From: Nannochloris sp. 'desiccata'
Taxonomy: Eukaryota > Chlorophyta > Trebouxiophyceae > Chlorellales > Chlorellaceae
Assembly (NCBI GenBank): GCA_019044685.2
Contig: JAGTXX020000013.1
Span: 1-64,000 of the forward strand
Direction: 5' to 3'
Length of the DNA stretch: 64,000 bases
Below the pieces are notes generated by a model. That model had not been told where the DNA came from, did no database searches, and was given only the letters and a program-made list of their open reading frames with translations. The translations under genes and the position numbers were made by a program. Below are positions 1-64,000 of this stretch, piece by piece (positions within the stretch are counted from its first letter, which is position 1; the number at the start of each line of letters is the position of its first letter).

Positions 1-83
1 CTACTATAAACGCCATAAAGCATCGGCAGAGAGGGTGAAAATACTATTAACATATCATCAATAATTAATTAGCATCTGCTTTA

Positions 84-3000
84 ATGGGTTCTCAAGAGTT
101 CGAATTCTTCTCATCAGAAATCTGCTCAGCGTTAAATGACGGCAAAGAGGTAGGCCAATTTCCTTGTCTAATTGGTAATTGAGATAAACGGCATGTAGAC
201 CAGAAACGCCAACCCCGCTGTTTTTATAAAATCCATCTACTTGCAGGTCACTCCTCCATCTGCTTCTTCTCGACCAGTGGAGGACGAGGCCCTTTTGCTA
301 GAATTAACAAGAGCTGTGCGCTCTAGGAAACTGAACGCGACAAAAGTTGGAGATGCTTTGAGGTTAGCAGGGATTTCTGAACCATCTCCATCCCTAGAAA
401 CTGCCCTCGCGGATGCTCTTTGGTTTACCTGGCTCGAATGTAGCAGCAACAACATGAACGACTCTGGCAGTGAACCTCTTAAATCAAGGGTTGCAGACTG
501 TGCTAAAGTATTGATTAACACTGGATGGCTTAGTAAACGTATTCTTATGGAAGTTAGTGAAGGCGATTTCTTAGAATGGGCTGGTTTAATAGTAAATTAC
601 AGAGACGGTTTCCGAAAGAAAGAAATTCGATCAAACACTCGCCATGTCTACACCCAACGCAAATTCAACCTATTGCGTGAAGAAAGTGAAGGATATTCCA
701 AACTAGTTACTTTGCTGAATCAAGTTGGTGCTGGTGCTCTCACTCCTGGTCCTTGTGTTGATGCTGCTGTGGATGAAATCAAATCTTTAATTGGATATTT
801 TGCTCTGGATCCAAATCGTACATGTAGCTTGGTACTGGATGCATTTACCGTACAGTCACATAATGATGCATTTTTAGAATTAATTATGAAGTTGTTTAGT
901 GCTGATGCTGTCACACAGCTACTTGGATTTCAGTTTTCTGCTCGTAGTGTCGTTTTGGTTGCGGCGGGAGAAACAGAAGAAAAATCTGGATCAAAAGTAC
1001 TTCAAGTGCTTCCACCTGGATTATATACTGCTGCTGCCAAGCTAGTAAATGCTGATGTTGTTGAATTAAAAGCATTACTGGGTCATTTATCTCCTAGTAA
1101 TGATGAAGAAGTAGCTGCTGCATGGAAGCAATGTGAAGCTGATTTAGAAACTGCCGTGAAACGTATTGGTGTTATTTCACTCACCTCTGGAACTGAAGGT
1201 GCCGGTGCTGGAGATGAACAGCAAGAGCAGCAAAGGAGACGCGCAGGGCAGAGTGCTGCTGCTTTAGATCTAGATCCTAAACCACTAGCTACCAATGTAA
1301 TTATTGCTGGACAAGGTGCTCTGCAGCAGAGGACGTCACTGCTGGCTGCGTTGCTGCGTGTACCTGGAGCCTGGGAGCATGCTGTGCAACTTATGAAATG
1401 GCTTGCTGCTCTTGGTTTGCATGACGTAGCTGTGTTTCCTGAGGTTGGTGAAGCTCTCTGTGCTCTCTTAGCTGCTGAAATTGCTCCACAGTACGAGCAT
1501 CTTTACCCTGGCGGAAAAGCTCAAGAGCTTGTGGCTGGTACTAATGTTACATCTGCCGAAGTAGATTACGCAATTTCCAATTATGCTATTGAACTACTTC
1601 GTCTCGTTGGACATCATCTCTACCATGATGTAGCTACTTTAACAAGGCTTACACGACTGGCTGGAGCTGTGTTGTCATCTAATAATACTGATGCTCGGGC
1701 AGTAGAGATTCTGGGTAGTTATGTGATGCCTGCTGCTGCATTGATTCCTGGTAATGTAGCATTATCTTTAGAAGTGTGGGCTGCTCTCTCAAAGCTTCCT
1801 TATACAAAGCGTTTCTGTCTTTATGGGGAGGTGAGAGATGCTGCTGCAAAGTCACCACTTTTAAGAGCTTCTGCCAAGCTCGCAGAGACTGAAGTACGTC
1901 GTATTTTACGACGAGTTACTGCTCCTGCAAATCGTCGTGAAGCCAAACTTACTATGCGTCCCCTGGGTCGAATGCTTGCTAAGATTACTCATGCAAATCC
2001 GCTGGCAGTCGCTGAACAGCTGCTGCGACAGGTAATGGGTATGCCAGGAATGGTAGCATCTATATCTGAAGCCCTTAAATACTTGACTCCACTTGCATTT
2101 GATGTTGCTACCTTTGCTGTACTATGCCAGCTAGCCTCCCGTCGGCGCAAGCTTAAAGATGACGGCATCAATCTTGAAGAGTGGTTTCAATGGCTTGCTG
2201 CATTTACTGGTGTTTTAGCACGTAAGCATGAATCCGTTGAAGTCACTGCCTTAGCTCAGTACATTGCAAATCAGCTTAAAGGATGTGAATCTTTAGATAT
2301 TCTAGTACTTTGGGAATTGATTGCTACCATGACTGGTGTGGCGCCAGTATTTGAAGTGAGTGATGGACAACTGGATGCTCTCTCTGGCAGCGAGACTTTA
2401 ATAGGTCAAATAATAGTAGCTCAGCTTGGTGAACAGAGTAAATCTGGAAATGAAAGAGCTGCAGAACGTGGAAGGCAGCGGCTCCTCCGAGCGCTCTGCA
2501 TCGGACCTGAAAACGATCAGCTAGCAATGCCACTGCTGATTCTCTTGGCACAACAACGCAAGCTTATTACGCTACAATCTCAAGTCTCGCATCTTAAACT
2601 AGTAGCTGAGCTCTATGATCGTTGTCAAGAGGTCACTGTTCAGTATGCGGAGTTCCTTCGCAAGGCCCTCCCTGTTGCAGACTATGCTGCCCGTTTACCT
2701 AGTATCAAAGATCTTGCTATTGAATATAGCCTCGATCCAGAGATTATATTTGAGTTGCATAGACCGTTGATTCATGGCATTATGCCACCTCCTGCTCCTG
2801 TAGAAGAAGAAGCAGAGGAAGGTGAAGCTGCTGCTGCTACTGCTGTGTCTCCTGCGCCAGGAGGAGCTGTAGATGATGATGAAGAAGGTGAAATAAATGG
2901 TGGAAATGGAGATACTTCTGCGATAGATGCAGAGGATGGAGAAGTTCCTGGTGGTGGTGGTCCCAATACCGCCGTCGCCGCCGTATTGACTGCTGCTGCA

Positions 3001-5645
3001 GCTGCTCTTCCTGGTGCAGCAAGCGACCTTCCACTCATGAGTTGGGATCAATTAATAGAACAAACCTCTTCTCTAGCTCCTGAAGGTGGCTTCCGTGGCA
3101 TGTCCCAAACTCTTTTCGTTACCTTTTGGGCGCTGGCACTCTACGATCTTGATGTGCCTGCTGCCAGGTACAGTGCTACTCTTACACAGACACGCAGTGC
3201 AGCACGTGCAGCTCGTGATGACCTAGAAGCGACTCGTCGTGATGCACAGAGACCTAGCTATGGTGGTGGCAACATGAGACAAGGTGGTGGGGGGCATCAT
3301 GGTGGATACCCTGCACCACAGCAGCAGGCAGCCGACATGGAAGGGCTTGCTAGAGAAGTAGAACGCCTTGAAGCTATTGCTGCAAAGCTTCCTGTAGATC
3401 TCAAGGAGCAAGAAGCCAATGCAGCTGCTGTCGATGCTCGATTAAAATTAACTAGAGGAGCTTGGTAAGTTTTTTTATGAATCGCAATTAATTAAAGATA
3501 CAAATATTTCATTCTAACTATTGCATATTCTCTTCTCAAATCTACTTTTACAGGGTTCTTATGGATACTGCTGAATCTCAGGCTGCTGCTGCACGTGAAT
3601 TTGTTCAGTTCTGTATTCTGCCACGTGTTCTTAATTCTCCCGCCGATGCTTTGTACTGTGCTCGCTTTCTACGCAAAGCACATGCTTTAGGTCCACCTGG
3701 ATTTAGATTGCTGGCTATAGTAGACAGGGTAAGATAACCCTATTAAGATATAGGTCGACAATTAGCTGTGTTTTCCTCAGCTGGTATTCTTTTCTCACGC
3801 TGCGGTCTTCAATTTCTTTCATCATTGCAGCTTTTCAAAGAGCTTGGTTTCCTTGTTCGTTGCTGCACTTCCCGTGAAGCTACTAATCTCGGTATCTTCT
3901 TTGCTGATCTAATGGCTATGGTAACTCGTTGGCGCTCTGCCAGTCATTATGCTCGTGAATGTGCTACTTCAGAGGCCTTCCGCACCTATAAATCTGGGGT
4001 TTTATCACAAGCTTCTCACTCAGAATTTGTGAGACTGTCTGCCAACTGGCACCGTAAATTCACTTTAGATGTGTTTTGCACATGCTTGTCTTCTGCTGAT
4101 TATATGCAAATGAAGAATGCTTTGCTGGTCCTTAATAGAATGGTGCGTATCTATCCTGCTACAAAGGAAGATATTCAAGAGCTGCTGCGCATGCTGGGCC
4201 CTATTAGGGACAGTGATCCTCGTGAAGATCTAAAAACGTTGGCTAGAATGTATTGTACAGCTTTGGAAATGGCTCAGCGTGATAAAAAGCGAGCTGTGGT
4301 TGCTACCAGGCAAGAGTATGCTGGATTGCCACCGCCTCTAAGGAAGAAAGCGCCAAAATCATCTACAGCTGCTGCTGCCGAAGATAAAGGAGAGAAAGAA
4401 AAGGTAGAAAATGATCCGCAGACTGGACATAAAGATAGAGATAAACACATTGATGGTGATGAATCTGAAAAGAGGAGAGACAGCCACAGAGAAGAGCTGG
4501 CAGACCAGCAACAGCGTAATGGTGGTGGAGGTGGAGGTAGTGGCAGAGAAAAAGAAAAAGGAAAAGATGGTCCTCGTGGTCGTGGTGAAGATCGACGAGG
4601 TATTTTACGTGTGGATGCTCCTGAGTTTGTTCCTAGTGGTGGTAAAGATAGCGGCCGTCGTCCTCGCCCTGCTCTTGCTGAACCTTCATCTAAACGAGCA
4701 CGGAGAGATGACAGAGATCAACTGCAGCCACTGCATCCTCCTCCTCCTCCCCCTCCTTCTTCTCGCAGAGGAGGAGAGAGATCCGAGCGTGATAGCGCTG
4801 GTAAACGTAAACGTGACGTTGATGGCAAATCAGATGCTTCTGCTCGCGAGCGTGAGCCTCGTCGTCGCAGTGACCAGGAACGGCTTGATTTAGAGTCTGC
4901 TAGAGCCATCGCCCGAGCTGCACAGGCAGACCGCCAGCAGGGCCCTAGCACTGGTGGTGGTAGTGGCATGGATGCTTCTAAATCTGATCGTGATCGCGGT
5001 GGGCGTGGTGATAGAGATCGCAGTGGTGGCCGTGATACTAGAGATAGAGATCGTGATCAGCCTCGTTCTCCACGAGAAGGTGGCGCTGAGGAGAGAGACC
5101 GCCGGGACAAGAGGGATGACAGAAAGAAGAAAGAAAGCACCCGTCCTGCAGCACCTGAGAGAGGAGCAAAGGAAGAGATATTTGGTCGCAATGATGGTCG
5201 TGATGCATTTATTAATGGCAGCGATGATGAAGGCAGGCGTGGAAAAAGGCAAAAACGGGGGGGCGATAAAAAGCAACGACGTGGCAGGGACGGGGGTAGT
5301 AGCAAAGAAAGAGCCCCTGTTGTTGTTGCTGATGGTAGTGCAAAATCTGATAGAGATAATGCAGCACCATCGCGTCTTCGTGGTCGCTTAGGAGGTAACA
5401 GCCATCTCACTGCTGATAGAGTAGAGCAGCAACAAGACAGAAAAGATGACAACACCAAACGTGGCGGCAGTGGTGGTGGTGGTGATGAGCCAAGAAGAGA
5501 AGAAAGACGCCTGAGTAGTAAAAGAGATAGCGATAGAGGCGAAAGAGATCGCGGACGGCCTCGTGATCGTCAGAGAGAACGTGACGGAGGAGGTCGTGAT
5601 AATAGAAGTAATGTTGGCAACAATCGTCGGCAGCAAAGAAAATAA
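84..5645 (+). CDS. THO2: THO complex subunit 2 (THOC2/Tho2)
   Basis: Four exons fit GT-AG sites and frame: 84-149, 247-3464, 3554-3728, 3831-5645, giving about 1757 residues. THO2 is the large scaffold of the THO/TREX complex, which couples transcription to nuclear mRNA export. The recognisable parts are the central helical region and the stretch across exons 2-4 reading FVQFCILPR, ADALYCARF, then LGFLVRCCT and ATNLGIFFADLM, matching the conserved Tho2 domain. The last 430 residues are an Arg/Asp/Glu/Lys-rich disordered tail, usual for metazoan and plant THOC2. The start was chosen because the 22-codon first exon joins exon 2 in frame; the first bases of exon 2 carry no ATG. The gene converges on the golgin downstream with only 69 bp between stops. 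A glycine/proline-rich insert near residue 900 looks lineage-specific. Family call is secure; exact start less so. Confidence 0.9.
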
Positions 5646-5714
5646 AATCAATAAATTCATTCGTTTTTACACAATTTGCATTTTTACGACTCTAAATAAA
5701 TATTTTTAATATTT

Positions 5715-7811
5715 TTAAATCCACCCACCTAATAGAGCATGTGACTTGGTATGCATCTCTTTTAATTTATGGTACTCGACAGGTGATGCTCGAAGCACTG
5801 CAGCCAATGCAGGCAGAAGCACTTCGCATTCTTGAACTCTGTTTTCTAGATGAGCTCCTAGAAACTTGAGCAGCACATTTCTGAGGTACATTAAATCAGT
5901 AGGATCCATGAGATGGGCAGTGTCACCATTACTATTATCACTGCTTCCAGGGCGGCGTGGCAAAGGTGTTAGATACAATGATTTTTCTTCATTAATCGTG
6001 CTGCTGCTATTATAAACACCACCACCCTCACTAATACTTCCACTGCCAGCATGCATCCTTGCTCCGGCCATTGCAGTAGATGCTTCACGTGCTGCCTCTT
6101 CCAAGCTATTTCTATCTTCAACTAACTGATCTTTTTCACGTTCTAATCGACCTAATGCAGCTCTAAATTCATCAACTTGTCGTGTTGCAGCCAATGCTGC
6201 TGCTTCAAGCCTTCGCTCTCTTTGTTCAGAAGATCGCGCTAAACGCTCTAATCCAGCCTCGGCAGTTAATGCCTTCTGTTCTGCAGCTACTGACACTTCT
6301 TCAGCTTTTTTCTGAGCAGATTCAGCTAACTGTAACTTTTCTTGTAGTGATTTATGTGCTGCATTCAGAGCTGACAGCCGTGCCTCTACAGCTTCGATTT
6401 CTTCTTGTGCACACGCAGGCCATTTCGACCTATCATTACCAGCTTGACTCCATCTCTCTTCCACTGCTGCATCTATTGCTTCCCAGACTGCTGAAGCTTT
6501 TACACCTGCCTGCTGTGCTTCTAGCAAAGCGTCCTCTGCGCTAACGGTGGCTTGAGCCAGCCGTTCTTCAAGCTCAGCTGCTAATTTCGCTGTAGCTACT
6601 AACTCTTCCTCAGCTACTACCCTCTTTGACTCACTTTGTTCAAACATATCTCGAAGAGCACCAGAAGAAAGTTGTACTGCTCTACCTTCTTCTAGCCGTG
6701 CTTCTGCTGCTGCCAACCGAGCGTATAAATCATCACGCTCAGATGCAGCTGATTCTAAATCTCTCGCATCAGCTGCAGCCCGTGCAGCTTCAGCTTCAGT
6801 TGCTGATAATTTATTTTCTAATGCCGTAACCTGTGCTTGAGATGAGGCTAGTTGGTGAGATAAAGACGCTGTAGTCATTTCTAGCTCTGCTGCTCTGGCT
6901 CGTTGATTTGCTTCTGTAGCAACTGTTTTGACAGCATGTTTAGAACGCTCGTCTTGCAGCGACGCTTCAGCTTTCTGGGCTCGTTCTTTGAAGCTCTTTA
7001 ATTCAATTAAAAGCTGCTCGGCACGCTTTGCCTCTTTTGTTGCTTTGATCTCAGCCTCTTCGCACCTAGCTTCAGCTTGTAATCTCTCATCCTGTGATAG
7101 TCTAACCACTTCTAGTTGAGCAGATTGCATTTCATTGTGCTTCTCTTTATATTTTGCTAGCTGTTCTTCAGCCACATCCTTGGCAGCGGAGGCTTCGGCC
7201 AGAGCTGAAGTTAATCGAGCAGTTTGTTGCCGTAGAGCAGAGCAGTGGGAACAACTAGATGTAGACGATTTCTTGTCAGTAGCAATACCATCGTCATATC
7301 TTGCACCTTCCGTATCAGTCGCACCTGCTTCTTCCTCATTTTTCTCTGCTAAGCTTGCAGACGCCACCGCTGCCTGCTGTTGTTGTTGCTGCAATGATCG
7401 TAGCTCAGTGGACAGATTTCCCACTTGTTCTTGCAGTCTATCTATTTCCGACTGTGCTGCTAATACTAATACATCATTCAACGCATCATCATCAACTTTA
7501 ATTTTATCAATAGCAGCATTCACTGCCGCCACTTCTGGGTGAGAAGCACCTCCCATCTTTTGTAGTGCCTCTCTCAATAAGCTATTTGCCTGAATCAGTT
7601 CATGTTTTTCTCGAAGATGTAGCTGGATAATCATCTTCATATCATGCTGATCATACCATCTGAGTTTTTTAGCACTCTCAACAGGCAGACGCAAATACCC
7701 GTCACTTCCTCCTTGTTTTGAAGGGGAGGGTTCAAGGCTGGTGGTGCCCTGGGATGACCCAGCTTGAGCTGCGACATTCTCTACTATTTGCTGCTTGAGA
7801 CTGCAAGTCAT
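5715..7811 (-). CDS. GRIP-domain golgin, coiled-coil protein
   Basis: A single-exon 698-residue protein. Residues about 60-600 are almost continuous heptad-type coiled coil, rich in Ala, Glu, Lys and Gln and without membrane segments. Near residue 640 the motif DLMYLRNVLLKFL followed by LLPALAAVL and SPVEY matches the GRIP domain, including the tyrosine that in other golgins contacts Arl1-GTP at the trans-Golgi network. From the family I infer a trans-Golgi tether that captures vesicles. The ATG at 7811 is the first in the frame and is preceded by a plausible 5' leader. A TTACA (TGTAA on this strand) lies at 5667-5671, 44 nt past the stop. The coiled coil itself is too generic to assign to golgin-97, -245 or another subgroup. 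Confidence 0.82.
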   Translation of the reverse strand: MTCSLKQQIVENVAAQAGSSQGTTSLEPSPSKQGGSDGYLRLPVESAKKLRWYDQHDMKMIIQLHLREKHELIQANSLLREALQKMGGASHPEVAAVNAAIDKIKVDDDALNDVLVLAAQSEIDRLQEQVGNLSTELRSLQQQQQQAAVASASLAEKNEEEAGATDTEGARYDDGIATDKKSSTSSCSHCSALRQQTARLTSALAEASAAKDVAEEQLAKYKEKHNEMQSAQLEVVRLSQDERLQAEARCEEAEIKATKEAKRAEQLLIELKSFKERAQKAEASLQDERSKHAVKTVATEANQRARAAELEMTTASLSHQLASSQAQVTALENKLSATEAEAARAAADARDLESAASERDDLYARLAAAEARLEEGRAVQLSSGALRDMFEQSESKRVVAEEELVATAKLAAELEERLAQATVSAEDALLEAQQAGVKASAVWEAIDAAVEERWSQAGNDRSKWPACAQEEIEAVEARLSALNAAHKSLQEKLQLAESAQKKAEEVSVAAEQKALTAEAGLERLARSSEQRERRLEAAALAATRQVDEFRAALGRLEREKDQLVEDRNSLEEAAREASTAMAGARMHAGSGSISEGGGVYNSSSTINEEKSLYLTPLPRRPGSSDNSNGDTAHLMDPTDLMYLRNVLLKFLGAHLENRVQECEVLLPALAAVLRASPVEYHKLKEMHTKSHALLGGWI

Positions 7812-8309
7812 TTATATGGGTTGAAATGAGAATTAAACAAGTTGATCACCACCAGCGGGGAAGATATAGACTGATCGAAAAATATAGTCAACTTGCAATA
7901 AGCCAGCCCTAACAATGATGATAGCTGCCTCCTTCTTTCTTACCGTGTCGCGCCATCGGTGATGTTTGCGTTGAGATCCTTTACTGTGCTTTGAAGTTTA
8001 GTTTGAAAAGTTTTAAATTGATTCTGCATATTTTCAAGTTTAATTGCATTCGTCAGAAGCCATCAATGTCGGATTTAGATTGAATCATTTGTATGCAAAC
8101 GCTGCGAAAGAAATACTGCAGGAATCGCCTTTATCGCTTCAAAAAGGGCAGTCATGGTTTTCCCTCTAGCCTAGCAGCTGTGTGGTTCAACCACTGGTTG
8201 GAACGTGGAGGAAGAGGCCCTCTTTACTGAACTCATACTCAATCTGAGGCATTCATTAACTGTTGAAACAGTTTGAGCGGAATTAAGAACTTGTTAACTA
8301 GCTCTGGTA
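7812..8309. promoter_or_regulatory. Divergent spacer, golgin / Maf
   Basis: About 500 bp separate the starts of two divergently transcribed genes, so both promoters should lie here. I see no TATA element that stands out, no RNA gene and no open frame with coding character. The segment TTGTTAACTAGC at 8291-8302 recurs inside the first Maf intron at 8468-8479. Confidence 0.45.
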
Positions 8310-9162
8310 ATGCGGCAATCGCCTGTTCGAGCGATGATCCTTGAAAAAGTTCCGCAATTGGTCCATCGGCGGATCATACTTGCCAGTGCTTCTCCGCGGC
8401 GCCAAGAACTCCTGAAACAAATCGGGCTGAAATATGAGGTACTGGGACGTTGAAATTGATTTGAAATTTGTTAACTAGCGCTTTTCAAAGAACAGCAAAT
8501 ATTAATGACAATTTACTGCCACTGCCACCGCCTTCCCCCAAATATCCTGTCTGTAAGAACATGAGAATAGAAAGCTACCGCTGACATATTTCTCTTGAAT
8601 TTTATGCTCGTTACAGGTAATTGTGAGCAGTTTTGAAGAGGATCTCCCCAAAGACACGGTGACTGGTAGTGCATATGCTGAATTAACTGCTACCCACAAA
8701 GCTCTCGATGTCGCTCAAAACATGAAAGAACCTGCATACCTCATAATTAGCGCCGACACAGTAGTAGAATGCCAAGGACATATTCTTGAGAAACCTGCCG
8801 ATTCTGCTGATGCCAAGAGAATGTTAGATATGCTCAATGGGAGCAGCCACCAAGTTCACACAGGTGTAGCTTTAGCAACTCCAGTAACAAGCAGTGAAGA
8901 CGGTGCTATAGAATGGGCAGTGCATAGTTTTGTAGAGACGACAACAGTCACGTTTGATAATCTGTCAAGTGGCGAGATTGATGCATATGTAGCAAGTGGA
9001 GAGCCTTTCGGTAAAGCAGGTAGTTATGGTATTCAAGGAAAGGCAGCACCGTTTGTTCAGTCAATTAACGGCTGTTATTTTAATGTGGTGGGGCTGCCTT
9101 TACACCGTCTTTCTAAAGAGTTGAATACGCTTATAGATAGTGGGACATTGAAATTGATGTGA
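8310..9162 (+). CDS. Maf/ASMTL-type nucleotide pyrophosphatase
   Basis: Two exons, 8310-8438 and 8617-9162, joined in phase 0, encode about 224 residues. The Maf signature IILASASPRRQELL lies at residues 23-36 across exon 1, and the second exon carries the expected SADTVV block (catalytic Asp), EKPAD and the GKAGSYGIQG motif near the C-terminus. Maf proteins hydrolyse non-canonical or surplus nucleoside triphosphates to the monophosphate plus pyrophosphate and so clean the nucleotide pool. The length is normal for a stand-alone Maf; no methyltransferase domain, as in human ASMTL, follows. An internal ATG at 8334 is an alternative start. A TGTAA lies 19 nt after the stop. The first intron holds fragments resembling the 5' flank and the 3' end of the same gene. 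Confidence 0.88.
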
Positions 9163-9180
9163 TCTGTGCTTCTTGTAGAA

Positions 9181-9185
9181 TGTAA
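9181..9185 (+). terminator. TGTAA poly(A) signal of the Maf gene
   Basis: TGTAA 19 nt after the stop codon, the poly(A) motif typical of chlorophyte algae. Motif is short, so support comes from its recurrence after many genes in the window. Confidence 0.45.
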
Positions 9186-9322
9186 ATTGTTTACAAAATC
9201 AGCGCAGCGTTTAAAGCTGTAACAGTACAGTATACTGCCCAATTTTCAAATATTTATTAAATGCCAGTAGCTCGCTGCTGCAGGACAAATTCGAATATTG
9301 CTATCTAAAATATTTATTAAAG

Positions 9323-10483
9323 ATGCCTGCACCAGAGCCACCAGATTCATTTCTATCTGACGAGCCTAGGACGCTGTCGTCACAATTAACATCAAATCCA
9401 ATCGTTCTGGGGCTTGATCTAGCCTTCACAGATCAAGCACTGGAAAAGGAATTTATAGAATCACATAATAGATCACAAGTTTTTTACGACGTAAGAGTGG
9501 TCCAATGGTGATTTTTAGTTCGTCACATTTCCTTCTCTCTCAATTTTTGGCCCCCGCCCCTTGCTTATTTTGTATTTATTTCTTCTTCATCTTCCGAATT
9601 ACATATGCAGCTCGTATTGGCAGTGGGCATTCGTGCTGTGGGGTGGATTGGAACTGCACTAAAAACTTATCTACGTGGGAACACTCAGACAGCAATTTAT
9701 TTCCTTTGCTCTTGCATGCCTTCAGGCTTGCTACCGGCTTTTGGCATGTTGCTCAGCTACAAACACTATATTAGCACTTTCAGACCGTTCTGGGTTACTG
9801 CAGCAAACCTAATACAATTCTTACAGGTTGGTAGATTCTACGGCCATCTGTATCCATGCACAGGAAGTGGCTGCGATGAAGCTTTGGTGCCTCGTGCAAA
9901 GGCACTGACAGCTCTGTTCTCTAGCAATGGCGCTATGTTCTTAGTAATGACGGCTTTCATGGGAAATCTAGCGTTTAAATGGATGTTTATCACTCAGTGT
10001 ATCTATTGCTTAGTATTGATTGTCAGTAATCGCAATATATGTTTGAGAGGTCCGGCGTTAAGGGGTGCATATAACTGGATTCATGGTCAACTGGTCAACC
10101 CTTTCTTTTCAACCCTGACACGGAACTTCTGGCCCTCAGCTTCTACTACCAGTCTATATAGTGCAGCTAAGGTAATAGCATCATCTACAGCCCTACACAG
10201 TAAGACTGATTCTACCACCCCTCCTACTGAGCTCTCAGTCGAACGGTGCATTGGGAGCCAAGCAGCGTTTCAACTTATTTTTGGGCTCTGGATTCCCTGT
10301 TGGATCGCTTATGGTAGAGAAGTACAGGCACGCAAGTCATTTTTACGATCTCGCCGTGGAGATTCTGCCTATTCTAACGCAATATTCCCTTCAAAATGGG
10401 AAATGTTCATGTGTGCATGTTTGCCCGCTGTGGCATTCCCCTGGTGTATGTTTATATTGTCTGGGACGCATTTGGAGTATTAA
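9323..10483 (+). CDS. Multipass membrane protein, tandem copy 1
   Basis: Two exons, 9323-9490 and 9611-10483, join in phase 0 (ending VFYD, resuming LVLAVG) and encode 346 residues. I do not recognise the family. The protein starts with a soluble 45-residue N-terminus containing NPIVLGLDLAFTDQALE, then shows about six hydrophobic segments, a CTGSGCDEAL loop with three cysteines in the copy, and a final segment ending SGTHLEY. Two further copies follow head to tail. Copy 1 differs from copies 2 and 3 in its first two thirds but is virtually identical to copy 2 from 10025 onward, including 3' flank. No charged catalytic motif is evident; transporter, channel or structural membrane protein are all possible. 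Confidence 0.75.
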
Positions 10484-10537
10484 AAATAAGTAAACTTGAA
10501 CCAACAAAACCTTTTACATCAATTAGCGTGGGGGAGA

Positions 10538-10542
10538 TGTAA
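10538..10542 (+). terminator. TGTAA poly(A) signal, copy 1 (repeated after copy 2)
   Basis: TGTAA 55 nt after the stop; the same motif recurs 1369 bp on, after copy 2. Confidence 0.4.
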
Positions 10543-10694
10543 GGAAGGTAATTCTGCTAACAATGTAAAAGAAAAGAGGACGCTGAAACGGTCACCGTGA
10601 CGCTGCACTGTTTTTTATTTTGAATAATAAATAATAACCAACGTCACATTATAGCAAGCGATTTAAACTGTTTTGTTTCAAGTATTTAACACAA

Positions 10695-11852
10695 ATGTCT
10701 ACATCACAGCCTAAAGAATCAGAGCTAGCTGACAAGGCTCGGACCCTGAACTGCTCATCTTCAAATCCAATCGTTTTAGGACTTGATTTAGCCTTCACAG
10801 ATCAAGCGTTGGAGAATGAGTTTATAAAGCAACATAATAGATCCCAAGTGTTTTACGACGTAAGCGTGTCCTCTTTCATTCATTTTTGAGGTTGTACTCC
10901 CAATATTTCCCGCTCCGCCTCTTCATATCTATCACAGTTTAAATAATTCTCAATACTTTCCTCAAATTTTCAAATGCAGCTTCTTTTGGCATTGGGTATT
11001 CGCACATTGGGATGGATTGGAATGGCTCTAAAAGCTCACTTGCGCGGAAACACTCAGACCTCAATTGTTTTTCTATTTACCTGCGTGTCTTCAGGCTTGC
11101 TGCCAGTTTTTGGCATGTTGCTCAGCTACAAACACTACATTAGCACTTTTAGACCGTTCTGGGTTGCCTCGGCAAAGATTGTACAGTTCTTACAATTTTG
11201 CAAATATTATGACCATCTGTATCCATGCACAGGAAGTGGCTGCGATGAAGCCTTGGTGCCTCGTGCAAAGGCACTGACAGCTCTGTTCTCTAGCAATGGC
11301 GCTATGCTCTTAGTAATGACAGTATTTATGGGCAGCCTCACGTTTAAATGGATGTTTCTTACGCAGTGTATTTACTCCTTAATATTCATCGTGAGTAATC
11401 GCAATATATGTTTGAGAGGTCCGGCGTTAAGGGGCGCATATAACTGGATTCATGGTCAATTGGTCAACCCTTTCTTTTCAACCCTGACACGGAACTTCTG
11501 GCCCTCAGCTTCTACTACCAGTCTATATAGTGCAGCTAAGGTAATAGCATCATCTACAGCCCTACACAGTAAGACTGATTCTACCACCCCTCCTACTGAG
11601 CTCTCAGTCGAACGGTGCATTGGGAGCCAAGCAGCGTTTCAACTTATTTTTGGGCTCTGGATTCCCTGTTGGATCGCTTATGGTAGAGAAGTACAGGCAC
11701 GCAAGTCATTTTTACGATCTCGCCGTGGAGATTCTGCCTATTCTAACGCAATATTCCCTTCAAAATGGGAAATGTTCATGTGTGCATGTTTGCCCGCTGT
11801 GGCATTCCCCTGGTGTATGTTTATATTGTCTGGGACGCATTTGGAGTATTAA
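10695..11852 (+). CDS. Multipass membrane protein, tandem copy 2 (hybrid)
   Basis: Exons 10695-10859 and 10980-11852 encode 345 residues of the same unrecognised membrane family as its neighbours. The 5' part, including N-terminus and intron, matches copy 3; the 3' part, including the CACLPAVAFPW ending and downstream flank, matches copy 1. This is the expected product of unequal crossing over between copies 1 and 3, with the exchange between 11461 and 11636. The frame is intact through the exchange, so the hybrid is probably functional. Hydrophobic segments and the CTGSGCDEAL loop are as in copy 1. Confidence 0.78.
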
Positions 11853-12063
11853 AAATAAGTAAACTTGAACCAACAAAACCTTTTACATCAATTAGCGTGG
11901 GGGAGATGTAAGGAAGGTAATTCTGCTAACAATGTAAAAGAAAAGAGGACGCTGAAACGGTCACCGTGACGCTGCACTGTTTTTTATTTTGAATAATAAA
12001 TAATAACCAACGTCACATTATAGCAAGCGATTTAAACTGTTTTGTTTCAAGTATTTAACACAA

Positions 12064-13224
12064 ATGTCTACATCACAGCCTAAAGAATCAGAGCTAGCTG
12101 ACAAGGCTCGGACCCTGAACTGCTCATCTTCAAATCCAATCGTTTTAGGACTTGATTTAGCCTTCACAGATCAAGCGTTGGAGAATGAGTTTATAAAGCA
12201 ACATAATAGATCCCAAGTGTTTTACGACGTAAGCGTGTCCTCTTTCATTCATTTTTGAGGTTGTACTCCCAATATTTCCCGCTCCGCCTCTTCATATCTA
12301 TCACAGTTTAAATAATTCTCAATACTTTCCTCAAATTTTCAAATGCAGCTTCTTTTGGCATTGGGTATTCGCACATTGGGATGGATTGGAATGGCTCTAA
12401 AAGCTCACTTGCGCGGAAACACTCAGACCTCAATTGTTTTTCTATTTACCTGCGTGTCTTCAGGCTTGCTGCCAGTTTTTGGCATGTTGCTCAGCTACAA
12501 ACACTACATTAGCACTTTTAGACCGTTCTGGGTTGCCTCGGCAAAGATTGTACAGTTCTTACAATTTTGCAAATATTATGACCATCTGTATCCATGCACA
12601 GGAAGTGGCTGCGATGAAGCCTTGGTGCCTCGTGCAAAGGCACTGACAGCTCTGTTCTCTAGCAATGGCGCTATGCTCTTAGTAATGACAGTATTTATGG
12701 GCAGCCTCACGTTTAAATGGATGTTTCTTACGCAGTGTATTTACTCCTTAATATTCATCGTGAGTAATCGCAATATATGTTTGAGAGGTCCGGCGTTAAG
12801 GGGCGCATATAACTGGATTCATGGTCAATTGGTCAACCCTTTCTTTTCAACCCTGACACGGAACTTCTGGCCCTCAGCTTCTACTACCAGTCTATATAGT
12901 GCAGCTAAGGTAATAGCATCATCTACAGCCCTACACAGTAAGACTGATTCTACCACCCCTCCTACTGAGCTCTCAGTCGAACGGTGCATTGGGAGCCAAG
13001 CAGCGCTTCAACTTATTTTTGGGCTCTGGATTCCCTGTTGGATCGCTTATGGTAGAGAAGTACAGGCACGCAAGTCATTTTTACGATCTCGCCGTGGAGA
13101 TTCTGCCTATTCTAACGCAATATTCCCTTCAAAATGGGAAATGTTCATGTTTGCCTTGCCTGCTGCAGCTGTTACCTTTCCATGGTGGATGCTTATATCG
13201 TCTGGGACGCATTTGGAGTACTAA
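12064..13224 (+). CDS. Multipass membrane protein, tandem copy 3
   Basis: Exons 12064-12228 and 12349-13224 encode 346 residues. It shares the N-terminus, intron and middle with copy 2 but ends differently, with FALPAAAVTFPWWMLIS in place of the CACLPAVAFPW form, and has its own 3' flank. It is therefore best read as the second ancestral member of the pair, with copy 1 the other. The promoter spacer (11853-12063) is the same as that of copy 2, so copies 2 and 3 should be regulated alike. Function unknown. Confidence 0.77.
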
Positions 13225-13260
13225 CGATTGAGTTAAACTCTAGAAAATGACTTGAAGTAG

Positions 13261-13265
13261 TGTAA
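13261..13265 (+). terminator. TGTAA poly(A) signal, copy 3
   Basis: TGTAA 36 nt after the copy 3 stop; a second TGTAA follows within 25 nt. Confidence 0.4.
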
Positions 13266-13386
13266 AAAAGATGTAGTAAAATGTAAACAAAATAATAATT
13301 GATTTATTTCTTTGTAATAGAATCGAACAAAAACCAGAGTAGTTGCAAAAAAACTAAATAAATTTTGCTATCAGTCATTGATAGTA

Positions 13387-15072
13387 TCACGTGTGATGCT
13401 GCTCCATTTTCTTTTCTAATACACGCATCATTGCTTCCTCGACACGATTTTTTGCACAGTGAGAACTTCCAGCACCGGTACTTCCAACTGAAGAGGACGT
13501 TCCTGTCGATGAAGGGTTTGTCGCAGCTCTAAATATCTGCCCTAATTCCAAAAGTGCTTCCGCCAGTCGTCTTGTATGTGCTTTACTCAAAGCTGGTTTT
13601 TTTAGAACTGATTTGCACACTTTACGCAGCGTTGACTCGATATCTAGAACATTTGCTGCCCACATGGCATCCAGCATAAGCGGTAAGGTGTCTTCTTCAG
13701 CTTTAACTCGCTCTGCATGAGCTGCCGTAGCTGCTGCAGTCGCTGCCGCTGCAAGCTGTTGAGGGTCTAGATACGCAGCTTCTAGATTATGTGTATCCTG
13801 TTGTTGTAATATCGCATATATATCTTGATGTTGTTGAGTACCTCTAGACAAATACTTATCTCCGTCAACATCGTCACCATTAATAGCAGCAAGAGCTTGC
13901 CTCTCTCTCATTTCTTCAGCAGCCCGCTGAGCCCGCTCTGCCTCTACTTCCAACCTTCCTATATTCTGCTGAGCTTGCATCACTTTCACAGCCAACTTTG
14001 CGGCTTTGAATTGTGATTTTATGTTACGTCCTTGTGCGCGTAGTGCTACTAACCCACCTTCAAACATGCCACCCAGCTCAATCAACGCTTGTGTTTCATA
14101 GGCTTTGCCAATTGCTTTCAACATGTGCTCACCGTAGGAAAGCACGACCAATTCCTGCGCTTCAGCCGCCATTGATTGCCTAAACCCGTTTTCGTCCCCT
14201 TCTACATATCTTTTCAACAAAGCGTCTAATAACGTTACTAGTTTCTGTTCTCTTGCCGCTTGCAATCCCTTCATTTTCTCTGGCGTGAGATCCGGCCCAG
14301 CACGCGCAGCAGCTGCTAACATGAGTTCACCAATTAAATGATCAAATTTATCGCTGCCAAAAAGTGCAGCAAAGAATTCTGCACCATCTACAAAGTTTAC
14401 ATCCAATCCTTGAGTGCCATGAGCATCATATCTTTTACGAAGCTCTTCATTTCCTAGGACTTGATACGCTTGGGCGAGAGCTTGAAAACGCTCGTGTGCA
14501 GCAGGGTCATCAGGGTTTTTATCCGGGTGAAGTCTACGAGCTAAAAGATAATATGCACGTTTAATTTCTTCTGCTGAAGCATCTCTAAAGACACCTAGTA
14601 AGCCATAGTAATCATCTGACGAGGGGCCAGGGATAGGTCGGAGGTGAGCATGCGTGGTACCATCATCAATAATTAATGCAGTTCCAGGGTCTTCAACCCA
14701 AGCTCGGGTATCTTTGTCCCAATGGTTGCCTCTCCTGTTTTCTTTGATAGCTTCAGGAGTGTTGGCAAATCCACGAACGACTTGCACTGCACCGACTGCG
14801 ACACCAGTTGCAGGCAAGAGAACTGCGCCTGCGATGCCAGCTGCAGCGCCTTTGGCAAATCCTTTGAAACCTTCTTGAGATGCACCCACTGCAGGCGCTG
14901 CTATCAAACCTACAGCCCCAGCAAGTACACCCTTGGCTACTGATTTTGCACCAGAAACTAATCCTGAGCCAGCATGCTGCGGCTTTCGTAGAGAAAATAT
15001 CGTGTTTAAATCTATAGCTTCCTCTCCTTCATGCCTAAAAGGCCCTTTCTCGGTTGCTCTGTTGCTCGTCAT
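13387..15072 (-). CDS. DnaJ protein with DnaJ-X-like domain
   Basis: A single-exon 561-residue protein. A J domain occupies residues about 150-215, starting DDYYGLLGV and containing the essential HPD in RLHPDKNP, so it should stimulate an Hsp70. There is no Gly/Phe region or zinc finger. The region after it ([17 protein letters not shown], the [11 protein letters not shown] block and [19 protein letters not shown]) resembles the DnaJ-X domain of plant and yeast class-C J proteins such as yeast CAJ1 and DJP1. The first 110 residues are a Gly/Ala/Val-rich series of segments ([20 protein letters not shown], then [12 protein letters not shown]) resembling the amphipathic repeats near the VPS13 C-terminus, suggesting membrane contact. 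It diverges from the WD40-like gene across a 337-bp spacer. Confidence 0.85.
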
Positions 15073-15409
15073 CCTCGAGGTGGCGTTATAAGCTCTTCAT
15101 GTTTTTTTCTCAGATCAATTAGCGGAAATAATGTCTTTGAACAGGAGGGAACAAGCCTTTTGCGGAGCTTATTAATAATGGATACACGAGTCAACGCTAT
15201 AGAAATTTTAGTTTTATGCGGTAATGTCCATGCTCACGCGTTCTTAGGGCTTTTCTTCGCGGAATCGCTGAACAGACAGACACGCATCTGACCGAACCTG
15301 CTATATAGAAAGCCTATTCGCTGCATTGCCAATGCAATAAAAGTTGAAAGTTTTCTAGTCCTCGAGCAGAGTGGCAAAGCACTTTGTCCCCGATTATGTT
15401 GGGACACTG
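15073..15409. promoter_or_regulatory. Divergent spacer, DnaJ / WD40-like
   Basis: A 337-bp region between two divergent starts, so probably a shared promoter. No RNA gene or clear element seen. Confidence 0.4.
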
Positions 15410-18400
15410 ATGGTTTTTCCGGGAGATGGAAATAATTGTAAGCTGCTGGGTGCATCGGTTCATTTTATTCTTTAACGGGTTTACTAAATTCAGTCTGAGT
15501 TCACAGTCTCAAACCCGTGGTTTTATTCCTTCTATTGCAGGGTCTGAAGGTGATGACACCCCCAATTCTGCCACCGACAACGAACCAGAGTTACCTAGCT
15601 CAAATGACGATGATGAAGAACCTGAACCAATGAGCAACGGCGAGGATGATCAACCTCTCTCAATGACTAATAGCGAGGGAAATGATGATAATAGCCTCCC
15701 TAGCAGGACGTCATCTGATCAGGGCCAGACCATTGATGACGACAATAGCAGTGACCACCAAGAGCCCGAGTTCCCAGAGTCCAATGACGATGCGGAGGTT
15801 GAATTAATGCGTAATAGTGATGATGAAGATGAGGAACCCCCGTCAAATGATGATAATGACGAAGAAGCTCCTAACAGCCCTCCGTCGTCTGGTCATGGCC
15901 CCAATCATAGTGACGACGCTTTAAATGAAGAAGACTTAGAAGACCAAGATCATGATGGCTTTGACGGTGAATATGAAGACGATGAGTGGTGGGCACAGGG
16001 CCCTCCTTTTGGTCACTTGGGTATGTTCCACAATGAAGTTGATGAAGAAGAAAATCTTGAGGATCTAGAATGGTGGGATGACGAAGAGGAGGATGTTTGG
16101 ATTGGTGGGGATGAAGACGATGACGATGCTGCATTTTGGGAAGATCACGATGATGATGATGATGATGATGATGGTTTCAATGATGGTTTTGATGACGACA
16201 TCTCGGAAGCGTCAACACTAGAACCTCAAGAAGAAGCTGATGCATGTGATTTGGCAGCACGAGTAACAAAAGATCGTTATTTACTCCACCCACCGAATGG
16301 ATATATGCTGCCTTCTTCAACATTTCATTTCCAATCTGCTGATGCAGTGGCAGTATGCGCAGATCCATTTGTCCTTGGTGCGTCACTTGTAGCTACAATG
16401 GATTCAGATGGAGTGCTGCTATTTAGACTGACTGCAGCGGGTGAAATGACACACATTGGAGGTCCGCCTCAAGCAATGCAGTTTTTAGGAGGGTTTGAAT
16501 CACCTTCGTTATCCGCATATACTATGGAAATGTCACCCTCTGGTCGGTATTTACTTGCTGGTGGGGATGAGGGCTCCCTTGAAATTTTTGCTGTTGACTC
16601 TAGAGCACCACAGCGCCCACCTGTACCTCGCCATGTAGTCGATGACATGTCAGAGGAACAGCCTTTCTTTTATTTACCTATAATTCCTCCAGAAAGTGAT
16701 TGGGTGACTGGAAATAGACCAGATTATGTAGCGAGAGAAGTACACGAGCTGCTGTCAGCACCAGAAACTGAAGAGATGGGGCATGCTCAAGGCATTGTGC
16801 ATCACAGCTACCCTAGAACGAAGAATGATGCTGTATTTTTGAATGTGCTGGGTTTTAGAGATGCAGCGTTTCTAACATCTCAAAATGCGCATATAGTAAA
16901 TGGACCACCGCCAGTAGAACGACCAATTGGTGCTGAAATAATGAAAAGATCGTCACTAGGGTGGGTGCCAAGAGATGTGTTTTTTGCTGCAGCAGTAGGT
17001 GATCAGTACCGAGGATTAGAGCATCAATTCAATGAATTTGCTGATATGCTTGGCGGGAAAGAGAAGTTTGATTGGAAACTAGAAGAAGATGAAGAAGAAG
17101 AGGAGAATACAGATATACAAGGAGAGGAGCAAGCACATAGGAAGCAGAGAATCGCACGCAATCAAGCTCAAAAAGGCGCTCTTGTTCTTGGTGGCAGCAT
17201 TGTTCTAGGCTACAACAGTGAAGAGGAAGCTCAGGAGAACACAATGAATCCAGATGGAATGGTCAACGGTGTCCGTTTTGGTCTTGTAGGTGGTAAAGAA
17301 CGCGTGCTAGCTGCAGATCAATCTGGCAGGGTGTACATATTTGAAATTCCACCTGATGCCTGTCCCTTATGCGAAGCAGTAGAATCAATGATGTGCAATG
17401 ATCTCGTTCAGATAAAAAGACCGATAACAGGGCCATCTTCTTCAGAAAAAGTAAAAATGATGCCAGTGGTTGTCTTTGCCGCATGGCCAAATGCCTTGGG
17501 GGCGAGTTTACAACGCCGAGCTCGAATTTTGCATACAGCTACCCTAGGTCCATTTGGCGTCCCTTTAAATCTAGCTGCTGCGTCTCCGGATGGTAAATGG
17601 ATTGCATTAGTAGGCGATCAACAGAAAGTAATTGTGCTAGACCAAGCTGACAATTTCAAAGTTACTAAAGAACTTTCTTTTGAACCCAAGCGCTTTGACT
17701 ACGATTTCCTAGACCCAGATAATAGTGAAGTTGGATCGCAATATTGTTGTTGGAATGCTAGTTCGAGTCTATTAGCAGTCACTTCAGATGCTCTTCACGC
17801 GGTTTTTGTGTTTTCTATTCCATCAGGGCAATTAGTAATGAGGGTAGAAGGTTTTGTGAGGACATTGTTACCTGTGATGTTTGCACCATGGAATGATCGA
17901 GTTATTATATTTGGTGAAGAAACAAAGATGATGCATGTTCGTATGGTAGAACCTGAAGGTATGGGCACTGTCGATTTCAATGCAAGAGAAGACTTGGCTG
18001 AGCCCGGTCATATGTCTCAATTGATTCGAGTCCCAGCAGATCCTCGGCGGCCAAAGGGAGGCCGTCGGAGAATCACAGGCATGGCGACAACTGCTCAAGG
18101 TGATGTATTAGTAAGTACAAAGCAGGGTGTTATGTATAGATATTTACCTGCTAATGAATGGGTGCCTGAAACGATGAAGGATTGGCCAGTGAGATTCCGT
18201 GAAAGTGCGCAAACCTTGTTGCAATGTGCTGCAAGACGAGGCAGAGGTGGTGGAGACGATGGGTTGACGGCGTTGCCGGCGCCAGTGGTGCAGCTGATTC
18301 TTAAATTGTTGGCTGGGAAGAAAACAGACTGGCTTGATATTACGCCAGACCCTTTAGTAGGAGCGCCGCATGCTGATCAGCAACAGCCAGAGGAGCCTCC

Positions 18401-18440
18401 AGTAGAAGAAGAACATGTTGTACAGCCTGCAGGAGAATAG
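15410..18440 (+). CDS. WD40-like protein with acidic N-terminus
   Basis: A 28-nt first exon (15410-15437) joins 15541-18440 in phase to give about 975 residues starting MVFPGDGNNW. The upstream ATG was preferred because an ATG at 15426 would read through intron sequence. Residues about 10-260 are extremely acidic (Asp/Glu/Asn/Ser), including an Asp run encoded by GAT repeats near 16147. The rest has beta-propeller-like blades (SPSGRYLLAGGDEGSLEIF, SPDGKWIALVGD, SLLAVTSDALHAVFVF) and the block LGPFGVPLNLAAASPDGKW, which resembles the DUF2415 segment of plant and fungal WD40-like proteins. Such proteins usually act as scaffolds; an acidic tail suggests a nuclear or chromatin partner, but that is inference. 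Confidence 0.75.
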
Positions 18441-18478
18441 AAACCCAGCGGCCACAGCATGCAGCAGGAGCTCCACTA

Positions 18479-18857
18479 ATAGAGGGGAAAATACACAAGT
18501 GCAAGTAAAAACTGAGAGCGAGAAAAAACAGCAGACCAAGAAATAAAACTTACCCTAGAAATCGTTGCTGATCAACGCTGGCTATCCCCAATCTATAGTA
18601 TACCCCTCTCCCCTCAAAAATAAGAATGTCTTTGCAAAAATTACCTGTATATAGCACGGTGAAAACCAGAAGAATGGTGTCAGTAATTGCATCTAAGAGC
18701 AATAGCAAGTGATATTGCCCTCCCAAGAGTCCCTAGCCAGCGTTGATAATTAATTATTTTAATAGTGTATGTCGGTGGAGCGGAAGAACCACAATCAATT
18801 AATTGTTTTTTCGTAAGCTGCAGGGGGAAAAGATTGCTGGCAGTGTATCTTTAAAAG
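18479..18857 (+). repeat. 379-bp direct repeat, left copy
   Basis: Identical by eye to 19464-19842, offset 985 bp. Starts ATAGAGGGGAAAATAC and ends GTATCTTTAAAAG. Confidence 0.93.
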
Positions 18858-18935
18858 AAACTAAGAGATGATATGCACGGCTCAGAAGCAAGGTAGACGG
18901 TAGACGAGCTTCCAGAGTCCCACGCGCCAGGGCCC

Positions 18936-18958
18936 GCCTCGGGCGACGAGCCCGAGGC
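18936..18958. other. Perfect 9-bp hairpin in the insertion
   Basis: GCCTCGGGC, five-base loop GACGA, GCCCGAGGC. GC-rich stem in an AT-rich element, so a likely stable RNA or DNA hairpin. Confidence 0.7.
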
Positions 18959-19231
18959 ATTGTATCACCACCAACATAAAAAATTGCATTAATTAGACAT
19001 CTTCCCCATAATAACAATAGCCATTGTATCTTTAACGGTAGTATCAGTCCAGGCGATCTTGATGTCTATTCCAATCCATATTACGCTCATCACCCGGTAG
19101 TCCAATGGCAGGTAGACGAGCTTGATTTGCCTTGATTGCGTAGAAAGAAGTATTTTTGCAGAAAAACATGGAACTTAGTAATGAGAGGAGATGGGTACTA
19201 TAAAACCCCCCCAGACCATCCTTTTCCCGAA

Positions 19232-19262
19232 GAGTCTAGCAGGGAGCCACCCTTCTAGACTC
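19232..19262. other. 8-bp inverted repeat in the insertion
   Basis: GAGTCTAG at 19232-19239 pairs with CTAGACTC at 19255-19262 around a 15-nt loop. Confidence 0.6.
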
Positions 19263-19390
19263 CTTAGCTCTATATGTGTGACTAAACTCAAATAGAAAGA
19301 CATATAATAGAAAAATTGATTGATAAGCGTGGATGGTGATCGCGACTACCTGCCGAAAGAGCTCCTAGAGATGTCGGAGGGGTCTTGACC

Positions 19391-19455
19391 TTCTGGGGGC
19401 TCGTCAAGAGTCTGCAGTTTGTCCAACTCCGAAGAGTAGACGTAACCCCCCAGAA
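19391..19455. other. 9-bp inverted repeat in the insertion
   Basis: TTCTGGGGG at 19391-19399 pairs with CCCCCAGAA at 19447-19455. With the two other stems this suggests the unique centre of the element is structured rather than coding. Confidence 0.55.
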
Positions 19456-19463
19456 ATATAGAG

Positions 19464-19842
19464 ATAGAGGGGAAAATACACAAGTGCAAGTAAAAACTGA
19501 GAGCGAGAAAAAACAGCAGACCAAGAAATAAAACTTACCCTAGAAATCGTTGCTGATCAACGCTGGCTATCCCCAATCTATAGTATACCCCTCTCCCCTC
19601 AAAAATAAGAATGTCTTTGCAAAAATTACCTGTATATAGCACGGTGAAAACCAGAAGAATGGTGTCAGTAATTGCATCTAAGAGCAATAGCAAGTGATAT
19701 TGCCCTCCCAAGAGTCCCTAGCCAGCGTTGATAATTAATTATTTTAATAGTGTATGTCGGTGGAGCGGAAGAACCACAATCAATTAATTGTTTTTTCGTA
19801 AGCTGCAGGGGGAAAAGATTGCTGGCAGTGTATCTTTAAAAG
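19464..19842 (+). repeat. 379-bp direct repeat, right copy
   Basis: Identical by eye to 18479-18857. It is followed at once by a partial second tail, GCAGTGTATCTTTAAAT, before the target-site duplication. Confidence 0.93.
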
Positions 19843-19957
19843 CAGTGTATCTTTAAATCTCCACTAATTTATATGCCCAGTAAGACTCCAATTAATTCAA
19901 TTTTACTTATTACTATTTGTCATCATCTCAAGCTTGTGTAACCGAATATCAAAAGCA

Positions 19958-21248
19958 ATGTGCCAAGCGAGTGGTGTTGGCAATTGTGTTGGCTATGCTG
20001 CACAAGATGCATCTGGAAAATTAGAGCCCTGGCGTTTTGATCGCCGTGAAGGTACGCTATAGTCTGGTATAATAATGTAGAGTGTGTTTGGAGTGAAAAT
20101 TGAGGCAGGGAAGGGAAGTGGAGGGGTTACTGAAAGTGACGTCATCCAAGATGAAGCAGATGGGCAGTTCCCCAAAAAGCAGTGATGAAGAATTGGTTCG
20201 CAAATTCTCTTTCGCCATGCATACATACATGGTATATCTGACGCAATCGCGCCTTTAATTTTTTGCAGTCGGCCCCGATGATGTCAAGATCAAGATTATG
20301 GCCAGTGGAATTTGCCACTCTGATTATCACCAGATCAAGGGCGAGTGGGGTAACTCTACTTTCCCTATGGTCCCTGGCCACGAAATTGTTGGTGAAATTG
20401 TCGAAGTTGGCTCCAACGTCACTGACATGGCAGCAGGCCAGCGTGGAGCTATTGGTTGCATGGTGGGGTCTTGCGGAACTTGCCGGGAGTGCAAAGCTGA
20501 CACTGAACAATTCTGCCCCAAGTGCGTTTTCACTTACAACGGCGTCGACGATACCGGGGCCCCTACCCAGGGTGGATACTCTGCCTTTATTGTTGCTCCC
20601 CGCAAATTTGTTCTTAAATTTCCTGAGACGCTCGATATGCAAGCGGGTGCCCCCCTTCTTTGTGCTGGCATCACTGTTTACTCCCCTATGAAGTACTATG
20701 GCCTTGATAAGTCTGGACAGCACATCGGTATCGTTGGTCTCGGAGGACTCGGCCATATGGCTGTTAAATTTGCCAAGGCCTTTGGCATGGAGGTCACTGT
20801 TATCTCCACCTCTATTGGCAAGAAGGAAGAAGCATGTGGGCGCTTAGGTGCTGATCATTTCATTGTTTCTAAGAATGCTGAAGAAATGGAAGCTGCTGCT
20901 GGTTCTCTTGATGGCATTATTGACACTGTGTCTGCAATGCATGACTTGCAGGCGTACGTTGCTTTGCTGCGTGCTTCTGGAAAGTACGTCTGTGTTGGTG
21001 CACCACCCGAACCTTACCAGATTCATGCTTTTGCTTTGCTGATGCGTAGAATCCTTGTTGGCGGTTCTTTGATTGGTGGCATTAAGGAAACTCAAGAAAT
21101 GTTGGATATCTGCGCTGAAAAAAACATCACTTCAGACGTCGAGGTCATTCCCATGTCTTATGTCAATACGGCAATGGAGAGGTTGGTCAAAGCAGATGTT
21201 CGTTATCGCTTCGTTATTGACATGACCACTCTTGAAGCAGCAGCTTAA
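19958..21248 (+). CDS. Zinc alcohol dehydrogenase, CAD-like
   Basis: Exons 19958-20051 and 20269-21248 join in phase 1 to give 357 residues. Catalytic zinc ligands are visible as GICHSD (Cys47) and PGHE (His69, Glu70). The structural zinc site is complete, with the C-x2-C-x2-C-x7-C spacing in GSCGTCRECK...FC. The Rossmann motif is GLGGLG, and STS-x-x-K after it is the arrangement seen in NADP-preferring cinnamyl-alcohol-dehydrogenase-like enzymes. These reduce aldehydes to alcohols with NADPH; the physiological substrate cannot be read from sequence. Codon use is more C-ending than in neighbours, suggesting high expression. The 1.38 kb insertion ends 90 bp upstream of the ATG, so the present promoter may include element sequence. 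Confidence 0.9.
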
Positions 21249-21495
21249 AGAGCTTGAATTCCCCGCCATCATACCTGGGCTTTAAGAAGCAGAGCAAGCA
21301 AAGGGCCCATATCATCACTGCGTTTTAACTCGAGTAATAAAAAATTAGTTTTTGAAAATCCTCAAAATTTCATTGTGAAAAGACACGTATTTTTTTCTGT
21401 TTTTGTGCTCGTATCGTTTTTTAATTGAGTAAGTAGATCAATTACAGATATGCATATTACTGCTAATTAAAGGCATGTTTTATTCAAAGTAGTTT

Positions 21496-23444
21496 TTAAA
21501 CTAACCCGCACTCTGCTAAATAAATATCATAGGCATGAGTGATATCTGCAATGGGACCACCAACCCAATTCCACTGCATAAAAATAGAAGACACCTTCCC
21601 ACTCCTTGGATCTATTTCATAGGACCATGTAACACCTATTTGCAATTCGTTAAACTGCTCAGCTGAAACGAATGCACCTTGTGCTTTTGTCGGTAGCTGT
21701 GCTGCTATGTCGTCAAATTTATTCCCAAGAAGTTCTCGAAGGAGCTGTTCTGCTTCATCAGGGGTTAGTGGGTCAAAATCAAGATCTTCTGGTTGTATTT
21801 GCTCTGGCCTAGGTAGTGGCGGGAGTTGTCGTGAAGAATTTTCTAGTGTTTGCGGAGCATACCAGCCAACAGAGCCTTGGTTTGTTAAAAGAGCTGCAGC
21901 AGGCGTGAGGAGAGAGTAATTGGGAAACTTCTTCGATGTTTGAGGGGGAAAATGTTCATTATTGCCAATCACTTCAAAATCACACTTTTCATTACTCTTT
22001 TTCCACGTAGGGTTGGGTACCAAAACTTGTCTTTGTGCTGCTACAGGAACAGGCTTTCTTAGCCATCTCGCAAATGCTCTTTGGTTAGGTTTTTCTCCTT
22101 CTTTCAGTTCTCTAGGGAACAGCACTCCAGGTGTTAATGGTTTACTTTCATCATCTCCATTTTTAAGCAAATTAATTTTTATTGCTTCTCCGGCTTGCCG
22201 GCGATGTTTTGTTCCCGAATCTGCTGGTGGTGCTGGTTGCCCATGCAGCTCCAAATACGATGCATACCAGGCTGGGAGAGGTACATGCATTAGTGTGTGC
22301 ACTACAATACGACATTTCACTTCAGGTTTATATTCGTAATAACTTGAAAACATAGTATCTACATCCAAATGAATACCAGCATAGAGCTCCATCTTCTTTA
22401 AATATTGAAGAGCATCTTCAAAATTGTCCACCGCCATCCAGGGATCTTCAAAAAAGAATTTTTCTGAAGAAGAAGAAGAAACAAGGTCTTGAGTAACCAG
22501 AGCATCTACCCCTGCACTAGGTACAAATCCATCTTCTAGCAGTGCACGTCGAAGTACTAGCAAAACTCGTTCCGCACGTTCAAATTGTGTTACCGCCTTT
22601 TCAGGGATATCAGGGGCAGGGATATTCTTAATATAATCTTCTGGAAACATCGGAATATCATTTAATAATGATCTAAATGCATCTTCACTATCCTCTGGAT
22701 CGTCTATTTCACCAGCAGCTTTACGCTCTCGCCGTAGCTTAGCTTGTTCTTTCTTACTAAGCAACATTTCTTCAAAATTTTCAACGCTTTTATTTAAACA
22801 ATCCAAAAATTGATCACCAGGCTCAGGCTCTGCATCCCAAAATGATGCTGGGGGTTGTAATGAGCCATTACCTTGCTCAATCAATTTAGAAAACTCTTCT
22901 ACTGCTTCAAAATCTAACCCCTGGGCTAGAGGGTCGTCTAAATCATCTGCTGGTCGTAAACCGAGAAGGCGTTCCAATTCAAATCTCAAAATGCCTTCAG
23001 GAATCTCACCGGCTGTTGGGTTGTATAATTGAGATAGGGGATTTTGGTCTTTAAATATGTCATCTAAGCCTTCTTCTTTGAGTATTTGTAGTATTTCTTC
23101 CTGCTGCTCGTCGTCTCCGTCTGCCACCGCTGCTGCAAATTCAGCTGCCAGGGCTTCTTGCTCTTCTTTAAGAGCAGCAACGCGACGTAGAATATTTTGC
23201 TTTCTGCAGAGTATGTGGTAGCACTATTTTATCTCAGCTTATCTGTTGATCTTTCTCGTAAATTAGAGATATATTAAACTTACCGCTCCTCTTTGTCGTC
23301 GGCATGTTGGCCCTTGGCACTTGAAATTAAAGAAGGTCTTCGAACGATTTGCCTTCGAGCGATTCTCTGTAGTATTTCGGAGTTTTTTAAAGGAGCGGGA
23401 ACCGCCGGAAGGCTGTGCGAACGCACGTTGCGGAACACAAACAT
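21496..23444 (-). CDS. Unrecognised protein with organelle presequence
   Basis: Exon 1 is 23444-23284 and exon 2 is 23203-21496, joined in phase 2, giving 622 residues. The first exon has no long open frame of its own; it was found because its frame continues exon 2 exactly (KEER then KQNILRR). It begins MFVFRNVRSHSLP and is rich in Arg, Ser and Leu with no acidic residue for about 20 positions, as expected of a mitochondrial or plastid targeting peptide. The mature part is acidic with helical stretches, a DDIFKDQNPLSQLY block, VKCRIVVHTLMHVP and a C-terminal IFMQWNWVGGPIADITHAYD. I do not recognise the family and see no catalytic signature. It diverges from the first TPT transporter over 474 bp. 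Confidence 0.72.
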
Positions 23445-23918
23445 CAGTGCCAATTAAGTTGATCACAGTATTTCCACCCTCATTATATGTAATTGGCGCT
23501 AATCACAGCGTAAGTATGATTCCATTACAATCTTCTAGGCGAGGAATATGAAAATTAGTTTGGAAAAAAGGTGTTAAAAACTTTGCTAGATGTGTAAATC
23601 AGGTTCGAGTCCTCCCAGATATCGGCAAATTAATGCATGAGTGGGCTCGTTGGTGGACGCAAGTTTCTCTGCTTAAAACTTTGATGTATACAGTCTCTGA
23701 TATATTAATGCACTAGCATTATACCTATCCACTGCAATTAAATACGCTCAAGGTTCACTTTTCTGCAGCTCAGAGCGTGCTTAAGACCTTGCCTTGCGGC
23801 CCACTCGGACTGCTTCTTCGCAAATTTCAATACCTAGAACTTGTCCGCCTCGCAATTAAACTGTGCTTTATACAATATAGATATTAAATATTCAATAATC
23901 CAAGGCATCCGAGGCACA
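23445..23918. promoter_or_regulatory. Divergent spacer, organelle protein / transporter 1
   Basis: 474 bp between divergent starts. It contains GGTTCGAGTCCTCCC near 23603, which looks like a tRNA T-arm/B box, but no cloverleaf can be folded around it. Nothing else seen. Confidence 0.4.
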
Positions 23919-25259
23919 ATGGGTGACCCTTCATCGCCCGCACACCAGTCTGTTGCCGCTCGAGTTATTAGAGCATATACATATGTAGCCATTTGGATAG
24001 GGCTCAGTGGAACGGTAAGAAGTGCTTATAATGCTCAGACTAAGATGAGCAAACGAGGACCATGCGGAAGCTTGGTGCTTCTGCTGCCAACAACATTTTG
24101 CTCTCTTGTTTGTTTCCCCCTTTTCCGACCGCGCACTACAACTTTCTCTCTTTCTATTTTGCAGGTGATTATGTGGAATAAGAACATCCTTGCCTACTCA
24201 GGATTCCCTTATCCAGTGACGCTTACTATGTGGCATATGTTTTTCTGCTCCTTCCTGGCTGTTCTCCTCATAAAAACAGGCAAAGTGCAATCAATCAACA
24301 TGGACAGAGCAACGTATATGAAGGCTATTGTACCGATTGGGGCATGCTATGCTGGTACATTATGGGTGGGCAACGCTGCATACTTGTACTTGTCAGTGTC
24401 ATTCATCCAAATGCTGAAAGCATTGATGCCCGTGGCTGTCTTTTCTGTTGGATGTGTTTTTGGCACTGAGCGGTTCAACATGCAGACGTTTTTAAACATG
24501 ATATTGGTTACTATTGGAGTTGCCATTGCTTCCTTTGGTGAATTGAATTTCAACCTTACTGGTGTATTGTTCCAGCTGTCGTCTATTACAATGGAATCTA
24601 TCCGTCTTGTCCTTGTTCAAATTTTATTACAATCTCGTGGCTTGAAGCTGAATCCCATTACCACTTTATATTACGTAGCACCATGCTGCTTTATGTTTCT
24701 ACTGCTCCCATTCTTTGCTATCGAGTATCACCAAATTGCAGCTGATAATGCACTTTCTATCAACCCTCTGAATTTCCTTGGGAACGCTACAGCTGCATTT
24801 GGACTCAACATGGCAGTGTTTTTATTGATTGGAAAAACGTCTGCATTAACTATGAATATTGCTGGTGTAGTGAAAGATTGGATGTTGATTGGCTTGTCGG
24901 TATGGTTGTTCCATTCGGCTGTGTCAAGTTTGAATCTCTTTGGCTACTTGATTGCATTTTTGGCAGTCTGCTGGTACAATTATCAGAAATTACAAGGGGT
25001 AAGTTTTTTTCTTAATTTTTAGAAATTTATCTGGTCTTTGAGAGAAGACAATTTGCATTGAAATTCTGCTGTAGATAATATCCATGCAACACTTTCTTAC
25101 TATCATTTCCCTTCAATGTATTCCGTGTTGCAGATGAAGGGTGGTGGTTCCCCGACTCGGCCAACAGGCGCTGCGACTCGTCTTACTTCTGCAACTAGCA
25201 CACCTGATGAGAAGACACCCTTAATCGTTATCAATGTGGATAAAGAGCAGAAGGTCTGA
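23919..25259 (+). CDS. TPT-family transporter, tandem copy 1
   Basis: Exons 23919-24014, 24165-24998 and 25134-25259, all phase 0, encode 351 residues. The protein has about ten hydrophobic segments and the hallmarks of the triose-phosphate/nucleotide-sugar translocator superfamily: WNKNIL near the start, FIQMLKALMPV, LNPITTLYYVAPC, and KDWMLIG...FH near the end. Plant relatives move sugar phosphates or nucleotide sugars across Golgi, ER or plastid membranes; no clear plastid transit peptide is present, so an endomembrane location is more likely. The first intron is 150 nt with no in-frame stop. A second gene follows 480 bp downstream in the same orientation, with different intron positions. 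Confidence 0.88.
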
Positions 25260-25739
25260 AATCCTTAGCACACTGTCAATCCCTTCATATTGATACTAAA
25301 ATGGAGGGTTGAAAGTGGGAGGTGGTGGTTGCCGGAAAGTATATAATTATCCCCTTTATAAAGTAAGAAACCCCCATTGCATGATTTTAGTACGCTAATT
25401 ACTTCGAGATTTGACTTTTCTCATATGAGCTTACATGTTTTTGTTTTGTTCGAAACTGTAATCCTGAATTGCTACTAGGAGGCGCAGCCTGCTGAGCTGC
25501 CGGGGAAACTGAGCAGGAGGGAAGAGCAGTAATTTATTGACTTAAAACATAGCAGCAAAATCATAAACAGTCTTTATTTCTGATAATGTATAAAGCTAAA
25601 TCTGAAGCTTTGAGCTTAAAAACTGACTAATTCGTAAGATAGCTTAAAAGTTTAAGCTAGGATTTGAAAATAGCACATTTTTATTATCACGTATTTCTTC
25701 ACATTTCGAACACTGTTGAATAGAATAGAATCAAAGAAA
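25260..25739. promoter_or_regulatory. Spacer between the two TPT transporters
   Basis: 480 bp holding the 3' end of copy 1 (TGTAA at 25457-25461) and the promoter of copy 2. CCTGCT at 25488-25493 and AGCAGG at 25512-25517 can form a small stem. No RNA gene seen. Confidence 0.4.
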
Positions 25740-27015
25740 ATGGGAGAAGCTGCAGATAGACAGACGCTGATGAAAAAGATCATCGCCGCCTACACTGCAG
25801 TAGGAATTTGGATCTTTTTAAGTGGAGCAGTTATACTTTATAACAAGTATCTCCTCGCATATAGCGGTTTCCACTACCCTATATCTCTCACCATGTGGTA
25901 AGTAAAATACTGTGGCGTTTGAGACAGTTGAACTGCTTGAATATCCTAAACTTACTTGCGGCCTTTGGCTTAAATCTTTTGCTTTGCTTTTTATCTCACT
26001 ATGCAGGCACATGTTCTTTTGTTCATCTTTAGCATTTGGACTAGTGAAGTCTGGTAAAGTTCAGTCAATCAATATGGAGCAGGAAACGTTCATGAAGTAA
26101 GCATACCTTTGATTTTGTTGTAAGCCGGAGTTGGAAGGCGGTAGTTCCCTAAACCTTGCAAAACCACATGTTCCCTGACTCACGCTGTTGCTTCTCCAAA
26201 TTTGCAGAGCGATCATTCCTATCGGAGCATGCTATGCTGGTACATTATGGGTAGGCAACGCTGCATACTTGTACTTGTCAGTGTCATTCATCCAAATGCT
26301 CAAAGCTTTGATGCCCGTTGCTGTTTTCTCTGTCGGCTGTGTCTTTGGCACTGAGCGTTTCAACTGGCCCACTTTCTTAAACATGATATTAGTTACCATT
26401 GGTGTCGCTGTAGCCTCTTTCGGTGAAATTAATTTCAATATGACTGGTGTCTTGTTCCAACTTTCTTCAATCGTTACCGAATCTATCCGCCTTGTCCTTG
26501 TTCAAATTTTATTACAATCTCGTGGCTTGAAGCTGAATCCCATTACCACTTTATATTACGTAGCGCCGTGTTGCTTTGGGTTTTTACTCCTCCCCTTTTT
26601 CGCTTTGGAATTTAGTAAAATAACTAATGACGCTGAGCTAGTGGTCAACCCTTTCCACATGATTGCCAATGCCACTGCGGCCTTTTGTTTGAATATGGCT
26701 GTATTCATGCTGATTGGCAAGACTTCTGCGTTAACTATGAATATTGCTGGTGTAGCTAAAGATTGGATGTTGATTGGTTTGTCGGTGTGGTTGTTCCATT
26801 CTGCTGTCTCAGGTTTAAATTTATTCGGCTACTTCATAGCATTTTTGGCAGTGTGCTGGTACAACTATCAAAAATTACAAGCAGCAAAGGCAGCAGGACC
26901 GCCGCCATCGTCGCCTTCATCTGCAGCGGCAGCAGCAGCAGCATCAGGGAATGAAGAAATGATCCCTTTAAAGATTATGACGGCAAGCTCCCTAGATAAA
27001 CCGATGCAAGCTTAA
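25740..27015 (+). CDS. TPT-family transporter, tandem copy 2
   Basis: Exons 25740-25897, 26007-26096 and 26208-27015 encode 351 residues. Both introns fall in phase 2, inside the Trp of LTMW-HMFF and the Lys of FMK-AII; neither position is used in copy 1, and neither copy 1 intron is present here. The ten-segment core and the FIQMLKALMPV, LNPITTLYYVAPC and KDWMLIG motifs are the same. The C-terminus differs: an Ala/Ser/Pro-rich tail. A 74-bp tract (26491-26564) is identical to copy 1 (24606-24679) within more diverged flanks. Likely a sugar-phosphate or nucleotide-sugar antiporter; substrate unknown. Confidence 0.88.
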
Positions 27016-27129
27016 TTAAATTTTTTATTTATTATGTTTGTTATTATCGATAGTACTGTTATTTCTTAACTTTTGACATGATCATGCACTTTTTACCTAT
27101 AAATTATTATGAGTACATACTCTATTTAC

Positions 27130-27134
27130 TTACA
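27130..27134 (-). terminator. TGTAA poly(A) signal of the scramblase gene
   Basis: TTACA on the + strand, 17 nt beyond the stop of the minus-strand scramblase-like gene. Confidence 0.4.
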
Positions 27135-27151
27135 ATCAATTAACAAACTTA

Positions 27152-28615
27152 CTAATCATCGTCACCCCATCCAAAACTGCCGAGGACATCTGATAACGTA
27201 CCACCCCCATCACCATCACCATCATTATCATCACCCCAGCCCCAATCACCACCGCTAGACTCTTCTGATGGTTGCTCTCCCCATTCATCTCCACCTAAAT
27301 TTCTTTCTAAAGGGTCAGCACCATTACCAGTACCTCCGGATGGTGGCATTGCGTCACCACCACCGCTGCCAACACCAGCTGCTCTAACCTGTTCACCACT
27401 ATGTTCTCCCTCTCCACTACCTTCTTCACCATTATCTTCAGCACCATCTCCACCTCCCATTCCTCCCATAGGGAATGGAATGATAGGTGGGTGGACAAAT
27501 GGACTCAACGCCCCACCTCCATAACTATGCCGTGAAAAGAAATCATAATCAATAGAAACCGCCAAAGCTAAAGCAACCATACGCTCATCTAGTTGCAGAG
27601 GACGTGAAACAGCAAGCTGATTCCCAATTGTTGTAGGAATTACAACTGCATCTGTTCGGAGACCCGCAAGAGCGGTCACAGGCGGAGCAGGGCGATTTGG
27701 GTGTGCAGCTTCAACTGCTGTGTGAATCTGCTCTGCTGCCTCTTGGGGGCTGCCTCCAAAGTGTAGTACATACCGACCTGCGTCTGTAAATATTTCCTTT
27801 CCAAATCCTGAGAAATTTCGATCTATTAAAGCCAAAGTGTCTCCATGTGAATCTTTTAATTCAAACTCCCATCCCAGCAATGGGGCATCGACAGCAGCGA
27901 ATTGTTTTTGGTTGAGAAATAAATCATACCTACGTCTCCATAAATGCCATGATTGCTGCACTTCTCCTAGACGGTTGCCTTCTCCATCTTCAATGTAGAT
28001 TGTCGATGAAATAAGGTAGGCTGGACGTCGTAATCTGAAAATAATTTGATCACCAGAGGGGTTCAGAACAGTGGCGGTAAAAGGGCGGCGAGTGCGTAAT
28101 AGCTGTCTACCAATAGCTTTACCTATAGACCCTTCTTCCTCTAGTAAGTGCGCTACTACATCACCAGATCCATTATACACAGTGTATCGATTTGCTTGCT
28201 CAAATCCAAGCAAAACGGTTCCCCATTCGATTCCTCGAGTAATGACAAGAGCAGAGTGATCTACCACATCTGAGACTTCAGCAACGTCTGATCTTGTTCC
28301 CTGAGGAGAGACTTGCACTACTTCAGATTCTCGTGGTGTAGGGACGATTCTCTGGGAAGCTCTGCTAAGGCGTTTGACAGCGGTCCGCTTGTTGGTTGTG
28401 GCGTAGGAGCGGTAGAGATGCCGCTGATATTCACTAGAGAAATTGCACAAGGTTGCGGTGGGTGGATAGGAAGATTTGAGATTAAAATCAGAGCTATTAA
28501 CATGCAAAGCACGGTTGAATGAAGGCACCGACTCTGATCTTGTTATCAAATTTCGTTCTAATTGCTGTTCCAAGAGTGGCCGCAAATGCCCGGCCAATCT
28601 GCCCAACCGCCTCAT
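27152..28615 (-). CDS. Phospholipid scramblase-like protein
   Basis: A single-exon 487-residue protein. Residues about 130-310 match the scramblase/LURP-one fold: LLGFEQANRYTVYNGSG, LLRTRRPFTATVLN, EVQQSWHLWRRRYDLFL and FSGFGKEIFTDAGRYVLHFG. Yeast AIM25 and plant altered-inheritance-type scramblase-like proteins share this layout and are mitochondrial. The N-terminus (MRRLGRLAGHLRPLLEQQ) is basic and amphipathic, consistent with a mitochondrial presequence. The last 130 residues are a Gly/Asp/Ser-rich disordered acidic tail with WGWGDD repeats. The hydrophobic C-terminal helix found in animal scramblases is not obvious, so true lipid-flipping activity is uncertain. The gene diverges from aquaporin copy 1. 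Confidence 0.82.
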   Translation of the reverse strand: MRRLGRLAGHLRPLLEQQLERNLITRSESVPSFNRALHVNSSDFNLKSSYPPTATLCNFSSEYQRHLYRSYATTNKRTAVKRLSRASQRIVPTPRESEVVQVSPQGTRSDVAEVSDVVDHSALVITRGIEWGTVLLGFEQANRYTVYNGSGDVVAHLLEEEGSIGKAIGRQLLRTRRPFTATVLNPSGDQIIFRLRRPAYLISSTIYIEDGEGNRLGEVQQSWHLWRRRYDLFLNQKQFAAVDAPLLGWEFELKDSHGDTLALIDRNFSGFGKEIFTDAGRYVLHFGGSPQEAAEQIHTAVEAAHPNRPAPPVTALAGLRTDAVVIPTTIGNQLAVSRPLQLDERMVALALAVSIDYDFFSRHSYGGGALSPFVHPPIIPFPMGGMGGGDGAEDNGEEGSGEGEHSGEQVRAAGVGSGGGDAMPPSGGTGNGADPLERNLGGDEWGEQPSEESSGGDWGWGDDNDGDGDGGGTLSDVLGSFGWGDDD

Positions 28616-29213
28616 TATACGAGGTTAAACGATTCTTTGTGATTTGGACCGATGAAAGTAAGTAACGAGTAACTGGGCCTGCCTTAATTATGACATGCTG
28701 TGCTTTGTTTTTTTTTTCAACCTTTTTTTTTTAAATATATATCTTGCAGGGGTCTTCTCTCCACTACCCACCTCGGCCCCAATAGCGCGTCGTTTAGTAT
28801 CGGAACCAAAGTTCAATTACTTTTAAGACTCTAAAAAGGTTAAGTAGCGACCTCCAATCCCTCTCTCCTTGACCACTAGCGTACTGCTGGATTTGGTTCA
28901 GAATTGAATAAACATATTACCTTCCAATTGTAGGTCCAATTCTTCACCGTAACCCCGTAAAGTTGCCTATACGGTTCGTTCAAATTGATACGTTGCGTCA
29001 GTTTCTTGTTTTACTTGCGAAATACTACGGGTTTCATTGTCATCAGGGGGAACTATGGGATTAGGTTCCCTGCTTGCACATTCAATGACGTACCTCCGCC
29101 GTGTTGTATCTCTTTCGTCTTTTAACATACTTAGGTTCACATCAGATGGGTCATCCTTTGTAATTCGCCTCAACTTTTGTTAATCCTACTCACCTGCAGT
29201 AACATCAAGAAAG
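28616..29213. promoter_or_regulatory. Divergent spacer, scramblase / aquaporin 1
   Basis: 598 bp between divergent starts. AT-rich runs near 28709-28740 (T9 followed by T9AAATATATAT) lie where the scramblase promoter should be. No coding frame or RNA gene seen. Confidence 0.4.
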
Positions 29214-30328
29214 ATGACTCAGTTCGATACCTCAGTATTCACCAACTGGGCCAAGGCGACCACTCCTAAGTATACCGAGAGGAAGTTGAACCTCCGTATG
29301 GTCATGGCCGAGTTTGTCGGTGAGTTTCGACACTTTATTGCTACTCTTTTGATAATTGGCTTGTCTAGGGGGGCGAGAGTGCAGGGAGGCCAGTTGGCTC
29401 CAGCCTTCTGCCTCTGCAATGGCATGGCGATTAACCTCTGAGTAAATTGCAATGAATTATATTGTCTAATTTTTCCTTCAAAAACTTTCCAGGCATGATG
29501 TTCTTTGTGTTCATTGGTTGCGGCACCGCCGTAGGTTTTTCTTCCCTCCGTCCCAGTGCGTACGCTGATGGTGCTGCCGACCAAGTCACCAACGATACTA
29601 ACACTGCCATTAGCAGGCAGACTTCCGAGTTGTCTGACGTCATTGTCATCAACTCCAGTTTTGGTGTCAACACTGCCTTCGCTTTCGGTATGGCCATCAT
29701 GGTTCTCGCCTACTCTATTGGCCACGTCTCTGGATGCCACTTGAACCCCGCTGTTACTCTCTCCCTCTTCTTATCTGGACACTGCAACTTCATCCAAGGC
29801 GTCGCCAACGTTTGTGCCCAAGTTGTTGGTTCTATCCTTGGCGCCTCTTTCCTCTACGGCATGGTTCCCAACTCCAGCGAGAGTTCCCTCGGATCTAACG
29901 CTGTCTCCCCTGGTTTCTCCTCTGGCGAGGCCCTCCTTGGTGAAGTTGTCATGACTGGATTCCTTTGCTTTGTTGTGCACATGTGTGTCGCTAAGGAGTC
30001 TAACAATACTGGAATCGCCCCTATGGCTCCCTTGGCTATTGGCTTTGCTGTCTTCATTGGGCACACTGTGTTGATCCCTGTCGATGGTTGTTCTATCAAC
30101 CCCGCCCGTTCTCTCGGGCCTGCTATTGTCTCTGGTAGCTGGTCAGGCTTCTGGATATTTATTGCCGGTCCTTTCGTCGGTTCCTTCTTCGGCGTCTTTT
30201 TCTGGACCTTGGTCTCGTTTGCCTGGGACAAGGAGAACGCTGTGACTCCCTTACCCCCTCGCGCTCAGACTCCCATCGTCACCCCTGACGTAAAGCCTGT
30301 GGGCATCTCTGTCGACGGCGTCTTGTGA
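29214..30328 (+). CDS. Aquaporin (MIP family), tandem copy 1
   Basis: Exons 29214-29319 and 29493-30328, phase 1, encode 313 residues. The two pore motifs are NPA at residues 120-122 (HLNPAVT) and NPA at 238-240 followed by Arg241 (SINPARS), as in orthodox water channels and glycerol facilitators. Six membrane segments and two half-helices can be traced. A hydrophilic Asn/Ser/Thr-rich loop of about 30 residues after the first segment (residues 55-87) is longer than usual. The GCSINPARSLGPAI ending resembles plasma-membrane-type plant aquaporins, but the family is deep in algae and the substrate (water, glycerol, other small solute) cannot be assigned. Codons are strongly C-ending, suggesting high expression. 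Confidence 0.9.
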
Positions 30329-31504
30329 AAATAATCAAATTTTTCTGATCAAACAAATAAACCCAATAAGGTGACTCAAGGGATCGAGTGGCAGTAACTA
30401 TGACATACATTATATACGGCGCCTTTCTCACCTTTTGTCAAAAATAGACTCGCCAGAAATCCCAAATCTTAAGCCTTAAACTCAAAATATGACAGTCTTT
30501 CTTTTTCTGTTTACGCTGACCAAAAATACCCGTAAGATTTCAGCGATATCGATATTTTTACTATATTGATTCTGAATACTTGATGTTGGTCTTCCCTCCA
30601 TTTATTAATATCCGCCCGCGGGAAGAAGCGTTTTAATTTTGGGGCGCCTTATCCAAGTAAGTTTTTTAATAATGATTTCTTAAGCCATCAATCCCTATTT
30701 GTAAAAAGCTTTTTGTTCCGTCGTATTCTTTGTGATATTGCTGGTCATTGTGTGTCGTTCCCGCTGCAACGTTGTTAAACACATGGTTAACTACTGGCAC
30801 CGCCCACGGTCTTGACGTCAACATTGAACCTGCTGGACTTGCAATAAGTTTCGGATGTTTACATCATTGTATTACCAGCATTCGTTAACGTGAAAACGGC
30901 AGCAAACACTTGAGGTATAGTGTACTAGAATTTAAATATCGCGATTGCACGCATAAATAAACTTTTTGTCGAAGTCAAAAGAATGTGAGGGTAAGTTAAT
31001 AGAAGAAAGAGTGGGAACAAGTCACTGGGTGGGAAGAAAACTCGACTTTTGAAGTGGGGTGTTCTACATCCATAAAACTATGGTATGCTGCCCCTGCAAC
31101 CACATGAAAACCTTTATACATGTTGTACTTTTTCATTTCCAGCCTCCACTAACTCTAGAATTCGTCTGCTCAGTAGTGCCAAATTGCATTCCCAACACAT
31201 TATTTCTCCACGTTCACCTATAACACAAGGTAAATCCGCACCAGGTGACCCCAACATTGTTTAAATGTACTTGCGATTCGAAATAGTGCGTTTGTGGGTA
31301 ATTAAATGGCTGCTGTACTCCTGGCAATGGCATTGATTCTCTGCCTGCCGGCTCTTGTTTTGTGGAAATATCCACCTAATTACCTTGATGGGCGTCCCAA
31401 ATTCTTTGCTGATAATTTGTGCTCCGTGAAAACTATCACGATCTTGTATTTTTAATTGCAAATTTGTTATTGTGCTTGCCATGCAGAATCCACTCTAAAT
31501 CAAG
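30329..31504. other. Intergenic, between aquaporins
   Basis: About 1.18 kb with no frame of coding character, no RNA gene and no repeat that I can see. It should hold the 3' end of copy 1 and the promoter of copy 2. Confidence 0.5.
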
Positions 31505-32619
31505 ATGAGTCAGTTCGATACCTCTGTTTTTAGCACATGGGCTAAGGAAGCTATTCCTAAGTACACTGAGAGGAAGCTAAACCTCCGCATGGTCATGGCT
31601 GAATTTTTCGGTGAGTTTCGGCACTTTCTGGTTGTGTCTTGCAGGCCAGCAGCACCGCTGCCTGCAAGCTGTAACTGGAAGCATTGCTGTTCAGCAAAAA
31701 TCATCTGCCTCCCCAGCGCATGCCAATAATAAAATAACTAAGACACAAACACGTACAAATTGTTATTCTTAAATCTCATTCTTCCTTCAAAAACTTTCCA
31801 GGCATGATGTTCTTTGTGTTCATTGGTTGCGGGACCGCGGTTGGCTTCAGTTCACTGCGCTCCAATGCTTTTGCTGAAGACGCCAATGATGCTGTTACCC
31901 CAGATACGAATACCTTAATCAAAGAGTTGTCTGACGTCATTGTCACCAACTCCAGTTTCGGTGTCAACACTGCCTTCGCTTTCGGTATGGCCATCATGGT
32001 TCTCGCCTACTCTATTGGCCACGTCTCTGGATGCCACTTGAACCCCGCTGTTACTCTCTCCCTCTTCTTATCTGGACACTGCAACTTCATCCAAGGCGTC
32101 GCCAACGTTTGTGCCCAAGTTGTTGGTTCTATCCTTGGCGCCTCTTTCCTCTACGGCATGGTTCCCAACTCCAGCGAGAGTTCCCTCGGATCTAACGCTG
32201 TCTCCCCTGGTTTCTCCTCTGGCGAGGCCCTCCTTGGTGAAGTTGTCATGACTGGATTCCTTTGCTATGTCGTTCACATGTGCTGCGCTGACCCCACAAA
32301 CACCACAATCTCTCCCATGGGTCCCTTGGCTATTGGCTTTGCTGTCTTCCTTGGGCACGCTGTGCTGATCCCTGTCGATGGTTGTTCTATCAACCCCGCC
32401 CGTTCTCTCGGACCTGCTATCATCTCTGGCACTTGGTCAAGCTTTTGGGTGTTCATTGTCGGCCCTTTCATCGGTTCCTTCTTGGGCGTCTTTGTCTGGC
32501 TGTTAACCTCAAAGGGTTGGGATAGGGAGAATGCTGTGACCCCCCTTGCCCCTCGTGGCTCCGCACCTGTCGATATTACTCCTGACATCAAGTTGACAGG
32601 TCCTGTCGATGAGGTTTAA
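31505..32619 (+). CDS. Aquaporin (MIP family), tandem copy 2
   Basis: Exons 31505-31610 and 31802-32619, with the intron at the same codon and phase as copy 1, encode 307 residues. Both NPA motifs and the selectivity-filter Arg are present. A 307-bp tract, 31960-32266, is identical to 29663-29969 of copy 1, while the sequences on both sides differ at many synonymous and replacement sites. The N-terminal extracellular or lumenal loop and the C-terminus differ most, so the two channels may differ in regulation rather than pore. The intron 3' end (CTTCAAAAACTTTCCAG) is also shared. Confidence 0.9.
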
Positions 32620-33432
32620 GTTAGCGATGAATGCTTTGGGTAAAGCATTTACTAGTGTGTTGGTGTGGTAAACGGCTCGCCCGCAAGACAACTTCACGAG
32701 CCAGCCACTATGATAACTATTGCCCCTCTTTCTTTTTTGTGTCCTATCTCTTTATTTCGAACATCTACTCTTGTTTTAGAGGAGTCTGCGCTAAAGTATA
32801 GTATCTGGATTTCTAGCCATTCTAAAACCCAAAGTCTTCCTTTTGAGAATCCCTCTTTTTATGTCTGCATTAATGCTATAGCTACTCATCTTTCCTACTC
32901 TTGGTAAAATATTTCGAAGGTATCGTTTTGGGCGCTTACTCAATTCTACTTTGAGAATAATGCGCGTCTTTCATTTTCTTAAACTTTCTTAATGTCTCTA
33001 CAACTTCTCTTCTTGGAATTTCATTGTCGTTGAAAGCCAAGGGCAAAAGCGGTAATCGAGCAGTTTTTCCTCTACTGATGCTTTCTATCAGCTACTCTCC
33101 TTTCTATTCCAATTACCTTTCCCCCAGATATTGCTACATCTACGTGTTAAGGAACACACAAGCCTTTTTCTTAACCTCTGTCTTTATCTTTGCACTACTA
33201 ATCTTTTTCTTTCATCGGCAAGTTTTCATAATAGATAGTGCATTTTGCAAAATACCCTACAAGGAGGTCCTAGTAGGTAGGTTGTTACAATTAAACTCCT
33301 TGGTACCAATTGTTGATACGAACTCATTTCTTTACTATGTAAATATTGTTGTTTAAACAAAACTACAGCATATTTCAGCATATTGCATGAAAAGTACCGT
33401 CTCTTGAAATACTAGGCTCCTCAAAGACGTAG
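32620..33432. other. Intergenic, convergent tail region
   Basis: About 0.8 kb between convergent genes. It is pyrimidine-rich on the + strand (many TTTCT/CTTTC runs from 32720 to 33200). A 110-codon frame at 33024-33356 lacks an ATG start and looks like chance. Nothing else seen. Confidence 0.45.
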
Positions 33433-35039
33433 CTATGGTGCTTGGTGAGTAGTAGAACCCATAGTATAAACACCAGCAGCCTCTACTACAGCTTCTTTAG
33501 CAACTTCAGGTTCAATTTGCAGTTTCCTCACAGCATTAAAATATTCAATTACAGCTCTATCTGTCCATGGTGCGCCCAGAATACCTTGCTCACCACTACT
33601 GCTGCACCAACCCAAGTGACCACCAGTGGGTGTTAAGACGAGAGTGCAGTTGGGGTTGTGTTTAATAGCATCAAAGGGAATGGCATTTCTGGGCGCAATG
33701 GGATCATCTTCAGCCTGCATAAGTGATGATGAATAAACTAGAATTATAATGAGTTTTACTAAACTTTGCAAAAATATCTGAACGAACAAAAATTGAGCAC
33801 TCTTTCAATATTCACCTGCACCACGAGCAACGGGATAGCTACATTTGGTATTGACAAAGATGAACTACTTCCTGCATAATAGTCATCTACTGATGGCCAG
33901 TCAAATGATACAGCTGTAATAGCTTCATCAAAATCACGAATAGTCTTTGAATTGAGCGCAAGAGAGGGGTTGAATGGTTTACCACCGCCATCTGTTGCTG
34001 CTTCTTCGAATAATGAGTGGTGTTTGCTATAAATGCGACGAAGGGCACGTGCTAAATTCCAATCGTAGATTCTATTAAATCCTTTTTTGAAATTAGCATC
34101 AGAAAGAGGCTGCAGAGGAAAGAAGCAGAAGAGAAATAACAATAAAAAAGCGGGGATCTAGCCGAAAAGAACAGTGGTAGGTAAAAATTAATAACTTAAG
34201 AAGGTATAATAGTTACTTACCAGATTGAAGGGGTTGCACATTGTCACTGCTGCCTTTATAGGCGTTGCTGCACCTTCTTCTCCCAAATATTTTGTTAAAA
34301 TATTCGCACCGAGAGACCACCCAGCAGCATAGAGGGGTGCGCCTGGTGGCAGTTGTGACGCTACATGAGCGACAACACACCGCAAATCCCCAGTATATGA
34401 AGCGCTGTAAAACTGAGGAGTAGTTACTGGTGATGCACTAGTTCCACGTGAATTAAATACAACTGCACGGATGCCTGCTTCCCTAGCATGGACAACAGCG
34501 TGCTGGACATAAGAGTCTTCAGAGCCACCTGTCAAGCCAGGGAGAAGAATTAAAACAGGAGCGTCGGCTGGTAATTGTTGCGACGATGTTAAATCTTCAC
34601 TGTCTAAGGCAACAACACCGCCATCGGGCATGTGGACAAGCTCTCGGTTGTAGAGAATGTGGGGGCGGCGGCGGAAAAGGGCGGCGAAAATGGTTTCGAC
34701 ATGGCCGTTGTTTAGGATAGCAGGGAGCTCGTAGGATTTTGTAAAGTAAGGGCACAATGCTAGCAATGCATCATTCCATGTATTAGGCTGAGCTACTACT
34801 CGTGGCTTCATTACTTTTTTGAACATTGCTGCTGCAGTGCCTGCAGCTGCAACTGCCGCGACCGTGCCAACAGTAAAATACACTCGAGGCCCAGCACGGG
34901 ATGAAAGATTCATTTCACGAAGTTTTGCTCGCTTAAAATGCCCTACTGTGAGTTTACAGAGTCTACTTGATTCCACAGATGTCAGTTTCAAAGTGATCGC
35001 ACTCCTGCCTCCAACACCAGCAGTAGACAACGCGTGCAT
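33433..35039 (-). CDS. Alpha/beta hydrolase, ABHD1/3 (EMB8/YheT) family
   Basis: Three exons, 35039-34221, 34109-33816 and 33714-33433, all phase 0, encode 464 residues. The nucleophile elbow is GWSLG (Ser242), the acid lies in AEDDPIAP (Asp374/375) and the histidine in GGHLGW (His404), a full triad. The oxyanion region LLPGLTGGSEDSYV and NSRGTS are typical of the ABHD1/2/3 and bacterial YheT group, which are esterases or phospholipases. A hydrophobic segment at about residues 53-72 (VYFTVGTVAAVAAAGTAAA) should anchor it in a membrane, as in animal ABHD1/3. The DNLARALRR-type lid region is split by an intron. Substrate unknown. Confidence 0.88.
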
Positions 35040-35414
35040 ATCAAATTAAATTGCAATTTTAAACATTCGATCGCAATCGCAATCGCTCGTTTAAATCAAA
35101 AAGCTTCTTCCTTCTTTCTGACCAGCTACCGTGACGCCCCCACGCCAGACATTTAGGCTGTACCTGCCACGTTAATTCAATATAAAAACATGTTACAAGA
35201 ACTAAGAACGAAGTTGGATATACGACACACACTGAGCTTGAAATGAAACGAAGAAATCGTGGTAATTTACTGGAAAAGAATACCCTAAGAATTAGTACCG
35301 TCATAAAGCGACTGATCAGTATCACCAGCACTTATCGGCTGTTTGCTAGTCAAAAAGCGTTATGCTAAGAACACATATACATTTATATTATCATCGTCAA
35401 TATTTATTTATTAA
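35040..35414. other. Spacer upstream of hydrolase, downstream of subtilase
   Basis: 375 bp that hold the hydrolase promoter and the subtilase 3' end, both genes being on the minus strand. Nothing else seen. Confidence 0.4.
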
Positions 35415-38400
35415 TTAACTTCTCGGTGGCCACTCTGCAAATGGATTGCTACTAGGTGGAGCAGACGCGGGAGGAGCGGTTGCCATTGACTCCCATCCTG
35501 AAGCCGTATACTGTAGTTGCTGCCGTCTCTGCTCTTCAAGAGATGCTTGTATAGCTGCATTCAACTCAGCATCATCACTACTCATTTCTTGTGAAGCAAC
35601 AGCACCGCTACTACGTCTTCTCTGCTCTTCAGCTAACGACGCTTCCATCGCTGCTGTGAGCTCAGCGTCTTCATTCGTACTCCTGTCTGTGGGAATAGGA
35701 ACTGAACCTTGATAAGAAGCAACGTGGTGTTGTTGGTGTTGAGCATTGGATGCAGCAAGAGCAAGAGCGAGTTCTTGTGCTTCAATTGGGTCATCAGGGA
35801 TTTGGATATGACCATTAGAGGTAGTACTACTAGTCCTTCCATTGCCATTAGAATGACCATTTAAGTAGCCATTTTGATAGCTAGTACCGTTCATATACAC
35901 AGGGGGAGGCGCAGATCCATAGCTATTCCAACCATTAGCATGGCTATTCGTACCATTAGCTACTGGATAACCCCCTGGATACCGCCCTGGATACCCCCCA
36001 TCTCCATTGCTACTAGCGATCACGCCATTCGGCAGAGAATTGTTTTTATTTTGATACTTTTTAGAGCAGCAACAGCTCCATAACATAGCCAACAATGCAA
36101 TACCGATTACCACACTTCCAACGATAATAGCAATTAATGCCCAAGTAGGTAGCCCACTCGAAACACCTTCCATTTTAAACGCAATTGGTGGTGTGGTAGG
36201 ATCCCCGAGGTTACCAGAAGCATCAACACCTCGAGCCTGGAATACATACGCACCAGAACCAAGACCATTATACGTACACTCGGAAGTGCAATTCGTCCAT
36301 TCATTCAAATCACCACGGCCAAGCTCGACAGTATCGTCGTTGGAACGAGGTGTTGCCATTATGGTATTCTTCATTCTGATAATCGCCGGTACCGCACCCC
36401 CACTGGTGGCAACACCTTGTGAACTGTCAGAAGTGGGTGATAAACTAGTAAACTCATCGTCAGAGAGAGGTTTCAATAAGCCTTGCCACTGAACAGGTGA
36501 CCCTGCGCCAGGGTTGTTCTTTTCAGTGGTGTCACTAAGTGAAAATACAATTCGACCACCTGGCGTAATGACCCCGGCTTTGGGGGCGTTTGAAATAGCT
36601 GTAATAGGAGCCACAGTATCGACCCACACATCCATCTCACTGGGTTTAGAAGCTTGATCTGCATTATCATATGCTATGACACTTGCTATCCAATACCCCT
36701 CGACTAGTCCATTAAAAATAAATGGAGAAGTACACGCCTGCCAAGTAAATCTGGGGTCATTTGGATCAATTTTATCTTGAAATGAAGAAGCTAAAACAGC
36801 AGGACGGACACGACACGTGACATTTTTAATGCCTGAACCAGCTATACCATCACTGGCAGCAAAGGTAATTCTCACAGCCTTGTTATCCTGAGTGACCACG
36901 GCATTGGCGGTGACATTAGGGGGGGTCACGTCAACTATAAATGCAGCAATAAAGGGAGAGCCTACATTACCCACTGCATCTGATGGAGTCACTGAGAAAT
37001 TATAGTGTCCCCCAGTCAAATTTGTCAGCTGTACAGGGCTTGCACAGGGTGTGAATGGGATTGAATCAGACGGAACGTCTCTTGCATCGAGGTTGCATAT
37101 TGCCGTTGAACCTTCTTCACTCAGAGAAAATTCAAAAGTGACTGTGGTATCGCTGACAGCACGGCCACCAGATGGTCCACTAGTTAAATTCACTGTAGGT
37201 GGCGTAGAATCTACATTGAAAGTAGAGACCGCCCAGGTACTCGGCAAGACACCTCCAAGTTGTTGAGGAGCAGATGCATCGCCAACGACTCGTGCTGCAA
37301 ATAAGTAATCACCATCACTCGGCTGGCCATACGATACAGAAGTAGAGCACGATGACCATTCTGATGGGATAGTTCCAGCAGCGCCACCAGCTCCAATTTC
37401 TACTAAAGAACATTCTGTAGCAGCACCACCACCACCGAGCGTCACTAAAGAAAATTCAACATCTCTCTGTGGTATTCTGAGAATTGGACCACTCGTGACA
37501 CGGACAGAAGGTCCTGCGGCATAATTTTCTACATTCCAAGAAGCACCGACGGGTTGGGCTTTGTTTCCAGCTGCGTCTGTCGCTTCTACTGCAAAGGTCC
37601 ACTGCCCAGGCAGCAACCACGCCAGTGTCTGTGGAGACGTACAGTTGTAAAGTACATCCGGCTCTACTGGAATGGCTACAGAGGTACCTGAAACGAGATC
37701 CCCTTGTTGTGAAGAAGCACCCTGAACACTCACACGACATGTATATGATACAGGTGTGGTGTCATTTGCACCAAAGGTCATTTTCGCAGTAGCAGCAGAG
37801 GTCGTTGCGGGAACATCTCCTTGGAGAGACACAACAGGTGGTACTGTATCTTTAGTGAAGACAACCGAAGAATCAATCTTCTCACCAGATGCGCGTACAC
37901 TAAATGCGTACGTTCCATCAGGGAGGTTATCATAGATAGCAGGGGAAGTACAAGCAGCCCAGTCAGCTGTGCCAGGCGCACCAATGCCACCGGTCCCATC
38001 AGCTAATTTACATTCGTACGCAACACCTGTACTACCACCTGATGTCGTACCGAGATCAAACGACACTCTCTTGGCATTTGTCACACCTGTAGGGCCAGAT
38101 GTGATCGTGGCTACAACAACGGCACACTCTGCTCCTGCATTGCCTGCAGCACTTGGCGGTGTGAGCACACCCGCAAAATCACCATTAACCACTAAAGCGT
38201 ACGGCTGAGAACCTGAAAATGCTTGAATAGATGACCCACGTACTTCTACAGATACACGGCCAGCAGGCACAGCAGGTATCGTCACTTGTTCGATATTATT
38301 TGCCCTATCAGCAACCTTTGAATCTTCCACACCACCGCCATTACCCAACAATGGCTGTCCATTTAATCCCTCAGCGCGAACCACTAAATCCAAATCATTC

Positions 38401-41362
38401 ACTAAAGACACTGCAGCACTTGGTTCTCCAGGGTAATCAGTCCATACTAAAGTAACAGTCAATGGCCCACCATTAGCAGTAATGCAGTACTGATGAACGT
38501 CTCCAGTATTAATCGGAACGCTGTCCAATAAAGCTAATTTTTTAGGGGAATAAGGATTATTTTGTAAAAATAGTGAATTTCCTAAGAATACACGACCAAA
38601 ACCTTGTCTAAATGATGGCGTAGGGTCTATTGGCAGCCCGGTATCTGCTTCATAGCCATCCAACTGTGCAGCGCCACTGATCATGACCGCTTTTACTAGA
38701 GCTGATGTAGGATCAAACTTGTCTGCTGGGTTTGCAGCACCAGATGGGAAGAATCCATCTAAAAAGTACTGACGAATGAGTACTGCAGCTCCAGCTACTA
38801 CCGGAGTTGCCATGGAAGTACCTCCATACGTAGACACATCGCATTTGTCAGCGGAATTGGCAGAAGCAGAGGTAATAGTGCCAGGAGCGACTATATCTGG
38901 TTTAATACGTTTATCACGGCCTACAGGACCTTGAGAAGAGAACGATGCCAAGTTTTCAAAGCCAAAATCTGGTTCTATTGCATCACTAAATGAAATGTCA
39001 ATGCCGCGGCCCGTGCTCAACACCGCCAATAACTTTTGACCTAGGCGGCGAGGCATAGTGGCTGTGGGTATAAGACCACTGACACTACCAGAAGCACCAC
39101 CACCACCTGTAGCTACGAAATATGCAGCTGCTTGATCATCAAAGACCAAAGCGCCAGCAGCACCAGCAGCTTGTGCCGCTTGTGCTTTTTCTACAAAAGT
39201 ACAATTACCACGTTCCATCAGAGCAATACCACCTGCCAGAGCTGCAGCGTTAGTAAGCGGACTACATGCTGACATTGGACTTGTTACTACTAACTTGAAT
39301 ACTTGGTTCCCAAACGTGCTAAAACTGTTGCTAAAATCAGATTGCAACACACGGAAATTTAAAGCAAAGTTGGGGCCAAGAGCTGCCTTTGCTGCCCAAA
39401 CTTTACCCACATAATCGCCTTTAACAGCAGATTCCGCTGATGTCTGAGTCGCACCTGCAGCGAGACAATTCTTACTGGTTGCGGGAGAGTTCACAGTAGT
39501 GTCTCCTCTTAGACCAACCTGAGTACTTTTATCGCCATCATTGCCAGCGGGAAAGACCGGCAGAAAGGTGGGATTCTTCCAGCAATACGAATCTACTTGT
39601 GCTGCTTCATTATCATACATAATTGACGTAGATCCCCATGAATCTGAGTGCACTCTTGCACCTACAGCTGTAGTATAAGGGAAATAATCATTCACGAGAT
39701 CGTAGGGAGTTAAGATGGCATCTCCATCCGCAGCAGAAGATAAATCTATAAAGGCGATTTTCGCAGCAGGTGCCATACCCGCACCTAACCCAGCACCATT
39801 TTCTTCAAGGGTAGTTCCGTAGGGTATACCAGCGATTGTACCAGCAGTGTGCGTTCCATGTCCATTGGCGTCTGTAAAATCAGCAAAGGCTCTATATAAT
39901 CTAATTTTACGATGCGTTTCAGATTGGAAAGTACGAGCACGACTGACAATGGAGATGCTTGATGCCCAGTCAACAGTAGGATCTACAAAGAAACAGTGTT
40001 GGAAATCTAGTCCTGAATCTCCTTGGCCGACGACTTGATTTTGTCCTTGAATGCCAGCTGCCCAAATTGGGTGGAGAGAAGGGTCTAAGCCATTACTACC
40101 ACGACCAGATGTGAGTGCGGGGCGGGCAGATTGTATAATCACAGATGCTTGTCTATTCTTCAAGTAAATACGGGGTAGAGGGGACACCCATCGAACAGCT
40201 GGTCGCTCTGCCAACCACTCAATAACGTCCTGCACCTGAGATGGTGGTGCAAACACAACTACGGAATTTGGTCCAGCATTGAGTACTTCTATTGTATTTC
40301 CAAAACTACTCTTCAAAAGAGGAGCCCAATCTGATACAGCTGCTGTGCCTGCTGTGTAGCTTTCTTGCTCTTTCAAGACTCGTCGGATTCGGAGAGAGTG
40401 AGCTGCTGCTTCGGGGTGGTAGCTAGGCAACGGCTGGGGGTTGTGTGCAGAAGGGAATTGCACACGAATACCAATTTGAGGCCATTGTCCTGGTAGGTGT
40501 CGTACTTGAACAGGCAGTTCAGCCAGCACAGATGCAGCCAGGGCCTGTGCCTCTACGGTTGCATTCACAACACCAGCACCAGTGATTTTAATTGTAAAGC
40601 CTCCAGTACTAGTTGATGTACGACTAGGCATTGCTGCTTCTATTTGGCCTATTAATTCCTGCCATTCAGGTGCTATTTTATGAGCAGGCTCGTGATATCC
40701 AGACCACATGACCAAACTATGATTGGCAGCGGCGGATAAAGATTCAGGTGAACCAACTACAGCCCATGTGTTTTCAGGTAAATACCCCATCACACGTGCA
40801 CCACTGCTCTCTATATGATCTAATAGCTGGTGTCGTTGGGTGTGATCTAATCCATGTGGATGAGATACGAGAGCTTGTCGAGCGCCACGCAAAATGCCCC
40901 AGGACGGGTGGTCAGTGTGGCAGTCATGGTGAAGTAAACGACGCCGTATATTCGATGCGTCCAATCTGCAGATAGGGACAAAAAGATACATACGTGAGAA
41001 AGGAAAGCAGTTAATAGGCTTTTCAAATAAAATGTATTTTATTTTATGACGACCCGGTATCAAGTTGCATCCTCTCAACTGCCAAGCTGTTGAGGACAAA
41101 AACAGTGCATGCGGAGCCACAATATTGTGCTTATCCCATTAATGCATCAGTATAAGGCCATATGGTTGAAATTAACATGCAAGACGCACCCTTTTGCTGC
41201 AAATCTTGTATGGATTGCTCCAGTTCTTAGGTGAACTACTGGCCATTCGCTGTCCAAGGCAGCGCAAGGTCGAATGTAGCCCAATATTACTATCGCTGAG
41301 AGCGCAAAGAATGCATATGAGCTTCTTAGTAGCCTGCGCGAGTTACTTTTTCGACAATTCAT
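35415..41362 (-). CDS. Transmembrane subtilisin-like protease with PPxY/UIM/NPF tail
   Basis: Exon 1 41362-41190 and exon 2 40965-35415 join in phase 2 to give 1907 residues. Exon 1 encodes a signal peptide (YAFFALSAIVILGYI then ALDSE). The S8 catalytic triad is complete: Asp in GQGDSGLDF, His in GHGTHTAG, Ser in GTSMATP, with the oxyanion Asn in FPAGNDGD. A PA-type insert (ALMERGNCTFVEKAQ) sits between His and Ser. About 600 residues of repeated beta-sandwich-like modules follow, each with C...CTSP...L.DG.Y.F.V.A.D..GN. A membrane helix (36078-36149) precedes a CCC cluster and a cytoplasmic tail of about 213 residues holding PPVY, one weak and two strong ubiquitin-interacting motifs, and NPF. 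Related algal subtilases act in cell-wall release; this tail points to regulated endocytosis. Confidence 0.88.
35439..35447 (-). other. NPF motif in subtilase tail
   Basis: Asn-Pro-Phe ten residues from the C-terminus (SSNPFAEW). NPF binds EH domains of endocytic adaptors such as Eps15. Confidence 0.6.
35526..35576 (-). other. Ubiquitin-interacting motif 2 in subtilase tail
   Basis: SDDAELNAAIQASLEEQ fits the UIM pattern of acidic patch, hydrophobic, Ala, Ser, acidic at every fixed position. Confidence 0.75.
35625..35678 (-). other. Ubiquitin-interacting motif 1 in subtilase tail
   Basis: NEDAELTAAMEASLAEEQ fits the UIM pattern at every fixed position. A weaker third copy (IEAQELALALAASNAQ) lies upstream at about 35739-35792. 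Confidence 0.75.
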
Positions 41363-42137
41363 TTTGCACCGTGTTCAATAATTTCGAGTATTTGATTGCC
41401 TTCAAGGGTATACAGCAAGTATTGCAAGCAACGACTATCCGCGACAATACATTTTGGGTAATTTCTGATACGTTAGAATGGGAATGCTAGGAGCAAGCCA
41501 GCAGAGACACGTTTGAAGCTTTGAAGGCGTCCTCAGTTTTGTTGTTGGGCCGAACAACTTGATCAACTTGAAGTTGAACTTCTTTGTTGGATTTTTTTTG
41601 GTCTATTTACAACTGCAGATGCATACCACTGCCACAAACAAATTATTCTAGAATGTTTATAGAAACCATTGTTTGAAATCGTGTTTACAGTATAAATTCA
41701 GTCCGAATCCTATATACTAAAAAAATAAGAGGTAATGTGACATAATTTGCGAATAAAGAGCTTTTTGCACTCAAAATGGCTTTAAAGCAAGCATTGGCCC
41801 ATTTTACTAAGAACACGGGGGCCCCTGTGTAGACTTCAGGGCCCTCAAAAAAGTTGCAGCCAAAATTGAGATGGGCGGATGTTTGATTCTTACCTGCATG
41901 CATTAAGCGCGTACCCGCGAACTTTGGGTGTTATATTCTACTCTTGGGCACCCCTGTAAAAGCAGCATTAATCTACCATAGCCTCCAGATCCCCTCAAAA
42001 TCGAGCTTTTTCGGCGCCTTCAGTGGTCTCTCCGGAGCCGGACAAAGGCGAAACCTGACACTCCAAGACGAATCCAGCCTCTAAAGACCACACATTTACA
42101 ATTGATATATTCTATTTGATTTATGGTATCCGCTACA
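41363..42137. other. Spacer upstream of subtilase; left arm of inverted repeat
   Basis: The first few hundred bases should hold the subtilase promoter. The segment 41911-41954 is an imperfect inverted copy of 43492-43529. CTCCGGAG near 42030 is a perfect 8-bp palindrome. No gene seen. Confidence 0.4.
41911..41954 (+). repeat. Imperfect inverted repeat, left arm
   Basis: Carries ACCCGCG, CTTTG, then TCTTGGGCACCCC, in the same order as the reverse complement of 43492-43529, with one internal gap. It brackets the decayed helicase and the two-exon frame. Confidence 0.4.
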
Positions 42138-42610
42138 ATGGCTCCTGGTAAGCTTTTTTACCCAACTGTTTGCAACGTAATTTCAAACTGTGATTCAATT
42201 ACCCGGCCCCGTTTCTCACTACTTCTTCTACGCTTGCAGCCGATATACCACATGGAGCGTATGTACGCATGAACATCAATATCCCAATATTTATCAACGG
42301 CATTAATCACTCCTTTGCGGTCAAAGATGTCATTCTTCTGCTTTGCGGCCTCAGCAGCACTGCCATGGCTGCTGTTACTACAGGCGCTCGCCGTAGCTCT
42401 CGCCGTCGCAAGGAAAACACCAGGTATGCAAACTACGTCATGGAGGTTGATATGGAACTTGGCACTCCACCTGAAGATGATGGCCATGGCCAGCACACCC
42501 GCCCATCACATGAGCAGTCCTCCCAGACTGGAAGCAAGATTCTCCTGCCACTCGCTCCCGTGTACAGAATCGTCGTCGTCAACAGCAGCATAGAACAGAT
42601 GCGAGAGTAG
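42138..42610 (+). CDS. Possible two-exon hypothetical gene
   Basis: ATG at 42138, a 10-nt first exon (to 42147), a 92-nt GT-AG intron, and exon 2 from 42240 to 42610 give 126 residues starting MAPADIPHG. The phase works and the splice sites are good. The product has INIPIFINGINHSFAVKD, then a basic run (ARRSSRRRKEN) and a hydrophilic tail. I do not recognise it. It sits between the arms of the inverted repeat next to a dead helicase, so it may be a cargo fragment of a transposon or a captured host exon. Low confidence that it is an active gene. Confidence 0.35.
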
Positions 42611-42683
42611 GTGGAAGAAGGGTGGCTTCTCCCAGGAGAAGAAGAGAATGTGCTGAAGTGCTGGTGGCAAGAGCTCTTGGATC

Positions 42684-43304
42684 TTGACGACTCTCCTCAC
42701 CGCAGTGAATCATGTGCAGCGCCGTCAAGCAGAGAAAGACGCTACAGAAGCTGAATATGACGCTTACACAGCAGCTGCTGGCTTTGTGCGTAACCATGGG
42801 GACCCTGCCACCGCTGCTGAGGCTGAGTTAGGTAGGGGTGGTGAAGAGTATGTGAGGGTGCCGCCACGCATAATGTGTCCATGAGATACCCTCCAAGATT
42901 TGATTAATAAAATCTATTTTGGACGTGGCTGCGCGGCAAGACGAGGAGTCCCGCAAGAGGTTTATTATTGAGGGAGCCATCTTGACTCCAAGGAATGAAA
43001 ACGTGGACTTGATCAACGACACCCTTGACAGTGCAATTGACTTGAGGTACAGTCCACCTTGACTGTACCTGGAGAGGCAGCTACCGTGAGAAAAACCTAT
43101 CTTACCTCTGACTCAGTGACATGGCGGAGCAGGAAGCAATCTTCCCCTTGGAATCTTTGAATAGCTTGGAAATGTCTGGTGTCCCGCCTCACAAATTTAA
43201 ATTAAATGTGCTTGCAAGAGGGCTTTGGTGCCAGGAGCTGTGAAAGAGGAAGATGGAGCCATTTACACTGCTAATGTTGTATACAAAGAAGCTTTGTTGT
43301 AAGA
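42684..43304 (+). pseudogene. Decayed Helitron-type PIF1 helicase fragment
   Basis: Short stretches in three frames align in order with the C-terminal half of Helitron PIF1 helicases. Frame of 42684: GRGGEEYVRVPPRIM, ended by a stop at 42882. Frame of 42940: FIIEGAILTPRNENVDLIND. Frame of 43065: VPGEAATVRKTYLTSDSV, ended by a stop. Frame of 43118: FPLESLNSLEMSGVPPHKF. In intact elements these read as one protein (AILTP-N, PGE-TYLS-DSV, FLNSL--SGLPPHKL). At least three frameshifts and several stops separate them, so it is dead. No Rep/HUH domain is visible in the window. It is the clearest trace of a DNA transposon here. Confidence 0.7.
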
Positions 43305-43491
43305 CAGAACACCAGCTGTAAGAAAAATCGAAAGCAACCACTATGAAATAAATTAGATACAAAAGTTTCCTTCACCTGCCGCCTGCACCTTGAATTGGTA
43401 AAAATTCTTAAATTATCAAACGGTGGTATTCTCTTATCTTTACTGTTTTAAAGATAGCATACACGAATACTCATTATCGATAGAATAATCT

Positions 43492-43529
43492 GGGGTGCCC
43501 TCAAGAACCGCAGCAAAGCGCGGGTCACC
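43492..43529 (-). repeat. Imperfect inverted repeat, right arm
   Basis: Reverse complement reads GGTGACCCGCG, CTTTG, then TTCTTGAGGGCACCCC, matching 41911-41954. It is followed at 43530-43535 by a CTAG-T sequence, the form of a Helitron 3' end, with a weak hairpin (CCGC/GCGG) just upstream. Confidence 0.4.
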
Positions 43530-43582
43530 ACCTAGTTTAATTTAAAATTCTTTTGTATTTGAATAGTTGACAAGATCTCAGT

Positions 43583-44922
43583 ATGTCTGATAGCGATGAT
43601 GATGTCCCTCTTGGCCAGAGGTTATTGGCACCAAAAGAGGTAATGGCTGCTCCTCCTGTATCTAAGCCCAAGGTTGTGAAAAATGATAGCAGTGATAGCG
43701 ATGACGACAAGCCCATAGCCGCGCGCCAACCGCAGCCAAGTAAGTTGCAACGCATTGATCGTTTTTATGCATCCAAGCTGGTTGGGTGTTAATTACATCC
43801 TACCTAATTTCCCCACCAATCATTTCTGATCACTCCTCTCTCTTTGCAGAAAAAGTAGAGAAGTCTAAGAAAGCAGAAAAGCCCAAGGCGAAGGCAACAT
43901 CGAGTGGAGGCAAACCTGAAGCTAAGAAGGTAGGACGATTATCGCTTCTTCGCATATACATACTTCCCTACCCAGCACATCTTAATTTTCATCTTGGCGG
44001 CAACTTTTTGACTTTGCAGTCGGGAGGAGAGAAGAAGCCCCCGCCTAAGAAGCCTGCTGCTGCAGCCAAGGCAAGGCCAAGCTCAGCTGCTTCTGGAAGA
44101 TCTACTGAACGTGTTAAGAGGGTTTTTGACATGCCTGGCCAAACAAGGGACACACCTGGAGAGGTGAGAAAACAAATTTCAGTTCTTTCGACAAATTTTG
44201 CATCTCTTTCCTTTTTTCCTTCCCTTCTTATTAATTATAGCATACTTGCCAGTTTACATTTACTTTTCCTCTGCTACATACAGGAGGACCCATTACGGCG
44301 TTTCTACACCACTCTACTTGAACAAGACCCCGACAGTGAGATGGCACGGAGGTGGTGCGCAATGACTGGCTTATTACCCAGAAATGAAGCTGAAAATTGG
44401 GTTGCTGAACAAACAAAGAAGAAATTAAGTGGGAAATCATCACCTATGAAATCTGTACCTAAAAAGAAAAGTAATGCATCGGCAACAGCTCCTAAACGCA
44501 AGGCACCCGCCCCAACGAAAAAGAAAAAATCATCTACAAAGGCGACGGCTGAGAATGGCCATGGCAATGACAGTAGTAGTAGCAGCAGCAGTGATGAAGA
44601 AGAAGATTTCAAAAGCGCAAAGAAAGCTAAACCATCTTTTTCTAAACCTAAATCTGCTGCTGCGGTTGCTCCTTCTGCTGCAAAGAACCCTTCTGCAAAG
44701 AAAACTAAAAAAGAAAATGATGGTGAAGATACCGGCAGCAGTGATAACAACGATGGTGTGGAGGGTATTTCTCAACCAAAGCAGCGGAGCACTGCCCCAC
44801 CTACTACTATTACTGCTGAAAAGAAGACGAAGAGAGATGTGGCATTTACTGATGGTGGCATGGATGGGACAGATAGCGATGATGATGTTCCATTAGGGCA
44901 AAGAATGAAGACAGCTGCCTAG
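43583..44922 (+). CDS. Lysine-rich nuclear protein of plant/algal type
   Basis: Exons 43583-43739, 43850-43929, 44020-44163 and 44284-44922 encode 339 residues. Most is low-complexity Lys/Ala/Ser/Pro with several PKKK-type nuclear signals and an Asp/Ser/Glu block near residue 220. The one globular part is at about residues 110-160: KRVFDMPGQTRDTP, EDPLRRFYTTLLEQ, SEMARRWCAMTGLLP. That pattern recurs in a conserved but uncharacterised nuclear family of land plants (VYDLPGQ-R--P--EDPLR-FY). Both termini carry the same motif, DSDDDVPLGQR, at residues 3-13 and again seven residues before the end. Introns 2 and 3 are 90 and 120 nt and stop-free. It converges on CPSF1 with 123 bp between stops. Confidence 0.78.
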
Positions 44923-44997
44923 AGAAAATAAATAGATACCAGTCTGGAATTTTCTTTGTCCAACTTCTCACTGTTATTTTTCTTTTACAAAGAAGCG

Positions 44998-45002
44998 TGT
45001 AA
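44998..45002 (+). terminator. TGTAA poly(A) signal of the Lys-rich gene
   Basis: TGTAA 75 nt after the stop, in the 123-bp convergent spacer. Confidence 0.4.
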
Positions 45003-45020
45003 TATAACACAATTATATAA

Positions 45021-45025
45021 TTACA
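45021..45025 (-). terminator. TGTAA poly(A) signal of CPSF1
   Basis: TTACA on the + strand, 20 nt past the CPSF1 stop. The two opposed signals lie only 23 bp apart, so transcripts may overlap. Confidence 0.4.
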
Positions 45026-45045
45026 TCTCTATACCTTGTCGATTT

Positions 45046-48000
45046 CTAAACCAAACAACTGGTTCTGTTAATCGCAGCAAGCACTTCCAACACGTCCATT
45101 CTGGTCGTTCCAACTCGCCCAGCAACCCTGGTCTGCAACGATCTGGGCAACCACACAAACCGCATTAATAAATCACCATCTAGTAAACCTTGTTTCTCTA
45201 ATGGTAGCGCTGCGCCACCATATGGTGTACTTCCTTCCAATCCAGGGGGAATCTTCCCATGACGCCTTCTAAAAGCAAATGGATTCAGACCCGCCCCGTG
45301 AGACATACTGGACGCTAATTCTCTTTGTAGCGCCTTTAAAGTTGAACTTAACGTCGGTAGAGTAGGTAAATTTGATTTCATTAAATGTTCGCCGACAGGT
45401 AGTGGCATGATGGCTCCCAATGCACCAGTATCTGATCCGTACAGTACCGCTTGTCTAATCGTTGTATCGTCCGTATTTGGTTGAGGCATTTTGAGTCGTG
45501 TCATTGCACCTATGCCTTCGCCAATATGCATGACACCCCATGGTAGTAGCTTTGTACCCTTCCATGTAGTAGGATCGTTGGGTGCGTACGTAAATGTTTG
45601 TATAGCACCAGCAGCATCTGCCATGACCAAGTGAAGAGACGAGCCAGAAATTAAAAATTGAGCAGCACGAACACATGCCCGCCCAAAATCTTTACCTAAT
45701 AAGGCCAATTGGCGTCCTTCTTCGCGATAACGTACAAACTGTACACTGAATGCAGCATCACTGGCTAATGCAAACGTTTTCACCACACAAAGATTGGTTA
45801 TAAGGGAGGGCCCATCGTAAAATGCACTTCGAGTTAGCTTGTAAATGGTTTTTATTTTTGTAGTATCATCAGTGTCCCCGCCTTCTAGTGCACGTGAGGT
45901 TGTACTTAATGTACATATCTCTAATCTGTGCCCTGTAGATATTAATAAATTACCTTCCATGGTAGCTACCCCAGTAACTGGTCCTTTGAATTCACGAGCA
46001 TAGATCAGTTCCGCTGTCCAGCCACTACTCGATTTTGTATACTTGTTATTATCTGTTGTGATATTATTACTACGACGATGTACTTCAAATAGTAACACTC
46101 TTCCGCTACAAGGATAATCTTCCCCAGCATTGAAGCCAACACCTAAAGCAAGCAACGGAAACGTAGAGCCAGTGGTAGCATCACGCAAATGCACTGTGTC
46201 CAGTGACAATGCAATTTCACCTGGTAATAGTGCATATTGCCATAATGTAGCCCATGTGCCTGGTTGTACTAATCGTATTTCATGTTGTTGGGATTGAACG
46301 CCTCCAAGCGCAGCAGCTGCAGCGTCAGCGAGAGCATACGAATAACTTGCTTGTGGCTCTCCTCCGTCTTCTTCTGGTAAGAAAGGACGGTACTTCGCTG
46401 TACGGGATGCAGCTACAGCGAATAAATGTGCTTCTGGGTAGAGGCAAATCTTATGTGGAGTCGCTTTGATCGCAATCTTCTGGCGAGGCCAGGGAGCGTC
46501 AAGACGTTGGCGAGGTGGGAGACCAGCGATTTGAATACAACTGGTAGACTGGCCGTTATTTTCACCACCTACAAAGAGAGAAGGAGAAAGGATAAAGAAG
46601 AGGAAAAGTTTTAAACGATAGAAATATAAATTAATTCCAATATAACTAGCTGCTGTGATGTGGTGTTTGTTAAACACTTACTATGCACGGTGATAAAACC
46701 ATGAGGTGAATTGAGAGTATTAAAACTCGTGAATCCAGAAACGGCTCTCGGAGAGGTGTTGGCGTTATTACTGCTATTAAATAAATACAATGGATGTGCA
46801 AATAATGTCCCACGTGATGCAATTAGCCAAATAGGCGATGCTCCAGATATAAAAAACCCACTATGCGGTATTTGTTCACCTAGACCAACAAAGGAGAAGA
46901 GACGCTGCTGTTGCTGTTGGGAGTGGTCTTGGTTAGGGGTCGTTCTTGTAGAAGTAGGAGAACTAGTATTGCTAGCAGGAGGTACGATGGCAGGTATGTC
47001 TAGATAGAGTCGTTTAAACCGTAGACTATCTTCCATCGGTGCGGCATCTTCTATATTAGTAGACGCAGACGCAGGAGCAGTAGGGGCACCGCACGTAAAT
47101 GCCTTGTACGCGACGATGGTATTGTCAGCAGAGAGGGCGACAAGAATAGGAGCAGCTGCAGCGGGTGCTGCTGTCAAGGAATTAAGATCAGGTCTAGCGG
47201 CCATGAGAGAATCAAAGCTTTCTAATCGTATTTCTACTACAGGAGACCCTCCACCACCACGAGCTGCACCAGGAGCATCGTGATTCGTGAGTGAAGCAAT
47301 GCATCCTGCTGCGGTCCCCGCTCCTCTGGCAACAGTGCCCCCAATAAGCACGACAGGCCCTTCACTTAAGGATCCACACCTCCACAATGGCTTTGTACTA
47401 GCTAAATTACGATTACGAGATGTTTTGCTTGACAATCTCCACATCGAAAACGACCCATCAGAAAAGCAAACAACACACATATAGAGTTCCGTACTACCCT
47501 CTTCTTTAAGGAAGTGGCGTTGCAACCATCCGCATGTATCTTTATATAGACAACATGCAGTCACATACGGTTGGGCACTAGCAATACCATCATCTGATTC
47601 ATTTTGAAAACTAATTAATGTACTCTGTACTAGTGAATCTGTCTGGTCATCTACTTCTAATACCACAGCAGTACCATTTGTCATGTGAAGCAGTACATAT
47701 GGATCTAGAACATCCATTGACGCTATATAAATAGTATCATCACCGTCATTACTACTGCTTTTCTTACTTTCTTCTATAAATTTACTTTTGAACACATCTG
47801 ACGCTGTCCAGAGTTCTTGTTGTTGTTGACCATTCTGATCCAAAATTCTTAAACCTTGAGAAAATGCTTGCACAATTCGTTTACCCTGTGCAATTGTTCC
47901 TGCACCGAGCGTAGGTGTATCTCCAGCAAATTCCACAGTAGTACTAACGTCTTCGAGCTCTTCACCTCCAGTAGAGAGGACAGTCGTTTTATCCGAGTAA

Positions 48001-50064
48001 CTCAATAATAAATATGAATGATGTCCCTCTCTATCATTACTCATACTCGTACTACCCACTGCCCATGCACCTAACACGTGTGGCAATGGCACTTCAGTCA
48101 TCACATCAGGTGCTACACTGCGTCGAATAACAGCCAAAGAGCCACCTTTATCTTTTCCACAGCATGCAACTAAGTAGGGTGCTTCAGTACCTGACGCACC
48201 AGAGGTAGACGAGACGAGAGAACGGACTGGTCCAATTCCAATAAAGCTGTCCAAGACACGAAGATAGCACCGAATAGAGGATGCACCAGAGGTACTGTCA
48301 TTTGTATCGCCTCCTTCCGCCCCGTACAGAAGGAGAGCCTCTTCATCTTCACTCTCGTCTTCTTTTACTGCCTTGCCTTCATTACCACTATCGTCTTTAT
48401 TTGCAGCCTCTTCTGTAGCCTTTTTCACGTGGTCCGCATCGGCACTTTCTAGTCTTCGCCGTTTGGCATCTTGAGCTTCACCTTCGCCTTCTTCACCTCC
48501 AGCGCCAGCAGCTTCGCTTTGATTTGTTGTAGATTTATTTGCTGCTGCAGTACCTACTGCTGATGATGTTGACAATGTGAATCCAACCAGCAACGAATCA
48601 CCCGCACAGCTACCAATAAATGCTACTGAAGGAGAAAGTACCGTCATTGCAGAGGCGACTGGTGCAGCCCCGGCCTTTGCGACTCGAATTTTCACCGTGC
48701 CACCACCTAAACGCACAACTTCCACTAATAAAATCTGACCTGTTTTCAGGCCTACCATAGCAGTGGATCTGGAGAGCCATATAGCATGCGCAGCATCGCA
48801 CTCTAAATTCCATCCAGCTGTCGATGCATCACAAAAAGTCAACGCAGCAGATGCAGCCAAGGGGTGAAGCTCAGTAGCATGTTCACGAGCATATTTCGCA
48901 GCTGCTATACCAGGAGCTTCTTTTGTTAGATCAAAGGCTAAAGGTGGTGGAGGCTGAGGTGCTGGAATAGCAGCAGAGTGAAGGACCACACCTGCTTGCT
49001 GCCCTTGAGCATAATATAAAACACACGCTGTACAGAAGACAAGAGCACCTCCAGATGGTACAGCGAGGAGTTTATATGCATCATACGGCACGCTCTGTGC
49101 CCCCCAGATCTTTGGATGTCTTTTTGCTGATAAATTTAAAGACAGAGCGGTCAAGGCGCAAGAATCTTTCTTTAATCTTAGATTTCCTGCCCATGTGGGT
49201 TCCGCTTCATGTAAAATCAACAGCGTAGGTTCTGCAGCACCGTGAAGAAAGACTGCATCTCTAATTTCTCTAATGTTCATCTTACTTAAATTATCGACAT
49301 ACGAATTTCCCAGTGCAGCAGCCACCGTCTCCCCCGCTGCTGCTGCTGCACTACCAGTCCCAAAATTAGCACCAAGAGCGTAAGGATCATCCCCCATACC
49401 CAAAGCAGCAGATTCAGATTCGGTAGCGGGAAGAACAGCCAATTGATGGCGTAGCATCACTACTGCGGCGCACCGGCCAGCAGGGTCAGTCACCGCTATT
49501 GGAGGTCGAGGGAAAGCTTGTCTACCAGCTTTTAACGACTCATCACCTTCAAAATAATGTAAACTACTGGGAACCATATCCGATGTAAACGGATCCCATT
49601 GCAATACTGATAGTTTTGCGTCTCTGAAAGTAAGGAGGATGGCATCACGGCCAGAGCGACCAGACCTGCCTGAAAGCACTGCTAGCGACTCTACAACACC
49701 AAACAACCGCTGTTGGGCAAGTAGTTCAAGCTTAATAGCTGAAGTTAATGATCCTTCTTGTAATCTATTCGCTGCATAGACTTCTAAAGAGGTGCTTCTG
49801 ACAGTGACCAGGTTTGGGAGCGGGGATGCATCTGCTGGCGTGCCTGGAGCAGGAGCTGAGACTGAGAGAAATGCTGAAACTGAATGTGTGACCCCAGTAG
49901 GGACATGTAACTGCAAAGAGCGTTGGTAGAATCCAGAAGCGCGTGTTTAGAACGCAGAAAACACAATAAACATGAAAAATGAAAAATGTTTTGATTAAAT
50001 ATAGAATTCCCCTTATATATTCCACAATTCATACCTGCATGTGCAATGCAGAGTGAGGTGTCAT
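45046..50064 (-). CDS. CPSF1: Cleavage and polyadenylation specificity factor 160 kDa subunit
   Basis: Exons 50064-50035, 49910-46682 and 46568-45046 encode about 1593 residues. CPSF160 is the three-propeller scaffold that positions WDR33 and CPSF30 on the poly(A) signal. The N-terminal MMS1/CPSF_N blocks are clear: HVPTGVTHSVS, RLFGVVESLAVL, GRDAILLTFRDAKLSVLQWDP, SLHYFEGDE. After the second intron comes the family motif DAPWPRQKIAIKATPHKI, and the CPSF_A C-terminus ends VGTTRMDVLEVLAAINR. The 10-codon first exon (MTPHSALHMQ) was found because exon 2 lacks an ATG and the phase fits. Low-complexity inserts (a KRRRLE-containing acidic stretch near residue 480) make it longer than the usual 1450. 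Confidence 0.92.
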
Positions 50065-50416
50065 TTTAATTGTGTATCACCGCTAGATCAATTATAGTGG
50101 CTCGTTGTATTATTATTTTATTGAAAAACTTTTAAAATCCGAGTGATCCGGTTAAATTAAGTCTGGTGATGATACTCAATGGAGGGTCTAGAGTTGCTAG
50201 ATGTATCGATCTGATTATACACTGTTATTCCATTTATGAGTACAATTAAAATTATGCTGTTTTGCACATCATCACTTCAAATGGGAAGAAAATGTTCAGC
50301 CCTGTGAGAGGTTATATTAAATATTTGCTTCGAATCTCGGCATTTAATCAAATTGAGTAACTCAACATTCAGCTACGCATCATTGCCAAACGCTCCCTCT
50401 TTACTCGAATCTCAAA
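50065..50416. promoter_or_regulatory. Divergent spacer, CPSF1 / BolA
   Basis: 352 bp between divergent starts; likely a shared promoter region. Nothing distinctive seen. Confidence 0.4.
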
Positions 50417-50916
50417 ATGGCAGCAGCTCGATTTTTCACTCAAGCAGCAAGGCAGCTTCGTCCTCTGCAACCTGCCCTTGCAGCATCTAGACCTCGAATC
50501 ATGCGTCCTAGCCTAGTGATCAGAGGAATGAGCTCAGATGGTGGTCAGATTACCAGTGAGCTTGTCCAGCGCATGCAGACGAAGATTCAAGAGGCCCTCC
50601 AAGCTCAAAGAGTAGAGGTCGCTGATATGGCAGGAGATGGCAGACATGTCGAGATTGTAGTCGTAGCTAAAGAATTCGAAGGAAAGAGTGCTGTCAACAG
50701 GCAGCGCATGGTTTACAAGGTACCGTATTATGAAAATATTAGAAATTGGCGGTGATTTTGCTGTAAATAGCTACTGCTTCTACTTTAAATTCAGCGCAGC
50801 TAACTAGCCATTTGCTCTTTTTAATCTATTTGCAGGCTATTTGGGAAGAGCTTCAAGAGACTGTCCATGCTGTTGACGCTATGGTCACTCAAACTCCTGA
50901 AGAAGCGGGAATGTAA
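50417..50916 (+). CDS. BolA-like protein, organelle-targeted
   Basis: Exons 50417-50719 and 50836-50916, phase 0, encode 127 residues. The BolA fold is recognisable as HVEIVVVAKEFEGKSAVNRQRMVYK, followed in exon 2 by AIWEELQ-TVHAVDAM and TPEEAG. BolA proteins work with monothiol glutaredoxins in iron-sulfur cluster transfer and iron sensing. The first 45 residues (MAAARFFTQAARQLRPLQPA) are basic and lack acidic residues, so the protein should enter mitochondria or plastids. The lumen residue usually Cys in BolA2 and His in BolA1/3 cannot be placed with certainty by eye: the relevant loop reads DGRHVEI, with a His. An in-frame GMSSDGG near residue 38 could be the mature start. A TGTAA lies at 50985-50989. 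Confidence 0.9.
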
Positions 50917-50984
50917 AGTTTGATATTACTCTTTTGTTGGTATTATTTTAGTAATATTTGATTTCGTTGTACCACACAGCCAAT

Positions 50985-50989
50985 TGTAA
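50985..50989 (+). terminator. TGTAA poly(A) signal of BolA
   Basis: TGTAA 69 nt after the stop. Confidence 0.4.
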
Positions 50990-51093
50990 ACTTGTTTTAT
51001 CTAGATATGAGTTACATAGTTTTTACTTTATCAGAACGTCTGCTAAGAACCTAAGAGTACAGGAGAGAATTTTATTTTTAGAATAGGAAATTT

Positions 51094-51799
51094 TTATGCC
51101 TTGACGGCAAACTTCCTAGCAGGGAATGCCCGCTCCTTCTTCTGCTGCTTCTCAGTCTTGGCACCGGCCTGGTGCTTTGTGAGTCTCTTGCGCATTGCAC
51201 GAGTCTTCTTGGCACGGAGATCAATAGGAACATACTTCTTCTTGGCATAAGCCTCTTTAAGAGCAGCACGCTGGTTTTGGTTGACGACGGTAAGGACGCG
51301 AGCAACAGACTTGCGGACTACCTTGATCTTAGAAAGTTTGTTGGGTGCACCTCCAGTCACCTTGGCTACGCGGAGGCCAGCAAGCTCCTGCTTGAGCTCC
51401 TTGAGCTGCAAAAAAATAAAAAAAGCAAATCATTAGAAGCTAATCACTTGAATTCAAGATCTACAGAATTAATTTTCCGGCGGCGCCCCATTAAGTGATG
51501 TATTTGCAGTTAGAAGGTTCAAATAACAAGAGCCGCGTTAAAGCCTTGTAGCTGGCCGCATCTAAATTCCACTCCAATTTACATACCTGGCCGAGGAGCT
51601 CGCCCTTGGACTTGGCTCTAATTTCGTGTGCCCTGACCTTAACTGCAAATTTAGAAATCAAATGATCAGTTAGTAAATATCTATATTGCTGTCATTTAGC
51701 TCAAAAGCCATGCCGCAAGCTAAATTACTGAATGATGCAGAGTCTGCGGATGGTCGCAGGCACCATACAAGTCTACCAATGTGATCTGTGCTTACCCAT
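51094..51799 (-). CDS. RPL35: 60S ribosomal protein L35 (uL29)
   Basis: Three exons, 51799-51796 (ATG plus one base), 51642-51587 and 51405-51094, encode exactly 123 residues, the usual length. The product reads [32 protein letters not shown], then [18 protein letters not shown] and [17 protein letters not shown], a textbook eukaryotic uL29. It sits at the peptide exit tunnel, where SRP and NAC dock. The four-base coding first exon is common in ribosomal protein genes of many eukaryotes. The spacer downstream to the convergent BolA gene is 177 bp. Codon choice is strongly biased, as expected for a highly expressed gene. Confidence 0.96.
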
Positions 51800-52731
51800 T
51801 GTGTTTATCTAAAGGAAAGAGGACATATCATGGTTGGAAGCCCAAAGAAAATAACTTGGCAGTCTTGAGGAATTCCGGGGTCGATTGTGATTTGACAGCC
51901 AAAATTTTTGCTGTTGACTAACCTGACCCTCTCAACATTTGCCCTAAATGCACTTTATATACGCAGACATATGCTGCTTAACTGTTTAGTCGAGTGCTAT
52001 ATTGTTTTGGGTCCTTCTAGCGTGCGCCAGTTTTTTTCCTTATTGTGGGTTTGAGTCTACAACCTTGAATTTGATCTCTCGTTTGGAGTCGAAACTGCCA
52101 TTCTACCTTAATGAGCTGCATCGCTTGATACCAAATAGTATGAAAACATGAGATGAATATGAAGCTCTTGACGTGCGATCCCGTGATTGTAAACGTTTTC
52201 AAGGGAGATCATTTGAGCTTAATTCGTTTGAGAGCGGTAGCCACCTGCACACAAAGCGAGATAACAGATTGAGAACCGCATTGTACTGCTGTTCTCATGA
52301 TATTGACATGAAAGGGGAACCACACAAGAAATTCTCGCCGCCAAGTTGAATTTTTAAAATTTGCCCGCCCAACGCCCCGCCCTGTATTCTTTCTCTGAAA
52401 CGTTACTTTTAAAAATTCATTATTTTTCCTTCTGATATTTAATTCCTCTGTGTTCTCATATAGTTGTTTGCTGCTTGTTCATCCCCCCTTGTGGCAATAG
52501 ATAATTCCTGTCAGGATGGTGGAGCTCTCTTGAATTCTTTGAAACCCGCCCGGGCCCTCTGCCCCATTTTCTATCTCTATAGTTTGCAAACACTTCAATG
52601 CCCCATTGTTGCAAACATTCTTGAAATAGGAATCATAAATTTGATCTCCATACTCAGTAAAGGCCTTCGTTTCCTGTCGCTCACTTGGAATTCAAATTCT
52701 GAATATTTTGATCAAGCATTGCGAATTTCAA
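51800..52731. other. Divergent spacer, RPL35 / ABA4
   Basis: About 0.93 kb including the RPL35 promoter and 5' leader and the ABA4 promoter. A frame at 52464-52748 reads without an ATG and looks like chance. No RNA gene seen. Confidence 0.45.
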
Positions 52732-53520
52732 ATGTCTCAGATTCTTAACCGCGCCAAGTCCTGCGCGAAAAATAATGGTTTTTCAATACATCAAGCATTA
52801 ATTTCAAGACAATATAGATTAAATGCGCTTCCTCTACGTCTTGCAAGACACCGCACACCACCACCCCATGCCCGTTCCTCCCTAAGCTGCACTGCTCTTC
52901 TGTCGCCAGAGACAGTCTTCAATGTGGCAACCTTGGCTGTCATGCCATTCTACGGATTAATCATTGCCGCACCGCAGAAACCTTTTACACGTAAACTCCT
53001 GACCTCAAAAGTTCCTTTTTATTGTGCTGCCGCTTTCTACCTCGTTTTTTTATTTTTGTGGCACCCTCTAGGAAATTTCTGGGGAATAACTAAAGCTGCT
53101 ACAATGGGCAGTAATTTAGCTTTACAACTACCAGATATGGCTGTTTTTGCTACTGCATTTAATTCTGCTGAAGCTACGACCCTGGCGTGGCTTCATTTAG
53201 TCACCATAGACCTCTTTCAAGCACGGTACGCTTTAATATGTTTAGAATTTTGCGTTATTTGTGATGGTCAAAGTTATCTTAATGTAGAATTATATCTACA
53301 TAGGTCATTCAGAGGTATTTGAGACTCAAATGTTCAACTAAATTCTCTCTACAGGTGGGTTTATGCAGATGGACAGCGCCACAATGTACCAATAGGTCAC
53401 TCTGCAGTGTTATGTTTCATGGTAGGTCCATTAGGGCTGTTGTCGCATTTGTGTACAAAGGCTATAGTCATCTGGAAGAGACGTAGATCAAGTGAGCAGC
53501 AGAATGCATTTTCAGCTTGA
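52732..53520 (+). CDS. ABA4: ABA4-type neoxanthin synthase (DUF4281)
   Basis: Exons 52732-53225 and 53355-53520, phase 2, encode 219 residues. After a Ser/Arg-rich plastid-type transit peptide of about 60 residues comes the ABA4 domain: FNVATLAVMPFYGLIIAAP, TRKLLTSKVPFY, then AWLHLVTIDLFQARWVYADG and a closing GPLGLLSHL. Four membrane segments are expected in the thylakoid or envelope. In Arabidopsis ABA4 is required to convert violaxanthin to neoxanthin, a light-harvesting carotenoid and abscisic acid precursor. The ATG at 52732 is the first in frame; an upstream extension lacks one. A TGTAA follows at 53555-53559. Within the window this is the only gene tied directly to photosynthesis. Confidence 0.88.
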
Positions 53521-53840
53521 TAACGGTATTAGATTTAAATTCCAACATGCAAGTTGTAAAATTTTGATTCGGCCAAGAAAGGACCGCCTCAACCTTGAAG
53601 CATGAAGCGCGTTGCCGCCCCGCGGGCCCGTTTTTGCAGTCAAGAGCGCATTTCGTTACACATTTTCATTATTTTTAAGATAGTCTTTGGTAGTTTATCT
53701 ATATTAGTATTCGTAAACAGGTGCATGCATTCTTAAAAAGCCTTTTTAAGGCGCATTTTCTCAACTTAAGCCAACTTGAAGGGCTCCAAAGTTCCTGTCA
53801 ACTTTATTTTTGAATTTAATTCGCCATAAAGACATCAGAG
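53521..53840. other. Spacer, ABA4 to glycosidase-like gene
   Basis: 320 bp holding the ABA4 3' end (TGTAA at 53555) and the promoter of the next gene. Nothing else seen. Confidence 0.4.
53555..53559 (+). terminator. TGTAA poly(A) signal of ABA4
   Basis: TGTAA 35 nt after the stop. Confidence 0.4.
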
Positions 53841-55515
53841 ATGGTGCATGCGAGTGCTAAGAGCAGTTTTCAGGATATTAAAGTCGTCGCATGGGTCTCG
53901 GTGGCTCTTTTTGTGGGCATGCAGTTCCTGGGCATTCAGGCGAGAGGTAAGATATTTTGTTTCTAGCAATGGAGAGATGTAGTTCGTGTAAAAGGCACGT
54001 GATTTGTCAAATTTTCAACTCAATAAATCATTCCAACATTTCTTTTGCCTTGCAGCTCCATCCAGTAGGGTATTATTGCAAGCTTCTGGACCTCAAGCCA
54101 CCGACGCCTCATCTTCACAGCCTCTAAAAATAGCCCAATTTGGCGCCAGTATCTTCCTGGGAGGTCCCTGGGACTACGAAATTGACCAATCTACTGGTAC
54201 ATCTCGTTGTCTTGACATGGTTGATCGTGTAGTGTCTTATGAAAACATCCTCTATGTACAGTTTATCCCAACCTTGTATTGGGTGGATACTGGCCCCTTG
54301 CAGCCATACCCTGAAGGCTTTGACCCTTCTTGTAGAGGAGCTGATTTGAGTACCTACTACTGTTACAGTCGCTTTAATGCTACTGAAGTGGATCATTGGT
54401 GTTTTGTGAGAGAAGACGGTTCCTGTCCTGAGATATCTGAGTCGCAGTTAAAAAGTTTTATAGACAACGTAGGTAGTTGTATGAAGTATGCAGCTTCAAA
54501 GGGACTTAATTTAGCTGTAAATGCACGAGTAGATGATGGAAAGGCGTTAGGTGGGTGGAGAAATACTCTGAAATTTGATCCCACCCAAAAATATGGGAAT
54601 TATTCTTATGAAGAAATCATTTTAAACCCGCTTGCCGACATGCTGAGCGAGGCAGCCACAGCAGGCTCTCAAGTTGAATTTACTTTACAAGGTGAAATGG
54701 GTGCTACTGTATTTTCCTACCCAAATCAATGGATCGATGTTGTCAACAGGATTCGAAGTCGAATTGTGTCCAGTAGAGCTACAGACAGTCGAGCAGGGCC
54801 TGTGCTTGTTGGCCTTGGTGCTAACAATTTAAAAGCATGTGGCTGCGAGTACGTGGGCATAGTGGATGCATATAAATATCTTGATGCATTGAATGCAACT
54901 TTTGATGCCTCAAAATACCCAGATTTGCCTGCCGTGAAGCAACTCTACAAAACTGCCGACTTCATCGGCATTAGCGCCTACACCCCTATGCCCACCCCCC
55001 AATTTAAAACATGTGATTTTGAAGGGCTCCTTGAACGTATGGATATAGAGTTAGGATTTTATGATATGAGTTTGAAAGAAATTACAGATGCAGGAACTGA
55101 GGTCCATTTTGGCGAATTTGGCGTTGGTGGCGGTACTTCTCAAAACGGGGATGTACCTGCAAGGACCGCACGAGAAGCTGCGTATACGCCATTCTTCGGC
55201 ATGGGTGGACAATATACCTGTGCAAAAGACCCTTTCCAGATGTGTTCAACTGAACAACCGAATGAAGTACGAGATTACAGGAGATATTTCTATCAAAAAT
55301 CAAGTGAATATTTTAAACAGGGTGGTTGTGAGTATCAGGGCGTTAAGAGAGCGTATATTTGGGGCACTGGAAGTTGGGATGTGTTGGCTATATACCCTGG
55401 AGACCGCAGTGAAGAAGGCAGTTGGACAGATCCTGTAGTAGTTGATATTATCAACTGTCACAACGCTGTTGCCCAGGGGAAAGAAGTGGATGATGAAAAA
55501 TGCAATAGTGTCTAG
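53841..55515 (+). CDS. Glycoside-hydrolase-like type II membrane protein
   Basis: Exons 53841-53946 and 54056-55515, phase 1, encode 521 residues. Residues about 13-33 (VVAWVSVALFVGMQFLGIQA) form a signal anchor, with the rest probably lumenal or extracellular. The body looks like a (beta/alpha)8 barrel: IAQFGASIFLGGPW, VQFIPTLYW, LAVNARVDDGK, then QGEMG (Glu249), DFIGISAYTPMP and HFGEFGVGGG (Glu389). Two glutamates 140 residues apart at the ends of predicted strands 4 and 7 are the arrangement of clan-A retaining glycosidases. At least ten cysteines fit an exported protein. I cannot name the GH family. A TGTAA lies at 55635-55639. Confidence 0.72.
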
Positions 55516-55875
55516 TAGTCGTAGAGAAATAGACAGGGTTAGATAAGTATAGTACATAGTACATTTTTTAGTACTTTATTTAGTATTTCATTTAGTATTT
55601 CATTTCAAACAGTAGAATACCCTTTACCCACCCGTGTAAAAAAAAATCCCAAGTTTGGACAGCAGCAGCCTCCCAGTGGGTCTGAGTTTGTACAATGCTG
55701 CAAATTTTGAAGGAAGAAAGACGCTTACACTGTGTTTCTCCATAGGCAAGAGTAAAACCGGGTCACACCGATATTATACTGGTTAACTGGTAAGCTATAA
55801 TGACAAAAATCACGTGAATACACATTTTAATAAATTAACTTGCCCTTAATTATGTAGTAGGCGCAGTAATTTTAG
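55516..55875. other. Convergent spacer
   Basis: 360 bp between the stops of the glycosidase-like gene and the first SBP gene. TGTAA at 55635-55639; TAGTATTTCAT is tandemly repeated at about 55576-55601. Confidence 0.4.
55635..55639 (+). terminator. TGTAA poly(A) signal, glycosidase-like gene
   Basis: TGTAA 120 nt after the stop, followed by an A run. Confidence 0.35.
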
Positions 55876-58800
55876 CTACAGTTGCATTGTTCTTAAATAG
55901 GCGACAAGCGCTGCTGTACCAGCAGCTGCCACCACCAGTGCCCCTCTCGGTACCAGCGACAATAAAACATTCTTTTCTTCTTCACCTCCATCATTACCCC
56001 TACCTTGTCCAGTTGTTGTAGAGCGAGATAGTGCTCTCAATTCGTCGTCAACCAGCTGCATTGCTTGACACACAGTATCTAAATACCTATTCTTTCTTTC
56101 TAAACGCAATCTTTCTTGCTCTGAGCGTCTCCTGCTGCCACCTCGTCCCTTGACTTCAGTCCCTACGTCTATTACGTCTTTACTGTTATTACCGACGTCA
56201 TTAGTACCAGCCAGCACCGCAGTAGCATCCCCGTTCTTTGCACTGCTCGCCTCCATGATCTCTACCTCCTTCTTGGGACCATACTTGTTCCATCGTGTAG
56301 GAGATCCGCTGCCACTACTACCAGAGTCTTCGCCCTCATCGTCATTCCTTCTTGCTCGTTGAGGTATCACTCCTTGCTTTTTCAACCAAATTAAGATAGG
56401 AGTGTTATTTGCAGAGATGGCAAAATCAAGAGGCCGAGCTTGATCATATGTAAAGGATCGAGTCCATAATTTAATTCCTTCAGGATATACAGAAGTAAGT
56501 GCGGATGCCATGGCCCCCTCGTCGTTGATTAAACACGCAAGGTGTAATGGAGTCAACCCGCCAGCTGCGGGAGCAGGCTCACAAATCCAACGACGACGAC
56601 TATCTGACGACCAGTCAGCAATGACTTGTACTACTGCAGCACAGCGGGATAATACGGCCAAATGAAGCATAGACAGCCCTTGTTTTGAATATGATTTGAA
56701 GTTTTCAATCACAGTGGCGGGGTCGGTGCCGGGAGGTTACCATGGCGGGGAGGATAAGACCTAAGAGCGCAGGCCAGCCGCGGACAATACAGGTAGCAAC
56801 AACACGTTGCGCTACCTCTGCAATGCGGTCTTCGCCATCTTTATTATTATCGGTAGTAGTAAGGCTAGTAGACGAAGAGGGGGCAGCAGCAGCAGCAGCA
56901 GGGGAAGCCTTGGTCCAGTCCAGCACCACGCCAACATTTTTTACAAAGGCAGCTACAGCATGCGCATCCCCCACACCAGCAGTATCGTATTCAAGCTGTC
57001 GAAGCTCTTTCACTACATCCTCGTTATCAATAACTAAGAATGGAACCGCAGTTGAGCTCAACAAGGATCCTCGCTGTACTTCAACAAAGTGCAACCCCTC
57101 AGCAGGATGGGGCAGTACAAATTCAACCACCTCGGAGTTGTTAAATTCAAAAGCATGTTTGTTCACAGCACCAATCACTTCTAAATCAGGTAAATTAGGC
57201 CCTTGTCTACATACCACCATATCCTGAGTACCAGAGATATTCGAGCCGTAGAGCCTAAATTTAGCAGCCTTGCCCGTAACCACAGCCACCGGCATCACTT
57301 GTTTGACACACAAGGCAGTAGAAGATCCAGCAATGATACGTAAAGTCACTATATCACGGGCACCAGCTTTTAAAGACACGTCTGAACCGATTTGAGCTAC
57401 TACTTTGCCATCAGGGCCTTCAAAAGTGTGTCTAGGGAAGAAAGAATGACTTTGAGAAATTGCATTTTCTAATAAGCCAAGAGAACCTCCAGATTCAAGT
57501 GCTGTGATTTCACGACGTGATAATAGCGTTTCTACGCTTAGATGCGTGCATCCAATACGTGCATTGTAAGTTAAATAACTTGAGTTTTGGAGGATGTTTT
57601 GCAGCTCAGCGGACATGCCTGCTGGAAGCTCAGACGGGTGAACGTTGAATAATTTAAAGCTAACGCGTGCAAGATCATAGGAAGCTTCGTAGTTAACTGC
57701 AGGATTGGTTTGATCGTGGTTAGATAACAATTCTTCTGCAATTTGGTACGAATTGAGATGGTGTTGTTGCTGTGGGTGAACAAGGGGCGGTTGTTGTGGT
57801 CTTGGAGCATGCGCAAGATGGACTTGTCGGGGTGCTGGTACTGCTGTAAATTGTACATCATCAAGAGTATGATGGTAATGCATCATAGAATCATCTATTT
57901 CTGCTGCGCTTGAAGGTCCTGGCAGGTTAGATGGCAATATAGGTGCATTGTATACCTGTCCTAAGAGTTCATCAACAGTAGTCGCCTGTGCATCCTCATT
58001 AATATTACCGTGAGTAATATATTTCTCCGTGGGGTGTCCATTAGAAGGGTGTAATACACCATCTGCAGCAAGATCTTTAAGAAGCTTATCAAGGTCATGC
58101 TCGGGTCTGATGGCTCCCCAACCACCAGCACCACCGGCATTGCGTTGGCCAGTTGGCCTAGGAACTGATGTCCCCCCTCCCTCATCTTCGCCATCATTTT
58201 CGTCGAAAGAAGGTACAAATTTCCATGAAGGATGCAGACAGTCTGTTGAACGGTGTGTCACTGAGGTCATTTGGAGTCCAGTCGGCATGTTTTTAGAGTT
58301 TTGTAATTTTCTAGGAGAAGACGAGTTTGCATCATCAAGGTAACGCGGGCGTGACGCAGCTTCACGAGCTTGTTTTCTACGAGCATTATGGAGATCGAGC
58401 TTTGCTCGGCATGATCTCTTGTCACCCTCAAATTCTGAAAGAAGCTGGAAACGTCCGCACTGCTGACAGAACCGCATGTGGCGACCTTCTAACACCATTT
58501 GGCTGAGGGTAGCATGATAGTTGCAGATACGGTATCTCTGCAAATAAATTCATGGGTTGAAAGGTTGGTAAAAACAGCATAACCTGTGGTAAGAATAACA
58601 ATGATGCTGGGCGGTATATCTCTGTAGGATAGACATATTTACTTTGGGAGAATACTAGGCCGGCTGAAAGGACTCAGTGTCATTTTCTGAAAGTACATAC
58701 CTTGTGATAAGCTCTGCGTTTTGGAAGAGCGATGCGGCACCCCTCCACCTGCAGTTGTGAAAAGTTGAGTATGCTTGTAAAATCAAAAATAAAAACTATC

Positions 58801-59078
58801 CTTGAAACCGAGAGTAGAACTTCACAGCGCATGTATGCGCATTATAGAAGCTCAATATCAAGGAGACACACTGCATCGGTGGTATGGGAAGGACAAAAGA
58901 GGAAAAACAAATGTATGCCATCGTCATACTCCTAGATTGAAAGAACCCCTGCGCTGCGCTGGCTAAATCAACTAATGCCGTTGCCTACCTGACATTGTGT
59001 CTTCCTGGGGTTATCTCGGAGTATATGGGACTCTTCGTCTACCGGTGGACTATCGCTCTGTTTTTCTACATCTAACAT
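55876..59078 (-). CDS. SBP-box transcription factor with ankyrin repeats, copy 1 (frameshift)
   Basis: Exons 59078-58989, 58748-58701 and 58537 onward rebuild a full SBP domain. Zinc site 1 is complete as C-x4-C-x16-C-x2-H (TQCQVEGC ... RYRICNYH). In site 2, CQQC is followed by GRFQ where the family has a His, and the nuclear signal KRSCRAKLDLHNARRK follows. The long exon reads on to 56705 in one frame; the next 270 codons, to 55876, lie in another. Their translation (PPGTDPATVIENF, SMLHLAVLSRC, TPLHLACLINDEG) continues the protein as ankyrin repeats, so a one-base frame change near 56737-56743 or a sequence error splits it. The C-terminus has one membrane segment (VPRGALVVAAAGTAALVAYL). The layout resembles Chlamydomonas CRR1 and large plant SPL1/SPL12-type proteins. 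Confidence 0.82.
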
Positions 59079-59525
59079 TGGCTTTTATCTGAAAATATTT
59101 ACAAGCACACACTGAGTGCGACACTCCTGAAACTGAAGAAGTGATCTTAAAGAGTAATAAAAAGTAATGATTCCAGTGATAATTGTAGTAGCCAACCAGG
59201 CCATGGTTTTTGTTCACATACGACGAGATGCATCAGAACTACATCAGAAGTGAGCCCTCATGAGATGTGATCACAGCCACCCTCATTTCAAGGGAAAAGC
59301 ATTACAACGTTTTCAGACATTTTCTCAGGCCTTGATCTCATCCATTGTGCCTCTAGAAACAGTCTGCTGACAATGCTAATCTAAAAAGTCGTTACAATAA
59401 ATTTAGAGCGACTTTAAAATCAAAAAGCGGAGAGCAAGCCACTTGGGGAAAAACACTTGGAAAAAATTGACAAATATGATTCTTTGATTGGAGTTATAAT
59501 TAGATACGTGTATTTCTACTGGATT
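59079..59525. promoter_or_regulatory. Spacer between the two SBP genes
   Basis: 447 bp that hold the promoter of copy 1 and the 3' end of copy 2, both on the minus strand. No GTAC cluster, the SBP core site, was noticed. Nothing else seen. Confidence 0.4.
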
Positions 59526-62500
59526 TTAGAGTTCCACATTAGCTGCGTTGACAATAGCCTTGATCTCAACCTCTTCAAGAGAAGGCCGCTGCCGCTGCTG
59601 TAGCTCTTGCTCTGCTACAGCTGCAACGGGGTTAAATTCATTGCCTTCATTAGATGCTCTGCATTTTAAATACTTACCCACTACTGTGGGCACGCATATA
59701 GCAAGCAACAAGGCTATAGTTGCCGCTACAGTCATTCTCAACCATGCTTCCTTCCCACTGCTCACAGCAGGCAAGGGAACCAGACACAGGGTAGAATTAA
59801 TTATTAACAAGGCAGCATTCCGGAACCTGCTTAAACCCAGTGTGTTGGTCATAGCCAAGAGCCAAAGGGTGCTTAGCACGGCACGCGCACGCGGACTTGA
59901 GCACAACATGTTGAATGCGCTTGTTCTCACCTGCGCCATTGCAGCTGATCTATTAAGACTAACAGCCATCAGAGTCATCACTGCAGCACAAAATGTAGAC
60001 CACAACATCTCTGAAGGTCCCTGGTCAAAGCTAGTAAAAGAAGTAATCACTACAGCAGGTAAGACGGCAGCACCCAGAGCAATGCGCTCAGGCAGTAGAG
60101 CCGGCAACAGCACTGTCAACACCAAATGACAAATAAATAAAAGCAGACTACGTGGCGTTATTGCCGCCATCGTAGATTCTGGAGCAATAACAAAAGATTC
60201 GGTTGTAATGGGTCTTCGCCTTGTCCGCCTGCCACTGATGTCCCTGGCTGTTATCGCTGCTGCCCTCTCAGTACCATTAAGTCCTGCTGCCTGGTTATTG
60301 TCGTGTATTACCACATTTAATGCCATAGGTGACATTACGGACGGCTCTCTGCTCACGTTTTCTAGGCTATGTGGAGAACTAATTTTAGAAGATCGAACAG
60401 AGGACGAGTTTGAAGACGAGGCACCTTCATCATCACCATAGGCAGAGCTACGAGGAGGCAGAATAGTAATAAAAGGAGTAGAATGGCGTCCATTGGTGTT
60501 GTTATTCATGGCTTGATCTCTTTCATATAGTTTTTGCTGTTGCTCGGCAACTTTTTTGATCTTTCGCTCAAGCAATTGTTGAGGAGAGGAAGGAGCCATC
60601 AGAGTGCGTTGTTTATACATTGCTGATAAAGCTTCAGCAGCACCAGGAACACCTTGGAGGACCAACATTTGAAGCAATTCATCTTGTCCAAGAGAAGCGG
60701 CAATAGAAAGAGGACTGACGCCAGCAGCAGGCGGTACAACACTCCATGCAGCAGTAGCTCCAATAACCCACTTATTCAATGCAGTTGCAATAGAGCATGG
60801 CTCATTCAACATAGCAGCAAGGTGCAGTGCATTCAAACCCCACGAGGCAGCACTATCTTCTGCGTTAAATAAAGCAATGCAGTGAACAGCAGCCCAGGCA
60901 CCTAAAACTTCAACAAGTGCAGCATCTCCAGAGACGACTGCAGCTGAAAGAGGAATCACACCAGTACCCAACAAGCGAGACACACAGTCCAGACCTTGCG
61001 CAGCAGGCATAGCAGCAGCAATTACGGGAAGAACCAACCGCAGCACAGCAGGCCATCCTTTTTTCAAACTCACTGCAGCTACTTCTTGAGCTACCTGTGC
61101 AATTCTGTCCACTGTTTCATCCTGCATCTCCGTCGCTAAGGAGGCGCCAATATCAATGCGTTTACGCATTTGCACAATCAAACCAAGTTTTTGAATGAAC
61201 GCAGAGACTGATATGCCATCAGAGTCACTCTCGAGTTGCCTCACTTCTGCAACGGCCAGAGGGTCGTCAAGGACAACAAACCCAATAGGAGAGCTGACAA
61301 ACGGTCCACGAGCAATTTCCATAGCGTACCCACCAGCATTAAGAAGGGGAACCGCAACATGCAACCACCCGCCACCAGTGCCACTGGCATCGCTGTTGTT
61401 CTCATCAAGGAGAGCAGGATCGCGATTAATCACCTCAATATGTGCATTGCGGCATTGAGTACGACAGAAAATACGGTCATTTTGATTAAAATCCATTCCT
61501 TGACCAAGTATAAGGAAAGATCCCTTATAATCAGGGGTTGCTGCTAATGGCCGGACAGAAAACAACGAAGGCACAGGTGGACGATGCGTAGAATCAGTTG
61601 TAGTAAGATCCAATACCATTTTTACTTCTCCAGCAAGTACAATAGCAGCTTTAGGACCGTCAGCACTCTGCATTTGCAGTAATAGAGCTTCAGCAGCGGG
61701 ACTACCACAAAGGCCAAGTCCTGTATTACGCAAAGCACGATGTACAGTACTACAGACGCTTCTATCCAGCCATGCACGCTCAGATTCAGTTGAGAGTATA
61801 CTTGTAGTGAGGTGGATACACCCAGGACGCATTGCAATTTCACCATAGGTCGGTGTTTTAGTCATCCATGCGGTGAGCTCATGAAGTAAACCAGGAGGCA
61901 ACTGTGCAGGGGTCATTTTAAACAGCTTCATAGACAACGTCATGACATCTTGCTCAGGAGGTACACGCGGACCATTTGCATTTTGAAGTTGCTGTAATAA
62001 ATTAAGTAATTGACCGACGACGGGTGTTTGGGCATTGCCGCCAAGTGCACCAGAAAGTGCATAGCTTGGAGCACCGGGATGGAAAGGACCACCACGAGCA
62101 GCGCTGGGAACATTGCCATTCATAGTAGAACCATTGTTACTAGTATTGCTGTTATTGTTATTCGGGAAGACGACCGATGGTTGTGAACCACCATTGCTGC
62201 CATTTGAGATTTGCGATTGTAAAGATCTCAACATTTCTCCAATATGGGCATCCCTAGCATTTTGCTGCCGAGCTTGCTGTTGTAGAGAACTAGTGTCCCA
62301 CTGGTGTTGTTCGTCGGCAGACGCTGCTGCCGCAGCAGCTGCCAATGCAGCTACCCTAGTGTTATCACCTCTACTACGAGCACTATGTCCAGTGTGGTTA
62401 TTATTGTGCTGCATCTGTGATGCAACATCGGTAGATTGAGTAGTACCTCCATTCGGTGGCCAGGCAAAGGCGCTGCCCGTCGTGCCCAACGACATTGGCT

Positions 62501-63974
62501 CAGATTTAATAGTAGGCACCCCAACAGCAGTATTAGCACCAGCGTTAGAAGTAGTATTACCATTGCCCATACCATGAGTGCCGTTGCCACCAGTGCCACC
62601 ATCTCTAAGGAATTGCCGCAAAGCATCAGCAGTTAAGCCAGCTGACGGAGGCATAGCTGTAGGGTGAGCAGGCTCAGAAGTCAGCACCGGAATACGTTGC
62701 CGTTGCTGCTGATGTTGTTGTTGAACCTGGTTATGTTTTGTAGTAGTATTAGCTGCTGCTACTTCTGCTAATACAGCCACCAAATCAGGGTGCATATGAG
62801 CAGCAGAACCACCACCATTCATTCCATTCGAAGTTGACCCTACAACACCGCCGCCGCCGCCAGTTGAGGAAGATGGCATCCAACCACTAGAAGCAAGGCT
62901 CTGCATACCTCCAGCTAAAGAAGAACCTAATCCATTCATTAAAAAATCATCACGGGCGATATTTTGCAGCATTAGGTTCACGTCAAGGCCATTACCAGCA
63001 CCAACGGGAAGAGGAGGGATGCCCCAAGGATGAGGTGGACTGCCACCACTGCGATGGTATTTGAGTTCAGAACGAGAACGGCCACTGCCCTCACCACCGC
63101 TGTCAGAATCGGTGAGACTACCTTCTAGTTTTCTACGGCGTTCGTTATGCTTTTCAAGTTTGCGGCGGCACGAACGGCGGTCACCATCAAATTCATCTAA
63201 AAGCTGGAAACGACCGCACTGCTGGCAAAAGCGGATACTCTGACCTTCTACTACCATGCAATTCAATTCTAAATGGTATGGGCAAATCTGGAAAGGAAAT
63301 ACGAGGGAAAGGTTAAAAAGGGAAGTGAAGGTTACCAATACCAGCAATGCTGTCTCAACAATGATAAGCAATCAAGCACACAAACGCCCGTCATGTGGTA
63401 CATCCAACAAAGTGCCCATATGCGCTATTTCCAATATCCCACCTTGTATCTCTGCACATGAGAATTGAAACCACAGACTCCAATTAGTTCATAAATCGTA
63501 AATTAAGCAGTATAATTGCGTTCAAGTAAGCCGAAAGCAAGCGCAAGACGCAGCGTACCTTGTAATAATCTCTCAGCTTGTGCAGCGACCGATCACACCC
63601 AGGCACTGCGGAACCATCATTTGGAGAGAAATAAGTTGCATAAATTGCATTTGTTTGGAAGCTGAGGATTTGTTTGGTTAGTTTCTCCCAAGACCGGACA
63701 AATTGAACCTACCTTGGCATGCTACTCCTTTGCGCGGAGCGTCTTTGAAGAATGATCTCCCTCTTCCGCGTTTATATTGCGGACCCGGCCGTTGGAGTTG
63801 CCCGTCGATGGCTTGGCCATTTGGGACTTCTATGATATCTTGTTTCGCAGCAGGCACTTCAACGCCTTCTCCAATGCTTGCAGTCGCCCTGGAAGATTTT
63901 TGCATGTCGTCTAGGACACCTGCTCCAGAAGTTAGCATAGCCTCATGTTCAAAAGGAGGGGTAACCTCTTCCAT
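59526..63974 (-). CDS. SBP-box transcription factor with ankyrin repeats and membrane tail, copy 2
   Basis: Exons 63974-63713, 63605-63559 and 63287-59526 encode 1356 residues. The SBP domain (about 85-160) has zinc site 1 as CQVPGC ... ICPYH, a Gln in place of the site 2 His (CQQCGRFQLL), and the basic signal RRSCRRKLEKHNERRRK. A 400-residue Asn/Gly/Ser/Gln-rich activation-like region follows. Around residues 480-560 is a shared block also found in copy 1 (MTLSMKLFKMTPAQLPPGL). Ankyrin-type repeats (GLNALHLAAMLNEP, VSPLSIAASLGQ) lie near 900-970. About five hydrophobic segments (SLLLFICHLVLTVLLPALL onward) close the protein, so it may be membrane-tethered. The ATG is 26 bp from the window edge, so an upstream exon cannot be excluded. 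Confidence 0.85.
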
Positions 63975-64000
63975 GATAACAGTAAAGGATTTTCCAGCAG

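Follow-up and report, generated by a model that had tools for sequence, protein, structure and literature searches.

What does a membrane subtilase do with a tail that carries motifs of ubiquitin recognition and endocytosis? The question is raised by a gene of the green alga Nannochloris sp. 'desiccata', found in a window of 64,000 nucleotides (the whole stretch of DNA analysed here). A sequence-only reading had taken the tail for an epsin-like endocytic kit, by which a self-contained sheddase or receptor would set its own surface level through ubiquitin-driven uptake. The gene, its homologues and the tail motifs are considered in turn below, and the possible functions are weighed against them.

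Gene structure and layout of the protein

The gene lies on the minus strand, and its product after splicing has 1907 aa. Protease and tail had been described as the product of one open frame. This is true of the frame 35415-41120, which is open over 1901 codons on the minus strand, but the whole gene also needs a spliced 5' exon that supplies the signal peptide. The features are as follows.

41190..41362, minus strand: exon 1, start codon and signal peptide (from translation; joined to exon 2)
40966..41189, minus strand: intron of 224 bases, GT...AG (from comparison of spliced models)
35415..40965, minus strand: exon 2, remainder of the protein through the stop codon (open frame)
38595..40046, minus strand: peptidase S8 domain with inserted PA (Pfam PF00082, E 2.8e-34; residues 359-842)
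40014-40025, minus strand: S8 catalytic D motif, QGDS (motif coordinates)
39846-39863, minus strand: S8 catalytic H motif, GHGTHT (motif coordinates)
39537-39551, minus strand: S8 oxyanion N motif, PAGND (motif coordinates)
39030..39293, minus strand: PA domain within S8 (Pfam PF02225, E 6.2e-14; residues 610-697)
38808-38822, minus strand: S8 catalytic S motif, GTSMA (motif coordinates)
36186..38123, minus strand: Ig-like repeat region (Pfam Big_13, Y_Y_Y and Ig_J; boundaries approximate, Ig_J slightly below cut-off)
36081..36137, minus strand: membrane helix (hydropathy 2.95; confident helix in the model)
36066..36074, minus strand: CCC at the cytosolic border, candidate palmitoylation site (motif; CC pair at the border in 19/37 homologues)
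35895..35906, minus strand: PPVY (motif)
35736..35792, minus strand: putative UIM 1, weak, with a conserved DPxEAQ at its front (UIM-like segment 35736-35786; pattern; model helix 123-146)
35625..35675, minus strand: putative UIM 2, consensus (pattern; model helix 159-182)
35529..35579, minus strand: putative UIM 3, consensus (pattern; Pfam UIM on the tail under cut-off; model helix 192-220)
35439..35447, minus strand: NPF (motif)

The hydrophobic stretch of the signal peptide, judged by eye, is SYAFFALSAIVILGYIRPCAA. The joined product of both exons is identical to the database protein P0002 at 1906 of 1907 residues, and AAKG-LDASN is read across the intron by both P0002 and the NCBI model P0007. 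The source contig of P0002 has 6,054 bases. Most simply, P0002 would have been read from an assembled transcript, since the initial residues of P0004, from the same source, resemble read-through of the corresponding intron. The public model P0007 (Ndes2526A_g03556) is truncated, with 1300 aa: some internal pieces are missing from it, and so are the helix and tail.

The overall order is thus signal peptide, KP-43-type subtilase with PA insert, Ig-like repeats, one membrane helix, CCC and a tail of 221 aa. None of the four active-site residues (catalytic Asp, His and Ser, oxyanion Asn) varies among 16 aligned sequences. A structure model of residues 329-1105 (mean pLDDT 85.9) has a fold nearest to the KP-43 and SubHal subtilases (1wmd: E 3.8e-30, TM-score 0.81 by target and 0.47 by query). 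The PA part of the model is similar to the PA domain of plant vacuolar sorting receptor 1. KP-43 and SubHal share the S8 fold and a subsequent beta domain with the algal protein, but they are bacterial and lack the PA insert, membrane helix and tail (their solved chains have 434 and 433 residues). Furin and SKI-1/S1P are, like it, type-I membrane subtilases of the secretory pathway; they belong to another S8 subfamily, and we know of no UIM in their tails.

The tail is predicted to be cytosolic and the protease to lie on the opposite side of the membrane, because of the signal peptide and the basic residues on the tail side of the helix (K/R excess on that side in 37/37 homologues). The helix, CCC, PPVY, the one weak and two consensus UIMs and NPF all lie where the sequence-only reading had placed them. 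In a model of helix plus tail, most of the chain is disordered (mean pLDDT 60.7), the exceptions being the membrane helix and three further helices, one over each putative UIM. Among six close homologues, invariant positions make up 28/51 in the UIMs versus 19/154 in the other tail; CCC is invariant at 3/3 positions, APPPVY at 4/6 and SNPFAEW at 5/7.

The window opens contig C13, a contig that duplicates the last part of C6. Both window ends are found in C6, and the 8.7 kb surrounding the protease gene are 99.92% identical between the two. The repeat is probably a leftover second haplotype of a diploid alga. Measured per 2 kb, G+C in the window is 0.40-0.48, which agrees with the 45.0% published for strain UTEX 2526 (PMC12636532). 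A search of the genome for further genes with this tail gave only the duplicate-contig copy, the other three matches having E >= 0.7.

The tail helices as putative UIMs

The consensus of the ubiquitin-interacting motif (UIM) consists of an acidic cluster, a hydrophobic residue and an x-x-Ala-x-x-x-Ser core. The strict pattern applied to the homologues was a hydrophobic residue, xx, Ala, xxx and Ser, and two or more of the preceding five residues had to be acidic. The Nannochloris tail contains three UIM cores, versus 0.03 expected from shuffles, and at least one match to the strict pattern occurs in 31 of 34 homologous tails. Together these 34 tails (5,697 residues) hold 78 matches versus 0.92 expected from shuffles, counted alike with overlaps included. 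Eight of the 78 overlap another in shifted register (in P0010, P0011, P0012, P0014, P0016, P0019, P0020 and P0023), which leaves 70 separate matches; as the homologues are related, the tail counts are not independent. The set of 34 excludes P0002, which is almost the same as P0001, and P0007, P0013, P0015 and P0025, whose last 400 aa contain no helix (four matches occur in P0025 all the same). Three additional homologues with a helix (P0122-P0124) all have matches.

The pattern is rare elsewhere. There were no matches in 34 length-matched stretches N-terminal to the helix, 12 per 54,820 residues in the rest of the 34 homologues, and 65 in 333,819 residues of 227 non-family proteins from the same searches. 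A match within the last 250 aa was found in 7/142 candidates outside the family and treated as background. P0128, outside the family in the tree, has one match that was judged chance because the residue after its Ala is Asp. The invariance of Ala and Ser within the segments is a selection effect, as the segments were chosen by the pattern; the remaining features were not selected. The residue following Ala, which lies outside the search pattern, is I, L, M or V in 75/78 tail matches versus 15/64 background matches.

Profile comparisons point the same way. A profile from 35 tail segments, run against the PDB, retrieved Vps27 (3.5e-7, the top match), ataxin-3, USP25, ZFAND2B, Rpn10, STAM2 and S5a before the first false family, importin-beta, at E 0.12, and a control profile from 29 background segments had no UIM protein among its PDB matches. 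Pfam UIM matched 18/35 tail segments at E up to 0.01 versus 0/29 controls, with UIM 1 by itself giving no match at E 0.01. The complete tail compared with the PDB gave AMP deaminase (E 0.0074) and UMP1 (1.7), both weak and judged chance.

The 17-residue UIM model is weak in whole-genome and whole-protein searches, and for this reason tail-only scans, shuffles and profiles were used. Searched with Pfam UIM, neither the whole genome nor any of 14 control genomes gave a match, and UIM was not among the domains listed in a Pfam scan of the whole protein. The sequence-only reading had pointed to PF02809 as a check on the tail, and the outcome is divided. The Nannochloris sequence stays under the curated cut-off of 21, both as the 246-aa helix-plus-tail (11.2 bits, E 0.37) and as the last 91 aa (18.1 bits, E 0.0022); UIM_2 (PF23625) on the last 91 aa is also below its cut-off of 21 (18.7 bits, E 0.0017). 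Of five homologous tails scanned, however, P0026 and P0027 pass the PF02809 cut-off and P0024 and P0026 that of PF23625, with P0008 and P0036 passing neither. Taken together, counts and profiles indicate that the putative UIMs of the family tails are not a chance resemblance. A further element, DPxEAQ, stands ahead of UIMs (35775-35792 in the window) in 18/37 tails versus 0.04 expected.

Spread and age of the family

The S8 region of 44 rows, which do not include P0023 or the sequences new in a later homologue search, was used for a maximum-likelihood tree with midpoint rooting. The tree contains a clade of 35 rows (support 97/96) that includes Nannochloris, Coccomyxa, Elliptochloris, Myrmecia, Bryopsis, Ulva, Volvox and Astrephomene. 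In this core-chlorophyte clade, C-terminal UIM matches are found in 34/35 rows, the sole exception being Astrephomene P0031, whose record is named partial. A UIM tail on a transmembrane subtilase, predicted to be cytosolic and claimed earlier for the one protein, is therefore kept in green algae. The Cymbomonas rows and Ulva are on long branches, and their placement is unsure. Nannochloris belongs to the Trebouxiophyceae and Bryopsis to the Ulvophyceae, both core chlorophytes; Volvox is a member of the Chlorophyceae, and Cymbomonas of the Pyramimonadophyceae.

UIMs are absent from the tails of both Cymbomonas sequences, of Klebsormidium P0190 and of P0196. The later homologue search listed the best 120 of 288 hits; of 24 tails examined, 12 had a helix and 4 of these UIMs. 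The tails of Auxenochlorella P0191 and also of P0192, P0195 and P0199 bear UIMs, whereas in two S8-PA proteins of Volvox (P0234, P0235) the C-terminal tail has 15 residues and no UIM. Since UIMs occur almost throughout the clade and are absent from Cymbomonas and Klebsormidium, the most likely origin of the array is with the core chlorophytes or early in their history.

The tail of Cymbomonas P0037 has neither UIM nor lysine and carries two C2H2-type fingers with LNLHLD and INVHLD. These might be ubiquitin-binding UBZ fingers. Finger 1 matches ordinary C2H2 fingers, a profile of finger 2 reaches RAD18 at E 0.21 only, behind C2H2 fingers and rubredoxins, and in Pfam the fingers are SUZ12-like, under cut-off.

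The sequence-only reading knew of no described subtilase with such a tail, and none was found in the literature searched here, outside which most subscription papers lie. The main text of a study of Chlamydomonas S8 proteins, which gives 21 of them, one being type I by SMART and an S1P-like one being called type I, does not contain the word 'ubiquitin' (PMC6313938). The family of UIM-tailed subtilases is real and apparently undescribed; its separate parts are of known kinds, and their combination and its conservation appear to be new.

What the tail may do

The uptake proposed earlier would work through ubiquitination of the protease itself, its UIMs and NPF recruiting endocytic adaptors so that its own uptake sets its surface level. 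Coupled monoubiquitination is known for UIM proteins, and EH-domain matches are present in the genome. The motifs themselves speak on both sides: PPxY occurs in 11/37 tails (1.8 expected from shuffles) and NPF in 7/37 (0.27 expected), and the two are largely retained among the six close homologues, but PPxY is missing in 26/37 tails and NPF in 30/37. Being so patchy, they cannot account for a function common to the family; they may matter in the Nannochloris lineage. The epsin comparison stands as far as UIM and NPF occur together in one cytosolic segment, as they are predicted to in the algal tail. It fails in that epsins are peripheral proteins with an ENTH domain, which Pfam scans did not find in the algal protease, and in the low frequency of NPF and PPxY. 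The ENTH loci L007 and L008 of the Nannochloris genome show no UIM in the frames seen, and the same holds for its two VHS loci. L007 (G000:C3:1162300-1162668) combines ENTH, without UIM or NPF, with a zinc finger in one frame; from its motif we take the finger to be ArfGAP-like.

For the ubiquitination step, in which PPxY would recruit a WW-domain ligase, no gene plausibly combining WW and HECT domains was seen among the open frames of the genome, which counts somewhat against self-uptake. There are 5 HECT and 22 WW places (19 over the cut-off), and in the closest pair, 8.4 kb apart, WW lies downstream and is under the cut-off. The WW scores repeat on contig C17, which suggests that this contig is partly redundant with C9 and with itself.

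The lysine content of the tails likewise argues against self-uptake. The 37 tails contain 83 lysines, whereas 215 would be expected if each tail had the lysine share of the rest of its protein; six are lysine-free, five of which bear UIMs. Past the first 15 tail residues, 16/34 tails are without lysine versus 2.1 expected from the ectodomains of the same proteins, and the Nannochloris tail has three lysines, none of them more than 12 residues from the helix. Some UIM tails retain 4-6 lysines (P0010, P0011, P0014, P0016, P0023). Tails without UIMs contain 8 K and 14 R in Klebsormidium P0190, 2 K and 15 R in Rhodomonas P0232, and 3 K and 10 R in P0196, so the contrast between the two kinds of tail is not clean, P0232 and P0196 being lysine-poor too. 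The depletion could in part be an arginine preference of cytosolic tails. Among 209-aa stretches in the long frames of the window, 10/876 are without lysine, two of the ten in the protease frame itself. Long conserved stretches that are free of lysine and retain arginine are described as frequent in proteins of the ubiquitin-proteasome system, where they are proposed to prevent unwanted ubiquitylation (PMC10169902). Uptake through the protease's own ubiquitination, with PPxY and NPF above shuffles and kept in close relatives on one side and lysine-poor tails and no WW-HECT gene seen on the other, is rather doubtful.

The same observations (lysine-poor tails, patchy PPxY and NPF, and no WW-HECT gene seen) incline us, by a narrow preference, towards a type-I membrane subtilase whose predicted cytosolic UIM array recognizes, in trans, ubiquitin attached to other membrane proteins. 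The tail UIMs would bind ubiquitin and hold ubiquitinated membrane proteins of the same membrane, which would thereby be brought to the protease on the other side in a capture resembling that of RHBDL4. In addition or instead, protease and cargo might be carried jointly into multivesicular bodies and the vacuole. PPxY and NPF would be lineage-specific additions that may tune protease traffic. It is tentatively suggested, in a stronger form, that cytosolic ubiquitin selects what is cut across the membrane, the UIM array capturing ubiquitinated membrane proteins and the lumenal subtilase trimming them; this system would have originated in or near the core chlorophytes, and the Cymbomonas zinc-finger tail may do the same job.

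RHBDL4 is a membrane protease with a conserved cytosolic UIM, and the algal subtilase is alike by sequence. The UIM of RHBDL4 raises binding of ubiquitinated TMED7, whose lumenal domain specifies cleavage, and cutting is described in the membrane or the lumenal part (PMC10920636). RHBDL4 differs, however, in its rhomboid fold and in having one UIM plus a p97-binding motif, whereas the algal protein is a type-I S8 subtilase with a UIM array. If reading in trans is right, green algae have a protease family in which ubiquitin recognition in the cytosol is linked to cleavage on the far side of the membrane, a coupling that to our knowledge is otherwise known only from RHBDL4. The UIM sequences are also close to those of ESCRT-0 (Vps27/Hrs and STAM), Vps27 having been the top PDB match, but Vps27/Hrs and STAM are peripheral endosomal proteins with VHS/FYVE domains and no protease.

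An unlikely alternative is that the UIMs merely let the protease travel with ubiquitinated cargo to the vacuole, where it would act as a general protease with no ubiquitin-based choice of substrate. Its PA fold is that of plant vacuolar sorting receptors, but PA domains are common in secreted subtilases. Nothing found here places the protein in the vacuole, and classical sorting signals are not enriched in the tails (dileucine-type in 0/37 versus 2.5 expected, YxxPhi in 15/37 versus 20.5). On the other side, plants and other groups without ESCRT-0 are described as depending on other ubiquitin readers, and in plants TOL proteins and other candidates recognize ubiquitinated membrane cargo (PMC7253699). 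That the helices bind a partner other than ubiquitin, their likeness to UIMs being coincidental, is quite improbable: the Pfam score of the Nannochloris protein is under the cut-off and ubiquitin binding is a sequence prediction, but the tail-segment profile retrieves solved UIMs where the control profile does not, and two of the five homologous tails pass the cut-off of each Pfam model.

If ubiquitin reading in trans is true, algae would have a ubiquitin reader that spans the membrane, and with it a candidate of a new kind for cargo recognition; and if green algae lack ESCRT-0 as plants do, the protease would be a transmembrane reader replacing part of it. The genome of Auxenochlorella, in which one of the UIM-bearing tails was found, is reported to be open to manipulation by homologous recombination (PMC12636532).

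Other frames of the window occur in tandem. Three closely alike, membrane-protein-like frames of 292-293 aa lie at 9605-10483, 10974-11852 and 12343-13224, and the tandem frames 29462-30328 and 31804-32619, presumably aquaporin-like, carry NPA motifs.
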